From Microcaldota archaeon (GTDB taxonomy: Archaea > Micrarchaeota > Micrarchaeia > Micrarchaeales > CABMGC01), in the NCBI GenBank assembly GCA_021796225.1, contig JAJYOL010000007.1:1-41413 (forward strand): a DNA stretch of 41,413 bases. Reading direction: 5' to 3'. Shown in pieces: positions 1-41,413 of the stretch (position 1 is its first letter; every line of letters begins with the position of its first letter). The notes beneath the pieces are model-generated. The model saw nothing but the letters and a program-made list of their open reading frames with translations. It was not told the DNA's origin and did not search any database. A program made the translations under genes and the position numbers.

Positions 1-56
1 ATGGTTTCGTTCTCCTGGAAGGCGACTAAACCGTCTACAGGAGACGTACCTCTCAC
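1..56 (-). CDS. Partial CDS running off the left edge (N-terminus of a repeated gene)
   Basis: Reading outward on the minus strand, a GTG at 54-56 opens 18 codons giving MRGTSPVDGLVAFQENET before the window ends. The same peptide is encoded outward at the right edge. I do not recognise the family. The TATA element near 104-113 is roughly palindromic and lies about 50 bp upstream of the GTG, a plausible spacing for an archaeal promoter with a short leader. The single-base indel between the two copies falls upstream of this GTG, so the reading frame from GTG is preserved in both. An upstream in-frame ATG exists only in the right copy, which argues for GTG as the start. A multicopy gene such as a transposase or surface protein is possible, but nothing visible decides this. 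Confidence 0.4.
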   Translation of the reverse strand, partial: MRGTSPVDGLVAFQENET

Positions 57-126
57 TATATCAAAAAGAGAGAAGAGAGAAATAGAAGTCATTGAGCATT
101 AGGATTTATAATTTGTCAAGTTCCTA
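2..126 (+). repeat. Terminal inverted repeat, left copy
   Basis: Positions 2-126 match the reverse complement of 41290-41413 with one single-base difference, an extra base near position 75 inside a GA-rich run. Similarity stops abruptly after position 126. The repeat holds a TATA-like element (TTTATAATTT, about 104-113) pointing towards the GGPP synthase gene, and a 7-bp inverted pair TCTCCTG/CAGGAGA near the outer end. Because the copies differ, they are probably two real genomic copies and not a k-mer overlap from assembly. Confidence 0.9.
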
Positions 127-189
127 TATGTATCGGGTGGCGCATTCAAACTGCATGCGTTATCCTTTTTATTCGGATTGGGTTTGAAA

Positions 190-1068
190 ATGAGCAAGGT
201 AAAAACTACTCTTCCAAGGCTTCCTGCGCGCGTGGAATCGTCGCTTGCCGCGGTAACAAACAGGATAAGTTCAATAACCGAAAAGGATTTCGGCGAGCAC
301 GTGCTTTTCCATCCGTCGGTGCACATCCTAAAAAGACGCGGAAAATATCTTCGACCGGCACTGGTACTTCTGGGTGCGCATGCGATCGGGGAAGATCCGG
401 CACGGTTTGTGGATCTTGCAATTGCTGCCGAACTGTTTCACGTTTCTTCTCTTATACACGACGACATAATAGACGGGGACAAGACGAGAAGGGGCGTAAA
501 GGCCGTGCATGTAAAATACGGAACGGAATCGGCGATACTCGCCGGGGATGCGCTTATAGCAAAGGCCATCGGCATGTCTGCTGATTACGGCAAGGACGTG
601 CTCCGTTCGATGTCAAAGGCCGCAATGGACATGTGTGCCGGAGAAGCCCTGGATTCGCATTACCAGAAAAGGGGCAAGGTTCCTACGGTATCCGAATACA
701 CCCGTCTTGCAAAGCTGAAAAGCGCATCGCTCATATCTACCTGTTGCAGCATAGCGGCCATATACCATGAAGACAAATCCGCCAAAAATCTCGGCGTCTT
801 CGGCGAAAATATGGGTATCGCTTTCCAGATGCGCGACGATATCTTAGACTATGGCAGTGAAACCGGCGTTTTCGGACGCGGAAAGAAAGTAAGGTTTCAT
901 CCCAATATCGTTTCATCCATACTCAACGACGCAGGCATATCGGGCTCCGATGCCGTGTCGAGGGCAAAAGCACTAAATAACGACATCATAAACACGGCCG
1001 TATCCGCAATAAAGGATAGAAAGACGTTTGCAATGCTTTCGTCAATGGCGGAGAAAATAAGGGTGTAA
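190..1068 (+). CDS. Geranylgeranyl diphosphate synthase (trans-polyprenyl synthase)
   Basis: This 292-aa cytosolic enzyme belongs to the polyprenyl synthetase family, which condenses IPP with allylic diphosphates to make the C20 precursor of archaeal lipids and of quinone side chains. The first Asp-rich motif is DDIID (91-95), preceded by LIH. The second is DDILD (216-220). The region after the second motif (YGSETGVFGRGKK) is shorter than usual and lacks the normal G-D and K-x-x-G-x-D features, so this end of the active site is divergent. The ATG at 190 was chosen over an in-frame TTG at 178. It converges with the quinone-type cluster (ubiE, ubiA) on the other strand, only 3 bp away, and a TATA element in the terminal repeat lies about 80 bp upstream. 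Chain length (C15, C20 or longer) cannot be told by eye. Confidence 0.88.
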   Translation: MSKVKTTLPRLPARVESSLAAVTNRISSITEKDFGEHVLFHPSVHILKRRGKYLRPALVLLGAHAIGEDPARFVDLAIAAELFHVSSLIHDDIIDGDKTRRGVKAVHVKYGTESAILAGDALIAKAIGMSADYGKDVLRSMSKAAMDMCAGEALDSHYQKRGKVPTVSEYTRLAKLKSASLISTCCSIAAIYHEDKSAKNLGVFGENMGIAFQMRDDILDYGSETGVFGRGKKVRFHPNIVSSILNDAGISGSDAVSRAKALNNDIINTAVSAIKDRKTFAMLSSMAEKIRV

Positions 1069-1071
1069 CGG

Positions 1072-1764
1072 TCACTTATTGCCCGTTACCATGAAGCATA
1101 CTCCGGATTCGAGATTTTTGATCCTTACGTTTCTAAATCCTTCGTCTTTGATGATTTTCATAAGCTTTTTTTTGTCAAAGGCCATAATGCTGCTGTAAAG
1201 CCATGTGTATGCCTTGCGGTTTATCCTGTACGCTATCATATGCATAATCACTCCGAAATAAAACCTGAAGAGCATGCGTTGCAGGGCATCGTCCGGTTTG
1301 GCCATGTCAATAAGTACGAATTTCCCGTTGGTTTTCATTACCCTTTTCAGTTCTTTTGAAAACTCCTCCACGCTGTCAAAATTTCTTAATGCGAATGCTG
1401 ATGTCACTACATCGAATGAACCGTCACCGAAAGGCATCGACAGCGCATTCCCCTTCATCAATGCAACATTGGTGAATCCGTTAGAAGCAACTTTTTCACG
1501 TGCCCTGTTCAACATGCGCGAATTCATGTCTATGCCCGTTATATCGACGAGCTTTCCCGCCTTTTTGGTCTGCCATGCGACTTCTATTGCAAGATCGCCC
1601 GTGCCGGTTCCTACGTCAAGAATCTTGTAATTTTTTTTACTGAGCAATGCTTCAGAAGCGGCTCTCTTTCTCCATAATATGTCTACGCCTAAGCTGTATG
1701 CATGGTTTGCCAAATCATACACTCCCGATATTTCGGAAAATATCGATTCAATTTTTTTACTCAT
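1072..1764 (-). CDS. ubiE: UbiE/MenG-type SAM-dependent C-methyltransferase
   Basis: This 230-aa class I methyltransferase has the SAM-binding motif ILDVGTGTGDLA (48-59), an acidic strand-2 end (GIDMN), and the family-typical stretch MPFGDGSFDVVTSAFALRNF. It opens with SIFSEISGVYDLANHAYSLG, like the UbiE/MenG start (F..IA..YD..N...S.G). UbiE/MenG enzymes methylate the ring of demethylmenaquinone or a ubiquinone precursor at the last steps of quinone synthesis. It is the third gene of a minus-strand run after a UbiA prenyltransferase and a CPBP protease, with 8 bp to the latter. That context supports a quinone role, but no other men genes are in the window. Confidence 0.85.
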   Translation of the reverse strand: MSKKIESIFSEISGVYDLANHAYSLGVDILWRKRAASEALLSKKNYKILDVGTGTGDLAIEVAWQTKKAGKLVDITGIDMNSRMLNRAREKVASNGFTNVALMKGNALSMPFGDGSFDVVTSAFALRNFDSVEEFSKELKRVMKTNGKFVLIDMAKPDDALQRMLFRFYFGVIMHMIAYRINRKAYTWLYSSIMAFDKKKLMKIIKDEGFRNVRIKNLESGVCFMVTGNK

Positions 1765-1772
1765 TCAATCAT

Positions 1773-2399
1773 TTATATCGATATAACGGGAAGGAATAAT
1801 ATTATTGCCTCTATCCATGCTATGTGTGAAATCGCGGAAGCGACGATTCCGTACTTCTGCGCTATCAGGCTGTTCACGAGTCCTACAAAAAACGCCGCAA
1901 GGGCAAGTATCGGATTAAGCGTGGTAAGATGTATACATGCGTAGTAAGCGGTCGAAGCAATCCACGGACGCGAGCGGAACATGCGCGTGTTTTTCTCCGC
2001 AATTCCTTGTATACCGCCTCTCCAGTATATTTCTTCCGCGATGCCGATGAATGCCAGAAGTATGAAAATCACCATCTTGCCGCTTTCCGCGTAAATCATG
2101 CGATATATGTCCGTCACGTATGCGCCGTTTCCGGTGAATAATGCCAGATGGTATCCGATTAGGAATATTGCATACAATACTGCCGCACCTAACGTTCCTG
2201 CGATTGCGGTTTTTTTCCACGTGCTCTTTCTGAATGGAACATATTTTCTGAATCGCAGCAGGCTGAAGGATATCAAAAGAAGCTCCGAAAGTGCCATTGC
2301 ATATATGAAATACTTGCTGAAAACTATGAATGTGAGCGGCCAGAGGAGAAGGGGCAGCAGCAGATAGACGTACATTTCCGTGTTTTTCCTAAATTTCAT
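1773..2399 (-). CDS. CPBP-family intramembrane metalloprotease
   Basis: This 208-aa membrane protein has about six hydrophobic segments and the CPBP (CAAX protease/bacteriocin processing) signature AEEIYWRGGI (121-130), giving the EExxxR catalytic motif. His-containing segments further on (YACIHL near 157, SHIAWI near 193) match the other metal-binding helices. In eukaryotes the family trims prenylated proteins. In prokaryotes substrates are mostly unknown. It sits between ubiA and ubiE with 9 and 8 bp gaps, so it is almost certainly co-transcribed with them. Why a protease would be in a prenyl/quinone cluster is not clear. Confidence 0.85.
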   Translation of the reverse strand: MKFRKNTEMYVYLLLPLLLWPLTFIVFSKYFIYAMALSELLLISFSLLRFRKYVPFRKSTWKKTAIAGTLGAAVLYAIFLIGYHLALFTGNGAYVTDIYRMIYAESGKMVIFILLAFIGIAEEIYWRGGIQGIAEKNTRMFRSRPWIASTAYYACIHLTTLNPILALAAFFVGLVNSLIAQKYGIVASAISHIAWIEAIILFLPVISI

Positions 2400-2408
2400 G
2401 TTATTCCT

Positions 2409-3311
2409 CTATAAATTTACGATGGCCGTGATATACGATAGTGCAAGTACCAATAAAAATACCATCGAAGAAAGAGCCCACAGTTTCATCGTTCTTTCAT
2501 ACGAATGCGCGCTTTTGTAATCTCTTATCCCTATATACACTTTGTAACTCACGGGCAGCATGAAGAGCAGCAGCAACATTCGTAACGGTGCAAAACCGGA
2601 AGACACCGCATACACTGCCAACAGGTAGACGAGTGCCTGTGAAAAAAGGAAGACGCGTGAGATTTTTTTATCGCTCAAAAACAACGTGGACATGCTTTTT
2701 CTGCCGAATTTCTTATCTATCTTTCTATCCGGCATTTCGTTTACCAAAAGGGAAACGCCGCCGAAGAGCCCTCCGACTATCAATACGGGAAGCGCATTTG
2801 GCAGTTTCCACGGAGAACCCATTGTTACGATAAAAGAGCCGATGCCAGCCATCAGGAATGCTGCCATTACGGAAAGTTCCGCAATGAACGGTATCCTTGT
2901 TATGTAATTTGCATAAAACAGCGTGATCACGCCGCCAACTATTACCAACGGGATTATCAGCGGGATGTAGAATGAAAGGTATGCGCCTATTGCAATTGCA
3001 GCCGTCGCACATATTGCCGCCATGAAAAGAAGTGATTTTGCGCTTATTTTCTTCTTTGCAACTATTGCGCTTCCACCGCTGAATCTTGTTTTTACGGTTT
3101 CCTTGTCTATGCCGGATTTGTAATCAAAATAGTCATCGACGAGGTTCGCGCACATCTGTACCATGCACACGCCCAAAATTGCCAGAATGCCGAAACCGAG
3201 ATTGCTTCCGCCGTAAAAAATTGCGGCTGAAACTCCAAGGAACGCATTAAGCAAACCGAGCATTACCGAAGGCTCAACGAGTTCCATCAAATGATATCTG
3301 TTGAATGTCAT
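2409..3311 (-). CDS. UbiA-family prenyltransferase, MenA-like
   Basis: This 300-aa integral membrane enzyme has about eight to nine membrane segments and the two Asp-rich motifs of the UbiA family: NLVDDYFDYKSGID (56-69) and NEMPDRKIDKKFGRKSM (about 191-207). The first, followed by FSGGSAIV, resembles MenA (1,4-dihydroxy-2-naphthoate prenyltransferase) more than the archaeal lipid enzyme DGGGP synthase. Downstream ubiE and the nearby GGPP synthase fit attachment of a C20 or longer tail to a naphthoquinone-type ring, which is inference. The ATG at 3311 lies only 23 bp after the 3' end of tRNA-Thr on the same strand, with no room for a separate promoter, so the mRNA probably arises by tRNA processing of a shared transcript. 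Confidence 0.82.
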   Translation of the reverse strand: MTFNRYHLMELVEPSVMLGLLNAFLGVSAAIFYGGSNLGFGILAILGVCMVQMCANLVDDYFDYKSGIDKETVKTRFSGGSAIVAKKKISAKSLLFMAAICATAAIAIGAYLSFYIPLIIPLVIVGGVITLFYANYITRIPFIAELSVMAAFLMAGIGSFIVTMGSPWKLPNALPVLIVGGLFGGVSLLVNEMPDRKIDKKFGRKSMSTLFLSDKKISRVFLFSQALVYLLAVYAVSSGFAPLRMLLLLFMLPVSYKVYIGIRDYKSAHSYERTMKLWALSSMVFLLVLALSYITAIVNL

Positions 3312-3334
3312 GGCTATTACGATTCCGGAACAGT

Positions 3335-3430
3335 AGCCTCCGCCGAGGATTGAACTCGGGACCTTGTGCTATATGGGTGCGGAAACCCGCAGCATACCAT
3401 GCACACGCTCTACCACTGAGCTACAGAGGC
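3335..3430 (-). tRNA. tRNA-Thr (GGT) with a canonical-position intron of about 24 nt
   Basis: Read on the minus strand, the acceptor GCCTCTG pairs with CGGAGGC, the D-arm is GCTC...GAGC, the anticodon stem is TGTGC/GCACA and the T-arm is CCGAG TTCAATC CTCGG. The segment inside the anticodon stem is 31 nt. Removing 24 nt after position 37 leaves a 7-nt loop with anticodon GGT (Thr). The intron itself can fold (TGCGGG/CCCGCA-like). The discriminator base is T, as expected for archaeal tRNA-Thr. CCA is not encoded. Confidence 0.93.
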
Positions 3431-3445
3431 ACAAGAATGCTTGTA

Positions 3446-3462
3446 TTTTTAAAATATTTAAA
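3446..3462 (-). promoter_or_regulatory. TATA-box promoter of tRNA-Thr
   Basis: On the minus strand a long A/T element (TTTAAATATTTTAAAAATA) lies about 16-32 bp before the tRNA 5' end, the normal archaeal TATA position. It sits in the 53-bp spacer between the two tRNA genes. Confidence 0.55.
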
Positions 3463-3483
3463 CGCTATGCACGTGTTTGAATT

Positions 3484-3589
3484 TGCAGGGGGAGAGATTT
3501 GAACTCCCGAAGGCGATAAGCCACAGGATCTTAAGTCCTGCGCATTTTTCTGTGGCCGTTAAAGCCAGACCAGGCTCTGCCACCCCTGC
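3484..3589 (-). tRNA. tRNA-Leu (TAA) with a non-canonical intron in the D-loop
   Basis: On the minus strand the acceptor is GCAGGGG/CCCCTGC with discriminator A. The anticodon stem-loop is CAGGA CTTAAGA TCCTG (anticodon TAA). There is a long variable arm (GGC...GCC) typical of class II tRNA-Leu and the T-arm GGGAG TTCAAAT CTCTC. The D-stem is GCA...TGC, but the D-loop after GAGCCTGGTC is enlarged by about 19 nt (approximately 3550-3568) that forms its own hairpin (TGGC TTTAAC GGCCA). Removing it gives a normal D-loop, so it is best read as an archaeal intron at a non-canonical site. The exact splice points are not fixed. It starts 27 bp after the PAC2 gene and has no clear TATA box, so may be co-transcribed with it. 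Confidence 0.9.
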
Positions 3590-3616
3590 AAGTTGTAAAC
3601 GCAACTCTTCACCGAG

Positions 3617-4351
3617 TCATGCATACATCGAAGGTCCTGCTGCTTCGGTCGCATTCGTATATGTGTCATGCGTTTCCTTCATCTTCTTCATCAGATCGCG
3701 TATTTTTGCTTCAACGACCTTCGATTCCTCTTCAAGATCCTTCAAGTCTATTGACATATCCATTATCTTGTTGAGTCCGCCTATTGCAAGTTCCGCATAC
3801 TTCGGATCCATTATCTGTGGATTTACCTCGACAAGAAGATCGAGCATCGGCACGTTCATCTGCGATGAATTTACCATGAGTATCGCGCTTATTCCGGCTA
3901 TTACGCCTTCGCTTATCGGCTTTATTCCCGCGCTGTTTGCCTTTTTGAGAAGCGCCGCGCTTTGCGTGGCTATGAATACGCCGTCTCCGGCCTTGGTAGA
4001 AGGCATACCGCTTATCGAGATAATTCTTGCTATCCCATATTTCTTAATGAACGAAAGAAGCTCCATGCTCAACGGATATATGAGTTCCGAAGGGATTGTG
4101 AATTCCGAAAGAACCACTATGAGTTTTGTCTTCTTGTCCATGTAAAGCCTTGCAGGATACATCGGAACACCGCCGTGTATTGCCGCGATAGGCGGAAACT
4201 GCTCGCTTTCTATGTGTCCTACGTATTCCATCTCCAATTTTTCTATTATGTAACTGCCTGCCATTGCGCCGACAAGTCCCGCTCCGGGAAAGGCTTCTAT
4301 CATGCTGTATCCTTTCAGATTAAGCTCTTTGAACAGCTTTATGCTTATCAT
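3617..4351 (-). CDS. PAC2-family protein (proteasome assembly chaperone-like)
   Basis: This 244-aa soluble protein has the PAC2 / COG2047-type opening, MIEAFPGAGLVGAMAGSYII, followed by HIESEQFPPIAAIHGGVP and SEFTIPSELIYPLS, all hallmarks of the archaeal PAC2 family. The C-terminal 50 residues are a charged helix likely to coil (DLKDLEEESKVVEAKIRDLMKKMKE). Eukaryotic relatives help assemble 20S proteasomes. The archaeal role is less certain. It is transcribed from a TATA-like element (TTTAATACTTATT on the minus strand, near 4375-4390) and runs into tRNA-Leu 27 bp downstream. Confidence 0.85.
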   Translation of the reverse strand: MISIKLFKELNLKGYSMIEAFPGAGLVGAMAGSYIIEKLEMEYVGHIESEQFPPIAAIHGGVPMYPARLYMDKKTKLIVVLSEFTIPSELIYPLSMELLSFIKKYGIARIISISGMPSTKAGDGVFIATQSAALLKKANSAGIKPISEGVIAGISAILMVNSSQMNVPMLDLLVEVNPQIMDPKYAELAIGGLNKIMDMSIDLKDLEEESKVVEAKIRDLMKKMKETHDTYTNATEAAGPSMYA

Positions 4352-4489
4352 AAAACAACCAATTAGATATTGGCAATAAGTATTAAATGCCTTTCAGATG
4401 CGCATGCGTATTCTCACTGTCCACGTGACATTTTACTGCCATGTATCAAAATTACAATTTATCCTAAATATTTGGTAAAAAAGCCTCTG

Positions 4490-4500
4490 CTTTAAATAAG
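4490..4500 (+). promoter_or_regulatory. Putative TATA box for the Lrp-like regulator
   Basis: CTTTAAATAAG lies about 40-50 bp upstream of the ATG at 4539, giving a leader of roughly 20 nt. It is one of the few good TATA matches in the 187-bp gap between the divergent PAC2 and regulator genes. Confidence 0.45.
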
Positions 4501-4538
4501 AGAAAATTCACTTTACTCCTTGTCAAATAGGTGCCAGA

Positions 4539-5678
4539 ATGAGTAAACATACCCCTACTGCGAAGTCTGAGCCTGAAATGCATGTGGAAGATGAGATGCG
4601 CGACAGAGTCTTGTCCGAATTGAGCATGGATTCAAGACAGAGCCTCGCATCAACGGCAGAAAAGATAGGGATAAGCAAGACCGCGGCATTTAACATACTT
4701 AACGAAATGGTAAACAGCGGAGACATACGCTTCGTTCCCGAACTCAACGTGGAGGAATTGTGGAAGCACGAATTGCTTCATACGACGAAATGGATGCAGA
4801 AGAGGGAATTCAGGAAGCTGAATATACATGAAATAGGATTCAGCGAATACGTATGCATGGTCAAATTTAACGGCAAGAAGCCATCGGAGGAAACGATTGC
4901 AAATGCAGCAAAGAAATCCTACATGCCGCAGAACATATCGATGCTCTACGGAAAGTATGATCTTTTCATGTACGTAATAGCGAGAAATGCCGCCGAAGTT
5001 TCATTCTTCGTAAATTCTTTTTCCAAGTCCCTTGACGGATACAAAATGGAAATAAGCATAAGGAACATACGCAAAACGTACGGGTTCTTCCCGGTGCGCG
5101 ATGCGTTCATCTCTGAATTGAAGCTCCCTGAGAAATACAAGAAACTGCTGCTTATACTGAATGAAAATTCCCGGTGCCATCTGTCACAGATGGCGGGCGA
5201 CATAGACAAGAATACCATAACCTACATGTACAAGGCGCTTCTCGATTATGGGATAATACGCAGGTCTACCGTGGTCATGAAAAAGCCGGAGAACAGCATT
5301 ATCGGATTGATAACGTATAGGATAGTGGACCAGAACCTGTTCAACAGGAATAAGGCAAAATGGCTGAATCACCTTGTTAACACCAACACTGGAAAGAACG
5401 CGGCATATCTTTTCATGGCCGATACTTACGAGCCTTACGGCGGCATCGTGCTGGTAACAGCAAAGAATTCTTCGGCGATAGAATCCGTCAGGGATTCCCT
5501 CGCATCCATGCGCATAGGGATAGAGATCGAAAGCCAGATACTGACAAAATCGATATTGGGAGAGCTCGGATTTAGAAATTTCGACGTGAGACAGAGCCAC
5601 CAATACGGGGTCTTGCAGACCGACGGTCTTGTTCCGCGCAGCGAAAGGATTTCCGAGAATGCACGAACGCGTTACTAA
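4539..5678 (+). CDS. Lrp/AsnC-like transcriptional regulator with two winged-helix domains
   Basis: This 379-aa soluble protein has an N-terminal helix-turn-helix (about 20-65: RQSLASTAEKIGISKTAAFN) followed by a region resembling the Lrp ligand-binding fold (YVCMVKFNGKKP...MYVIARNAAEVSFFVNSF). A second helix-turn-helix (about 205-250: CHLSQMAGDIDKNTITYMYK) leads into a second similar alpha/beta half (LFMADTYEPYGGIVLVTAK). It therefore reads as a tandem duplication of an Lrp/AsnC unit, longer than the usual 150 aa. Targets are unknown. Its 3' end overlaps that of dph2, which is convergent, by 4 bp. Confidence 0.75.
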   Translation: MSKHTPTAKSEPEMHVEDEMRDRVLSELSMDSRQSLASTAEKIGISKTAAFNILNEMVNSGDIRFVPELNVEELWKHELLHTTKWMQKREFRKLNIHEIGFSEYVCMVKFNGKKPSEETIANAAKKSYMPQNISMLYGKYDLFMYVIARNAAEVSFFVNSFSKSLDGYKMEISIRNIRKTYGFFPVRDAFISELKLPEKYKKLLLILNENSRCHLSQMAGDIDKNTITYMYKALLDYGIIRRSTVVMKKPENSIIGLITYRIVDQNLFNRNKAKWLNHLVNTNTGKNAAYLFMADTYEPYGGIVLVTAKNSSAIESVRDSLASMRIGIEIESQILTKSILGELGFRNFDVRQSHQYGVLQTDGLVPRSERISENARTRY

Positions 5679-6604
5679 TCATGTGCCGCATGCTCCGAAA
5701 GTTCATCCTTTATTTTCAGAACGTCCATAAGTTCGTTCGCGCTCAGGAGCGGTTTTCTCGTCCTTTCGGTATCGTCTATGCCTATTCTGGGGCAAGCGGT
5801 ATTTACGAAAGCATCGAATTCCATCATGTTGTTGATCGATTCGAAATCGAAGGTATTTGAAACAAGTATTCCCGCACTCAATCCTTTTTCTTCTATCCTT
5901 GCCTTCAGTATATCGGCAAGTGCACGGTTATGTTGCCCGTTTTTCGTGCTGAGCAGTATGCCGAATCTTCGCGCTTCGACTGAACGCAGTATTTTTGCCC
6001 TTCTCTTTTTTGCATACTCTGCCCTGTATTTGTCGAATCTTTCTATGACTCCCTGGAAGGGTTCTATTACAAAGAAAGGCACGGTAGTGGCAAGAACTGC
6101 ACCTAGCGGATGAAACATCCCTCCTCCGAAATATACTATCGCATCGACCTTTCCGTTTATCGTAGCAGCGCTGCCGATGTCGCATCCGAGTATCTGGCCG
6201 TCTTTTTTTGCGAATCCGTAAGGCCTTCCTATGACGACTTCTTTTCCGTTTTTCACGTAAAATTCCTTTATCGAATCAAGTTGGTGTATGTGCTGTATGG
6301 TGGTCACTATCCCTATTTTTTTGTATTCCTTGACGTGTTCGAGGGATTCCTGCAAAAGGGTAAGTGGCGCGTCAATCTTATACTCGACATACTCGACATT
6401 GAAATCCACATGGTGGAATTCGGCGTGCCCGAAGTGAATGAGCTTGTCCACCTTCAGATTCCTGGCTTCGTCAAGTGCAAGGTCGCACGCTCCGAATGTG
6501 GGAGATGCCGATATGAAAACTTCGTTTCCTTCCCGTTCAAGTTTTTTTGCGTGTTCCAATGCCTTTTGTTTCAGCCCTTCAGGGAATTGTAATAGTATCT
6601 TCAT
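5675..6604 (-). CDS. dph2: Diphthamide synthesis protein Dph2
   Basis: This is a 309-aa homologue of archaeal Dph2, the 4Fe-4S enzyme that cleaves SAM to transfer a 3-amino-3-carboxypropyl group to a histidine of elongation factor 2, the first step of diphthamide synthesis. The three cluster-binding cysteines are present in the right order: C40 (FGACD), C141 (ILGCDIG) and C271 (NTACPRIG). Other family blocks such as YFGGGMFHPLGA and IEPFQG are intact. It follows the IPP isomerase gene by 22 bp on the same strand and probably shares its transcript. An EF-2 gene is not in this window. Confidence 0.93.
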   Translation of the reverse strand: MKILLQFPEGLKQKALEHAKKLEREGNEVFISASPTFGACDLALDEARNLKVDKLIHFGHAEFHHVDFNVEYVEYKIDAPLTLLQESLEHVKEYKKIGIVTTIQHIHQLDSIKEFYVKNGKEVVIGRPYGFAKKDGQILGCDIGSAATINGKVDAIVYFGGGMFHPLGAVLATTVPFFVIEPFQGVIERFDKYRAEYAKKRRAKILRSVEARRFGILLSTKNGQHNRALADILKARIEEKGLSAGILVSNTFDFESINNMMEFDAFVNTACPRIGIDDTERTRKPLLSANELMDVLKIKDELSEHAAHD

Positions 6605-6626
6605 GTTGCTACAGCCTTGTCTGAGA

Positions 6627-7715
6627 TTATTTCTGTCCTATGCGTTCCTTTAGCTCTCCGGTCAGTATGTATTTTGACTGCCTCAGCTCTTCAATATTTC
6701 TGCATCCGGTCAGAAACATCGCTGTTTTAAGTCCGAATTCAAATTCATTCAATTTCTTTACTACTTCATCGCTCGATATAGTCGCGGCTCTCAGGAGAGG
6801 CCATGCTGTTGCCGTAAGCGTTGCGCCCATCGCTATCGATTTTGCAATGTCAAGCCCCGTTCTTATGCCCCCGGAAGACACTACCGGCAGGCCGACGGCT
6901 TTCCGTACATCATAAAGAGCTTCGGCAGTGGGTATTCCCCAGTCCCAGAACAGTTCGCCCATCTTTTCTTTGGTTTCCATGCCCATGTCCTTCGCCCTGT
7001 AATATTCGACTGCAGCGTAACTGGTGCCGCCCATTCCTGCGACTTCTATCGCTTTCACTCCGGACGATTCCAGTTCTTTTGAAACATTTCCCGAAATTCC
7101 GAATCCGACTTCTTTGGCGACTATCGGGATTTTCAGCTCTTTTGCGAATTCGCGTATGCGCGGTATTACATTTTTGTATTTCACGTCTCCTTCCGGCTGT
7201 ATTATTTCCTGTGCCGGATTGAGGTGAATGTAGAAAGCGTCCGCTTTAATCATGTCTATGAGATCGCGTGCCTCATCGAACGAGAATCCTCGTGAGAGTT
7301 GCGCACCGCCTATGTTTGATCCTATGAATATGTCGGGTCCCGCTTCCCTCGCAATGGAATACGTTTCCGCAAGAGACTTGTCGTACAAACCGGCCCTCTG
7401 GCTGCCGACTACCATTCCTGTTCCGAGTTCCTGCGCTGCCTTTGCAAGATTCTCGTTTATTCTTTTGGCAAGCTCCGCGCCTCCGGTCATTGCCCCTATC
7501 ATTATCGGAATGGAGAATTTGTGACCCAGAAAATCAACGGAAGTGTCTATTTCGTCAAAATCCATTTCCGGAAGCGAATCGTTGATAAGATGAACATTTT
7601 CGAAAAGCGTCCTTACGCGCTTTGCCTGAACCGGTTTTTCCAGGCATATGTTGATATGGTCTTCTTTTCTTTCCATAATTTCCCGGATTCTTTCCTTCTT
7701 GTCAGTATCTGGCAT
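6627..7715 (-). CDS. fni: Type 2 isopentenyl-diphosphate isomerase (FMN-dependent)
   Basis: This 362-aa cytosolic flavoenzyme interconverts IPP and DMAPP, feeding GGPP synthesis and hence ether lipids. It has the family N-terminus RKEDHINICLEKPV, the flavin and substrate regions PIMIGAMTGG, GSQRAGL, the signature HLNPAQEIIQPEGD, VAKEVGFGIS, and the phosphate-binding SSGGIRTGLDIAKSIAMGA. Length is normal for the family. A TATA-like element (CATATTTAAAAAC on the minus strand, near 7750-7762) sits about 40 bp upstream of the ATG. dph2 follows 22 bp downstream. It matches the lipid genes elsewhere in the window (GGPP synthase, Tes-like enzyme). Confidence 0.95.
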   Translation of the reverse strand: MPDTDKKERIREIMERKEDHINICLEKPVQAKRVRTLFENVHLINDSLPEMDFDEIDTSVDFLGHKFSIPIMIGAMTGGAELAKRINENLAKAAQELGTGMVVGSQRAGLYDKSLAETYSIAREAGPDIFIGSNIGGAQLSRGFSFDEARDLIDMIKADAFYIHLNPAQEIIQPEGDVKYKNVIPRIREFAKELKIPIVAKEVGFGISGNVSKELESSGVKAIEVAGMGGTSYAAVEYYRAKDMGMETKEKMGELFWDWGIPTAEALYDVRKAVGLPVVSSGGIRTGLDIAKSIAMGATLTATAWPLLRAATISSDEVVKKLNEFEFGLKTAMFLTGCRNIEELRQSKYILTGELKERIGQK

Positions 7716-7826
7716 TCACAGCACCAATAAGCTTTGTGTCGTCCTCGTTTTTAAATATGCACTTGCCATCAGGGCAGGGCGCTTCACTACGGAAAATCAG
7801 CATGCCGTGCGATGAAAATCGCAAAA

Positions 7827-8537
7827 TCAGGCGCCGTGGAACCAGAAGCCCTTGTCATCGTCTTTCGGCTTCTTCCTATGCAATATTCCCCCAAGAACGG
7901 AGTTGCCCGAATTGCCGTCTCTTTTTTTCAGATCGGCATCTTCCTTATGCAATTCGGCATATTCATCCTGCCATCTGTGGTAATTATCAAGCTTTTTCTT
8001 GTCAGTTTCCGCAACCTTTCTGTACCATCCTGATTTCATGCCCTTCCACTGTTCCTTCGTATACGAATATGGCGGGCGTTCTCTGACTGAAATGGGATCG
8101 AATTGCGTTTTGTATATCTCTTCATAGTAATCGACTTCCCTAAGGCTTGTCTTGTTCTTTTCAACATGCACGCCTTCAGAAGCAAGGAAATCCTTTATCC
8201 CGTCAAGGCTTATCTTTTCCTTGTAATTGTCCGAATCGTCGGGATTAAACATTATTACTATGCTCAATTTTGCAAATTCCACTTTCGCACGAAGTACGGC
8301 GTCGTTTAGCAGGAGTCTGTATTGCAGTCTTGCGGAGTGTTCAAAATCGATCAGTTCATCCTTGTTGAGATCCGTAAACGTAACTTCACGTATCATGCGG
8401 TAAGGTATTCTGTATTCCTTCCCATTTTCAACAACAATTCCATCATATTCCTTGCTCTCCTTTTCGTCAGAATTGGCAAGATCCCTCTTGTACGAGCTTT
8501 CCTGCGGTCCTAAATTGCGTCTGTCCAATCGAAACAC
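7827..8537 (-). CDS. Uncharacterised soluble protein downstream of the tetraether synthase
   Basis: I do not recognise this 236-aa protein. It is very charged, has no signal peptide or membrane segment, and contains a core (about 40-135) that could be alpha/beta (YRIPYRMIREVTFTDLNKDE, LSIVIMFNPDD) followed by a Tyr/Trp/Lys-rich half (YTKEQWKGMKSGWYRKV) and a basic tail. The start is a GTG at 8535-8537. It begins 17 bp after the radical SAM gene on the same strand, so the two are probably co-expressed. A role as a partner or accessory of tetraether lipid synthesis is only inference from position. Confidence 0.7.
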   Translation of the reverse strand: MFRLDRRNLGPQESSYKRDLANSDEKESKEYDGIVVENGKEYRIPYRMIREVTFTDLNKDELIDFEHSARLQYRLLLNDAVLRAKVEFAKLSIVIMFNPDDSDNYKEKISLDGIKDFLASEGVHVEKNKTSLREVDYYEEIYKTQFDPISVRERPPYSYTKEQWKGMKSGWYRKVAETDKKKLDNYHRWQDEYAELHKEDADLKKRDGNSGNSVLGGILHRKKPKDDDKGFWFHGA

Positions 8538-8554
8538 CTTGTTATCATCAACGT

Positions 8555-10456
8555 TTATTCACTGCAATGCTTGCAGTCTCCATTTCCTCCGCACGCGCAC
8601 GAGTCTGAGCCGTGGTGGTGGCGATGCTCCTCATCGGAGAGTTCACCTTCCGCCGCTACGGCCTGTATCTGGGAATACATGTCCGGACCGTGGCTTCTTC
8701 CGCGTTCGGCTCTGAATTTTTCCGCTTCGTCCGTGTTGACCTTGAGCTTGAAGTAGTCTATGCTGTCCGCGTACGTTCTCTTGTAAGCTTCGGAAGCTTC
8801 GAGCGCCTTGACGTCCCTTACGTATTTGTCCGTTGAATACGCCCACTTCGGGTGCATGTTCTCCCACTCTTTCGAAGGTATGCTGTACTGCCTCTGTATC
8901 TTATCCCTGTATACCTCTGGGAACACGTTGAACGTGCAGAATGGCAATACCCTTCCGTCAGGCATTGCATAATGGATATCGCACTTTTCAACCCTCTTTA
9001 TATCGTAAGTGTATTCGTCCTGGAAGTGCATCATTCCTATGAATAGGGACTTGAGCTGGAAATTCCCAAGGCTCTTGAAATCGTGTCTCGTTATCACGCT
9101 CACGAGCAGTTTTGTGAAATCCATTGATTTCGGCTGCTTATCCTTGTCTATGAATTTTCTCAATCCTGCAACAGTCTTAACCGCCATGAGCCTTCTCTCG
9201 AGCCTTGACTTGCCTTCCATTTCATTTACGGCATTCTGCAAATGTTCTATCATTCCTGGAGCATCGACGAAGCGGGTGATCGGTATTACCTTATTGTCCT
9301 TGTCCATGAATATGTAGGATCCGGCTCCGCATGCGAAGTGAATCGACAAATCGTATTTGTATTCCCCGCTCAAAGCTTCTATGAACTTGTTTATTCCTCC
9401 AACATAAGGAACGGAGAACCAGTCGTCCTTCGTTATCACTCCACCAGTCTGCTCTTCGATCAGCTTTATAGCTCCGGGAATCGATATCCTCTGTTTTTCC
9501 CTAAGCTTTGAAGGCATTCTTCCGACAAGCGATACCGGCTGGAAGTTTACCGCTCTTATTACATCGGAGTTGTTAAGTGCAAAATTCACTATTGAGCCCA
9601 GTTCGTGATCGTTTATCGTTCTTATTACCGTAGGTACGAGCACTATTCCAATACCTGCTTTTCTTGCGGCATCAAGCGCCATGGGCGTTTCCCAATGGTT
9701 TTTCGGATTGGCTCTCTTCGTCACTCCGTCAAAGCTCATGTACAGGCTGCTAAGGCCCGCGTGCCTGAGTTTTACCGCTTCTTCGGGGTGCATTCCGAGA
9801 TTTATGCCTGTCGTGTTGAGCTGTATCTGGTCGAATCCCGCTTCCTTCGCGTTCTTGACTATCTCGACAAGCTCCTTTCTCATAGTAGGTTCCCCGCCGG
9901 TTATCTGGAGCGCATTGGCAGGTATCGGCTTCTGCGTTCTCAATACGTGCAATGTCTTGTTTATTTCGTCTACCGTGGGTTCGTAAATAGCTTCTCCTTC
10001 TTTAGCGTAGAAGAAACAGTACCAGCAGCTCAAATGGCATCTGTTAGTTATTACTATATTAGCAAGTCCCGTGTGCGACTTGTGCCTTTCGCATATTCCG
10101 CAATCGAACGGGCAGTTTTCCCCCTTGTTCGCATAATTCGGGTTGTCAAATCCTCTTCCGTAATAATTGTAATTCTTCATCTTTACATACATTTCATAGT
10201 CTTCCCAGTACTTTTCAACGGTCCATCCGTGTTCCGGACAATTCTTTCTTATCATCACGTTGTCTTCGTCTTTGTATATGGTGCCGTCGATTATCAATTT
10301 GCATTCCGGGCATACCGTCTTGGTGCGCTCGATCACCGGCATGCTTTCCATTTCTTCCATGGTTCTGTGGTATGGGGCAAGGAGCGGATTGTTCTTGCCG
10401 ACCGTCTCCAATACTACGGTGGGATTTTCCATTTTTGCATCTGTTTTATTTGCCAT
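8555..10456 (-). CDS. tes: Tes-like radical SAM tetraether lipid synthase
   Basis: This is a 633-aa radical SAM enzyme. The SAM-cluster motif is CHLSCWYC (C140, C144, C147), followed by ITGGEPT and the TIM-barrel blocks of the COG1964 family. N-terminal cysteines CPEC (49-52), C73 and CPFDCGIC (115-122) and a later Cys pair (CDIHYAMPDGRVLPFC) match the multiple auxiliary clusters of Tes (MJ0619 family), which joins two archaeol chains to give tetraether or macrocyclic lipids. The C-terminus carries a His/Cys-rich tail (EHRHHHGSDSCACGG) that is not needed for the core fold and may bind metal. TATA-like elements lie just upstream (GTTTATAAGCC on the minus strand, about 10480-10490). Tetraether membranes are typical of acidophilic and thermophilic archaea. 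Confidence 0.85.
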   Translation of the reverse strand: MANKTDAKMENPTVVLETVGKNNPLLAPYHRTMEEMESMPVIERTKTVCPECKLIIDGTIYKDEDNVMIRKNCPEHGWTVEKYWEDYEMYVKMKNYNYYGRGFDNPNYANKGENCPFDCGICERHKSHTGLANIVITNRCHLSCWYCFFYAKEGEAIYEPTVDEINKTLHVLRTQKPIPANALQITGGEPTMRKELVEIVKNAKEAGFDQIQLNTTGINLGMHPEEAVKLRHAGLSSLYMSFDGVTKRANPKNHWETPMALDAARKAGIGIVLVPTVIRTINDHELGSIVNFALNNSDVIRAVNFQPVSLVGRMPSKLREKQRISIPGAIKLIEEQTGGVITKDDWFSVPYVGGINKFIEALSGEYKYDLSIHFACGAGSYIFMDKDNKVIPITRFVDAPGMIEHLQNAVNEMEGKSRLERRLMAVKTVAGLRKFIDKDKQPKSMDFTKLLVSVITRHDFKSLGNFQLKSLFIGMMHFQDEYTYDIKRVEKCDIHYAMPDGRVLPFCTFNVFPEVYRDKIQRQYSIPSKEWENMHPKWAYSTDKYVRDVKALEASEAYKRTYADSIDYFKLKVNTDEAEKFRAERGRSHGPDMYSQIQAVAAEGELSDEEHRHHHGSDSCACGGNGDCKHCSE

Positions 10457-10590
10457 TTGACCAACTGAAATTTTATAACTGGCTTATAAACATGAACCTA
10501 AGGTATTTAAATCTTGGCAGCCGTTCTGTGCAAGCACCGGACAAATAAGCGCTGTTTATGTTGTTATCCGAAGAACCCTGCCCTGTACAA

Positions 10591-11565
10591 TTACACTTGG
10601 CTGTCCCTATTTATATTGCTTGCTACTGATATCGAAATCCCGTTTTCCATTGCCGCCGTCGCATTGAGCCCTTCCGCCTTTAGGTTTTTGGCCATCGTTT
10701 CTCGGTTCGATCCCACGGTGAAAATGCGCTTCGGATTGCAGCGTTCTATATATTCCAAAGCCTGCCTGAAATCGGCATGATCGCTGAGCGGAAATTGCAC
10801 GTCAGTACTGAACTTGATCGTTTTTGCGAATCCGCTTGCCATTGCCGTATAAACGCGCTTTCCCCCCGTTTCGGAAATGCGCATGGCTTCTCCGGTGAGT
10901 TTGGAATTGCTCGTTATGTACAACGCATCCCCTTGTTTTCCGTATCCTTCTTCTCCCGATGATGCGTAATCGAGCTTTATCCCGAACTTAGCGTATACTT
11001 CGTTGAGTTTTGCTATTTTTTCATCAACAACGGGCGCAATGCCTATATCATTGAATACTTTTATCAGCTCCTGCGCCTTTCCCATCGTATAGGTGCCGAA
11101 GACTACTGCGGCTCCCGATTCCAGTTTTCTTTTCACGTACAGCTGCATCGCATATGCCACTTCGTCTCTATCATCGAATATTACATTCGCGTAAGGGTAT
11201 GTCGAATCTATCACGAGCAAATCGGCTTCCGTAGTCCGTATGCCTTCCGCGGCAAACGATTTCTGCATCTGGTAATCTCCGCTATACAGGACTGATGTAC
11301 CCATATCCTCGAGTTCGACGTAAAGCTGCTTCGATCCCAAAATATGCCCTGCATCGAGCATCTTGCCCATGTTGCACATCTCAGCGGCTGCGACCTTCTT
11401 ACCGCGCACAGCCAACAATTCCATGGTGGGCATGCTCATCACGGCTCCGGAACCTCTTCTCAATCCGGCGGTGTGATCTGAATGTGCATGCGATACAAAA
11501 TTCACATTGGCACTCCTATCATGCCTGTCCAGTGCTATGCTGTATCTCCCCATCCTGAAAAGCAT
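10591..11565 (-). CDS. Beta-CASP metallo-beta-lactamase RNA nuclease, short form
   Basis: This 324-aa protein has the metallo-beta-lactamase metal motifs HAHSDH (about 26-31), DAGHILGSKQ and YSGDYQ, and the beta-CASP-type LSDHADF near 270. This places it with COG1236-type RNA-processing exonucleases/endonucleases (CPSF73 relatives). It is shorter than archaeal aCPSF1 or RNase J and lacks KH domains, so it is an independent minimal nuclease. It is divergent from trxB, with which it shares a palindromic TATA region, and would be nearly leaderless (predicted start site only a few bases upstream of its ATG). Confidence 0.78.
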   Translation of the reverse strand: MLFRMGRYSIALDRHDRSANVNFVSHAHSDHTAGLRRGSGAVMSMPTMELLAVRGKKVAAAEMCNMGKMLDAGHILGSKQLYVELEDMGTSVLYSGDYQMQKSFAAEGIRTTEADLLVIDSTYPYANVIFDDRDEVAYAMQLYVKRKLESGAAVVFGTYTMGKAQELIKVFNDIGIAPVVDEKIAKLNEVYAKFGIKLDYASSGEEGYGKQGDALYITSNSKLTGEAMRISETGGKRVYTAMASGFAKTIKFSTDVQFPLSDHADFRQALEYIERCNPKRIFTVGSNRETMAKNLKAEGLNATAAMENGISISVASNINRDSQV

Positions 11566-11588
11566 CGCGTCGCCCGGTTAGGCATACA

Positions 11589-11606
11589 GTATAAAAATTT
11601 AAATAC
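11589..11606. promoter_or_regulatory. Shared divergent TATA region of the beta-CASP nuclease and trxB
   Basis: GTATAAAAATTTAAATAC is near-palindromic and reads as a TATA box on both strands. It is about 25-30 bp before the nuclease ATG (11565) and about 50 bp before the trxB ATG (11657). Confidence 0.5.
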
Positions 11607-11630
11607 ATGTCAAGATAGAATTGATTATCT

Positions 11631-11645
11631 GCATGCTTTGCATGC
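11631..11645. repeat. GCATGC-TTT-GCATGC repeat in the trxB leader
   Basis: Two GCATGC palindromes separated by TTT lie between the predicted start site and the ATG of trxB. They could form a short hairpin in the 5' leader or be a protein-binding site. Function is not known. Confidence 0.4.
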
Positions 11646-11656
11646 ATCGTGGTAAC

Positions 11657-12592
11657 ATGTCTGAACAATTGATAATAGTCGGCGGAGGTCCTGCGGGCCT
11701 GTCAGCCGCGATATATGCGGCGAGGGAAGGTTTCAATCCGTTGGTCATAGCTGGCGCAAATCCTGGAGGACAGCTTCTTCTTACTACCATAGTGGAAAAC
11801 TTTCCTGGTTTTCCCGATGGCGTAATGGGTTCGGACTTGATCTCCCTATTGCGAAAGCAGGCCGAAAAGTTCGGCGCGCGCTTCATAGATTCAAACGTGG
11901 CAAAAGTCAATTTTTCCAGCAAGCCTTACACCGTGTCAACCGATGAAAAGGAATATACATCGGAATCGGTGATAATCGCAACCGGTGCCAATGCAAAATG
12001 GCTCGGCATCGAATCCGAAAAGAAGTTCATAGGACACGGCGTTTCGTCATGTGCAACGTGCGACGGTCCTTTCTTCAGGAATAAGAATGTGATAGTCGTA
12101 GGCGGTGGGGATACCGCAATGGAAGACGCGCTCTTCCTCACCCGTTTCGTAAACAGCGTGAAGATAGTCCACAGGAGGGATTCGCTGCGCGCAAGCAAGA
12201 TAATGCAGGATAAGGCGATGAACAATCCTAAGATAAGTTTCGTATGGAATTCAGAAATCAAGGAGATACTGGGTGATACGAAAGTGACAGCTGTAAAGAT
12301 ACACGATGTAGTTACCGATGCGGTTACCGAAATGCCTATAGACGGCGTATTCGTGGCAATAGGTTACAAGCCGAATACCGAAATGATAAAAGGTGCGCTT
12401 CCTCTTGATGAAAAAGGCTACATAGTAACAAAGGATGAGATACTCACCGATATAGAAGGGGTGTATGTCGCAGGAGACGTTTCCGATAAATACTACAGGC
12501 AGGCCGTTACCGCAGTTGCAAGTGGAGTCAAAGCGGCGCTTCACGCAAGGGAATATCTCCAGAAAGGCAAAGACGGCAGAACCGGTGATTAA
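11657..12592 (+). CDS. trxB: Thioredoxin reductase (TrxB family)
   Basis: This 311-aa FAD/NAD(P)H disulfide reductase reduces thioredoxin or glutaredoxin-like proteins. It has the FAD-binding GGGPAG (9-14), the redox pair CATC (132-135), the nucleotide motif GGGDTAMEDA and the C-terminal FAD block GVYVAGDVSD. The start was set at the ATG of MSEQLIIVGG; longer in-frame extensions begin with non-conserved residues and would overlap the promoter. The glycosyltransferase gene follows 18 bp later in the same direction. Confidence 0.93.
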   Translation: MSEQLIIVGGGPAGLSAAIYAAREGFNPLVIAGANPGGQLLLTTIVENFPGFPDGVMGSDLISLLRKQAEKFGARFIDSNVAKVNFSSKPYTVSTDEKEYTSESVIIATGANAKWLGIESEKKFIGHGVSSCATCDGPFFRNKNVIVVGGGDTAMEDALFLTRFVNSVKIVHRRDSLRASKIMQDKAMNNPKISFVWNSEIKEILGDTKVTAVKIHDVVTDAVTEMPIDGVFVAIGYKPNTEMIKGALPLDEKGYIVTKDEILTDIEGVYVAGDVSDKYYRQAVTAVASGVKAALHAREYLQKGKDGRTGD

Positions 12593-12610
12593 ATACCTTA
12601 CAAGCGCGTC

Positions 12611-13282
12611 ATGAAACCGCACGTATCCGTTGTCATACCCACGCTGAATGAAGGGGATAACATAGTTGAGCTTCTCGAGGGTATATCTGAACAGCTCAAC
12701 GAATACACCCACGAAATAATAATCGTCGACGGCGGTTCATCCGATGACACGGTTGCAAAAGCGCGCGAATTTGGCGCACGCATATTGTATAATTACGAAG
12801 GCAAAGGCTCATCCTTGAAGAAAGGGCTCACCGCGGCACGCGGCTCAGTCCTGATTTCGATGGATGCGGATCTTTCCCACAGGCCCGTAGAGTTGCGTCT
12901 CCTTATAGACGGCATAGAAATAGGGTATGACATATGCATGGGTTCGAGATTCATAGCTGGTGGTGGAACCGACGACATGTCTCCTTTAAGACGGCTCGGC
13001 AACAAATTTTTCGTCTTCCTGGTAAACGTCATGTTCGGTTCAAATTACAGCGACTTATGCTACGGATACAGAAGCTTCAGGAAGAGTGCATTCGGAAAAT
13101 TGCATCTTAACGAAGCGGGATTCGGGATCGAAACCGAGATAAGCATAAATGCGATAAAGGAGAACCTCCGCGTAATAGAAGTGCCGAGCAAGGAGAAGAA
13201 AAGAAATTCCGGTACCGGAAAGCTGCGTACGTTTTCAGACGGATATGCGATACTTCGCACCATATTCAAGAACTTCCCATAA
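12611..13282 (+). CDS. Family 2 glycosyltransferase, dolichol-phosphate mannose synthase-like
   Basis: This 223-aa GT2 enzyme has the nucleotide-sugar binding start VVIPTLNEGDNIVELL, the IIIVDGGSSDDT strand, the metal-binding DAD (ISMDADLSH) and MGSRFIAGG. The length and lack of a C-terminal membrane domain match soluble DPM1-like enzymes that load mannose or glucose on a polyprenyl phosphate. This would supply the N-glycosylation path in which the AglB-like enzyme of this window acts. The exact sugar cannot be read from sequence. It lies 18 bp after trxB and converges with the M20 peptidase. Confidence 0.85.
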   Translation: MKPHVSVVIPTLNEGDNIVELLEGISEQLNEYTHEIIIVDGGSSDDTVAKAREFGARILYNYEGKGSSLKKGLTAARGSVLISMDADLSHRPVELRLLIDGIEIGYDICMGSRFIAGGGTDDMSPLRRLGNKFFVFLVNVMFGSNYSDLCYGYRSFRKSAFGKLHLNEAGFGIETEISINAIKENLRVIEVPSKEKKRNSGTGKLRTFSDGYAILRTIFKNFP

Positions 13283-13294
13283 TTCCCGTAATGC

Positions 13295-14503
13295 TTACAG
13301 GCACAGATATGCAAGCGTTTTAGAATCCTTTACCATATCGCTTATTCTGGCAAATTCGTTCGGCTGATGGGCAATCTCGGAGATGGTAGACCACACGACA
13401 GCGTCATATCCTGCTTTTCGGGGAAATGCCGCACACGTTCCACCGCCTATTCCTGTAAATTTCACATCTATCCCTCGAGTATCCTTCAATGCTTGGGAAA
13501 GAAGCAGGGCTATTCCGCTGCTGTTGTTTGTTTCCGGTGCTGCATCCGTTCTGTTGACCACATCGATGCTTATCTTGGCACTCTTGAACTCATCCTTTCC
13601 TGCAATGGTTTTGACATCGTTCAATACGTCGTTCAAATCGTATTGCGGCAATACCCTGCAATCAACATATGCTATATCGCTCCCCGGGACTATATTGACG
13701 CTTTCAACTCCCTTTTCATGTTTGGTCATCTCGAAAGTCGAATAAACTGGATTGAACATCGCGTTTGTAGCCGAGTATTTTTCATGCAGGTATTTGTCCA
13801 CGCTGTCAAGAAATCTTATCATGTATCTGAATGCGTTTACTCCTTCCGCAGGCGTGCTTGCATGAACCTGTTTTCCCATGACGGTTATTTTCAGCCACAG
13901 CACCCCTTTTTCACCAAGCTCAACGAACGTTCCCGATTCAGTTCCCCAATCCGGAACAACGAACACGTCTCCTTTATTGAATAAATTCTCGTTCATGAGC
14001 TTCTGCATTCCGTATTTGCTGCCTTCCTCTTCGTCTGCGGCAAGTATCAATCCGAAATCGTATTGCGTTTGCGCCCCAGATTCCTTCAGCGCGCGCATTG
14101 CGTAAACGGATGACAAAAGAGACTGTCCGTTATCGTTGGTTCCTCTCCCGTACATTTTATCCCCGTCAACCACTACCGCGAACGGATCCGTTTTCCACAA
14201 TGTTCTATCCCCTTCCGTTACCGTGTCCATGTGTGCTACAAACCAGATCGTTTTGCCGTTGTTTCCTGATTTTGCTACTATGCTCGGTCTTTCTGTTTGC
14301 GTGTCGTCCTTGAAGACCAATCTTTTCGTTTTAAATCCCCACGATTTTAGCAACGATTCGAGAAAATTGGCGCGTTCGGTCTCTCCGCTTCCGCCGTTCA
14401 GCGGTGAAATTGCCTTTATCCGAATCATCCTCTTCATCGTTTCAATCATTTCATTTTCATACGAATCGATAACGCGTTCAACCGCGGAATATGCCTCTTT
14501 CAT
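13295..14503 (-). CDS. M20-family metallopeptidase (ArgE/DapE/dipeptidase type)
   Basis: This 402-aa co-catalytic zinc hydrolase has H91 and D93 in AHMDTV, the bridging D124 in GRGTNDN, the general-base glutamates in AADEEEGS (about 158-160), D185 in VVPDWG and a final His in IAHQPNE. These are the complete M20 active-site set, with the dimerisation/lid domain between. Members act as dipeptidases, carboxypeptidases or deacylases such as succinyl-DAP desuccinylase, and the substrate cannot be assigned. It converges with the glycosyltransferase gene (12 bp gap) and is divergent from the operon starting at 14587. Confidence 0.9.
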   Translation of the reverse strand: MKEAYSAVERVIDSYENEMIETMKRMIRIKAISPLNGGSGETERANFLESLLKSWGFKTKRLVFKDDTQTERPSIVAKSGNNGKTIWFVAHMDTVTEGDRTLWKTDPFAVVVDGDKMYGRGTNDNGQSLLSSVYAMRALKESGAQTQYDFGLILAADEEEGSKYGMQKLMNENLFNKGDVFVVPDWGTESGTFVELGEKGVLWLKITVMGKQVHASTPAEGVNAFRYMIRFLDSVDKYLHEKYSATNAMFNPVYSTFEMTKHEKGVESVNIVPGSDIAYVDCRVLPQYDLNDVLNDVKTIAGKDEFKSAKISIDVVNRTDAAPETNNSSGIALLLSQALKDTRGIDVKFTGIGGGTCAAFPRKAGYDAVVWSTISEIAHQPNEFARISDMVKDSKTLAYLCL

Positions 14504-14586
14504 CCAATCACCTACCCGTACACAGTAAACAGGAAAAAATATATTATCGCTCTCTTAACAATAAGAATGGAATTCGCGTGTTTGTT

Positions 14587-15075
14587 ATGGGAAACGAAAA
14601 AGAGTTGCATCCGGTGAGGGAGCGCGTGCGCATATACGATTACATATCCACATGGATAGTCATACTGGTAATAGCACTGATATTGCGAATCATACTCGCG
14701 TATTCATCGGTGATACCCGCGGGCACGGCATTGCATGCATTCACAAACGAGGCATCGTACTTCATTCTCTTCGGCGCGGGCTCCATGCTGCTGCCTTTGG
14801 TCATAGGAGCGATACTCGGAGCCGAGATAGGCACCAGGTCGAAAAACTCCTATGCAGCATTGAGAAGCGGCGCGATAAACGGCATATATACCGCAACCAT
14901 ATACACAATTGCGATAATAGCGCTATACGAAATAATGCTATACATTCTTCCTCAGATCGGGCTGAATCCTTATGCGCTTTTCTATACGATGCTCGCACCT
15001 CAGATAATAATACTCCTCGTGATAATTGAAGTGTTTTCAATCTTGGCCAACGCAAAGAAGAGCACTTCGATATGA
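14587..15075 (+). CDS. Uncharacterised four-helix membrane protein
   Basis: This 162-aa protein has about four hydrophobic segments (approximately 19-40, 55-80, 93-118, 125-150) and short charged ends. It resembles DUF-type small archaeal membrane proteins, with no motif I can name. The ATG at 14587 was chosen because upstream in-frame codons lie in the A/T-rich promoter spacer (AAAAATATATTATC near 14535). Its TGA is followed directly by the ATG of the AMMECR1-like gene, so the two are translationally coupled. Confidence 0.7.
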   Translation: MGNEKELHPVRERVRIYDYISTWIVILVIALILRIILAYSSVIPAGTALHAFTNEASYFILFGAGSMLLPLVIGAILGAEIGTRSKNSYAALRSGAINGIYTATIYTIAIIALYEIMLYILPQIGLNPYALFYTMLAPQIIILLVIIEVFSILANAKKSTSI

Positions 15076-15702
15076 ATGGTGTTGAATTTGCCAGAAACCA
15101 AAGGACCTTATAATCTTTCCGAAGGGTCCGTTCTCGTCAACGGTGCACGATATACCGTAGATACGGCGATAAAATCCAGGCTGGTGAGAAAAATCGCCGA
15201 AGAGCGCATGGAGAAATTTACCGAACAGCGCGGTGGGTTCGTAATACTGCGTTCGCAATCGACCAATTCAATACGGGGAATTGGCGGATCGCCATATCCT
15301 ACAGACAAATTAAACCGAACAATAATCTCCGCATCGCTATCGGCCGCGATGGGCAACGGCAGATACGTTGCCATATCGGACAGCGAACTTGACGAGTTGG
15401 ACGTAAACGTCCATGCTGTATATGCAATAAATTCACTCAAAGGCAAGAGTGAAAACGAAATTCTTGACGAAATACGCATAGGAGAAACAGGTGTAACGAT
15501 AAAATACGGGTTCCATGGCTCCACGCTACTTCCATACGTTCCGATAGAGGAAGATTGGGATTCGAACACGTTTCTTGAAAATCTCTGCGTCGATGCCGGT
15601 CTTTCGAAGACTGCATGGAAAAACAGCTCCGCGGATCTGAGTGTATTTAACACCCAACTGTTCCGAGAAGAATCGCCGAGAGGCAAAATCACGGAGGCAT
15701 AG
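15076..15702 (+). CDS. AMMECR1-domain-like protein
   Basis: This 208-aa protein resembles the AMMECR1 fold: a glycine-rich segment STNSIRGIGGSPYP stands where the family has LRGCIG-x-x-x-P, and the C-terminal WDSNTFLENLCVDAGLS matches the conserved W-x-x-x-x-FLxxLCxKAGL block. The otherwise invariant cysteine of the RGCIG motif is replaced. Function of the family is unsettled. The start codon abuts the previous stop (TGA then ATG), and DNA polymerase IV begins 10 bp after its stop, giving a three-gene operon. Confidence 0.72.
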   Translation: MVLNLPETKGPYNLSEGSVLVNGARYTVDTAIKSRLVRKIAEERMEKFTEQRGGFVILRSQSTNSIRGIGGSPYPTDKLNRTIISASLSAAMGNGRYVAISDSELDELDVNVHAVYAINSLKGKSENEILDEIRIGETGVTIKYGFHGSTLLPYVPIEEDWDSNTFLENLCVDAGLSKTAWKNSSADLSVFNTQLFREESPRGKITEA

Positions 15703-15712
15703 GCAGGTTGCA

Positions 15713-16789
15713 ATGCGAATAATAATGCTTGTTGACATGGACTACTTCTATGTTGCATGCGAGGAGCTCAGAAGACCGGAAATAAAAGGAAAACCCGCGG
15801 TGGTAGGTGCCGACCCGAAAAAAGGAAGCGGAAGAGGCGTAGTAATGACCTGCAATTATCCCGCAAGAAAATTCGGAATACGCAGCGGAATGCCCATTTC
15901 TACAGCGTATCGAATCAAACCGGACGCGATATTCATACAATTCGATTTCGACTATTACGACGAGGTTTCCGCAAAAGTAATGAAGGTCATAGAATCGCAT
16001 GCGGACAAGTTCGAACAGGTAAGTGTCGATGAAGCATTCATAGACGTGTCTAAGAAAGCAGGAGACTATGCGAAGGCGAAAACTTTAGCTGAAAAAATAA
16101 AGGAAGAGATACGCGAGAGTATCGGCCTTCAGTGTTCCATAGGCATAAGCTACAACAAGCTGCTTGCAAAGATGGTGTGCGAAACGGTAAAACCGAATGG
16201 GATAGGCATAGTCACGGAGCAGGAAGCGAAAGAATTTCTGGAAGACAAAGACCTGCTGGAACTTTACGGTGTCGGGGGAAAAACCAAGGACAAGCTCGTT
16301 GCAGCGGGATACAACACGATAGGGGATTTGTCGCGTGCCAACGTGATGGATTTGCATACGATGCTTGGAGCGTACGGTGTAGAAATTCACAATAATGCAA
16401 ACGGGAGGGATGACAGCAAGGTCGAAGAAAACAGGGATGCAAGATCGATAAGCAGGGAAGCGACATTCGAAGAGGACACTTCCGATGAAAATGAGGTATT
16501 GAAGAAGATACGCGTGCTTGCGGAAGGCGTATCGCATGACGTGGATGCGAAGAAATTGTCCTTTAAGGTAGTAACTCTGAAAATACGCTATGACGATTTC
16601 ACTGAAAATTTGAAAAGCATGAGCATACGCAGGACGAACAAGCTCGACGACATGGTGCGTGCGTCGTATTCCCTATTTCACAACTCGTTTCTTCGCGGAA
16701 AGAAGGTGCGCAAACTAGGGGTCAGGGTATCCGACTTGATACACTTCAAAGGGCAAAAGACTCTCGGCGAGTTCGGAAAGGCGCATTGA
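15713..16789 (+). CDS. dinB: DNA polymerase IV (Dpo4/DinB, Y-family)
   Basis: This 358-aa translesion polymerase has catalytic carboxylates D8 (VDMDYFY) and D106/E107 (SVDEAF), and the steric-gate tyrosine Y13. The conserved blocks NYPARKFGIRSGM and CSIGISYNKLLAKM are present, as are the helix-hairpin-helix region YGVGGKTKDKL of the thumb and the little-finger domain (SISREATFEEDT). The ATG at 15713 gives the standard Y-family N-terminus. There is no clear C-terminal PCNA-binding QxxLxxFF box; the end is HFKGQKTLGEFGKAH, in which QKTLGEF may be a weak PIP motif. It is last of the operon with the membrane and AMMECR1-like genes. Confidence 0.95.
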   Translation: MRIIMLVDMDYFYVACEELRRPEIKGKPAVVGADPKKGSGRGVVMTCNYPARKFGIRSGMPISTAYRIKPDAIFIQFDFDYYDEVSAKVMKVIESHADKFEQVSVDEAFIDVSKKAGDYAKAKTLAEKIKEEIRESIGLQCSIGISYNKLLAKMVCETVKPNGIGIVTEQEAKEFLEDKDLLELYGVGGKTKDKLVAAGYNTIGDLSRANVMDLHTMLGAYGVEIHNNANGRDDSKVEENRDARSISREATFEEDTSDENEVLKKIRVLAEGVSHDVDAKKLSFKVVTLKIRYDDFTENLKSMSIRRTNKLDDMVRASYSLFHNSFLRGKKVRKLGVRVSDLIHFKGQKTLGEFGKAH

Positions 16790-16843
16790 CGCAGCTGTGC
16801 TATCTATTTATTCCTTTTCATCCAAAGTACCTAATGTGTTTTC

Positions 16844-17764
16844 TTGAAAGAAAGTCCTGAAGAGAAGAGGCAGCGGCTGATAGAACTGGCAAAGGCCAGT
16901 GTAACGTCCGCGTATTCTACCGGAGAGCATTCAGTGATACTTGCAGTAAACACATCCAACGAACTCGAGCGCGCAAGAAATCTCATACATGAGAAACTCG
17001 AGGAGTGGTATGGCATATTTTTCCCCGAACTGCGGTTAAACAATCAGATAAGCTACGCGCATTTCGTATCCGAATTCGGCATGGACAAGAAGGCTGCCGA
17101 TAAGGAACAGCTGACAAAACTTCTCGGAAGCGCTGCAGACGAAGTTATCGCAAAGGCAAGCAACAGCATCGGAAGGGAACCGAGTGAAACCGAATACGCG
17201 ATGCTCAAGAAAATCGCCGATTATGAGATAGGCATGGCAAAAATGCAGGAAGATATAGACGTATATCTCAAGGAACGTGCCACCGCGATGATGCCGAACA
17301 TAACATATCTGGTGGATTTCAAGATTGCCGCGGAACTTCTCGCCAAGGCCGGTTCGCTGTCAAAAATGGCATTCATGCCTGCCGGCACGATACAGCTTCT
17401 CGGAGCGGAGAAGGCGCTGTTCAAGCACATAAAATTCAACAGCAAACCTCCAAAATACGGCATACTGTTCAAGCTTCCGCAAATAACCACTGCGAACAAA
17501 CTGGATCGCGGAAGAATAGCCAGGCTTTACGCCACAAAGATATGCATAGCGGCAAAGGCCGATGCGTTTACTAAGAATTTCATAGCGCCGAAGCTCAAGG
17601 AAGCTATCGAAGCCACGATAGAGAAATACAAGACGCAGCCGCGGAAGCCGAAACCGATGCAGCAGCAGAGAAGAAACGACTACCGTCCGAACAGATTCAA
17701 ATCCAACGGCAACAAATCCTTCAGGAACAACAGGCACGGCGGAAGAGACCGCAGGCAGAGATAA
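16844..17764 (+). CDS. Nop5/Nop56-58 homologue lacking the N-terminal fibrillarin-binding domain
   Basis: This 306-aa protein is the core of the C/D-box sRNP. The coiled-coil and NOP domains are present: SVILAVNTSNELERARNLIHEKLEEW, then MMPNITYLVDFKIAAELLAKAGSL, the GAEKALFKHIKF RNA/L7Ae-contacting block, and a basic Arg/Lys-rich C-terminal tail. Archaeal Nop5 normally has about 120 further residues at the N-terminus that hold fibrillarin. Here only about 25 residues precede the coiled coil, and only 54 bp separates it from dinB, so the domain is truly absent. The start is a TTG (16844). A transposon begins 53 bp after its stop. Confidence 0.85.
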   Translation: MKESPEEKRQRLIELAKASVTSAYSTGEHSVILAVNTSNELERARNLIHEKLEEWYGIFFPELRLNNQISYAHFVSEFGMDKKAADKEQLTKLLGSAADEVIAKASNSIGREPSETEYAMLKKIADYEIGMAKMQEDIDVYLKERATAMMPNITYLVDFKIAAELLAKAGSLSKMAFMPAGTIQLLGAEKALFKHIKFNSKPPKYGILFKLPQITTANKLDRGRIARLYATKICIAAKADAFTKNFIAPKLKEAIEATIEKYKTQPRKPKPMQQQRRNDYRPNRFKSNGNKSFRNNRHGGRDRRQR

Positions 17765-17808
17765 ATCTCCGGCAAGTAGATCGCGTAAACTTATTCATCT
17801 GCAACGGC

Positions 17809-17817
17809 AGTTTTACC
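17809..17817 (+). repeat. Target-site duplication, left (AGTTTTACC)
   Basis: AGTTTTACC directly precedes the left end of the transposon and recurs exactly after the right end at 22793-22801. A 9-bp duplication is a normal length for IS4-like DDE transposases. Confidence 0.85.
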
Positions 17818-17833
17818 GGCTTTGTATAAATAG
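17818..17833 (+). repeat. Transposon terminal inverted repeat, left
   Basis: GGCTTTGTATAAATAG matches the complement of 22777-22792 at 16 of 16 positions. Beyond that one mismatch and two matches follow. Confidence 0.9.
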
Positions 17834-17837
17834 AGGC

Positions 17838-17875
17838 ACTTTTTATACAGAGTGAGGACCTTTTATACAGCATCC
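17838..17875 (+). repeat. Subterminal direct repeat, left, with two TTTATACA iterons
   Basis: This 38-bp stretch contains TTTTTATACAG and CTTTTATACAG and aligns in direct orientation with 22737-22775 (27 of the first 33 positions). It is a likely transposase-binding region. The inner iteron also resembles a TATA box about 45 bp upstream of the endonuclease ATG. Confidence 0.7.
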
Positions 17876-17911
17876 ATTATTAATCTTTCCAGTGTTTTAT
17901 TTACGTTGGAC

Positions 17912-18790
17912 ATGGAAAACTCACAGAGATTAGAAACCAGCGATAATTTGATAAAGGAGTGCATACTTGATTTGTATATAAATCCCAAGAAATCAATGGT
18001 CAAATGGTCTAAAATTACCAATCAGACTGCACAAGGTAAATTTGCCTATCCGAGTCAACATCTCGCCTCTTTGATTACTGGAATTAAAGGAAAAGGTAGT
18101 GCAGCAAGAGGAGACGATTTGGCGGATGGTTCTGAAATCAAATCATGTAGCAGGGCAGACCAGTTGAGGTCTTGCAACAACTGTGGAGCAAATGTTCTGC
18201 TCTGGCAAAAAGAATGTCCAAACTGTGGTTCTACGGATATAAAAGTAGACACAAGTTCTCATTGGATATTTCCTATAAGGTCAGATGATGAATTGGATTT
18301 GCTTCTCAATAGGGTTCCCAGAATAATCTTCATTTTATTTGACAAAGAAGATTCCGAATCAGAAAATATAAGGATTAGAGCGTGGACTGTAAATCCACAA
18401 GAGAGCTATGTAAAGGCATTTTTCACAGATTATTATGTAAATAATTTCAAAATGAAGACGGATAAGGGCGAGAAACCTGCACCTTGCAATCTTCATCCAT
18501 TGAAATACGATTTCTTTATGATGCGGCCAAAACTGATATTTCATGCAGACATAATTGAAAATGATGTTGAAATAGAATTTTGGGACTTGAAACATCCTAA
18601 AGAACAGCCCATGTTCTCTCATTTGTTGAGCAAGGAACAACTAATTCAAATTTTCGGGAAAAAGGTATCTGTACTCAAAAAAACGCAAATAGTGGAGAAA
18701 TTCCCTTATATTCCACAAAAAGATTTCGACAAATTGGTCATGAAAAAGAAAGTCCTAAAGAAATACAAACAAAAATATGTCAGGCGTTAG
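17912..18790 (+). CDS. MamI-like type II restriction endonuclease
   Basis: This 292-aa protein matches my memory of the MamI restriction endonuclease family (Pfam RE_MamI). The core is ARGDDLADGSEIKSCSRADQ, in which E/D...E-x-K residues (ADGSEIK) fit a PD-(D/E)XK active site. Next comes a zinc-ribbon CNNCGANVLLWQKECPNCGS and the WIFPIRSDDELDLLLNRVPR block. MamI cuts a GAT-N4-ATC site; specificity here is unproven. The neighbouring DNA methyltransferase on the other strand, overlapping tail-to-tail, supports the assignment. The ATG at 17912 is preferred over upstream in-frame codons within the transposon end repeats. A TATA-like iteron ends about 42 bp upstream. Confidence 0.75.
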   Translation: MENSQRLETSDNLIKECILDLYINPKKSMVKWSKITNQTAQGKFAYPSQHLASLITGIKGKGSAARGDDLADGSEIKSCSRADQLRSCNNCGANVLLWQKECPNCGSTDIKVDTSSHWIFPIRSDDELDLLLNRVPRIIFILFDKEDSESENIRIRAWTVNPQESYVKAFFTDYYVNNFKMKTDKGEKPAPCNLHPLKYDFFMMRPKLIFHADIIENDVEIEFWDLKHPKEQPMFSHLLSKEQLIQIFGKKVSVLKKTQIVEKFPYIPQKDFDKLVMKKKVLKKYKQKYVRR

Positions 18791-19731
18791 TGTAGTGATT
18801 TTTGTGCTAATTCTGTTTTAATTCGTTGTTCGGCTATTTTAGAATATTTCTTATCAATCTCGATTCCTATGAATTTCCTGCCCAATCTCATTGAGGCCAC
18901 CGCAGTTGTTCCACTTCCCAAGAAGGGGTCTAACACTAAATTACCTTTGTTAGAACTTGCAATTACTAGCCTCTCGATTAGTTTTAATGGCTTTTGCGTT
19001 GAATGGTTCCTATCCTCTTTATAGAAGTCTATATCCGTCCAAACATCACTAAATCCCATCTGTGGATTAAATGTGAAATTGACCTCTGAATAATCCATCT
19101 TGAATTTAAGTATTTCTTGCAGTCTATCCCACATTTCCCTTGTTGGAATCTGCGCCAAGATATTTTCTCCTGTGTATAACGACCAAACCCCGCCACCATT
19201 TGTTTTGACGTGCAGTTTTTCATTTATTTCCTTGGCAGTAAAACCAAGTTCCTTTTGTCTTTCTTTAAGGAACTTCTTTATGTTAGGCTGATTATTCTTG
19301 ACGAAAAAGAAAATGCTCTCTGTCGTTGTTGGAAACATCTTATAAGTGCTCGTTTTTCTTCCGCTTATAGACCTCATGCCCTTATCCACTACTATCTGCT
19401 GTCTAAAAACAAATCCATATTTCTCCGCTATTGGTAGTATCTTGGATAGAAGTTTAACATAACCAAAGAGCCAGAATGACGAGTTTGTTTTAGCAATCCT
19501 TGACAACTCTTTAATCCATTTCTCTGTCCATACTAAATAGTCCTCTTCCGTCCTCCATTTGAAGTCCCATTTTTCGTTTACGGTTTTAAAATAGGGTGGG
19601 TCTGCTATGGTCAAATCTACTGATTTGGCTGGAAGCCTTCCCATGACTGAAATTGCGTCGCCGTTTATGATTTTATCGAATAAAGAATCAATTTTAGTAA
19701 TTTTTCCTAATTGATTTTCGGTTATTATCAT
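18787..19731 (-). CDS. Beta-class DNA (adenine-N6 or cytosine-N4) methyltransferase
   Basis: This 314-aa amino-methyltransferase has the catalytic motif DPPYFKTV (44-51) ahead of the SAM-binding motif DPFLGSGTTAVASMRLG near the C-terminus. The order (motif IV before motif I) defines the beta class. A central variable region (about 130-230) probably recognises DNA. It should protect the site cut by the neighbouring endonuclease. Its ATG follows the TAA of the transposase gene with no gap, so its translation is likely coupled to transposase expression. Its stop overlaps the convergent endonuclease stop by 3-4 bp. Confidence 0.9.
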   Translation of the reverse strand: MIITENQLGKITKIDSLFDKIINGDAISVMGRLPAKSVDLTIADPPYFKTVNEKWDFKWRTEEDYLVWTEKWIKELSRIAKTNSSFWLFGYVKLLSKILPIAEKYGFVFRQQIVVDKGMRSISGRKTSTYKMFPTTTESIFFFVKNNQPNIKKFLKERQKELGFTAKEINEKLHVKTNGGGVWSLYTGENILAQIPTREMWDRLQEILKFKMDYSEVNFTFNPQMGFSDVWTDIDFYKEDRNHSTQKPLKLIERLVIASSNKGNLVLDPFLGSGTTAVASMRLGRKFIGIEIDKKYSKIAEQRIKTELAQKSLH

Positions 19732-20982
19732 TTAAACACCCATATAGAATTTAGGTTCTATTCCCAACTCATGCATTTCCTGTATAAGCACTACAATATT
19801 ATGACATAAAACCTTTAAAAGTACCTCGTTTAGCTGTGCAGTCTTATCTTTGCTTCTTACAAAGTCAGTGAACTTTGCCTTCATCATATTAAAGGTTGAT
19901 TCTACATTACTTCTGTTATGGTAATGCTCTAAAAAGTCCTCTCTATTATATACAAAATAATTGAACATTTTACGCCATATGTGTCCTTTACCTCTTGGTT
20001 TTCCAGTAGCATTAGACCTAAAAGGTATGTATGCAGTTCCGCCTATTTGCTCTACATACCCATAGTTATCTCTGCTTGAATAGGCTTTATCTGCCGATAC
20101 TTCTTGCATATTAAAACCGCTTTTACTTGTTTCTTCTACAAGTGGTATAAAATGAGGGCAATCGCTATCTTTCCAATTACCATCTAAGCCAACATCCACG
20201 GCAGTTATGATATTGGTCTTTACGCCTGTGCAAATATGAACTTTAATCCATTCATGCTCTTTACCTGTATGGTGTGTTTCTCTGCAATAGTCATTAAACT
20301 TAGTTGTTCTAAACCCAGAACTATCTATTGCGAATTTTGTTTCTACTGCCTTTAATGGTATAGCTGATAATGTTATTAGCTCTTTTAGGATGGGTGTAAA
20401 TTTCTCGCTCTGTATGTATTTGCCTACTGCCGTAAAGGAACTTTGCCTACTTATGTAGTTCTTTTCTACGGCAATCTTTACGTCGCCTTGAAATCTTCTC
20501 AACGAAAATGTCGAATATACCTTTAGTGCAGAGCAAAAGACCATATCCTTTAATTGCAGTCTGGGCCTACCGAAAGAGTATAGAGGTTCTTCTATATCCT
20601 TGCATAAATCAAAAAGCAGTTCCATAAATAGCTCCTGCTCCTTTATTTGCGCCTTATCATAAGCGGGCCAATTCTGCGGATATGTAATGCGCTTTGTCTG
20701 CGTTATTGTAGTTGTGCCATCCTGATTGAACTTTCTCGATATGGTTATATCCACAGCGAATATGTGCTTGCATCTAAGCCCTCTTTCCGTGAAGTCAGGG
20801 CAAGTGCAAGTAGGCCCATCTATTCTGAGTGCTACTTTGTAAATTTGATGCGGATTAGTCTGCGAAGGTACTAACCAATCACCATTTTTTGGGATTACTT
20901 TTTGTGTTTGAGCTATTGCATAACCCCTCTGTTTTCTTAGTCTAAGAAGGTCTTGGCAGATCATTTTATTCACCTTATTCAT
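19732..20982 (-). CDS. DDE transposase with N-terminal SWIM zinc finger
   Basis: This roughly 416-aa transposase has a SWIM finger (CTC...CKH, C63/C65/C75/H77 in the longest reading frame) followed by an RNase H-like DDE_Tnp_1 catalytic core. D224 lies in AIDSSGF, D302 in SADKAYSSRDN and E365 in RSNVESTFNMMKAKF, with the usual IS4/IS5-like Y/R signature. All three catalytic acids are present, so it may be active. An ATG at 20982 was chosen; a TTG at 20994 would add four residues. It is the only transposase in the element. The SWIM finger at the N-terminus differs from eukaryotic MULE transposases, where it is C-terminal. Confidence 0.88.
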   Translation of the reverse strand: MNKVNKMICQDLLRLRKQRGYAIAQTQKVIPKNGDWLVPSQTNPHQIYKVALRIDGPTCTCPDFTERGLRCKHIFAVDITISRKFNQDGTTTITQTKRITYPQNWPAYDKAQIKEQELFMELLFDLCKDIEEPLYSFGRPRLQLKDMVFCSALKVYSTFSLRRFQGDVKIAVEKNYISRQSSFTAVGKYIQSEKFTPILKELITLSAIPLKAVETKFAIDSSGFRTTKFNDYCRETHHTGKEHEWIKVHICTGVKTNIITAVDVGLDGNWKDSDCPHFIPLVEETSKSGFNMQEVSADKAYSSRDNYGYVEQIGGTAYIPFRSNATGKPRGKGHIWRKMFNYFVYNREDFLEHYHNRSNVESTFNMMKAKFTDFVRSKDKTAQLNEVLLKVLCHNIVVLIQEMHELGIEPKFYMGV

Positions 20983-21120
20983 TATATTGAACAATAAGAT
21001 ATATAAAGCTTATTCTTTTAAATGAATAATATACTATACACCTTATTGAATAAGATTTGACGACTGTAAAAAGCTTATTCGCTTAAATGAACAGAAAGGC
21101 ATATATACTTTATTATTTAA
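20983..21120. promoter_or_regulatory. Divergent promoter region with repeated GAATAAG/CTTATTC boxes
   Basis: Between the transposase and ATPase starts there are at least six boxes of CTTATT or its complement. These include the near-palindrome CTTATTGAATAAG (21041-21053) and two 27-bp direct copies (AAAGCTTATTC-N2-TTAAATGAA, at about 21005 and 21071). A third partial copy, TTTAAATGAATAATAT, covers the ATPase start. TATA-like stretches (TATATAAAG, GCATATATAC) serve each side. The arrangement suggests a common operator, perhaps bound by a product of the element. Confidence 0.6.
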
Positions 21121-22605
21121 ATGAATAATATGGCCTGGAAAGAATATTTGCAAGAAAGAATAAATGCTATGCCTTCCCTAATAAAGGAAAACACTAAAGC
21201 AGGGACATTAGTTGAACGGCCTGCACTCTATAGAGTAATGAGATTTGCACGGTCGTTCATAAATAATGAAGGAGACTCAAGAATGGTAATTTTGTATGGA
21301 TTGAGAGGCATAGGCAAATCAACAATTTTATATCAAGCGTATGATAGGTTAGCTAAAGGTAGTTTTGAGGGGTCAATAAAAAAACCCGTGCCTAAGGAGA
21401 ATATGCTCTACCTATCCTTAGACCAAGTTATGCTGCAACCTGAGTATTCGGAAGGTAAAAGCCCATTGTACGAAGCCGTAAAGAACTTCTGTTCTGAGAT
21501 ACATAACACCACCATAGAAGACCTCAATGAAAAATTGTTTATATTAGTTGATGAAGCCCAATTTGATAAGAAGTGGGCAGTTGCATCAAAAACTATCTTC
21601 GATTCGTCTAAAAATATTTTCTTAGTTATAACTGGTTCTTCTGCTTTAGCTCTAAATATAGACACAGATACTGCAAGGAGAGCGATAAAAGAACCACTTT
21701 TCCCGTTAAATTTTATGGAATACCAACTCATGAGTAATAATATATTCCCCCCACGTGGAACTGCCGAGAGCCTAAAAAGACTTATACTTCAAAATGATAT
21801 CAGCATGATTCCGATTTTAAACAAAACAATCGCTAAAATAAAAGAGGATATTGCAGCAAAACGCAAAAGTCTGAGTGGGAGTCTTGAAGATTATCTTACT
21901 ATGGGGGGGTTCCCTTATGGGCTCATAACCTCAAAAGAGATAGCGTATCGTAGGATACTCGATATGATTACAAGGATAGTATCTCAAGACGTTCCAACAA
22001 TAAACAATTATGAAATGGATGTCATACCCCAAATAATGAGAGTAATAGGAGCTGTAGCACTAAAACCATCTGGAGAATTGCCGCAGACAAAATTATCTGA
22101 AAATCTTAACATACCACTTGCTAAATTGAATAGTATACTAGATACCCTTCAAAAAACCCACCTGATATTTTCAGTAAAACCACATCCTTCCCCATTAGAT
22201 AGACGGGGGGTAAACAAAGCTTTCAAATTCTATTTTATGTCCCCTACCTTACTTAGCGCACTACTCTATTTGAACGGCAAAACAACAATAACAAATGATA
22301 TTAAAAGTTTACTTTGGGAAAATGCTGTAGGTTCTACACTGCATAAATTATGTTTTACGACTGGTACTTTATACAATCTTTTTTATGATGCAAGATATGA
22401 AACTAATGTGGATTTTATCTTGGAAAACCCGCTTGCTGACCAAAACGTACCCATAGAGGTTGGATTAAACAAGGATACTGCTCAGATAAAAAATGCTATT
22501 GAAATGTATAAAGCGAGGTATGGGGTAATTGTATCTGATGTTCAAGAGATAAGTTATACAGATCGCATAATAACAATGCCGTTCTGGTTCTTCTTATACT
22601 TATGA
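21121..22605 (+). CDS. AAA+ ATPase of the archaeal AAA_14/DUF4143-like family
   Basis: This 494-aa ATPase has Walker A GLRGIGKST (60-68), Walker B ILVDEAQF (about 140-147), a sensor-1 stretch LVITGSSALALN, and a family-typical PLNFMEYQLM segment. A winged-helix region (KLSENLNIPLAKLNSILDTL) and a C-terminal part resembling a nuclease-like DUF4143 fold (FDARYETNVDFIL...PIEVGLNKD) follow, the latter with a D...E-x-x pattern. Proteins of this type are common in archaea and their function is largely unknown. On this element it may assist transposition, as in TnsC/IstB helper ATPases, but it is not of the IstB family. It is read from the shared divergent promoter. Confidence 0.8.
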   Translation: MNNMAWKEYLQERINAMPSLIKENTKAGTLVERPALYRVMRFARSFINNEGDSRMVILYGLRGIGKSTILYQAYDRLAKGSFEGSIKKPVPKENMLYLSLDQVMLQPEYSEGKSPLYEAVKNFCSEIHNTTIEDLNEKLFILVDEAQFDKKWAVASKTIFDSSKNIFLVITGSSALALNIDTDTARRAIKEPLFPLNFMEYQLMSNNIFPPRGTAESLKRLILQNDISMIPILNKTIAKIKEDIAAKRKSLSGSLEDYLTMGGFPYGLITSKEIAYRRILDMITRIVSQDVPTINNYEMDVIPQIMRVIGAVALKPSGELPQTKLSENLNIPLAKLNSILDTLQKTHLIFSVKPHPSPLDRRGVNKAFKFYFMSPTLLSALLYLNGKTTITNDIKSLLWENAVGSTLHKLCFTTGTLYNLFYDARYETNVDFILENPLADQNVPIEVGLNKDTAQIKNAIEMYKARYGVIVSDVQEISYTDRIITMPFWFFLYL

Positions 22606-22736
22606 GTACTTTTTAAAGGTTCAACTAACCTAAACATCGTGTCTTTCCCATAACCCAAGGAAACGTGGCTTGTTTCTATAGCGGTAGCCTATCGCATTTT
22701 GTAAGCGGATTATGAATCTAAAAAAATTTAAGGATT

Positions 22737-22775
22737 ACTTTTTATACAAAATCAGGACTTATTATACAAGATTCC
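22737..22775 (+). repeat. Subterminal direct repeat, right, with TTATACA iterons
   Basis: Aligns in the same orientation with 17838-17875, sharing ACTTTTTATACA and AGGAC and a second TTATACA. A third TTTATACA lies inside the terminal repeat just to the right, giving three iterons with about 20-bp spacing at this end. Confidence 0.7.
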
Positions 22776-22776
22776 A

Positions 22777-22792
22777 CTATTTATACAAAGCC
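22777..22792 (-). repeat. Transposon terminal inverted repeat, right
   Basis: CTATTTATACAAAGCC is the exact complement of the left end and is followed at once by the second AGTTTTACC copy. Confidence 0.9.
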
Positions 22793-22801
22793 AGTTTTAC
22801 C
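22793..22801 (+). repeat. Target-site duplication, right (AGTTTTACC)
   Basis: Exact copy of 17809-17817. Removing the element and one copy rebuilds a continuous intergenic stretch between nop5 and tfb. Confidence 0.85.
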
Positions 22802-22851
22802 GAAAGATTTAAATATCTTATCCTATAACATTTATCTGCTTGTTTTGGAAA

Positions 22852-22861
22852 GGTTTATAAA
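22852..22861 (+). promoter_or_regulatory. Putative TATA box of tfb
   Basis: GGTTTATAAAGC lies about 80 bp before the tfb ATG and only about 60 bp beyond the transposon end, so the insertion replaced everything further upstream of the tfb promoter. Confidence 0.45.
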
Positions 22862-22936
22862 GCTTATTATAAGGAGAACCGAATACAAACGGCATATTGC
22901 GGAAAAATTCTATCTATAACATTTCAAGTGATTTAC

Positions 22937-24001
22937 ATGGCGTCAAACAAGAAAACGAAGAACGTGAAACAGGGGGCTGAACAGCATGCGAGAAAGCATG
23001 AGTCGTCCCATGCAGTTTCAGAAGAAGGCAATTACGCTTCATACGGTCAGGAACACGGGTCCCAGGCAGGAAGCAGATCGCGCGATCTCGGCGGTGCAGC
23101 AAAGAAGTGCACAAGCTGTGGGAGCAGCGACATAATTTTCGATAACGAACGCGGAGAATACATTTGCAACAACTGCGGTCTCGTTATAGAGGAAAACATA
23201 ACGGACAGCGGTCCGGAATGGAGAGCATTCGATGCAGATCAGAGGAATGCGAGAGCAAGAACTGGTGCACCGATAAAGTACATGAAACCCAACAAGGGCC
23301 TTGTAACCGAAATTGACATGTATAATAAGGATATAAGGGGAACGAAGCTTCCTTCAAAGAGACAGGCACAGCTTTACAGGATGAGGAAGTGGCACAAGAG
23401 GGCAAGCATTGCGAGCTCAAGCGAGAGAAACTATCTCGTTGCACTTCCGGAATTGAACAGAGTTGCAAGTTATCTGGGATTGCCTGACAACATAAGGGAG
23501 CAGGCTGCGTTGCTGTACAGACAGTGCGTAAAGAACAATCTGATACGCGGAAGACCTATAGAAACGGTAGTTAACGTAGCGATATATGCAACATGCAGAG
23601 CGGCAGGAATGCCGAGAACGCTCGACGAAATAGCGGACATATCCGGAGTCCCGAAGAAGGAAGTCGGAAGAACATACCGCGTTGTCGCACACGAACTCAA
23701 TCTTAAGATACCGCTTACGGATCCGTCAAGCTATGTACCCAGGTATGTTGCAGCGCTTAAACTCAGCGGAGAAGCGCAGGAGAAATCCATGCTGCTTCTG
23801 AAGCAGGCAATGAAGAAGGGACTTGCAAGCGGGAGAAGCCCTACAGGCGTTTCTGCAGCTGCGGTTTACATAGCCGGCGCTCTCGTCGGTGAAAGGAGAA
23901 CGCAGAAGGAAGTTGCCGATGTTGCTGGAGTAACGGAAGTCACGATAAGGAACAGGTACAGGGAGCTCAAGAAGGAGCTCAACATAGACGTAAGTCTGTG
24001 A
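22937..24001 (+). CDS. tfb: Transcription initiation factor B (TFB/TFIIB)
   Basis: This 354-aa basal factor bridges TBP-bound promoters and RNA polymerase. The zinc ribbon is CTSC (58-61) and CNNC (77-80). The B-reader/linker includes GPEWRAFD, and two cyclin folds follow (ELNRVASYLGLPDNIREQAALLYR; VPRYVAALKLSGEAQEKSMLLL), the last ending in a typical TFB C-terminus. About 55 extra residues before the ribbon are Lys/Glu/Gln/His-rich and probably disordered, which is longer than in most archaeal TFBs. ATG at 22937 was chosen over a GTG nine bases upstream. Four genes follow closely in the same direction. Confidence 0.95.
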   Translation: MASNKKTKNVKQGAEQHARKHESSHAVSEEGNYASYGQEHGSQAGSRSRDLGGAAKKCTSCGSSDIIFDNERGEYICNNCGLVIEENITDSGPEWRAFDADQRNARARTGAPIKYMKPNKGLVTEIDMYNKDIRGTKLPSKRQAQLYRMRKWHKRASIASSSERNYLVALPELNRVASYLGLPDNIREQAALLYRQCVKNNLIRGRPIETVVNVAIYATCRAAGMPRTLDEIADISGVPKKEVGRTYRVVAHELNLKIPLTDPSSYVPRYVAALKLSGEAQEKSMLLLKQAMKKGLASGRSPTGVSAAAVYIAGALVGERRTQKEVADVAGVTEVTIRNRYRELKKELNIDVSL

Positions 24002-24022
24002 TCCTACAGGTGAATTTGCCTT

Positions 24023-24472
24023 ATGGCACATGAGTCTCCAATGCGAATGGCAATGCTCTTAACGGCCGTGATGCTCGCCCTTATTTCAACGGGCATCCAT
24101 GCCAGTGTTGCCACCCCGCATGCGACTCTCATGCAAAATAATTCTTCCGTATCCGCAGTAATAAATCAGACTGCCGCGTACATCAATACGGTAAATCAGA
24201 GCGGGTATCTTATATTCTATCCGAATCTGACCTCTTCCTATTCTTTTCTGAACAAATCGAAACAGGCTTACGGGAACAACCTTTCGGAATCGATGTTCTA
24301 TGCCAATCGCGCGAAGAGCAGTGCGGAAGACGCATATACTAAAATAGAATCTTACAAATACTACTCGGCAATAACACTTCTTGTACTTGCAATTGCGCTG
24401 GGCGCTTTAATCTATTTATATATGTTACCGATAAAAAAAGGTAAGGCAAAGCGAATCGGCAGAAGGCGCTGA
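24023..24472 (+). CDS. Small secreted, membrane-anchored protein with many N-glycosylation sites
   Basis: I do not recognise this 149-aa protein. It begins with a hydrophobic signal segment (MRMAMLLTAVMLALISTGIHA), followed by a roughly 85-residue outer domain with at least six N-x-S/T sites (NSS, NQT, NQS, NLT, NKS, NLS). A C-terminal membrane helix (ITLLVLAIALGALIYLYML) and a basic tail (KKGKAKRIGRRR) complete it. The domain is helical and Tyr/Asn/Ser-rich. It sits 21 bp after tfb and 16 bp before malic enzyme. The N-glycosylation sites fit the AglB-like enzyme encoded later in the window. Confidence 0.75.
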   Translation: MAHESPMRMAMLLTAVMLALISTGIHASVATPHATLMQNNSSVSAVINQTAAYINTVNQSGYLIFYPNLTSSYSFLNKSKQAYGNNLSESMFYANRAKSSAEDAYTKIESYKYYSAITLLVLAIALGALIYLYMLPIKKGKAKRIGRRR

Positions 24473-24488
24473 TTCCCGCGGTGTTTTC

Positions 24489-25769
24489 ATGGTTACGAAG
24501 GAGGAAGCTTTAAGGGCACATTCATCGAGTTCGGGGAAGTATGAGATTATGTCAAAGGTCAGCATAAGCAGTGCAACTGATCTTTCAACATATTATACGC
24601 CGGGAGTGGCATACGTTTCACAGGCGATAGCGGAGGATCGCAAGCTTGCTTACGAATACACTACGAAATCCAACACGATAGCGATAGTGTCCGACGGCAC
24701 AAGGATACTCGGCCTTGGGGACATAGGTCCCGAAGCCGGACTTCCGGTCATGGAAGGAAAGGCAATACTATTCAAAAAATTCGGGGGCGTCGATGCCGTT
24801 CCGTTATGCATAGGAACAAAGGATGAAGAAGAAATAATCCGATTTGTTACAAACATAGCGCCCACGTTCGGAGCGATAAACATCGAAGACATAAGTTCTC
24901 CGAAAGCGCAGCACGTGGTGGAAAGGCTTTCAAATACGCTTGACATACCTGTATTTCATGATGACAATCACGGTACGGGCATAGTGGCGCTTGCCGCATT
25001 GATGAATTCCGTAAAACTTGCCGGAAAAAACAAGAATGCAAGGATAGTGCTCAACGGTTCAGGTTCCGCAGGGATGGGGATAGCGAAACAGCTGTTGGCA
25101 TACGGATTCAGAAACCTTATCATTGTTGACAGAAGCGGCGCGATGTACGAAGGAAGGGAAAACATGAACCGCTACAAGGAGGAACTCGCGAAGCTCACGA
25201 ATCCGGATAAAAGAAACGGCACGCTTTCGGAACTAGTTTCCGGGGCCGACGTTCTCATAGGTGTTTCGGAAAAGGGCGCATTCACAAAAGACATGATTTC
25301 ATCGATGGCGGAAAAGCCGATAGTATTCGCGCTTGCAAATCCTTATTCCGAGATAGAATACGACGATGCAAAGGAAGCCGGCGCATTCATAGTCGCAACC
25401 GGGAGAAGCGATAAGCCTAACCAGGTAAACAATCTTCTCGCGTTTCCGGGAGTGATGCGCGGAATGCTGGATTCGAGGGCAAAATCCGTTGATGCGGAAG
25501 TTCTTTCCGCAGCATCTGCGGCAATTGCAAAAAGCATCGGAAACAAATTATCCGTGGATTACATAATACCGAGTTTCACCGACGGAAAGATGGCTGTCAA
25601 AGTGACTTCACGCGTGGCAGAAGCCGTGGCGCAGAAAACCATCGAAAAGGGGATAGCGAGGCGCACGCTCGAAAAAGGCACCGTGGAAATGCGTACAAAG
25701 GAACTGCTTAAACGTTATTCAAGGATAGAAAAGAGGGTGATGGGAAGTGAGGTTGCAAGCCGCGCTTGA
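24489..25769 (+). CDS. NAD(P)-dependent malic enzyme
   Basis: This 426-aa enzyme decarboxylates malate to pyruvate. It has the N-terminal YYTPGVAYVSQAI, VSDGTRILGLGDIGPEAGLPVMEGKA, NIEDISSPKA, and the metal/catalytic FHDDNHGTGIVALAA, then a Rossmann motif GSGSAGMGIA. Length matches the short bacterial/archaeal malic enzymes without a phosphotransacetylase domain. Cofactor preference cannot be judged. The last 23 bp overlap the start of the pilin-like gene (GTG at 25747). Confidence 0.93.
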   Translation: MVTKEEALRAHSSSSGKYEIMSKVSISSATDLSTYYTPGVAYVSQAIAEDRKLAYEYTTKSNTIAIVSDGTRILGLGDIGPEAGLPVMEGKAILFKKFGGVDAVPLCIGTKDEEEIIRFVTNIAPTFGAINIEDISSPKAQHVVERLSNTLDIPVFHDDNHGTGIVALAALMNSVKLAGKNKNARIVLNGSGSAGMGIAKQLLAYGFRNLIIVDRSGAMYEGRENMNRYKEELAKLTNPDKRNGTLSELVSGADVLIGVSEKGAFTKDMISSMAEKPIVFALANPYSEIEYDDAKEAGAFIVATGRSDKPNQVNNLLAFPGVMRGMLDSRAKSVDAEVLSAASAAIAKSIGNKLSVDYIIPSFTDGKMAVKVTSRVAEAVAQKTIEKGIARRTLEKGTVEMRTKELLKRYSRIEKRVMGSEVASRA

Positions 25770-26226
25770 ATATCTGACTTCTTACGGATGGGCCATATTG
25801 ATAATTGCAGCAGTGCTTATTGCTATATACAGCCTCGGTTTTTTCAACATCGGGAATTACGCCAATTCAGAATGCGTAATGACTTCAGGATTTTCCTGTT
25901 CTGGCGTTTCAATAACGAGTGGCGGGGTCGTCAAGGCAACAATAGTGCAATCCACTCCTTCTCCGATTAACATAACGGCGGTAGGCTGCATGCAGAATGC
26001 AACCGTAACGAAAATGGAAAACATAGTCAATCCGCCTTCGAACCAGATATATCTTCCAATAGGCTCGAGTTACACCCTTTCCGTGCAATGCTACACGAAT
26101 GAGAGCATAACGTACTCCGGCACCCCCGGTTCTGTATTCGGCGGAGTGATAGCGATAAATTATACCGACGAGATAACGGGAATAGACGGCATAGCAACAG
26201 GCCAAGTCGTCTCGAAAATAACCTGA
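25747..26226 (+). CDS. Class III signal-peptide (type IV pilin-like) protein
   Basis: This 159-aa protein starts with QAALEYLTSYGWAILIIAAV, the class III signal form QxxxEYLxxYGWAIL common in DPANN archaea, which is processed by a prepilin peptidase-like enzyme. The remaining 130 residues form an extracellular Ser/Thr/Gly/Ile-rich beta-type domain with five or so N-x-S/T sites (NIT, NAT, NES, NYT) and four Cys. The GTG start lies inside the malic enzyme gene, so expression is probably coupled. A paralogous signal with a LamG-like domain occurs at 34640-35530. Confidence 0.78.
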   Translation: MRLQAALEYLTSYGWAILIIAAVLIAIYSLGFFNIGNYANSECVMTSGFSCSGVSITSGGVVKATIVQSTPSPINITAVGCMQNATVTKMENIVNPPSNQIYLPIGSSYTLSVQCYTNESITYSGTPGSVFGGVIAINYTDEITGIDGIATGQVVSKIT

Positions 26227-26309
26227 TTTCGCCCAATGTCTATTGTGCATAAGGTTATGCGAACGGGGTAAACATATTATAATATCGTATTCGAATTCAC
26301 ATTGGTTCA

Positions 26310-27440
26310 ATGGGAGCAATGCGTGCAATATCATCGGCACTGATAACCCTGCTGCTGATTCTTCTGCTTTATGCGATATTGAAAGGAGTTATAGCGGCTC
26401 CAACCCCGAATAATTATACGTCCTATAGCACCATACAGCAAAACGTTTCTACCGTATCCACCGTAGTGACCATGCCAAACAGCACTATGCTGTCCACTTC
26501 AACGACAACTGCGCAAACGACGATACCCACGCTGGTAACGCATCAGAACGCATCGAACAACAACTTGTACGGATACATGCTCGATTTGATAAATGCGGAC
26601 AGGAGCAATTACGATTTGACAAACGTGACGCTGTCAAGCGAACCTTCGGCGCAGCAGCATGCTGACAGCATGCTGGCAAACAATTATTTCAGCCACTGGG
26701 ATACGTACGGGATGAAACCTTACATGCGCTACACGCTTGTAGGCGGAAGAGGGTCCGTTGATGAAAACATAGCCTTCATCTATAACAGCAGCGGAATCAA
26801 CATAAGCTCGAATCTCCAGCAGATGGAATACAATTTCATGTATAACGATTACGCATGCTGCAACAATGGCCACAGGGATAACATTCTGAATCCGTACCAC
26901 AACCAGGTGAGCATCGGCGTGGCATACAATAGCACCTCGATATACCTCGTTGAAGATTTTATCAACAATTACGTAAGCTGGAGTGGAGGAACGCCTTCCG
27001 TATCAAACAATCTTGACGTTACCCTTCTCGGCACGGTATCCAGCGGCTACTCCGTTTCATCGATACAGATAAATTTTGATTCGCCTGTTTCGAACCTTAC
27101 GCAACAGGACTTTTCTCTCGCGCCTTACAACGGTTCCTACAACGATGGGGATACTGTAGCAGGTATAGGCTATTCGTATGGGAGAGAATACTTCTATTTC
27201 AGCAACATAACCACGATAAACGCGACTACGTATAACATAAACGGGAAGAATTTCGACATAAGCTTCAACATGAAACAGCTCGAGCAGCAGTACGGTCCCG
27301 GAGAATACACGATAATGACCATGCTGAACAACGGGAGCACCAGCGCATGCGCATCGGGCAATTGCGCGGTCTTCATCGGGGCGATGTATACCGTATTCGT
27401 GGGTAGCGATGGCGTGCCTTACCTGCCTAAAAACGTATGA
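26310..27440 (+). CDS. Secreted CAP/SCP-domain protein
   Basis: This 376-aa protein has an N-terminal membrane segment (ALITLLLILLLYAILKGVIA), then a long Ser/Thr/Asn-rich linker (about 30-90), then a CAP (cysteine-rich secretory protein, antigen 5, PR-1) domain. That domain shows LLINADR-like YMLDLINADRSNYDL, QQHADSMLANNYFSHW, DENIAF, HRDNILNPYHNQVSIGVAY and the C-terminal VEDF. A further domain of about 140 residues of beta-type sequence with many N-glycosylation sites follows. The CAP histidines and glutamate needed for metal binding are visible. The role is not known. A TATA box (ATATTATAATATC) lies near 26273-26285, 25-35 bp upstream of the ATG. Confidence 0.8.
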   Translation: MGAMRAISSALITLLLILLLYAILKGVIAAPTPNNYTSYSTIQQNVSTVSTVVTMPNSTMLSTSTTTAQTTIPTLVTHQNASNNNLYGYMLDLINADRSNYDLTNVTLSSEPSAQQHADSMLANNYFSHWDTYGMKPYMRYTLVGGRGSVDENIAFIYNSSGINISSNLQQMEYNFMYNDYACCNNGHRDNILNPYHNQVSIGVAYNSTSIYLVEDFINNYVSWSGGTPSVSNNLDVTLLGTVSSGYSVSSIQINFDSPVSNLTQQDFSLAPYNGSYNDGDTVAGIGYSYGREYFYFSNITTINATTYNINGKNFDISFNMKQLEQQYGPGEYTIMTMLNNGSTSACASGNCAVFIGAMYTVFVGSDGVPYLPKNV

Positions 27441-27497
27441 CCACATGTTAAGGAATCTTAATAAAACATGAACTGCTTCTTCTTGTACGGTGTGCAG

Positions 27498-28238
27498 GTG
27501 AAGATTAGAAAACAGCCAGAACATACGAAAATGCCGTATCTGGACCATCTTATAATGCAGCTCGCCAACGATGCGATTAAAGGGAATAAGGCTTCTCAGG
27601 ATGTTGCGCTTGGAACGATCGTCAACATGGTTACCGAAAACCCATTCGCTTCAATGCTTGTAATGCGATGGTATCCGGAACTGCTTGACAAGAGGACGGA
27701 TCTGTCGCGCACGAGCCTTAATACCGGAATAACCATAGCGCATGCGATAGCCGAAGCCGCGTACGAACAGCCCGTACTGGAACTGTTCAACAGGCACAAC
27801 GATACGATGTTTCTGCTTACTGAAGACAGGGAACGCTTTGTTTTGTCCAATGCGGTTTCAAGCTCTCCGAAGCTCGCAATGAACATAGTGGAAAATTACG
27901 AACCGCTCCTCTCAAAAAGCACGCCAAAAGGGGAGAGCATCGCATTCTCAATAGCCTTGAAGATAGCCGCGCCGTATCTGTTCAGGGAGAATCCAGATTT
28001 ATTCAATGCGTACGTACGCGTGCTTGCAAAGATGATAGAAAAGTATCCTTACACATTAAACGATCGGTCAAGCAACTACGGCATTGAAAGCGCCACCATA
28101 GCGCGCCTCATGTTCGATTCCTATAACGATGCGGCAAGGTATCCGGAAATGGATTCCGGAACGATCAAGCATGCACTCGAGAAGAACGCAAATGTGATAA
28201 CCGACGATATCCTATTAAACGATCTGAAACGCAAATAA
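27498..28238 (+). CDS. Uncharacterised helical repeat-like protein
   Basis: I do not recognise this 246-aa soluble protein. It is predominantly helical, with repeated blocks of hydrophobic-rich helices (VALGTIVNMVTENPFASMLV, NTGITIAHAIAEAAYEQPVL, NAVSSSPKLAMNIVENYEPL) that could form an armadillo/HEAT-type solenoid. Start assignment is uncertain. An ATG at 27468 is possible, but a TATA-like element (CTTAATAAAAC, near 27452-27462) would put transcription start just upstream of the GTG codons at 27492 and 27498. Confidence 0.65.
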   Translation: MKIRKQPEHTKMPYLDHLIMQLANDAIKGNKASQDVALGTIVNMVTENPFASMLVMRWYPELLDKRTDLSRTSLNTGITIAHAIAEAAYEQPVLELFNRHNDTMFLLTEDRERFVLSNAVSSSPKLAMNIVENYEPLLSKSTPKGESIAFSIALKIAAPYLFRENPDLFNAYVRVLAKMIEKYPYTLNDRSSNYGIESATIARLMFDSYNDAARYPEMDSGTIKHALEKNANVITDDILLNDLKRK

Positions 28239-28309
28239 TCGGTTGCTGACGTAGACGAAGGCAAACCTTTTAAAATGTCTATTCCATGTCTATAATTGGT
28301 GTATTATAG

Positions 28310-29053
28310 ATGTCGTATACCAAAGAATTGAAGTATTTCTGGAATCTTATTTGGAATCCGGATAGTGGTGCGAAGAGACAGTTGGATGTTGGCAATGCCT
28401 TGCGATTGTATTATACGCTTGCCATCCTTCCGTTCATAGCGTACCTGGTCATTGGGGGAATAATGCTGGCATTGGGACATGCGACGAGCGGTGTCGGAGG
28501 AGATACCGTCTTTGCTCCGCTGTATGCCATGGCCAAGTCATTCTCCTATGTCTCGTTGTTCTGGAATGCGATAGTGCTATTCTTTGTGGCACTGCCGATC
28601 GGAATAGCCATAGACGCAATGATCTATCAGGTAATCGGGAAGTTCTTCCTGAAGGCCTGGAATGGCGACTATGCAAAGACCTTTACCGCGGTAACACTCA
28701 GCGTGTTTCCAGTATTGTTCCTCGCATGGATTGACACCATACCTGTCCTGAACACAATATTCATAGTATTGGTTCCTATCTGGTCCATAGTAGTCTTCGT
28801 GACCGTGCTTGCCGCGCAGCAGAAGTTGACAAGGCTTAATGCGATGCTCATGCTTCTCATAAAGTCCTTGCTCGTCTTCTTCGTTGTCGTACTCCTCGGT
28901 ATCTCACTGCTCTCCTCGATAGCGTATGCGCTTACGAGCGGTCTGGTGCCTGCGGGAACTGTTTTCATGCACTGGTTCAACGCAACACACGTTGCAGCGA
29001 CTACTGCAGGTTCACAGTGGGGCATGGGAACTCCGATAACGGAGCCTGGCTAA
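28310..29053 (+). CDS. Multi-pass membrane protein, YIP1-family-like
   Basis: This 247-aa protein has about five to six membrane segments (about 32-54, 70-100, 125-150, 152-168, 180-205) and a cytosolic N-terminus with WNLIWNPDSGAKRQL, which resembles YIP1-type proteins (F-x-x-x-P-x-x-A....). The similarity is by pattern only. A TATA-like element (CTTTTAAAATG) lies 40 bp upstream of the ATG, and the gene ends in a strong hairpin terminator. Confidence 0.6.
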   Translation: MSYTKELKYFWNLIWNPDSGAKRQLDVGNALRLYYTLAILPFIAYLVIGGIMLALGHATSGVGGDTVFAPLYAMAKSFSYVSLFWNAIVLFFVALPIGIAIDAMIYQVIGKFFLKAWNGDYAKTFTAVTLSVFPVLFLAWIDTIPVLNTIFIVLVPIWSIVVFVTVLAAQQKLTRLNAMLMLLIKSLLVFFVVVLLGISLLSSIAYALTSGLVPAGTVFMHWFNATHVAATTAGSQWGMGTPITEPG

Positions 29054-29077
29054 AAAGCCTTAGTTGATTTTTGGGAC

Positions 29078-29110
29078 GGCAGGGCCCTAATCCCTGCCAT
29101 TTCTTTTTAT
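29078..29110 (+). terminator. Hairpin terminator after the membrane protein gene
   Basis: A 7-bp GC-rich stem (GGCAGGG/CCCTGCC, 29078-29098) with a 7-nt loop is followed by ATTTCTTTTTATT. Confidence 0.7.
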
Positions 29111-29141
29111 TCCTTTTCTATCCTTAAACTATCTTAGAAAG

Positions 29142-29158
29142 TCTAATAGAATATTAGA
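29142..29158. repeat. 17-bp palindrome, copy 1
   Basis: TCTAATA GAA TATTAGA, a perfect inverted repeat with a 3-bp centre, about 60 bp upstream of the hairpin before the 63-aa gene. Confidence 0.7.
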
Positions 29159-29211
29159 TTTAATCGTTAATCCTTGAAAATAGGGATTTCCGCAAAAAAA
29201 GGCAGGAAATA

Positions 29212-29250
29212 GCAGATAATATATATCACTTCATACTCAATATTATCTGC
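29212..29250. promoter_or_regulatory. 10-bp inverted repeat around the promoter of the 63-aa gene
   Basis: GCAGATAATA (29212-29221) is matched by TATTATCTGC (29241-29250) with a 19-nt spacer. A TATA-like ATAATATATATC overlaps the left arm and the ATG lies 8 bp after the right arm. Either an operator across the start site or a leader hairpin that covers the ribosome-binding region. Confidence 0.5.
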
Positions 29251-29257
29251 GATTTAC

Positions 29258-29449
29258 ATGGCTGACAAGGAATTCCTATTCATAGAACAGCTCGGACACA
29301 GGGGAACAAGCGGCATGGGCTTTAAAGGTACCAACAGGGACTTTATCAAGTTTATGAGGATATTGGGTGCAGGTGCGGGAAACAAGCGGATTGTCAATAT
29401 TACAAAAAGAGAGTACGACATGGCAATTAAGGCAACGATCAGAAAATAA
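29258..29449 (+). CDS. Uncharacterised 63-aa basic protein
   Basis: I do not recognise this small protein. It has a basic pI, Gly-rich patches (GHRGTSGMGFKGTN, GAGAGNKR) and a C-terminal KREYDMAIKATIRK helix, with no membrane segment. It has a clear promoter context (TATA box and inverted repeat) and a proper ATG, which makes it more than a chance ORF. It lies between copies of the 17-bp palindrome. Confidence 0.5.
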   Translation: MADKEFLFIEQLGHRGTSGMGFKGTNRDFIKFMRILGAGAGNKRIVNITKREYDMAIKATIRK

Positions 29450-29508
29450 GGCCCCTTTAAAAGTCGTTTTCTGTCCGGATACTGTAATTCTCAAATAGTT
29501 TTATATTT

Positions 29509-29525
29509 TCTAATAAGTTATTAGA
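29509..29525. repeat. 17-bp palindrome, copy 2
   Basis: TCTAATAA G TTATTAGA is a perfect palindrome around a central G, about 60 bp after the 63-aa gene. Confidence 0.75.
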
Positions 29526-29961
29526 TTTAAATGCTATCGGCTTTTTGGAAGCGTTTTTCGTTTCAAAAGATTGGAAAATTCAATTCAAATTGACATTTCA
29601 AAATCCATTCCATATTTACGGAATAAATTGACATGCACTTAAAGCACTTCATTTCAGAATTTTCGAAAAAGCCTTGTTTTGGTTAAGCCATCCCTATTAA
29701 GCGCAAAAAGCCTTTTATCAGATCTCCTTTTTCTCTTGGCCTGATTTTCATTTCAATTTTATGAAATTATGCATTTCTATTTCGAAAAAATGGAATCTGG
29801 AAAACCACCCCAATAAAAGTGCAAAAGGCTGCCTAAATTTGTTTTACGACGACAAAAAAATCGCCGCTTTAGCCCCTTATTTAATGCTTTTTTCTAAAGA
29901 GGTGTTTTTATACGACCGGAAAATCTGCCTTTAAAACGCAAATTCCAAGGGAAATCATTGA

Positions 29962-29978
29962 ATCTAATAATATTATAG
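29962..29978. repeat. 17-bp palindrome, copy 3 (imperfect)
   Basis: TCTAATAA T ATTATAGA, with the right half altered at two positions. A further partial half-site TCTAACATATTATGA follows at about 29982. Confidence 0.55.
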
Positions 29979-30071
29979 AATATCTAACATATTATGAGTA
30001 TTATATCTTCTTTCTTTTAAAATACGGAAAACAATCGCCTATTAATGGCTAAAATGCTTTGTTTATTCAAT

Positions 30072-30088
30072 GCTAATAAATTATTAGA
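30072..30088. repeat. 17-bp palindrome, copy 4
   Basis: GCTAATAA A TTATTAGA, with one mismatch at the outermost base. A degenerate further copy (CTAATAACTTTTAG) follows at about 30093, next to the end of the 171-aa gene. Confidence 0.7.
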
Positions 30089-30102
30089 AAAACTAATAAC
30101 TT

Positions 30103-30618
30103 TTAGCTTATAGATTTGCGAAGGCCCTCTTCAGTCCTGTCAATGTATTCCCACACCTGATTTACCATGTGGAGAAGATCCAATGCGTCATTCTTTCCTA
30201 TTACCGTTGCATCTATGCTGCATAGCGCTTCTGTAACGTCCGACGTGCATATGCGCAGGGTGTCGCAAACCTCTTCGATATCACTGTCAGAACCGGATGA
30301 AGTATCTGTCTGTTTCGTCGCAGCGGTTTCCTGCGGACCACGCAGGAGCTTTTTGAATTCAATATATGCTTTTCTCTCCGTTTCGGATTTAGGGTGTGCT
30401 ATATCCGCACCGAGAAAGACTGAAGCATCGTAAAGTTCCTGCTTTGCATCGTTGAATACGCTTATTATATCCTTTATGATGTCTTCGCTTCTTTCACGGG
30501 TACCATTGTTAAGTATGTTTATTACTGTCATAACATGGCCAAGCTGCTTTACCACGTTTTCCCTCTTTTCATATTCGAGCTTCAGATTTTGAGTCCTGCG
30601 CAATTTCTGATCAACCAT
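30103..30618 (-). CDS. Uncharacterised 171-aa helical protein
   Basis: I do not recognise this soluble protein. It is helical and acidic in the second half (TDTSSGSDSDIEEVCDTL), with an N-terminal coiled-coil-like region (LRRTQNLKLEYEKRENVVKQ). It has no signal or membrane segment. It is divergent from the 80-aa gene across a 126-bp region with two inverted repeats. It may be part of an accessory cluster with the GGDEF protein. Confidence 0.6.
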   Translation of the reverse strand: MVDQKLRRTQNLKLEYEKRENVVKQLGHVMTVINILNNGTRERSEDIIKDIISVFNDAKQELYDASVFLGADIAHPKSETERKAYIEFKKLLRGPQETAATKQTDTSSGSDSDIEEVCDTLRICTSDVTEALCSIDATVIGKNDALDLLHMVNQVWEYIDRTEEGLRKSIS

Positions 30619-30656
30619 GTTATCAGCTCCTTTTGGACATAATTTGCTTATTGAAG

Positions 30657-30701
30657 TGTCTGTAGTCGCACAGACATCCTATTGCCGATATGGCATGCCA
30701 T
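30657..30701. promoter_or_regulatory. Two inverted repeats in a divergent promoter region
   Basis: TGTCTGT-N6-ACAGACA (30657-30676) and the perfect 12-bp palindrome ATGGCATGCCAT (30690-30701) lie between the 171-aa and 80-aa genes. Position suggests operators, though the regulator is unknown. Confidence 0.45.
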
Positions 30702-30744
30702 CCTTATTAAGCTTTTGCAATGCAATTAAAAACGACGTGATTAA

Positions 30745-30987
30745 ATGATAACCGCTGTAGTGACGGCACTCGATGCCAACAATCTTTTGGCAACACCCTC
30801 AACGGACATGGATGTTAAGCTTCTTGTGGGCAAGAGCATAAAGTATGTTGATAACAGTGGAAAGGAATGGCCTGGCTCAATTACCGGGTACCAAGACCAA
30901 TTGATAGTGGTAAAGTTTGACCCGTTTCCAACCGGACTCGGACAAGGACAGCTCCTTGAAATTCCGGAAGAGGGGGACGAAGAGTAA
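30745..30987 (+). CDS. Uncharacterised 80-aa acidic protein
   Basis: I do not recognise this small protein. It may be a small beta-barrel (VKLLVGKSIKYVDNSG, SITGYQDQLIVVKFD) with an acidic tail (EEGDEE). A Gly/Pro-rich turn (FPTGLGQGQLLEIP) lies near the end. It converges with the GGDEF gene with a gap of only 2 bp. CTTATTAAG, about 35 bp upstream of the ATG, may be the TATA box. Confidence 0.5.
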   Translation: MITAVVTALDANNLLATPSTDMDVKLLVGKSIKYVDNSGKEWPGSITGYQDQLIVVKFDPFPTGLGQGQLLEIPEEGDEE

Positions 30988-30989
30988 AT

Positions 30990-31685
30990 TCACGCACCGT
31001 TAGAATCGCGGTTCGCTTTTGATGCTGTTTTATGAACAAGCATGTTCAAATCCGCTGTTTCTAGCATAAGCATGCCTACTTCTTCAGCCCAATCTTCAAT
31101 GCCTTCCTTTGTTCTTATCCGTTGGGCCTGTTCAGCCAGTTCCACAGGTACGTCTTTGAAGAAGCTTGAAACGCCGCTCGAAGCACCAAGGCGAATCTCA
31201 CCATTCGCTACGCCTTCCGTTGCTTCACCAATCCTTGATTTTAATCTTGACCAGAGCGCATTCGCAGCAACGCCTCCCCGTCCGCGAACTTCTGATTTTA
31301 CTATTACGAAGAATTCATCGCCACCGTATCTGACGGCAATGTCTCCGGGACGTACTTCGGAAAGAAGTATCGAACCGAATTTATTGAGGATCTTATCCGC
31401 TTCAATGTGTCCGATTGTATTGTCAATATAATGGAAATTGTCAAGGTCTATGTAGAGAACCGCCAAATCCCTGTTCTCTCTTGCTGCTTCCCTTATGGTT
31501 TCGTATAGGAAGTCTTTTCCTGCATCGACTCTCCACAATCCCGTGAGACTGTCCGTCTTGCTATTGTCAACCTGGCGCTGCAAGTTCATGATTTCGTTCT
31601 GTGCGCTTCTTAAAGATGAAATTAATTCCTTCCTTCCAATAAGGAGTTTTTCCTGCTGCGCTTTAGGTATTGTAAGATATTTCAT
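30990..31685 (-). CDS. GGDEF-domain diguanylate cyclase
   Basis: This 231-aa protein is a minimal GGDEF protein that would make cyclic di-GMP from GTP. It has an N-terminal helical stretch (about 1-43, coiled-coil-like) followed by TDSLTGLWR. The metal/GTP-binding YIDLDNFHYIDNTIGHIEADKIL (D80, D88) precedes the active-site GGDEF (121-125) in RYGGDEFFVIV. The allosteric I-site RxxD (RPGD, 112-115) lies exactly five residues before GGDEF, as in product-inhibited bacterial enzymes. No sensor domain, signal peptide or EAL/HD-GYP domain is visible. The ATG at 31685 was chosen over a GTG three codons upstream. GGDEF proteins are almost absent from Archaea, so this gene is unexpected here. Confidence 0.9.
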   Translation of the reverse strand: MKYLTIPKAQQEKLLIGRKELISSLRSAQNEIMNLQRQVDNSKTDSLTGLWRVDAGKDFLYETIREAARENRDLAVLYIDLDNFHYIDNTIGHIEADKILNKFGSILLSEVRPGDIAVRYGGDEFFVIVKSEVRGRGGVAANALWSRLKSRIGEATEGVANGEIRLGASSGVSSFFKDVPVELAEQAQRIRTKEGIEDWAEEVGMLMLETADLNMLVHKTASKANRDSNGA

Positions 31686-31862
31686 AAAAATCACGTGCCG
31701 TCTGCTGTCGTAACTACGAGTATAAATTTGCCTTTCGTCATATTTAAACTTATCTCCTTTTTAAACAAAATAATACATATTAATTGTGGAAGTGTGACAA
31801 TTCCAATACTTTATATCTTTTAGCTTCTGATTATAGCTGTCTAATTGCGGAGCGGAGTCAAG

Positions 31863-34607
31863 ATGGAAATAGAAAGTTCTGGCGGTACTGGGGAGAAGCA
31901 CATAAGCCGCTACGTTAAAGCGGATCTCCGCATGGCCCTGATACTCGTAGGCATCGGCATACTTATTGCGGGAATATATTTCAGGCTCCCGCTGCTTAAG
32001 TTTACCGGGTTCTACGAACCAGACGGCTTTTATCATTTTTCAGTCATACGTGCAGCAGTAAACAACGGATTCCGCATACCGCATTATCTGAGCATTTCAG
32101 GATGGCCAGTACCGACTCAAGTTACGGAACCTGACGGCATGTATGCGGTGACGCTTATCCCGTATTTCTTCCTGAGATATGCGGGCATAAGCTACTACAC
32201 GATAATGCGTTTCATACCGATACTCTTCGGCCTTTTTGACATAATCGGCGCATATTTCCTTGTAAAATATCTCAGCAAGGACCGCATGCTCGGCATTCTG
32301 GCAATGCTCCTCGTCGCATTGAGCGGAGGAGACGAAGCAAGGACAAGCGCTCTCGTATACCGTGGTGACGGATTCGTAACCATATTTCTGATAATAGCAC
32401 TCATTTTCCTCATAGAAGTATTCAAAAGGCAGTCAAAAAAGCAGAAGGTGCTCTTCGCACTCGGTTCGGGCTTTGCATTGAGCGTTGGAAACTTGGTCTG
32501 GAACGGCGCGGCATTCGCCGTCGGAGTATATGCGCTGTCTTTCGTGGTAATACTCTCGCTCGCATTCATACTCTCCAAGGAAAACACGATAGACAGCCTG
32601 AAATACGTGCTTGCATCGATGCTGCTGTGGTTTGTTCTGACCACGATATACATACATGCGGGTCTCATGGTCAATCAGACATTCACAAGCGGGCAGTTCG
32701 CGTATCTTTTCATACCCGTGCTTGCGGGTTGGGCAATAGCATATTTCCTTACCAATAGATCGCATTTCATGGAAGGGGTGCCTTATGTGCGTATAGGGAT
32801 ACTTGCCGCTTTTGCCATCCTGGGGATAATATTGGCGGTAACGTTTGCCGGCCACATGCTTCGTGACGTGTTTGTCAACAACGGATTCATAACTTCCGGA
32901 AACAGCCACGCAGGCAGTTCGTCCTCATTGGAATTCTATTCCACGATACAGGAATTGCAGCCTCCTACGCCGGGTTTCCTCCTTGCAAGCTTCGCAACAA
33001 GCCTCTACTTCACCCCGCCGACGATTTTCATTCTCTTGTCAACTTATTTCGGTCATATAACGTTATTCCTCCTTCTGGTATTCATCTCATTTGCACCATA
33101 CCTTTTAATGCAGGTATACGATGCAAAGGACTTTTTCGGAGGAAGCGCAAGAATACGCTTCGAACTCAACGAAGGAATGCTTGTTGTTTTGTCCTATTTC
33201 GCAGCAACGGCATACCTGCAAATATACGCGATAAGATTCAATTCTCTGATATCGATACCTATAGCGATGCTCGCCGCATATACCATATACTGGCTTGCGA
33301 CATATTCGAAATCGAAGATAAATTTCACGCACCGCAGCATCGCGATATCCCTGCTTCTGCTGATACTTGGCGTAGCAATCCATTTCCAATTGGTTTCAGT
33401 GATGACTGCCACGTCGAATACGTCTTTTCTCGGTGCTGCGGAAACTTACATAATACCCCTACTGTTAATGGTCGTGTTCTTCCTCAATGCAACAGCGCAT
33501 GAAGAAAAATCAAGATTCTGGGCAAGTCTCGGAATTCTTGCCATGGTCGTCATTTTCCTATTGACGCAGATACCTGCAATGTCCGCGTCTGCCACGATAG
33601 CCGTTGAAGCGGCGGTCCTTCTGCTTGCGGTTCTTGTCGCGACATATTTGGAAAAAACTAAAAAAATGGCACTCTGGCACTGGATCGTAATCGCATTGTT
33701 ATTGTACACGATAGCGTATTTCGGGACGCTTTACACTGCAAATCTTGCGCCTGCCGATGCAATAAATCACCAGTTCATCAACGCGACATACTGGCTGAAG
33801 AACAATACGCCAAACAACAGCGTAATCCTTACGTTATGGCCTGACGGCAGCGTTGTCGAAGGCTTTGGAAACAGAACCAGCGTCATGGACAGCGTAGGCG
33901 CACAGAACTACACCAAGGCTGACGCATTTGCGCTGTGGCTGATGAACAGCACGCCGGATCCCGGTTTCATAACATCGCCAGGCATTGGGCATCCGGATTA
34001 TCTTCTAGTGCGCAACACATGGCTTGCCGAGAGCGGAGGCATATTCCAGGAAGCGGATGTCGGACAGAATCTTACCCCACAGGATTACGCAAACATACGC
34101 TTCAGTACGTTCAATCAGAACGCAAACGCTTCTGTAACAAGCTTTAAATTCCTAAGTGCCGAGGTTGGAAACGGCGTATCTCTCGCAGCGGTCGTCGAAG
34201 TCCACACGAACACACAGGGCCAGAAGGGCATTCAAGCTGATCTCGAACTTGTAAATTCTACGACATACCAGGGATTGGAAAGCCTCCCTCTACGCAGCGT
34301 AGTATTCTACAATCAAAGCACAAACACTTACTCGGAAGTGAATACGTCCCTGAATGTAACAGCTTCAAACGGATACACTATTCTTCTTAACTATTCGAAC
34401 GTGCCGCGCTCCAATGCCATAGTAAACATAACCGGTGCGTATGCAATGAGTCCCGGCCTTGCTAACAGCAATCTGTTCAAACTTCTTTACCTATGCGGCT
34501 CAAACGGGTGTGACTGGAATAACAGTCAGATAACGCTACATCAGGTATACGGCAACGGAGACACGAAGATATACAGGATAGTATACAACAACACTGCGGG
34601 CACGTAA
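31863..34607 (+). CDS. aglB: STT3/AglB-type oligosaccharyltransferase
   Basis: This roughly 914-aa membrane enzyme transfers lipid-linked glycans to Asn residues of secreted proteins. The first catalytic block is FYEPDGFYHFSVIR (about 50-62), with the metal-binding Asp of the usual x-D-x-Y-x-x motif. Twelve or more membrane segments follow, then an extracellular C-terminal domain of about 300 residues. The WWDYG signature is replaced by LWPDG (TLWPDGSVVEGFGNRTSVMD), a divergent version with W, D and G kept. ATG at 31863 was chosen over a TTG at 31845. A TATA-like element (CTTTATATC) lies about 50 bp upstream. N-x-S/T sequons are frequent in neighbouring secreted proteins. Confidence 0.85.
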   Translation: MEIESSGGTGEKHISRYVKADLRMALILVGIGILIAGIYFRLPLLKFTGFYEPDGFYHFSVIRAAVNNGFRIPHYLSISGWPVPTQVTEPDGMYAVTLIPYFFLRYAGISYYTIMRFIPILFGLFDIIGAYFLVKYLSKDRMLGILAMLLVALSGGDEARTSALVYRGDGFVTIFLIIALIFLIEVFKRQSKKQKVLFALGSGFALSVGNLVWNGAAFAVGVYALSFVVILSLAFILSKENTIDSLKYVLASMLLWFVLTTIYIHAGLMVNQTFTSGQFAYLFIPVLAGWAIAYFLTNRSHFMEGVPYVRIGILAAFAILGIILAVTFAGHMLRDVFVNNGFITSGNSHAGSSSSLEFYSTIQELQPPTPGFLLASFATSLYFTPPTIFILLSTYFGHITLFLLLVFISFAPYLLMQVYDAKDFFGGSARIRFELNEGMLVVLSYFAATAYLQIYAIRFNSLISIPIAMLAAYTIYWLATYSKSKINFTHRSIAISLLLLILGVAIHFQLVSVMTATSNTSFLGAAETYIIPLLLMVVFFLNATAHEEKSRFWASLGILAMVVIFLLTQIPAMSASATIAVEAAVLLLAVLVATYLEKTKKMALWHWIVIALLLYTIAYFGTLYTANLAPADAINHQFINATYWLKNNTPNNSVILTLWPDGSVVEGFGNRTSVMDSVGAQNYTKADAFALWLMNSTPDPGFITSPGIGHPDYLLVRNTWLAESGGIFQEADVGQNLTPQDYANIRFSTFNQNANASVTSFKFLSAEVGNGVSLAAVVEVHTNTQGQKGIQADLELVNSTTYQGLESLPLRSVVFYNQSTNTYSEVNTSLNVTASNGYTILLNYSNVPRSNAIVNITGAYAMSPGLANSNLFKLLYLCGSNGCDWNNSQITLHQVYGNGDTKIYRIVYNNTAGT

Positions 34608-34639
34608 GGAATTGGCATAATTATTCGGTATGCGATAAT

Positions 34640-35530
34640 TCACGGTTCGGTATACCCATTGTTCCATGAACCCGTATACATGACGTTTGTTGGAACACCA
34701 TCATTATTGTTCCCGCTATAATCGTTTGCATTGCCATTCAATGGGTACCAACCCACCACATTTTCCGGTTTTACCGGCACGCCTCCTATCCCTTCCTGAT
34801 AAAGATTATTGAGCATGGTACTGTTTAGCGAAGTGTTATACATCTGTACGTTTGCAATACTGCCAACAAACGGATTTCCATCACAGCTTTGATATTGTGC
34901 CCCTATGACCGAATTGCTTGTAGTGGCATAGGTATTGGCGTTGGTGTAGTAGAATTCATTCGAATCGAGCTTGAATATGTAGCTCGAATTGCCAGATGTT
35001 GATACGGCAATGAAGTGCCATTGATTGAATGTAATCTTTGGAGTTAAGACTCTGATATCAGCAGAAGTACATCTATGTATTGCGATTCCGCTGCCATCTG
35101 AAAGAAATCCCAATGCCTGATAATTACTGAAGCCTATTGCAGGTTCCATCCAGGATGATCCTGTGGTAAGGTAAGGGATATTGAACCACAATGTTAAGGT
35201 AAATGGGTAATTTGTACCGTGAAGGGAAGATTGTGCAGTTACATAGGTACTGCTGCTAAATCCAGGAACAGGCGTATACGACGTGTTGCTGTTAAAAACT
35301 GCCGCATATTCCGGCAATTCTCCGCTGCATGTCCCTTCCAGATTTACGTCATAACTCGTTCCGGGGCCGTTCGGCCTGAAGATCTGGCATGAACCCGGAG
35401 AGGCTTTCGGGGCGAAATTCGAGGGGCTGAATATTCCGAGCGAGTATAGAACCCCGAGAACCACGGCAATGACGAGTATGGCCCATCCGTACGTCATAAG
35501 GTACTCCATCGCCGACTGCAGATTTAACAT
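34640..35530 (-). CDS. Pilin-like secreted protein with a LamG/concanavalin-type domain
   Basis: This 296-aa protein begins with QSAMEYLMTYGWAILVIAVV, a class III signal (Q1/E5-Y6 after the cleavage point). A beta-rich domain follows with the LamG/Laminin-G pattern: FTLTLWFNIPY, WHFIAVSTSGNSSYIFKLD, SIANVQMYNTSLNSTMLNNLYQEGI and GWYPLNGNANDYSGNNNDG. Such domains bind glycans or sugars on cell surfaces. It may be an adhesin or pilus tip. Four Cys and several N-glycosylation sites are present. It converges with aglB. A/T content is higher than in the housekeeping genes. Confidence 0.8.
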   Translation of the reverse strand: MLNLQSAMEYLMTYGWAILVIAVVLGVLYSLGIFSPSNFAPKASPGSCQIFRPNGPGTSYDVNLEGTCSGELPEYAAVFNSNTSYTPVPGFSSSTYVTAQSSLHGTNYPFTLTLWFNIPYLTTGSSWMEPAIGFSNYQALGFLSDGSGIAIHRCTSADIRVLTPKITFNQWHFIAVSTSGNSSYIFKLDSNEFYYTNANTYATTSNSVIGAQYQSCDGNPFVGSIANVQMYNTSLNSTMLNNLYQEGIGGVPVKPENVVGWYPLNGNANDYSGNNNDGVPTNVMYTGSWNNGYTEP

Positions 35531-35613
35531 GCTCGTTTATTGAATGAAAAGAATTTATACATTGTGGGATAGGGATTCTCCTTATTGCAATGGATAAATA
35601 TAGAAAATAAGTA

Positions 35614-35631
35614 GAGGGGCAAATGCCCCTC
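35614..35631 (-). terminator. Hairpin terminator of the 124-aa membrane protein gene
   Basis: GAGGGGC-AAAT-GCCCCTC (7-bp stem) lies about 20 bp after the stop on the minus strand and is followed there by TACTTATTTTC. Confidence 0.6.
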
Positions 35632-35652
35632 CGAAATTTATTCTTTACGCAT

Positions 35653-36027
35653 TCAGTCGGACTTCTTGCAGGATATTCCTCCTCCTATGAAAGAGAGGAT
35701 GAAGCCTACCAGGGTTATCAGAAGAAGCGCTGCACTTCCTGCCGAGAGGGTCACGAGTGCGAACCCGCCGACCACGGCAAACTTTACAACGGCTCCTGAA
35801 ACCATCTTTCCCCAATTGCTAAGATTGGCGAAGCTCGCAAAGAAGAGTACTATCGAGCTTATTACTGCCAACGAATAGACCAACGGAGTCCAGAATCCTA
35901 CCTGACCTGTCCAATTCCCATTTGCGTATGCCGATCCATACAGGGCCGCAGTTACAGCCAGAAACAAAATGCTGCCTATGAACTGCAATGCGAATTCGGA
36001 TCCATTCTTTTGTGCATGCTTTGCCAT
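35653..36027 (-). CDS. Uncharacterised four-helix membrane protein
   Basis: This 124-aa protein has four hydrophobic segments (about 17-34, 47-65, 78-95, 97-115), a basic N-terminus (MAKHAQKNGSEF) and a CKKSD end. No family is recognised, although short four-helix proteins of this type are common in DPANN genomes. The ATG at 36027 is preferred over an upstream in-frame ATG at 36036. A terminator hairpin follows. Confidence 0.6.
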   Translation of the reverse strand: MAKHAQKNGSEFALQFIGSILFLAVTAALYGSAYANGNWTGQVGFWTPLVYSLAVISSIVLFFASFANLSNWGKMVSGAVVKFAVVGGFALVTLSAGSAALLLITLVGFILSFIGGGISCKKSD

Positions 36028-36119
36028 TCGAATCACGATATAATACCAAAAGAAAGGCTTTTAAAACTTGTTGCATTTGGGGCTATAGGAAGAGGGTTGA
36101 TGAATTTGAAATAACGGCA

Positions 36120-36542
36120 CTAATTCCGTTGCTTTATGCTTTTTGGCAAAGGAAATACCATACCTTTAACAATTGATTTTGAAATTTTGGTTCCGGCAAT
36201 GAATTCCAATACATACCGTGCCTTCTTCTCGGGCACATGCGTCTTGCATGAAAAAATCGATTTGCACGGCTTCAGATTTCTTGCAATGGAAACGACAATC
36301 CCCCTGCTGTCAAGCCACACGACATCTATGGAAAAATTCATGTTATACATCCATATTCCCCAATATGATTCTCTTCCAAACACAAACAGCATCGATTCAT
36401 CTGTTCCTATCCTTTTACGATACATCAATCCAACGGTTTGTGTTATGCCGTTATCCGCTATAAGCAATTTTATTTTCTTCCCGCGGTATCTAACATAAGC
36501 TTCGCCAAAATGTGCAAATCTGTAGAGCAGTCTTGTCAACAC
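36120..36542 (-). CDS. DUF192-family protein
   Basis: This 140-aa protein matches DUF192: IADNGITQTVGLMYRKRIGTDESMLFVF, then GIWMYNMNFSIDVVWLDSRGIVV and CKTHVPEKKARYVLEF. The family has a small beta-barrel fold and often a secretion signal; none is clear here. It starts 1 bp after the stop of the Nudix gene, in the operon with it and the CDP-alcohol phosphotransferase-like gene. Function is unknown. Confidence 0.8.
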   Translation of the reverse strand: MLTRLLYRFAHFGEAYVRYRGKKIKLLIADNGITQTVGLMYRKRIGTDESMLFVFGRESYWGIWMYNMNFSIDVVWLDSRGIVVSIARNLKPCKSIFSCKTHVPEKKARYVLEFIAGTKISKSIVKGMVFPLPKSIKQRN

Positions 36543-36543
36543 G

Positions 36544-37026
36544 CTATTTACCTTCCAGCTTGAATACGATTTCGAGTATCTGCTTTACGTTTGGAAACGT
36601 ATGCAATTTTCGGGCTTCTTCCAGTGTAAACCAATCCATTTCTGCGGATTCGCCATCAGCTATGTCATGTTGTCTGCCTACCGGCATTGCAAGGAATACA
36701 GAATCGTAATGGACATGCATCCCTTCCTTGTAAGACACCTTTTCACGCAGCATCACAAACGGACGCGGGATTTCCTGTGTTACCTTATCCCTTATGCGCA
36801 CAGCGGTTCTTTTAGGATGTATTAGTTTCGCATTGTATCCCGTCTCTTCCCGTATCTCGCGAAGAACGGTCTCCATCGGAGTTTCCCCTTCTTCCACATG
36901 TCCTCCTGGCCATATCCATACTCCGAGCTTCTTGTGTTTCAGCAGAAGAGTCTTGCCTCCTTTAATCATGACGCTGCTTGCAACAACGCAGGTCTTTATT
37001 CCCTTAACATTACTTTCCGCATTCAT
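36544..37026 (-). CDS. Nudix hydrolase
   Basis: This 160-aa soluble pyrophosphohydrolase has a perfect Nudix box: G42-x5-E48-x7-R56-E57-I58-x-E60-E61-x-G63. The N-terminal strand (CVVASSVMIKGGKTLLLKHKKLGVWIWPGG) resembles MutT/DIPP-like enzymes. The substrate is unknown. Its ATG overlaps the TGA of the preceding phosphotransferase-like gene (ATGA), so the two are translationally coupled. Confidence 0.9.
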   Translation of the reverse strand: MNAESNVKGIKTCVVASSVMIKGGKTLLLKHKKLGVWIWPGGHVEEGETPMETVLREIREETGYNAKLIHPKRTAVRIRDKVTQEIPRPFVMLREKVSYKEGMHVHYDSVFLAMPVGRQHDIADGESAEMDWFTLEEARKLHTFPNVKQILEIVFKLEGK

Positions 37027-37685
37027 GCAATCACGCTTTCGTAGATTTCAGCGGCACCGCGCAACATCACGTAGGAAAGCAGTACGGTAACGAGAATATA
37101 TCCTATCCATGCAGGCCATGCCCATATGTATACGAATCCGAGATATGCAAACGTGAGGAACTTCACAACGTTTATTCCTCCCCTCCCCAAATTTGAAGAA
37201 TATATCGCCCTGGCGAATCTGCTCTTCATCTTCGAAGAAGTGCCTTTCGCCGCCATAAATGCGTCAACGAACGAATGCCTGATGAGTACCAATATCAACA
37301 CAAAGAGCGGAATTACATGCAGATATGCAAAGACTATCCAAAAAACATATTCGACTACGCGGTCCCCTGCGACATCTATTCTGGGACCGTATGCCGCTGT
37401 CTTATGCGATTTCTCCTTGAATCTGCGAACCTTTGCCAGAGCGAGCCTGTTTCCCATGCTTGCGCGCACATACGATACGAATGATACGGAACCCCTGCTG
37501 GTTTCGCGCACGGCAAAATACCCGTCTACGGCATCGAGAAGCATTGTTGCCGCTATAAGGAATGCGATGAGTACGGGATTTGTTTTTGCTATTACCAGAT
37601 ATACTGTGAAAATGCCTAATGCTGTCCTAAAATACGTTGCTCCATCCGCAGCTCTCATCCAATCAACCATATTCATTTTCACCAT
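37023..37685 (-). CDS. CDP-alcohol phosphatidyltransferase-like membrane protein with an insertion in the motif
   Basis: This 220-aa membrane protein has the CDP-alcohol phosphotransferase signature split into two parts. The first is LLDAVDGYFAVRE (D-x2-D-G-x2-A-x-R) and the second YGPRIDVAGDRVVEY (G-x3-D-x3-D). In the family these are separated by about eight residues; here about 40 basic residues (SFVSYVRASMGNRLALAKVRR and onward) intervene. About six membrane segments are visible. The family attaches head groups such as inositol phosphate or glycerol phosphate to CDP-archaeol. ATG at 37685 was chosen so as not to overlap the divergent ileS gene. It heads the Nudix and DUF192 operon. Confidence 0.7.
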   Translation of the reverse strand: MVKMNMVDWMRAADGATYFRTALGIFTVYLVIAKTNPVLIAFLIAATMLLDAVDGYFAVRETSRGSVSFVSYVRASMGNRLALAKVRRFKEKSHKTAAYGPRIDVAGDRVVEYVFWIVFAYLHVIPLFVLILVLIRHSFVDAFMAAKGTSSKMKSRFARAIYSSNLGRGGINVVKFLTFAYLGFVYIWAWPAWIGYILVTVLLSYVMLRGAAEIYESVIA

Positions 37686-37737
37686 AGGTTTAATATTGTT
37701 AGCATGAATTATTGTATCGAGAGCCCCAGTGATAGCG

Positions 37738-40700
37738 ATGTTGGACCTTAGCAAGAATGAAGAGGAGATAGCGAGATACTGGGACGAAAACAGGATACTT
37801 CAAAGTGTCAGGGAAAAGAACAGGGGCAACAAACCTTTCTATTTTCTTGACGGACCTCCTTTTGTAAGCGGCGATCTTCATCCAGGGCAGATGTGGGTCA
37901 AGTCAATGAAAGACGTCATTCTCAGATACAAGCGCTCCCGCGGATTTGACGTGTATGACAAGGCAGGCTATGACGTCCATGGCCTTCCAATCGAAAAGCG
38001 TGCCGAGGCAAATCTAAAAATCACTTCGAAGAAAGAGATAGAAACAAAGGTAGGCATCGACACGTTTATCAAAAGCTGCAACGAGTACGTCAATGCGTAC
38101 ATAGGAAGGATGGATAGCGACTACAGACGCTTCGGAATGTCTTTGGATTTTGCAAATCCCTACATACCGTCGCGCATGCCATACATGGAAACCGAGTGGG
38201 GATTCCTCAAAACTATCCATTCGAAAGGATTAATCTATACGGATAAGCGTTCAACACTTTATTGCACAAGCTGCCAGACCGCAGTTTCGCAAGGAAGCAT
38301 GGAGGTCGAATACAGGGACGACACGGATCCTTCGATAATGGTTCTCTTCAGGATAAGCTCTTTTGGGAAGAAATCCTCCCTGGAATCGGATAGCAATTCA
38401 TATTTGCTGATTTGGACTACGACACCATGGACGCTGCCTGCAAATATGGCAGTAGCGGTAAATCCTGACGAACCGTACGTGCTTGCAAAATTTGGCGCCA
38501 AAAAGATTGTTGTTGCTAAGAACAGATTGGATTTTGTATCTAAATATATTGAAGACAGCGCCATAATCGTTGCGGAATTCTACGGAAAGGAGCTCGAAGG
38601 AACAAAATATCTCAATCCTTTGGAGGGGATCGTTCCGATACAGAAGGAATTCAGAAAGTACCACCGCGTCATTCCTAACAAGGAACTCGTTGATATTAAT
38701 GACGGAAGCGGTCTGGTGCATCTGGCACCCGGGCACGGACTCGATGATTATCTTATAGGAAAGAAGAATAAGTTGCCGATATTTTCTCCGATAGACGACC
38801 AAGGCAAATACACAGGAGAAGCTGGAAAATATTCCGGGATGGCAGTTCCGTCGGAAGCAAACAAGGCAGTGCTCAGCGATCTTCGTTCAATGAATGTGCT
38901 TGTTGAGGAAGGAACGATAACGCACAGCTATCCGCACTGCTGGAGATGCGATACGAAGCTCATATTCATGGCTACGGAGCAGTGGTTCATAAACATACAG
39001 AAGGTCAAGAAAAAACTGATAAGCGAAAATCGCAAGGTCACATGGCATCCGCAGGAAGCTGCAAGATGGCAGGAGGATTTCCTGCAAAGTTCTCCCGATT
39101 GGACCATATCGAGACAGAGGTATTGGGGAACTCCGATACCCATATGGAAGTGCGCATGCGGTTCAAACAAGGTTGTCGGCTCCTTGGAGGAACTCAGACA
39201 TAATGCAATTAATAAATCGGATGTTGACAGCCTTACAGATCTTCATCGCCCTTATGTTGATAAGATTCTTCTCAAATGCGATTCCTGCGGCGGAAGCATG
39301 TACAGGATACCCGACGTACTCGACGTTTGGTTCGATTCAAGCATCGCATACCGCGCCAGCCTTACGGAAGAACAGTTCAAAAAACTGTTTCCCATGGATT
39401 TCGTCCTGGAGGCCATAGAGCAGCTGCGAGGATGGTTCTCATATCAACTTAAGACCAGCGTCATAGTCCATGGCAAGAGGCCTTTCAAGAACGTCGTAAT
39501 GCACGCGATGATGCTCGGAGCCGATGGAAGGGAGATGCACAAGAAACTTGGGAATTACGTTCCGTTGAATGACATCCTGAAAACCACCACTGCCGATGCA
39601 TTCCGTCTTTGGTGCACATCCCATGTTCCCGAACTCGATCTCATATTCAGCGTTGATAAGATAAACGAGGCAAACAAGACCGTACTGTTGATGTATAACA
39701 TATCAAATCTTTTCAGGTATTATTCCGAAGCCGCGGGATACAGGACGTCAATGCCTAAACGCAGTATCAGGGTAGACGGAATGAGCCTCGAAGACGTGTG
39801 GATATATACCAAGGCAAATCGCGTAGTCGATGAAGTAACGAAATATCTTGACAATTATGAAATATACAAGGCAGCGGAATCGATAAGGCGTTTTGTAACA
39901 GAGGACTTCAGCCGTTTCTATCTCAGAATGGCAAAGAAGAGATTATTGTATGCAAACAAATCTACGGTAAGAAAGATACTGGACCTGATAAATTATCTGC
40001 TTTACACTACGCTGGTGCTCATATCCCCGTTTACCCCGTTTTCCGCGGAAAAAATATACCTCAATAATTATGACGACAAGATGAGCATATTCCTTGCGGA
40101 CTGGCCGAAATCTTCAAAGAAAATTCCCGATTCCGGAATAATAGAAGATTTCGATGTGGCACTGGATGCCATAACGGCTTTGCTGTACAGCCGCGAGAAG
40201 GAAAATCTGAAGTTGAGGCAACCCCTTGCAAAAGCAACGGTGGAGGTAACCGAGGAAAGAAACATTGCGGCTTTGCAGAAGCTTTCATACCTTATAGAAG
40301 ATTACGTGAACGTTAAAAGCGTCGAAATAAGGCAGGGATCCGCATTCAATACGGAAATAAAGCCGTCATTTTCGGCACTCGGTCCGGATTTCAAGGCTGA
40401 TGCAGGCATGGTTGCCGAAACGCTCAAAACACAGAATAGCGATATCCTTCTAGATACGATAAGCAAAACAGGATATTTTGAATTGCATACGGGCAAAGGC
40501 GTGTTTAAGATATTTCCAAAGCACTTCACAACGGTAAAATCTGCAAAAGACAGCAATGCCGTCCAATTCAAATACGGCACGGCGCTTGTTGACAGCGAGA
40601 TAAGTGCGGAATTGAAGACAGAAGCCACCGTAAGGGAATTTGAGAGACGCATACAGCTGATACGCAAAGAAATGCAGCTCAACAAGTCAAATAAGATATC

Positions 40701-40869
40701 GATATGCTTCGATGCCCCTGAAGATCTGTCCCAGATTCTCATCGAGAACCATAAGAAAATATGTTCGGGCATAAACGCCACTAAGCTTTCAAAAGGAATA
40801 AAGCCTGGCGAACAGTCTATAGAAATAGAAGTATCCGGAGAAACGATAAAAGTAGCAGTTCAGGAATAG
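37738..40869 (+). CDS. ileS: Isoleucyl-tRNA synthetase
   Basis: This 1043-aa class I synthetase charges tRNA-Ile. The N-terminus DLSKNEEEIARYWDENRI and DGPPFVSGDLHPGQMWVKSMKDVILRYK contain the HIGH-equivalent, here HPGQ (48-51). The editing domain (WTTTPWTLPANMAVAVNPD) is followed by ATEQWFINI, SRQRYWGTPIPIW, DVWFDSS and the KMSKS-equivalent MHKKL (about 600), then the anticodon-binding domain. Zinc-ligand-like CACG and CDSCGG pairs occur near 470-515. Identity as IleRS rests on overall layout. ATG at 37738 was preferred over a GTG nine bases upstream. Confidence 0.95.
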   Translation: MLDLSKNEEEIARYWDENRILQSVREKNRGNKPFYFLDGPPFVSGDLHPGQMWVKSMKDVILRYKRSRGFDVYDKAGYDVHGLPIEKRAEANLKITSKKEIETKVGIDTFIKSCNEYVNAYIGRMDSDYRRFGMSLDFANPYIPSRMPYMETEWGFLKTIHSKGLIYTDKRSTLYCTSCQTAVSQGSMEVEYRDDTDPSIMVLFRISSFGKKSSLESDSNSYLLIWTTTPWTLPANMAVAVNPDEPYVLAKFGAKKIVVAKNRLDFVSKYIEDSAIIVAEFYGKELEGTKYLNPLEGIVPIQKEFRKYHRVIPNKELVDINDGSGLVHLAPGHGLDDYLIGKKNKLPIFSPIDDQGKYTGEAGKYSGMAVPSEANKAVLSDLRSMNVLVEEGTITHSYPHCWRCDTKLIFMATEQWFINIQKVKKKLISENRKVTWHPQEAARWQEDFLQSSPDWTISRQRYWGTPIPIWKCACGSNKVVGSLEELRHNAINKSDVDSLTDLHRPYVDKILLKCDSCGGSMYRIPDVLDVWFDSSIAYRASLTEEQFKKLFPMDFVLEAIEQLRGWFSYQLKTSVIVHGKRPFKNVVMHAMMLGADGREMHKKLGNYVPLNDILKTTTADAFRLWCTSHVPELDLIFSVDKINEANKTVLLMYNISNLFRYYSEAAGYRTSMPKRSIRVDGMSLEDVWIYTKANRVVDEVTKYLDNYEIYKAAESIRRFVTEDFSRFYLRMAKKRLLYANKSTVRKILDLINYLLYTTLVLISPFTPFSAEKIYLNNYDDKMSIFLADWPKSSKKIPDSGIIEDFDVALDAITALLYSREKENLKLRQPLAKATVEVTEERNIAALQKLSYLIEDYVNVKSVEIRQGSAFNTEIKPSFSALGPDFKADAGMVAETLKTQNSDILLDTISKTGYFELHTGKGVFKIFPKHFTTVKSAKDSNAVQFKYGTALVDSEISAELKTEATVREFERRIQLIRKEMQLNKSNKISICFDAPEDLSQILIENHKKICSGINATKLSKGIKPGEQSIEIEVSGETIKVAVQE

Positions 40870-40880
40870 CAATGGAGTGA

Positions 40881-41069
40881 TTAATCCTCCTTTGCTGATT
40901 TGAACTTTTTCCTCCTGTCCATGTCAGACCAGCAGGTCTTGCAAATGACTATCCTTACAGTCTTGCTGACACGTCTGGAACTCTTTACGCAGTCATTGCA
41001 TATCTTCTTGTTGCAATATCCGCATGTTTCGAATTTGTGTATATCGGCACTGCACTTTTCGCATAGCAT
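40881..41069 (-). CDS. Small zinc-ribbon protein
   Basis: This 62-aa protein has four CxxC pairs or equivalents (CEKC, CGYC, CNDC, CKTC) in MLCEKCSADIHKFETCGYCN, KKICNDCVKS and VICKTCWSDM. This suggests two zinc sites like a cross-brace (B-box/FYVE-like) or double ribbon. It is very basic (RRVSK, DRRKKFKSAK). A longer reading frame would run into tRNA-Val, so ATG 41069 is the proper start. A TATA-like TATTTTTAAATA lies near 41142-41153. Partner unknown. Confidence 0.7.
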   Translation of the reverse strand: MLCEKCSADIHKFETCGYCNKKICNDCVKSSRRVSKTVRIVICKTCWSDMDRRKKFKSAKED

Positions 41070-41191
41070 AAAATCATGGTTTGTTTTTTGAATGCAACCC
41101 TCAGGATAAACCTTGAGGTACACGATATTATATGTCGCATAGTATTTAAAAATATATGCGATTTGGGTGTTTTGCATCATGCACAAGAGTA

Positions 41192-41263
41192 TGGGCGCGA
41201 GGAGAATCGGACTCCCGCTCTTCGCCGTGTGAAGGCGACGTCTTACCATTCGACTACACGCCC
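41192..41263 (-). tRNA. tRNA-Val (CAC)
   Basis: Minus strand. Acceptor GGGCGTG/CGCGCCC with one G-T pair and discriminator A; D-arm GTC...GAC; anticodon stem TCGCC/GGCGA with loop TTCACAC (anticodon CAC, Val); T-arm GGGAG TCCGATT CTCCT. No intron and no encoded CCA. Confidence 0.92.
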
Positions 41264-41300
41264 GTAGGTATGCCGTGTACGCCATAATTAGGAACTTGAC

Positions 41301-41310
41301 AAATTATAAA
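41301..41310. promoter_or_regulatory. Palindromic TATA element in the right terminal repeat
   Basis: CAAATTATAA reads TTATAATTTG on the minus strand. It is about 40 bp before the tRNA-Val 5' end on one side and about 50 bp before the outward GTG (41359) on the other, so it may serve both directions. The left copy serves the GGPP synthase gene in the same way. Confidence 0.5.
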
Positions 41311-41358
41311 TCCTAATGCTCAATGACTTCTATTTCTCTCTTCTCTCTTTTTGATATA

Positions 41359-41413
41359 GTGAGAGGTACGTCTCCTGTAGACGGTTTAGTCGCCTTCCAG
41401 GAGAACGAAACCA
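41359..41413 (+). CDS. Partial CDS running off the right edge (N-terminus of a repeated gene)
   Basis: A GTG at 41359 opens the same 18-residue N-terminus (MRGTSPVDGLVAFQENET) as at the left edge. An in-frame ATG at 41317 would add 14 residues, but in the left copy this frame is broken by the one-base insertion and a TGA, so GTG is preferred. Family unknown. Confidence 0.4.
   Translation, partial: MRGTSPVDGLVAFQENET

What the first reader, a model, noticed from the sequence alone, without database searches (positions are those of the whole stretch)
17809..22801. Self-mobile transposon carrying a restriction-modification system and an AAA+ ATPase in an archaeon
Perfect 16-bp terminal inverted repeats (GGCTTTGTATAAATAG), a 9-bp duplication of AGTTTTACC on both sides and an intact DDE transposase define a complete 4,975-bp element between nop5 and tfb. 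Its cargo is an endonuclease, a methyltransferase and an AAA+ ATPase. Restriction-modification genes are known to move with mobile DNA, but a compact single-transposase unit with this gene set, especially with a SWIM transposase and an AAA_14/DUF4143-type ATPase, is not one I recognise. Recent activity is suggested by the perfect repeats and duplication.
Basis: partly seen in the sequence, partly recalled or inferred. Interest (0 to 1): 0.85.

Follow-up and report, generated by a model that had tools for sequence, protein, structure and literature searches.

The report
Promoter-seeking transposon carrying a restriction-modification system
In a tiny archaeon, a complete mobile element carries a DNA-cutting defence system, and it belongs to a widespread family whose archaeal members insert exactly beside the start signals (promoters) of host genes, a targeting habit I found no earlier report of.

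Summary
The element is real: 4,975 bp (17818-22792), perfect 16-bp inverted ends, 9-bp duplication AGTTTTACC. The site is empty in two relatives. It encodes a SWIM-DDE_Tnp_1 transposase, a MamI-type restriction enzyme, a beta-class N6/N4 methyltransferase and an AAA_14/DUF4143 ATPase. Over 99.9% identical DNA occurs in an archaeon of another family (different sites, other TSDs, deletion derivatives) and as a contig of exactly 4,975 bp in a Parvarchaeota bin, so it moved recently.

It belongs to a widespread family in archaea and some bacteria. I delimited about 70 members by ends ([A/G]GCTTTG...) and 9-bp duplications; controls gave none. At least 26 of 49 examined carry a DNA methyltransferase, and neighbouring genes almost none.

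The main finding: archaeal members insert immediately upstream of a core promoter (duplication, then RAAANNTTTAWATA = BRE+TATA). Discovery set (39): mean match 9.3/12, null 4.7±0.2. Independent set (22): 8.95, null 4.6±0.3. The six bacterial members show nothing. The gene on that side reads away from the element in 35 of 41, and elements stack at the same base. In the window the promoter belongs to tfb. Best explanation: an IS903-like transposon that moves defence genes and targets archaeal core promoters. Whether it binds TFB/TBP or DNA itself is open.

The parts
17809..17817 (.). left target-site duplication AGTTTTACC
   Evidence: sequence; identical 9-mer at right end
17818..17833 (+). left terminal inverted repeat GGCTTTGTATAAATAG
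17843..17869 (-). two subterminal copies of the end motif in inverse orientation (TTATACA at 17843-17849 and 17863-17869), probable transposase binding sites
   Evidence: family-wide own-motif enrichment 2.63 vs 0.11 per element
17852..18790 (+). MamI-type type II restriction endonuclease; likely start ATG 17912; motif RGDDLADGSEIK (PD-(D/E)XK-like) and CxxC...CxxC zinc ribbon
   Evidence: Pfam RE_MamI 2.9e-38, PADLOC REase_II 3.3e-39, alignment with L052/L056 enzymes
18787..19731 (-). N6/N4 DNA methyltransferase, beta-class motif order (DPPY before FxGxG), starts directly at the stop of the transposase gene
   Evidence: Pfam N6_N4_Mtase 5.6e-42; PDB relatives CcrM, MboIIA, RsrI
19732..20994 (-). 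transposase: N-terminal SWIM zinc finger, DDE_Tnp_1 core, catalytic D224-D302-E365 invariant
   Evidence: AlphaFold model pLDDT 82, weak fold matches to DDE/RNase-H transposases and integrases incl. Tn5
21121..22605 (+). AAA_14/DUF4143 ATPase (PADLOC candidate family PDC-S01), cargo, divergent from the transposase gene
   Evidence: homologue in same arrangement in L136
22742..22768 (-). two subterminal end-motif copies (TTATACA at 22742-22748 and 22762-22768) in direct orientation with the right TIR
22777..22792 (-). right terminal inverted repeat
22793..22801 (.). right target-site duplication AGTTTTACC
22802..22815 (+). target: tfb core promoter, BRE GAAAGA (22802-22807) + TATA box TTTAAATA (22808-22815), directly abutting the duplication; conserved and uninterrupted in G005 and G065
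22928..24001 (+). host gene tfb (archaeal TFIIB), ORF opens at 22928, ATG at 22937
   Evidence: homologous DNA joins directly to the tfb side in G005

Best explanation
This is a complete, recently active DNA transposon. Shown: the element, its ends and duplication, intact genes, near-identical copies elsewhere, and empty sites in relatives. Inferred mechanism: the transposase binds the GGCTTTGTATAAA ends, aided by inner TGTATAA repeats, and moves the unit with a 9-bp staggered cut as in the IS903 group. It lands at the upstream edge of an archaeal core promoter (BRE + TATA), probably guided by the TFB/TBP complex bound there. The host gene keeps its own BRE/TATA, so the insertion is tolerated, and the site stays usable for further insertions. 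The payload is a MamI-like R-M pair and an ATPase. They likely protect the carrier from foreign DNA and, once methylation is set up, make loss of the element costly. The methyltransferase gene follows the transposase gene with no gap, so both are probably expressed together, which would pre-methylate a new host before the nuclease acts.
For: Boundaries and genes. Mobility: G065 (another family; its TFB is 80% identical in protein) carries 100% identical DNA in deletion-type copies at other sites, TSDs ACTCTGTAC and TTTCAAAAG. DARG01000012.1 is exactly the 4,975-bp element with 1 mismatch. Family: same ends, 9-bp TSD and own-motif repeats across archaea and bacteria. Defence cargo; Fisher p about 1e-6 with 28 vs 3 taken for methyltransferases. 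Promoter targeting: discovery set n=39, obs 9.33/12 vs null 4.69±0.24. Independent set n=22 with the consensus fixed beforehand, obs 8.95 vs 4.56±0.30, maximum of 2000 nulls 5.68, 13.8 of 22 best offsets at exactly 0. Gene on the promoter side reads away 35:6 with modal distance ~38 nt, other side 20:21, element orientation 19:25. Second elements abut the TSD only on the side away from the promoter, in all 9 archaeal cases (one, L181, has only a weak promoter match).
Against: All data are metagenome bins. No transposition, restriction or methylation was tested. Guidance by TFB/TBP rather than DNA sequence is not shown. Selection against gene-disrupting insertions contributes to the intergenic location. 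17 of 61 archaeal sites score below 9/12. The deletion copies in G065 lie in a repeat-rich contig that could be partly misassembled. The MamI specificity (GATNNNNATC) is untested; site counts were uninformative.
Confidence: 0.85

Rival explanations
1. The transposase reads BRE/TATA-like DNA (sequence or bendability) directly, without TFB or TBP.
For: The motif is strong enough to be a binding site (positions +3,+4 and +7..+14 near 1 bit each). About two thirds of equally good motif matches lie inside genes, and a few insertions (e.g. L191, L197) fall within predicted ORFs.
Against: The motif matches the combined footprint of two host factors. Most insertions are at real promoters (35:6 gene direction), and 47 of 56 are intergenic although most motif matches are genic. 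Selection could explain this too.
Confidence: 0.4
2. No targeting: insertions are random, and only harmless ones just upstream of promoters survive.
For: Most insertions are intergenic.
Against: Selection gives no reason for a single-base offset: offsets 3-39 stay near background while offset 0 stands 4-5 points above. Repeated insertion at the same base. Bacterial relatives lack it.
Confidence: 0.05
3. The identical copies in G065 and the Parvarchaeota bin are contamination or mis-binning, so recent transfer is not shown.
For: The Parvarchaeota copy is a lone contig consisting only of the element, which is easily mis-binned.
Against: The G065 copies sit in a 335-kb contig between chromosomal genes with their own TSD ACTCTGTAC, and in a second contig with TSD TTTCAAAAG. 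The window copy sits between its own lineage's genes.
Confidence: 0.1
4. The ATPase is a transposition helper (TnsC/IstB-like target selector) rather than cargo.
For: It sits divergently next to the transposase, also in L136, and a deletion derivative in G065 keeps ends plus ATPase only.
Against: Nearly all other delimited elements, including promoter-targeted ones, lack it. Its domains are AAA_14/DUF4143, not TnsC/IstB.
Confidence: 0.1

Closest known systems
IS903 group of the IS5 family (bacterial insertion sequences)
   Same: Ends GGCTTTG...; a Klebsiella IS5-family element ends GGCTTTGTTGAATAAATC, almost the end of L044. 9-bp duplication (PMC3281130, Table 2: IS903-group ISs 1,050-1,054 bp, 9-bp DR). 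DDE_Tnp_1 transposase, best NCBIfam match IS5_2 (NF033579).
   Different: Score 111.6 is below the NF033579 cut-off of 140. Extra N-terminal SWIM finger in most members, 2.6-8.4 kb with cargo instead of ~1.05 kb, archaeal BRE/TATA targeting, no palindromic target.
Tn7-like transposons with defence cargo
   Same: Transposons that spread diverse defence systems and have arrays of end-binding sites (PMC8649781).
   Different: One transposase instead of TnsABCD, 9-bp rather than 5-bp duplication (the latter from memory), different targets.
Ty3 and other transposons tethered to eukaryotic TFIIIB/TBP (from memory)
   Same: Insertion at a fixed distance from a promoter, possibly through TBP/TFIIB-type factors.
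   Different: Ty3 is a retrotransposon acting at Pol III genes; here a prokaryotic DDE transposon acts at archaeal Pol II-like promoters, and tethering is unproven.
MamI-type type II R-M systems
   Same: RE_MamI domain enzyme with a convergent N6/N4 methyltransferase.
   Different: Borne on a transposon, in an archaeon; recognition site untested.
Casposons / archaeal IS elements
   Same: Archaeal mobile DNA with inverted ends and duplications (PMC6563490).
   Different: No Cas1 or PolB; reported archaeal IS-like transposons have 1-2 genes (PMC6563490), not a multi-gene defence payload.

Membership tests
DNA transposon (complete, autonomous) | terminal inverted repeats | tested here: met
   16/16
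DNA transposon (complete, autonomous) | target-site duplication and empty site in relatives | tested here: met
   9 bp
DNA transposon (complete, autonomous) | intact transposase with DDE triad | tested here: met
IS903 group of IS5 family | 9-bp duplication | tested here: met
   family; reference PMC3281130
IS903 group of IS5 family | GGCTTTG ends | tested here: met
IS903 group of IS5 family | transposase above the curated IS5_2 model cut-off | tested here: not met
   111.6 < 140 bits
IS903 group of IS5 family | ~1.05-kb single-gene element | tested here: not met
   4,975 bp, four genes; family 2.6-8.4 kb
MULE/Mutator (SWIM, 9-bp TSD) | MULE-type transposase domain | tested here: not met
   no MULE hit; the only transposase domains are DDE_Tnp_1/DDE_Tnp_4
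MamI-type type II R-M | RE_MamI domain nuclease | tested here: met
   131.8 bits vs cut-off 25
MamI-type type II R-M | cognate methyltransferase adjacent | tested here: met
   convergent, 4-bp overlap, conserved pairing in L052 and L056
MamI-type type II R-M | cleavage at GATNNNNATC | tested here: inconclusive
   0 sites in element but only 1.5 expected
TFB/TBP-tethered transposon (Ty3-like in working) | fixed insertion offset from core promoter | tested here: met
TFB/TBP-tethered transposon (Ty3-like in working) | physical contact of transposase with TFB/TBP | not testable with these tools
   needs protein assays

The most novel reading that the evidence does not exclude
An archaeal DDE transposon family picks its targets by docking on the TBP-TFB promoter complex, an archaeal counterpart of TFIIIB-guided Ty3, and uses promoters as reusable landing pads to spread restriction-modification systems between archaeal phyla.
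Probability: 0.5. Interest if true: 0.93.

Novelty: new variant of a known kind. Interest (0 to 1): 0.82.

Why it matters
How restriction-modification and other defence genes reach tiny-genome archaea (DPANN) is poorly known; this family gives a direct vehicle with defined ends. The single-base insertion preference next to BRE/TATA would be, as far as the searched library shows, the first core-promoter-directed transposition in archaea. It makes transposon guidance by basal transcription factors testable in a simple TBP/TFB system. It also offers a bioinformatic handle (TIR + 9-bp TSD + promoter) for mining new defence genes from cargo, and possibly a tool for insertion upstream of archaeal genes.

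Tried and rejected
Viral contig scans with the transposase and the restriction enzyme found nothing. Plasmid tblastn with the transposase gave only ~25%-identical IS5 elements; with the enzyme nothing, and one unannotated gut phage scaffold matched at 40%. GATNNNNATC avoidance was uninformative. A symmetric, IS903-like palindromic target was rejected for archaeal members (3.1/12 matches vs 3 expected). The idea that SWIM itself does the targeting was rejected: a clade without a detectable SWIM motif also abuts promoters, e.g. L168, L183, L184, L186. A tree to separate host factor from transposase as cause of targeting was uninformative: bacterial members form one clade. Literature searches found no report of promoter-adjacent insertion or of this family, but ISfinder and most subscription papers could not be searched.

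Full report
OBSERVATION. The reported element is present at the stated coordinates. GGCTTTGTATAAATAG occurs perfectly at 17818-17833 (+) and 22777-22792 (-), and AGTTTTACC flanks both ends (17809-17817, 22793-22801). Element length 4,975 bp, GC 36% against 46% for the rest of the window. The TIR+TSD search used for the family found no element in reversed or shuffled versions of 86 loci. The empty site exists. In same-genus G005 the spacer runs unbroken into the conserved GAAAGATTTAAATATCTTAT with one diverged 9-mer in place of two. In G065, of another family, the tfb promoter is also uninterrupted (CACCGAAAGATTTAAATATTTGA).

GENES. 17852-18790 (+): restriction enzyme, Pfam RE_MamI 2.9e-38. RGDDLADGSEIK and a CxxC...CxxC ribbon are conserved in two other transposon-borne homologues. 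18787-19731 (-): methyltransferase, N6_N4_Mtase 5.6e-42, relatives CcrM, MboIIA and RsrI. 19732-20994 (-): transposase, SWIM + DDE_Tnp_1, with D224, D302 and E365 invariant. The AlphaFold model (pLDDT 82) gives weak fold matches (E about 0.002-0.01) to DDE/RNase-H transposases and integrases, including Tn5 at TM 0.42. 21121-22605 (+): AAA_14/DUF4143 ATPase, a PADLOC candidate-defence family. The methyltransferase start abuts the transposase stop, so co-transcription is likely (inference from sequence).

RECENT MOVEMENT. G000 has one copy. G065 (same order, other family; TFB 80% identical in protein) has 100% identical DNA. One copy of the left 3,729 bp, plus a deletion derivative (1-27 joined to 3068-4975, ATPase only), are bracketed by TSD ACTCTGTAC. 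A second derivative (3016-3344 joined to 4925-4975) has its right end and the same-site left flank around TTTCAAAAG on a 14.7-kb contig with an integrase-like gene and an AAA ATPase. The G065 C7 arrangement could reflect integration of that mobile DNA by recombination between transposon copies, or misassembly. Contig DARG01000012.1 of a Parvarchaeota bin is exactly the element, with one mismatch. A contig ending at both TIRs is what an assembler makes of a multi-site repeat, but mis-binning is possible.

THE FAMILY. Transposase homologues occur in 59 of 295 genomes sampled in the phylum, 30 of 327 and 19 of 341 in the two other archaeal phyla sampled, and in many further archaea and bacteria. 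Ends could be delimited for 49 non-redundant first-pass elements, 44 with exact 9-bp TSDs, 2.6-8.4 kb, median 4.7 kb, and for 22 further elements. Consensus end: [A/G]GCTTTG[C/T]NNNWWAAG. The variable part after GCTTTG recurs in each element's own subterminal DNA (2.63 copies per element vs 0.11 for other elements' motifs), as expected of co-evolving transposase binding sites. Bacterial members form one clade.

CARGO. 123 cargo proteins were compared with 123 flanking proteins. Cargo has N6_N4_Mtase 10, N6_Mtase 10, C5 methylase 5, D12 2, EcoRI methylase 1, RE_MamI 3, HsdR-N 2, specificity subunits 3, Vsr 2, and NgoPII, SfiI and DruA 1 each. The flanks show only isolated methyltransferase hits. 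By sequence clusters at least 26 of 49 elements carry a DNA methyltransferase. MamI-type pairs recur in L052 (RE 73%, MT 82%, Tnp 47%) and L056 (40%, 66%, 43%). In L052 the R-M pair is much closer to the window's than the transposase is, so cargo is probably exchanged among transposons. The ATPase recurs once (L136, 56%), so it is cargo.

TARGET. Flanks of archaeal members showed a BRE/TATA-like motif directly after the TSD. With consensus RAAANNTTTAWATA the best match lies at offset 0 for about 26 of 39 elements, mean 9.33/12 vs null 4.69±0.24. That consensus was chosen after looking, so it was fixed and applied to 22 elements not used before: mean 8.95 vs 4.56±0.30, no null of 2000 above 5.68, 13.8 of 22 best offsets at 0. 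The six bacterial members give 4.33 vs 4.12±0.57. Offsets 3-39 in the same flanks stay near background, an internal control for A/T-rich intergenic DNA. The oriented 61-site profile reads TSD-R-A-A-A-N-S-T-W-T-A-W-A-W-A, the textbook archaeal BRE+TATA (established knowledge). The promoter-side gene reads away from the element in 35 of 41, most often starting ~38 nt after the TSD, as for leaderless genes; the other side is 20:21; element orientation is random, 19:25. In nine archaeal cases another element's end abuts the TSD on the side away from the promoter, never on the promoter side (one, L181, has only a weak promoter match), showing repeated insertion at the same base. In the window the promoter is that of tfb, conserved across families.

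MECHANISM. Shown: mobility signature, payload, promoter offset, stacking. Inferred: transposase-end binding through TGTATAA repeats, 9-bp staggered insertion, docking at promoters. Docking on TBP-TFB (about 0.5-0.55) and direct DNA reading (about 0.4) are not separated. Selection alone does not give a one-base offset or stacking. Leaving BRE/TATA intact explains why insertion at essential genes such as tfb is tolerated.

COMPARISON AND NOVELTY. It works like, and is probably related to, the IS903 group (ends, 9-bp TSD; PMC3281130). It fails two membership tests: curated transposase cut-off, and size and gene content. I file it as a new variant: a SWIM-bearing, cargo-carrying, promoter-directed archaeal sister group. 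No paper describing it was found in the searched library.

Noticed in passing
L145 (G065 C2, 14.7 kb) and L022:6687-9774: Virus- or plasmid-like DNA with an integrase-like gene, an AAA ATPase and a 1,243-aa Ig-like surface protein; it hosts a deletion derivative of the transposon and shares sequence with an insert inside the chromosomal copy. Possible vector between families.
   Followed up: partly
L022:8026-8272: 12-bp repeats (GGGATGCCGCAA-type) encoding a DAAWDAAR repeat protein, next to a 300-bp direct repeat.
   Followed up: no
window 18787-20994; L056, L080, L088, L104: The methyltransferase gene directly follows or overlaps the transposase gene in several elements, suggesting co-expression to methylate a new host before restriction.
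   Followed up: partly
L134 insertion site (also L122, L123 weakly): A bacterial member sits in the loop between near-perfect palindrome arms (11/12), perhaps a terminator or REP; other bacterial targets are unclear.
   Followed up: partly
L057, L106, L049/L083/L099, L072/L099, L051: Recurrent cargo without R-M: proteasome-like hydrolases, small membrane protein pairs, an Hsp90/MORC-like ATPase (my reading of the sequences, not searched one by one); candidate unknown defence systems.
   Followed up: no
window 3335-3430 (-): tRNA match of 96 nt, longer than usual, probably carrying an intron.
   Followed up: no
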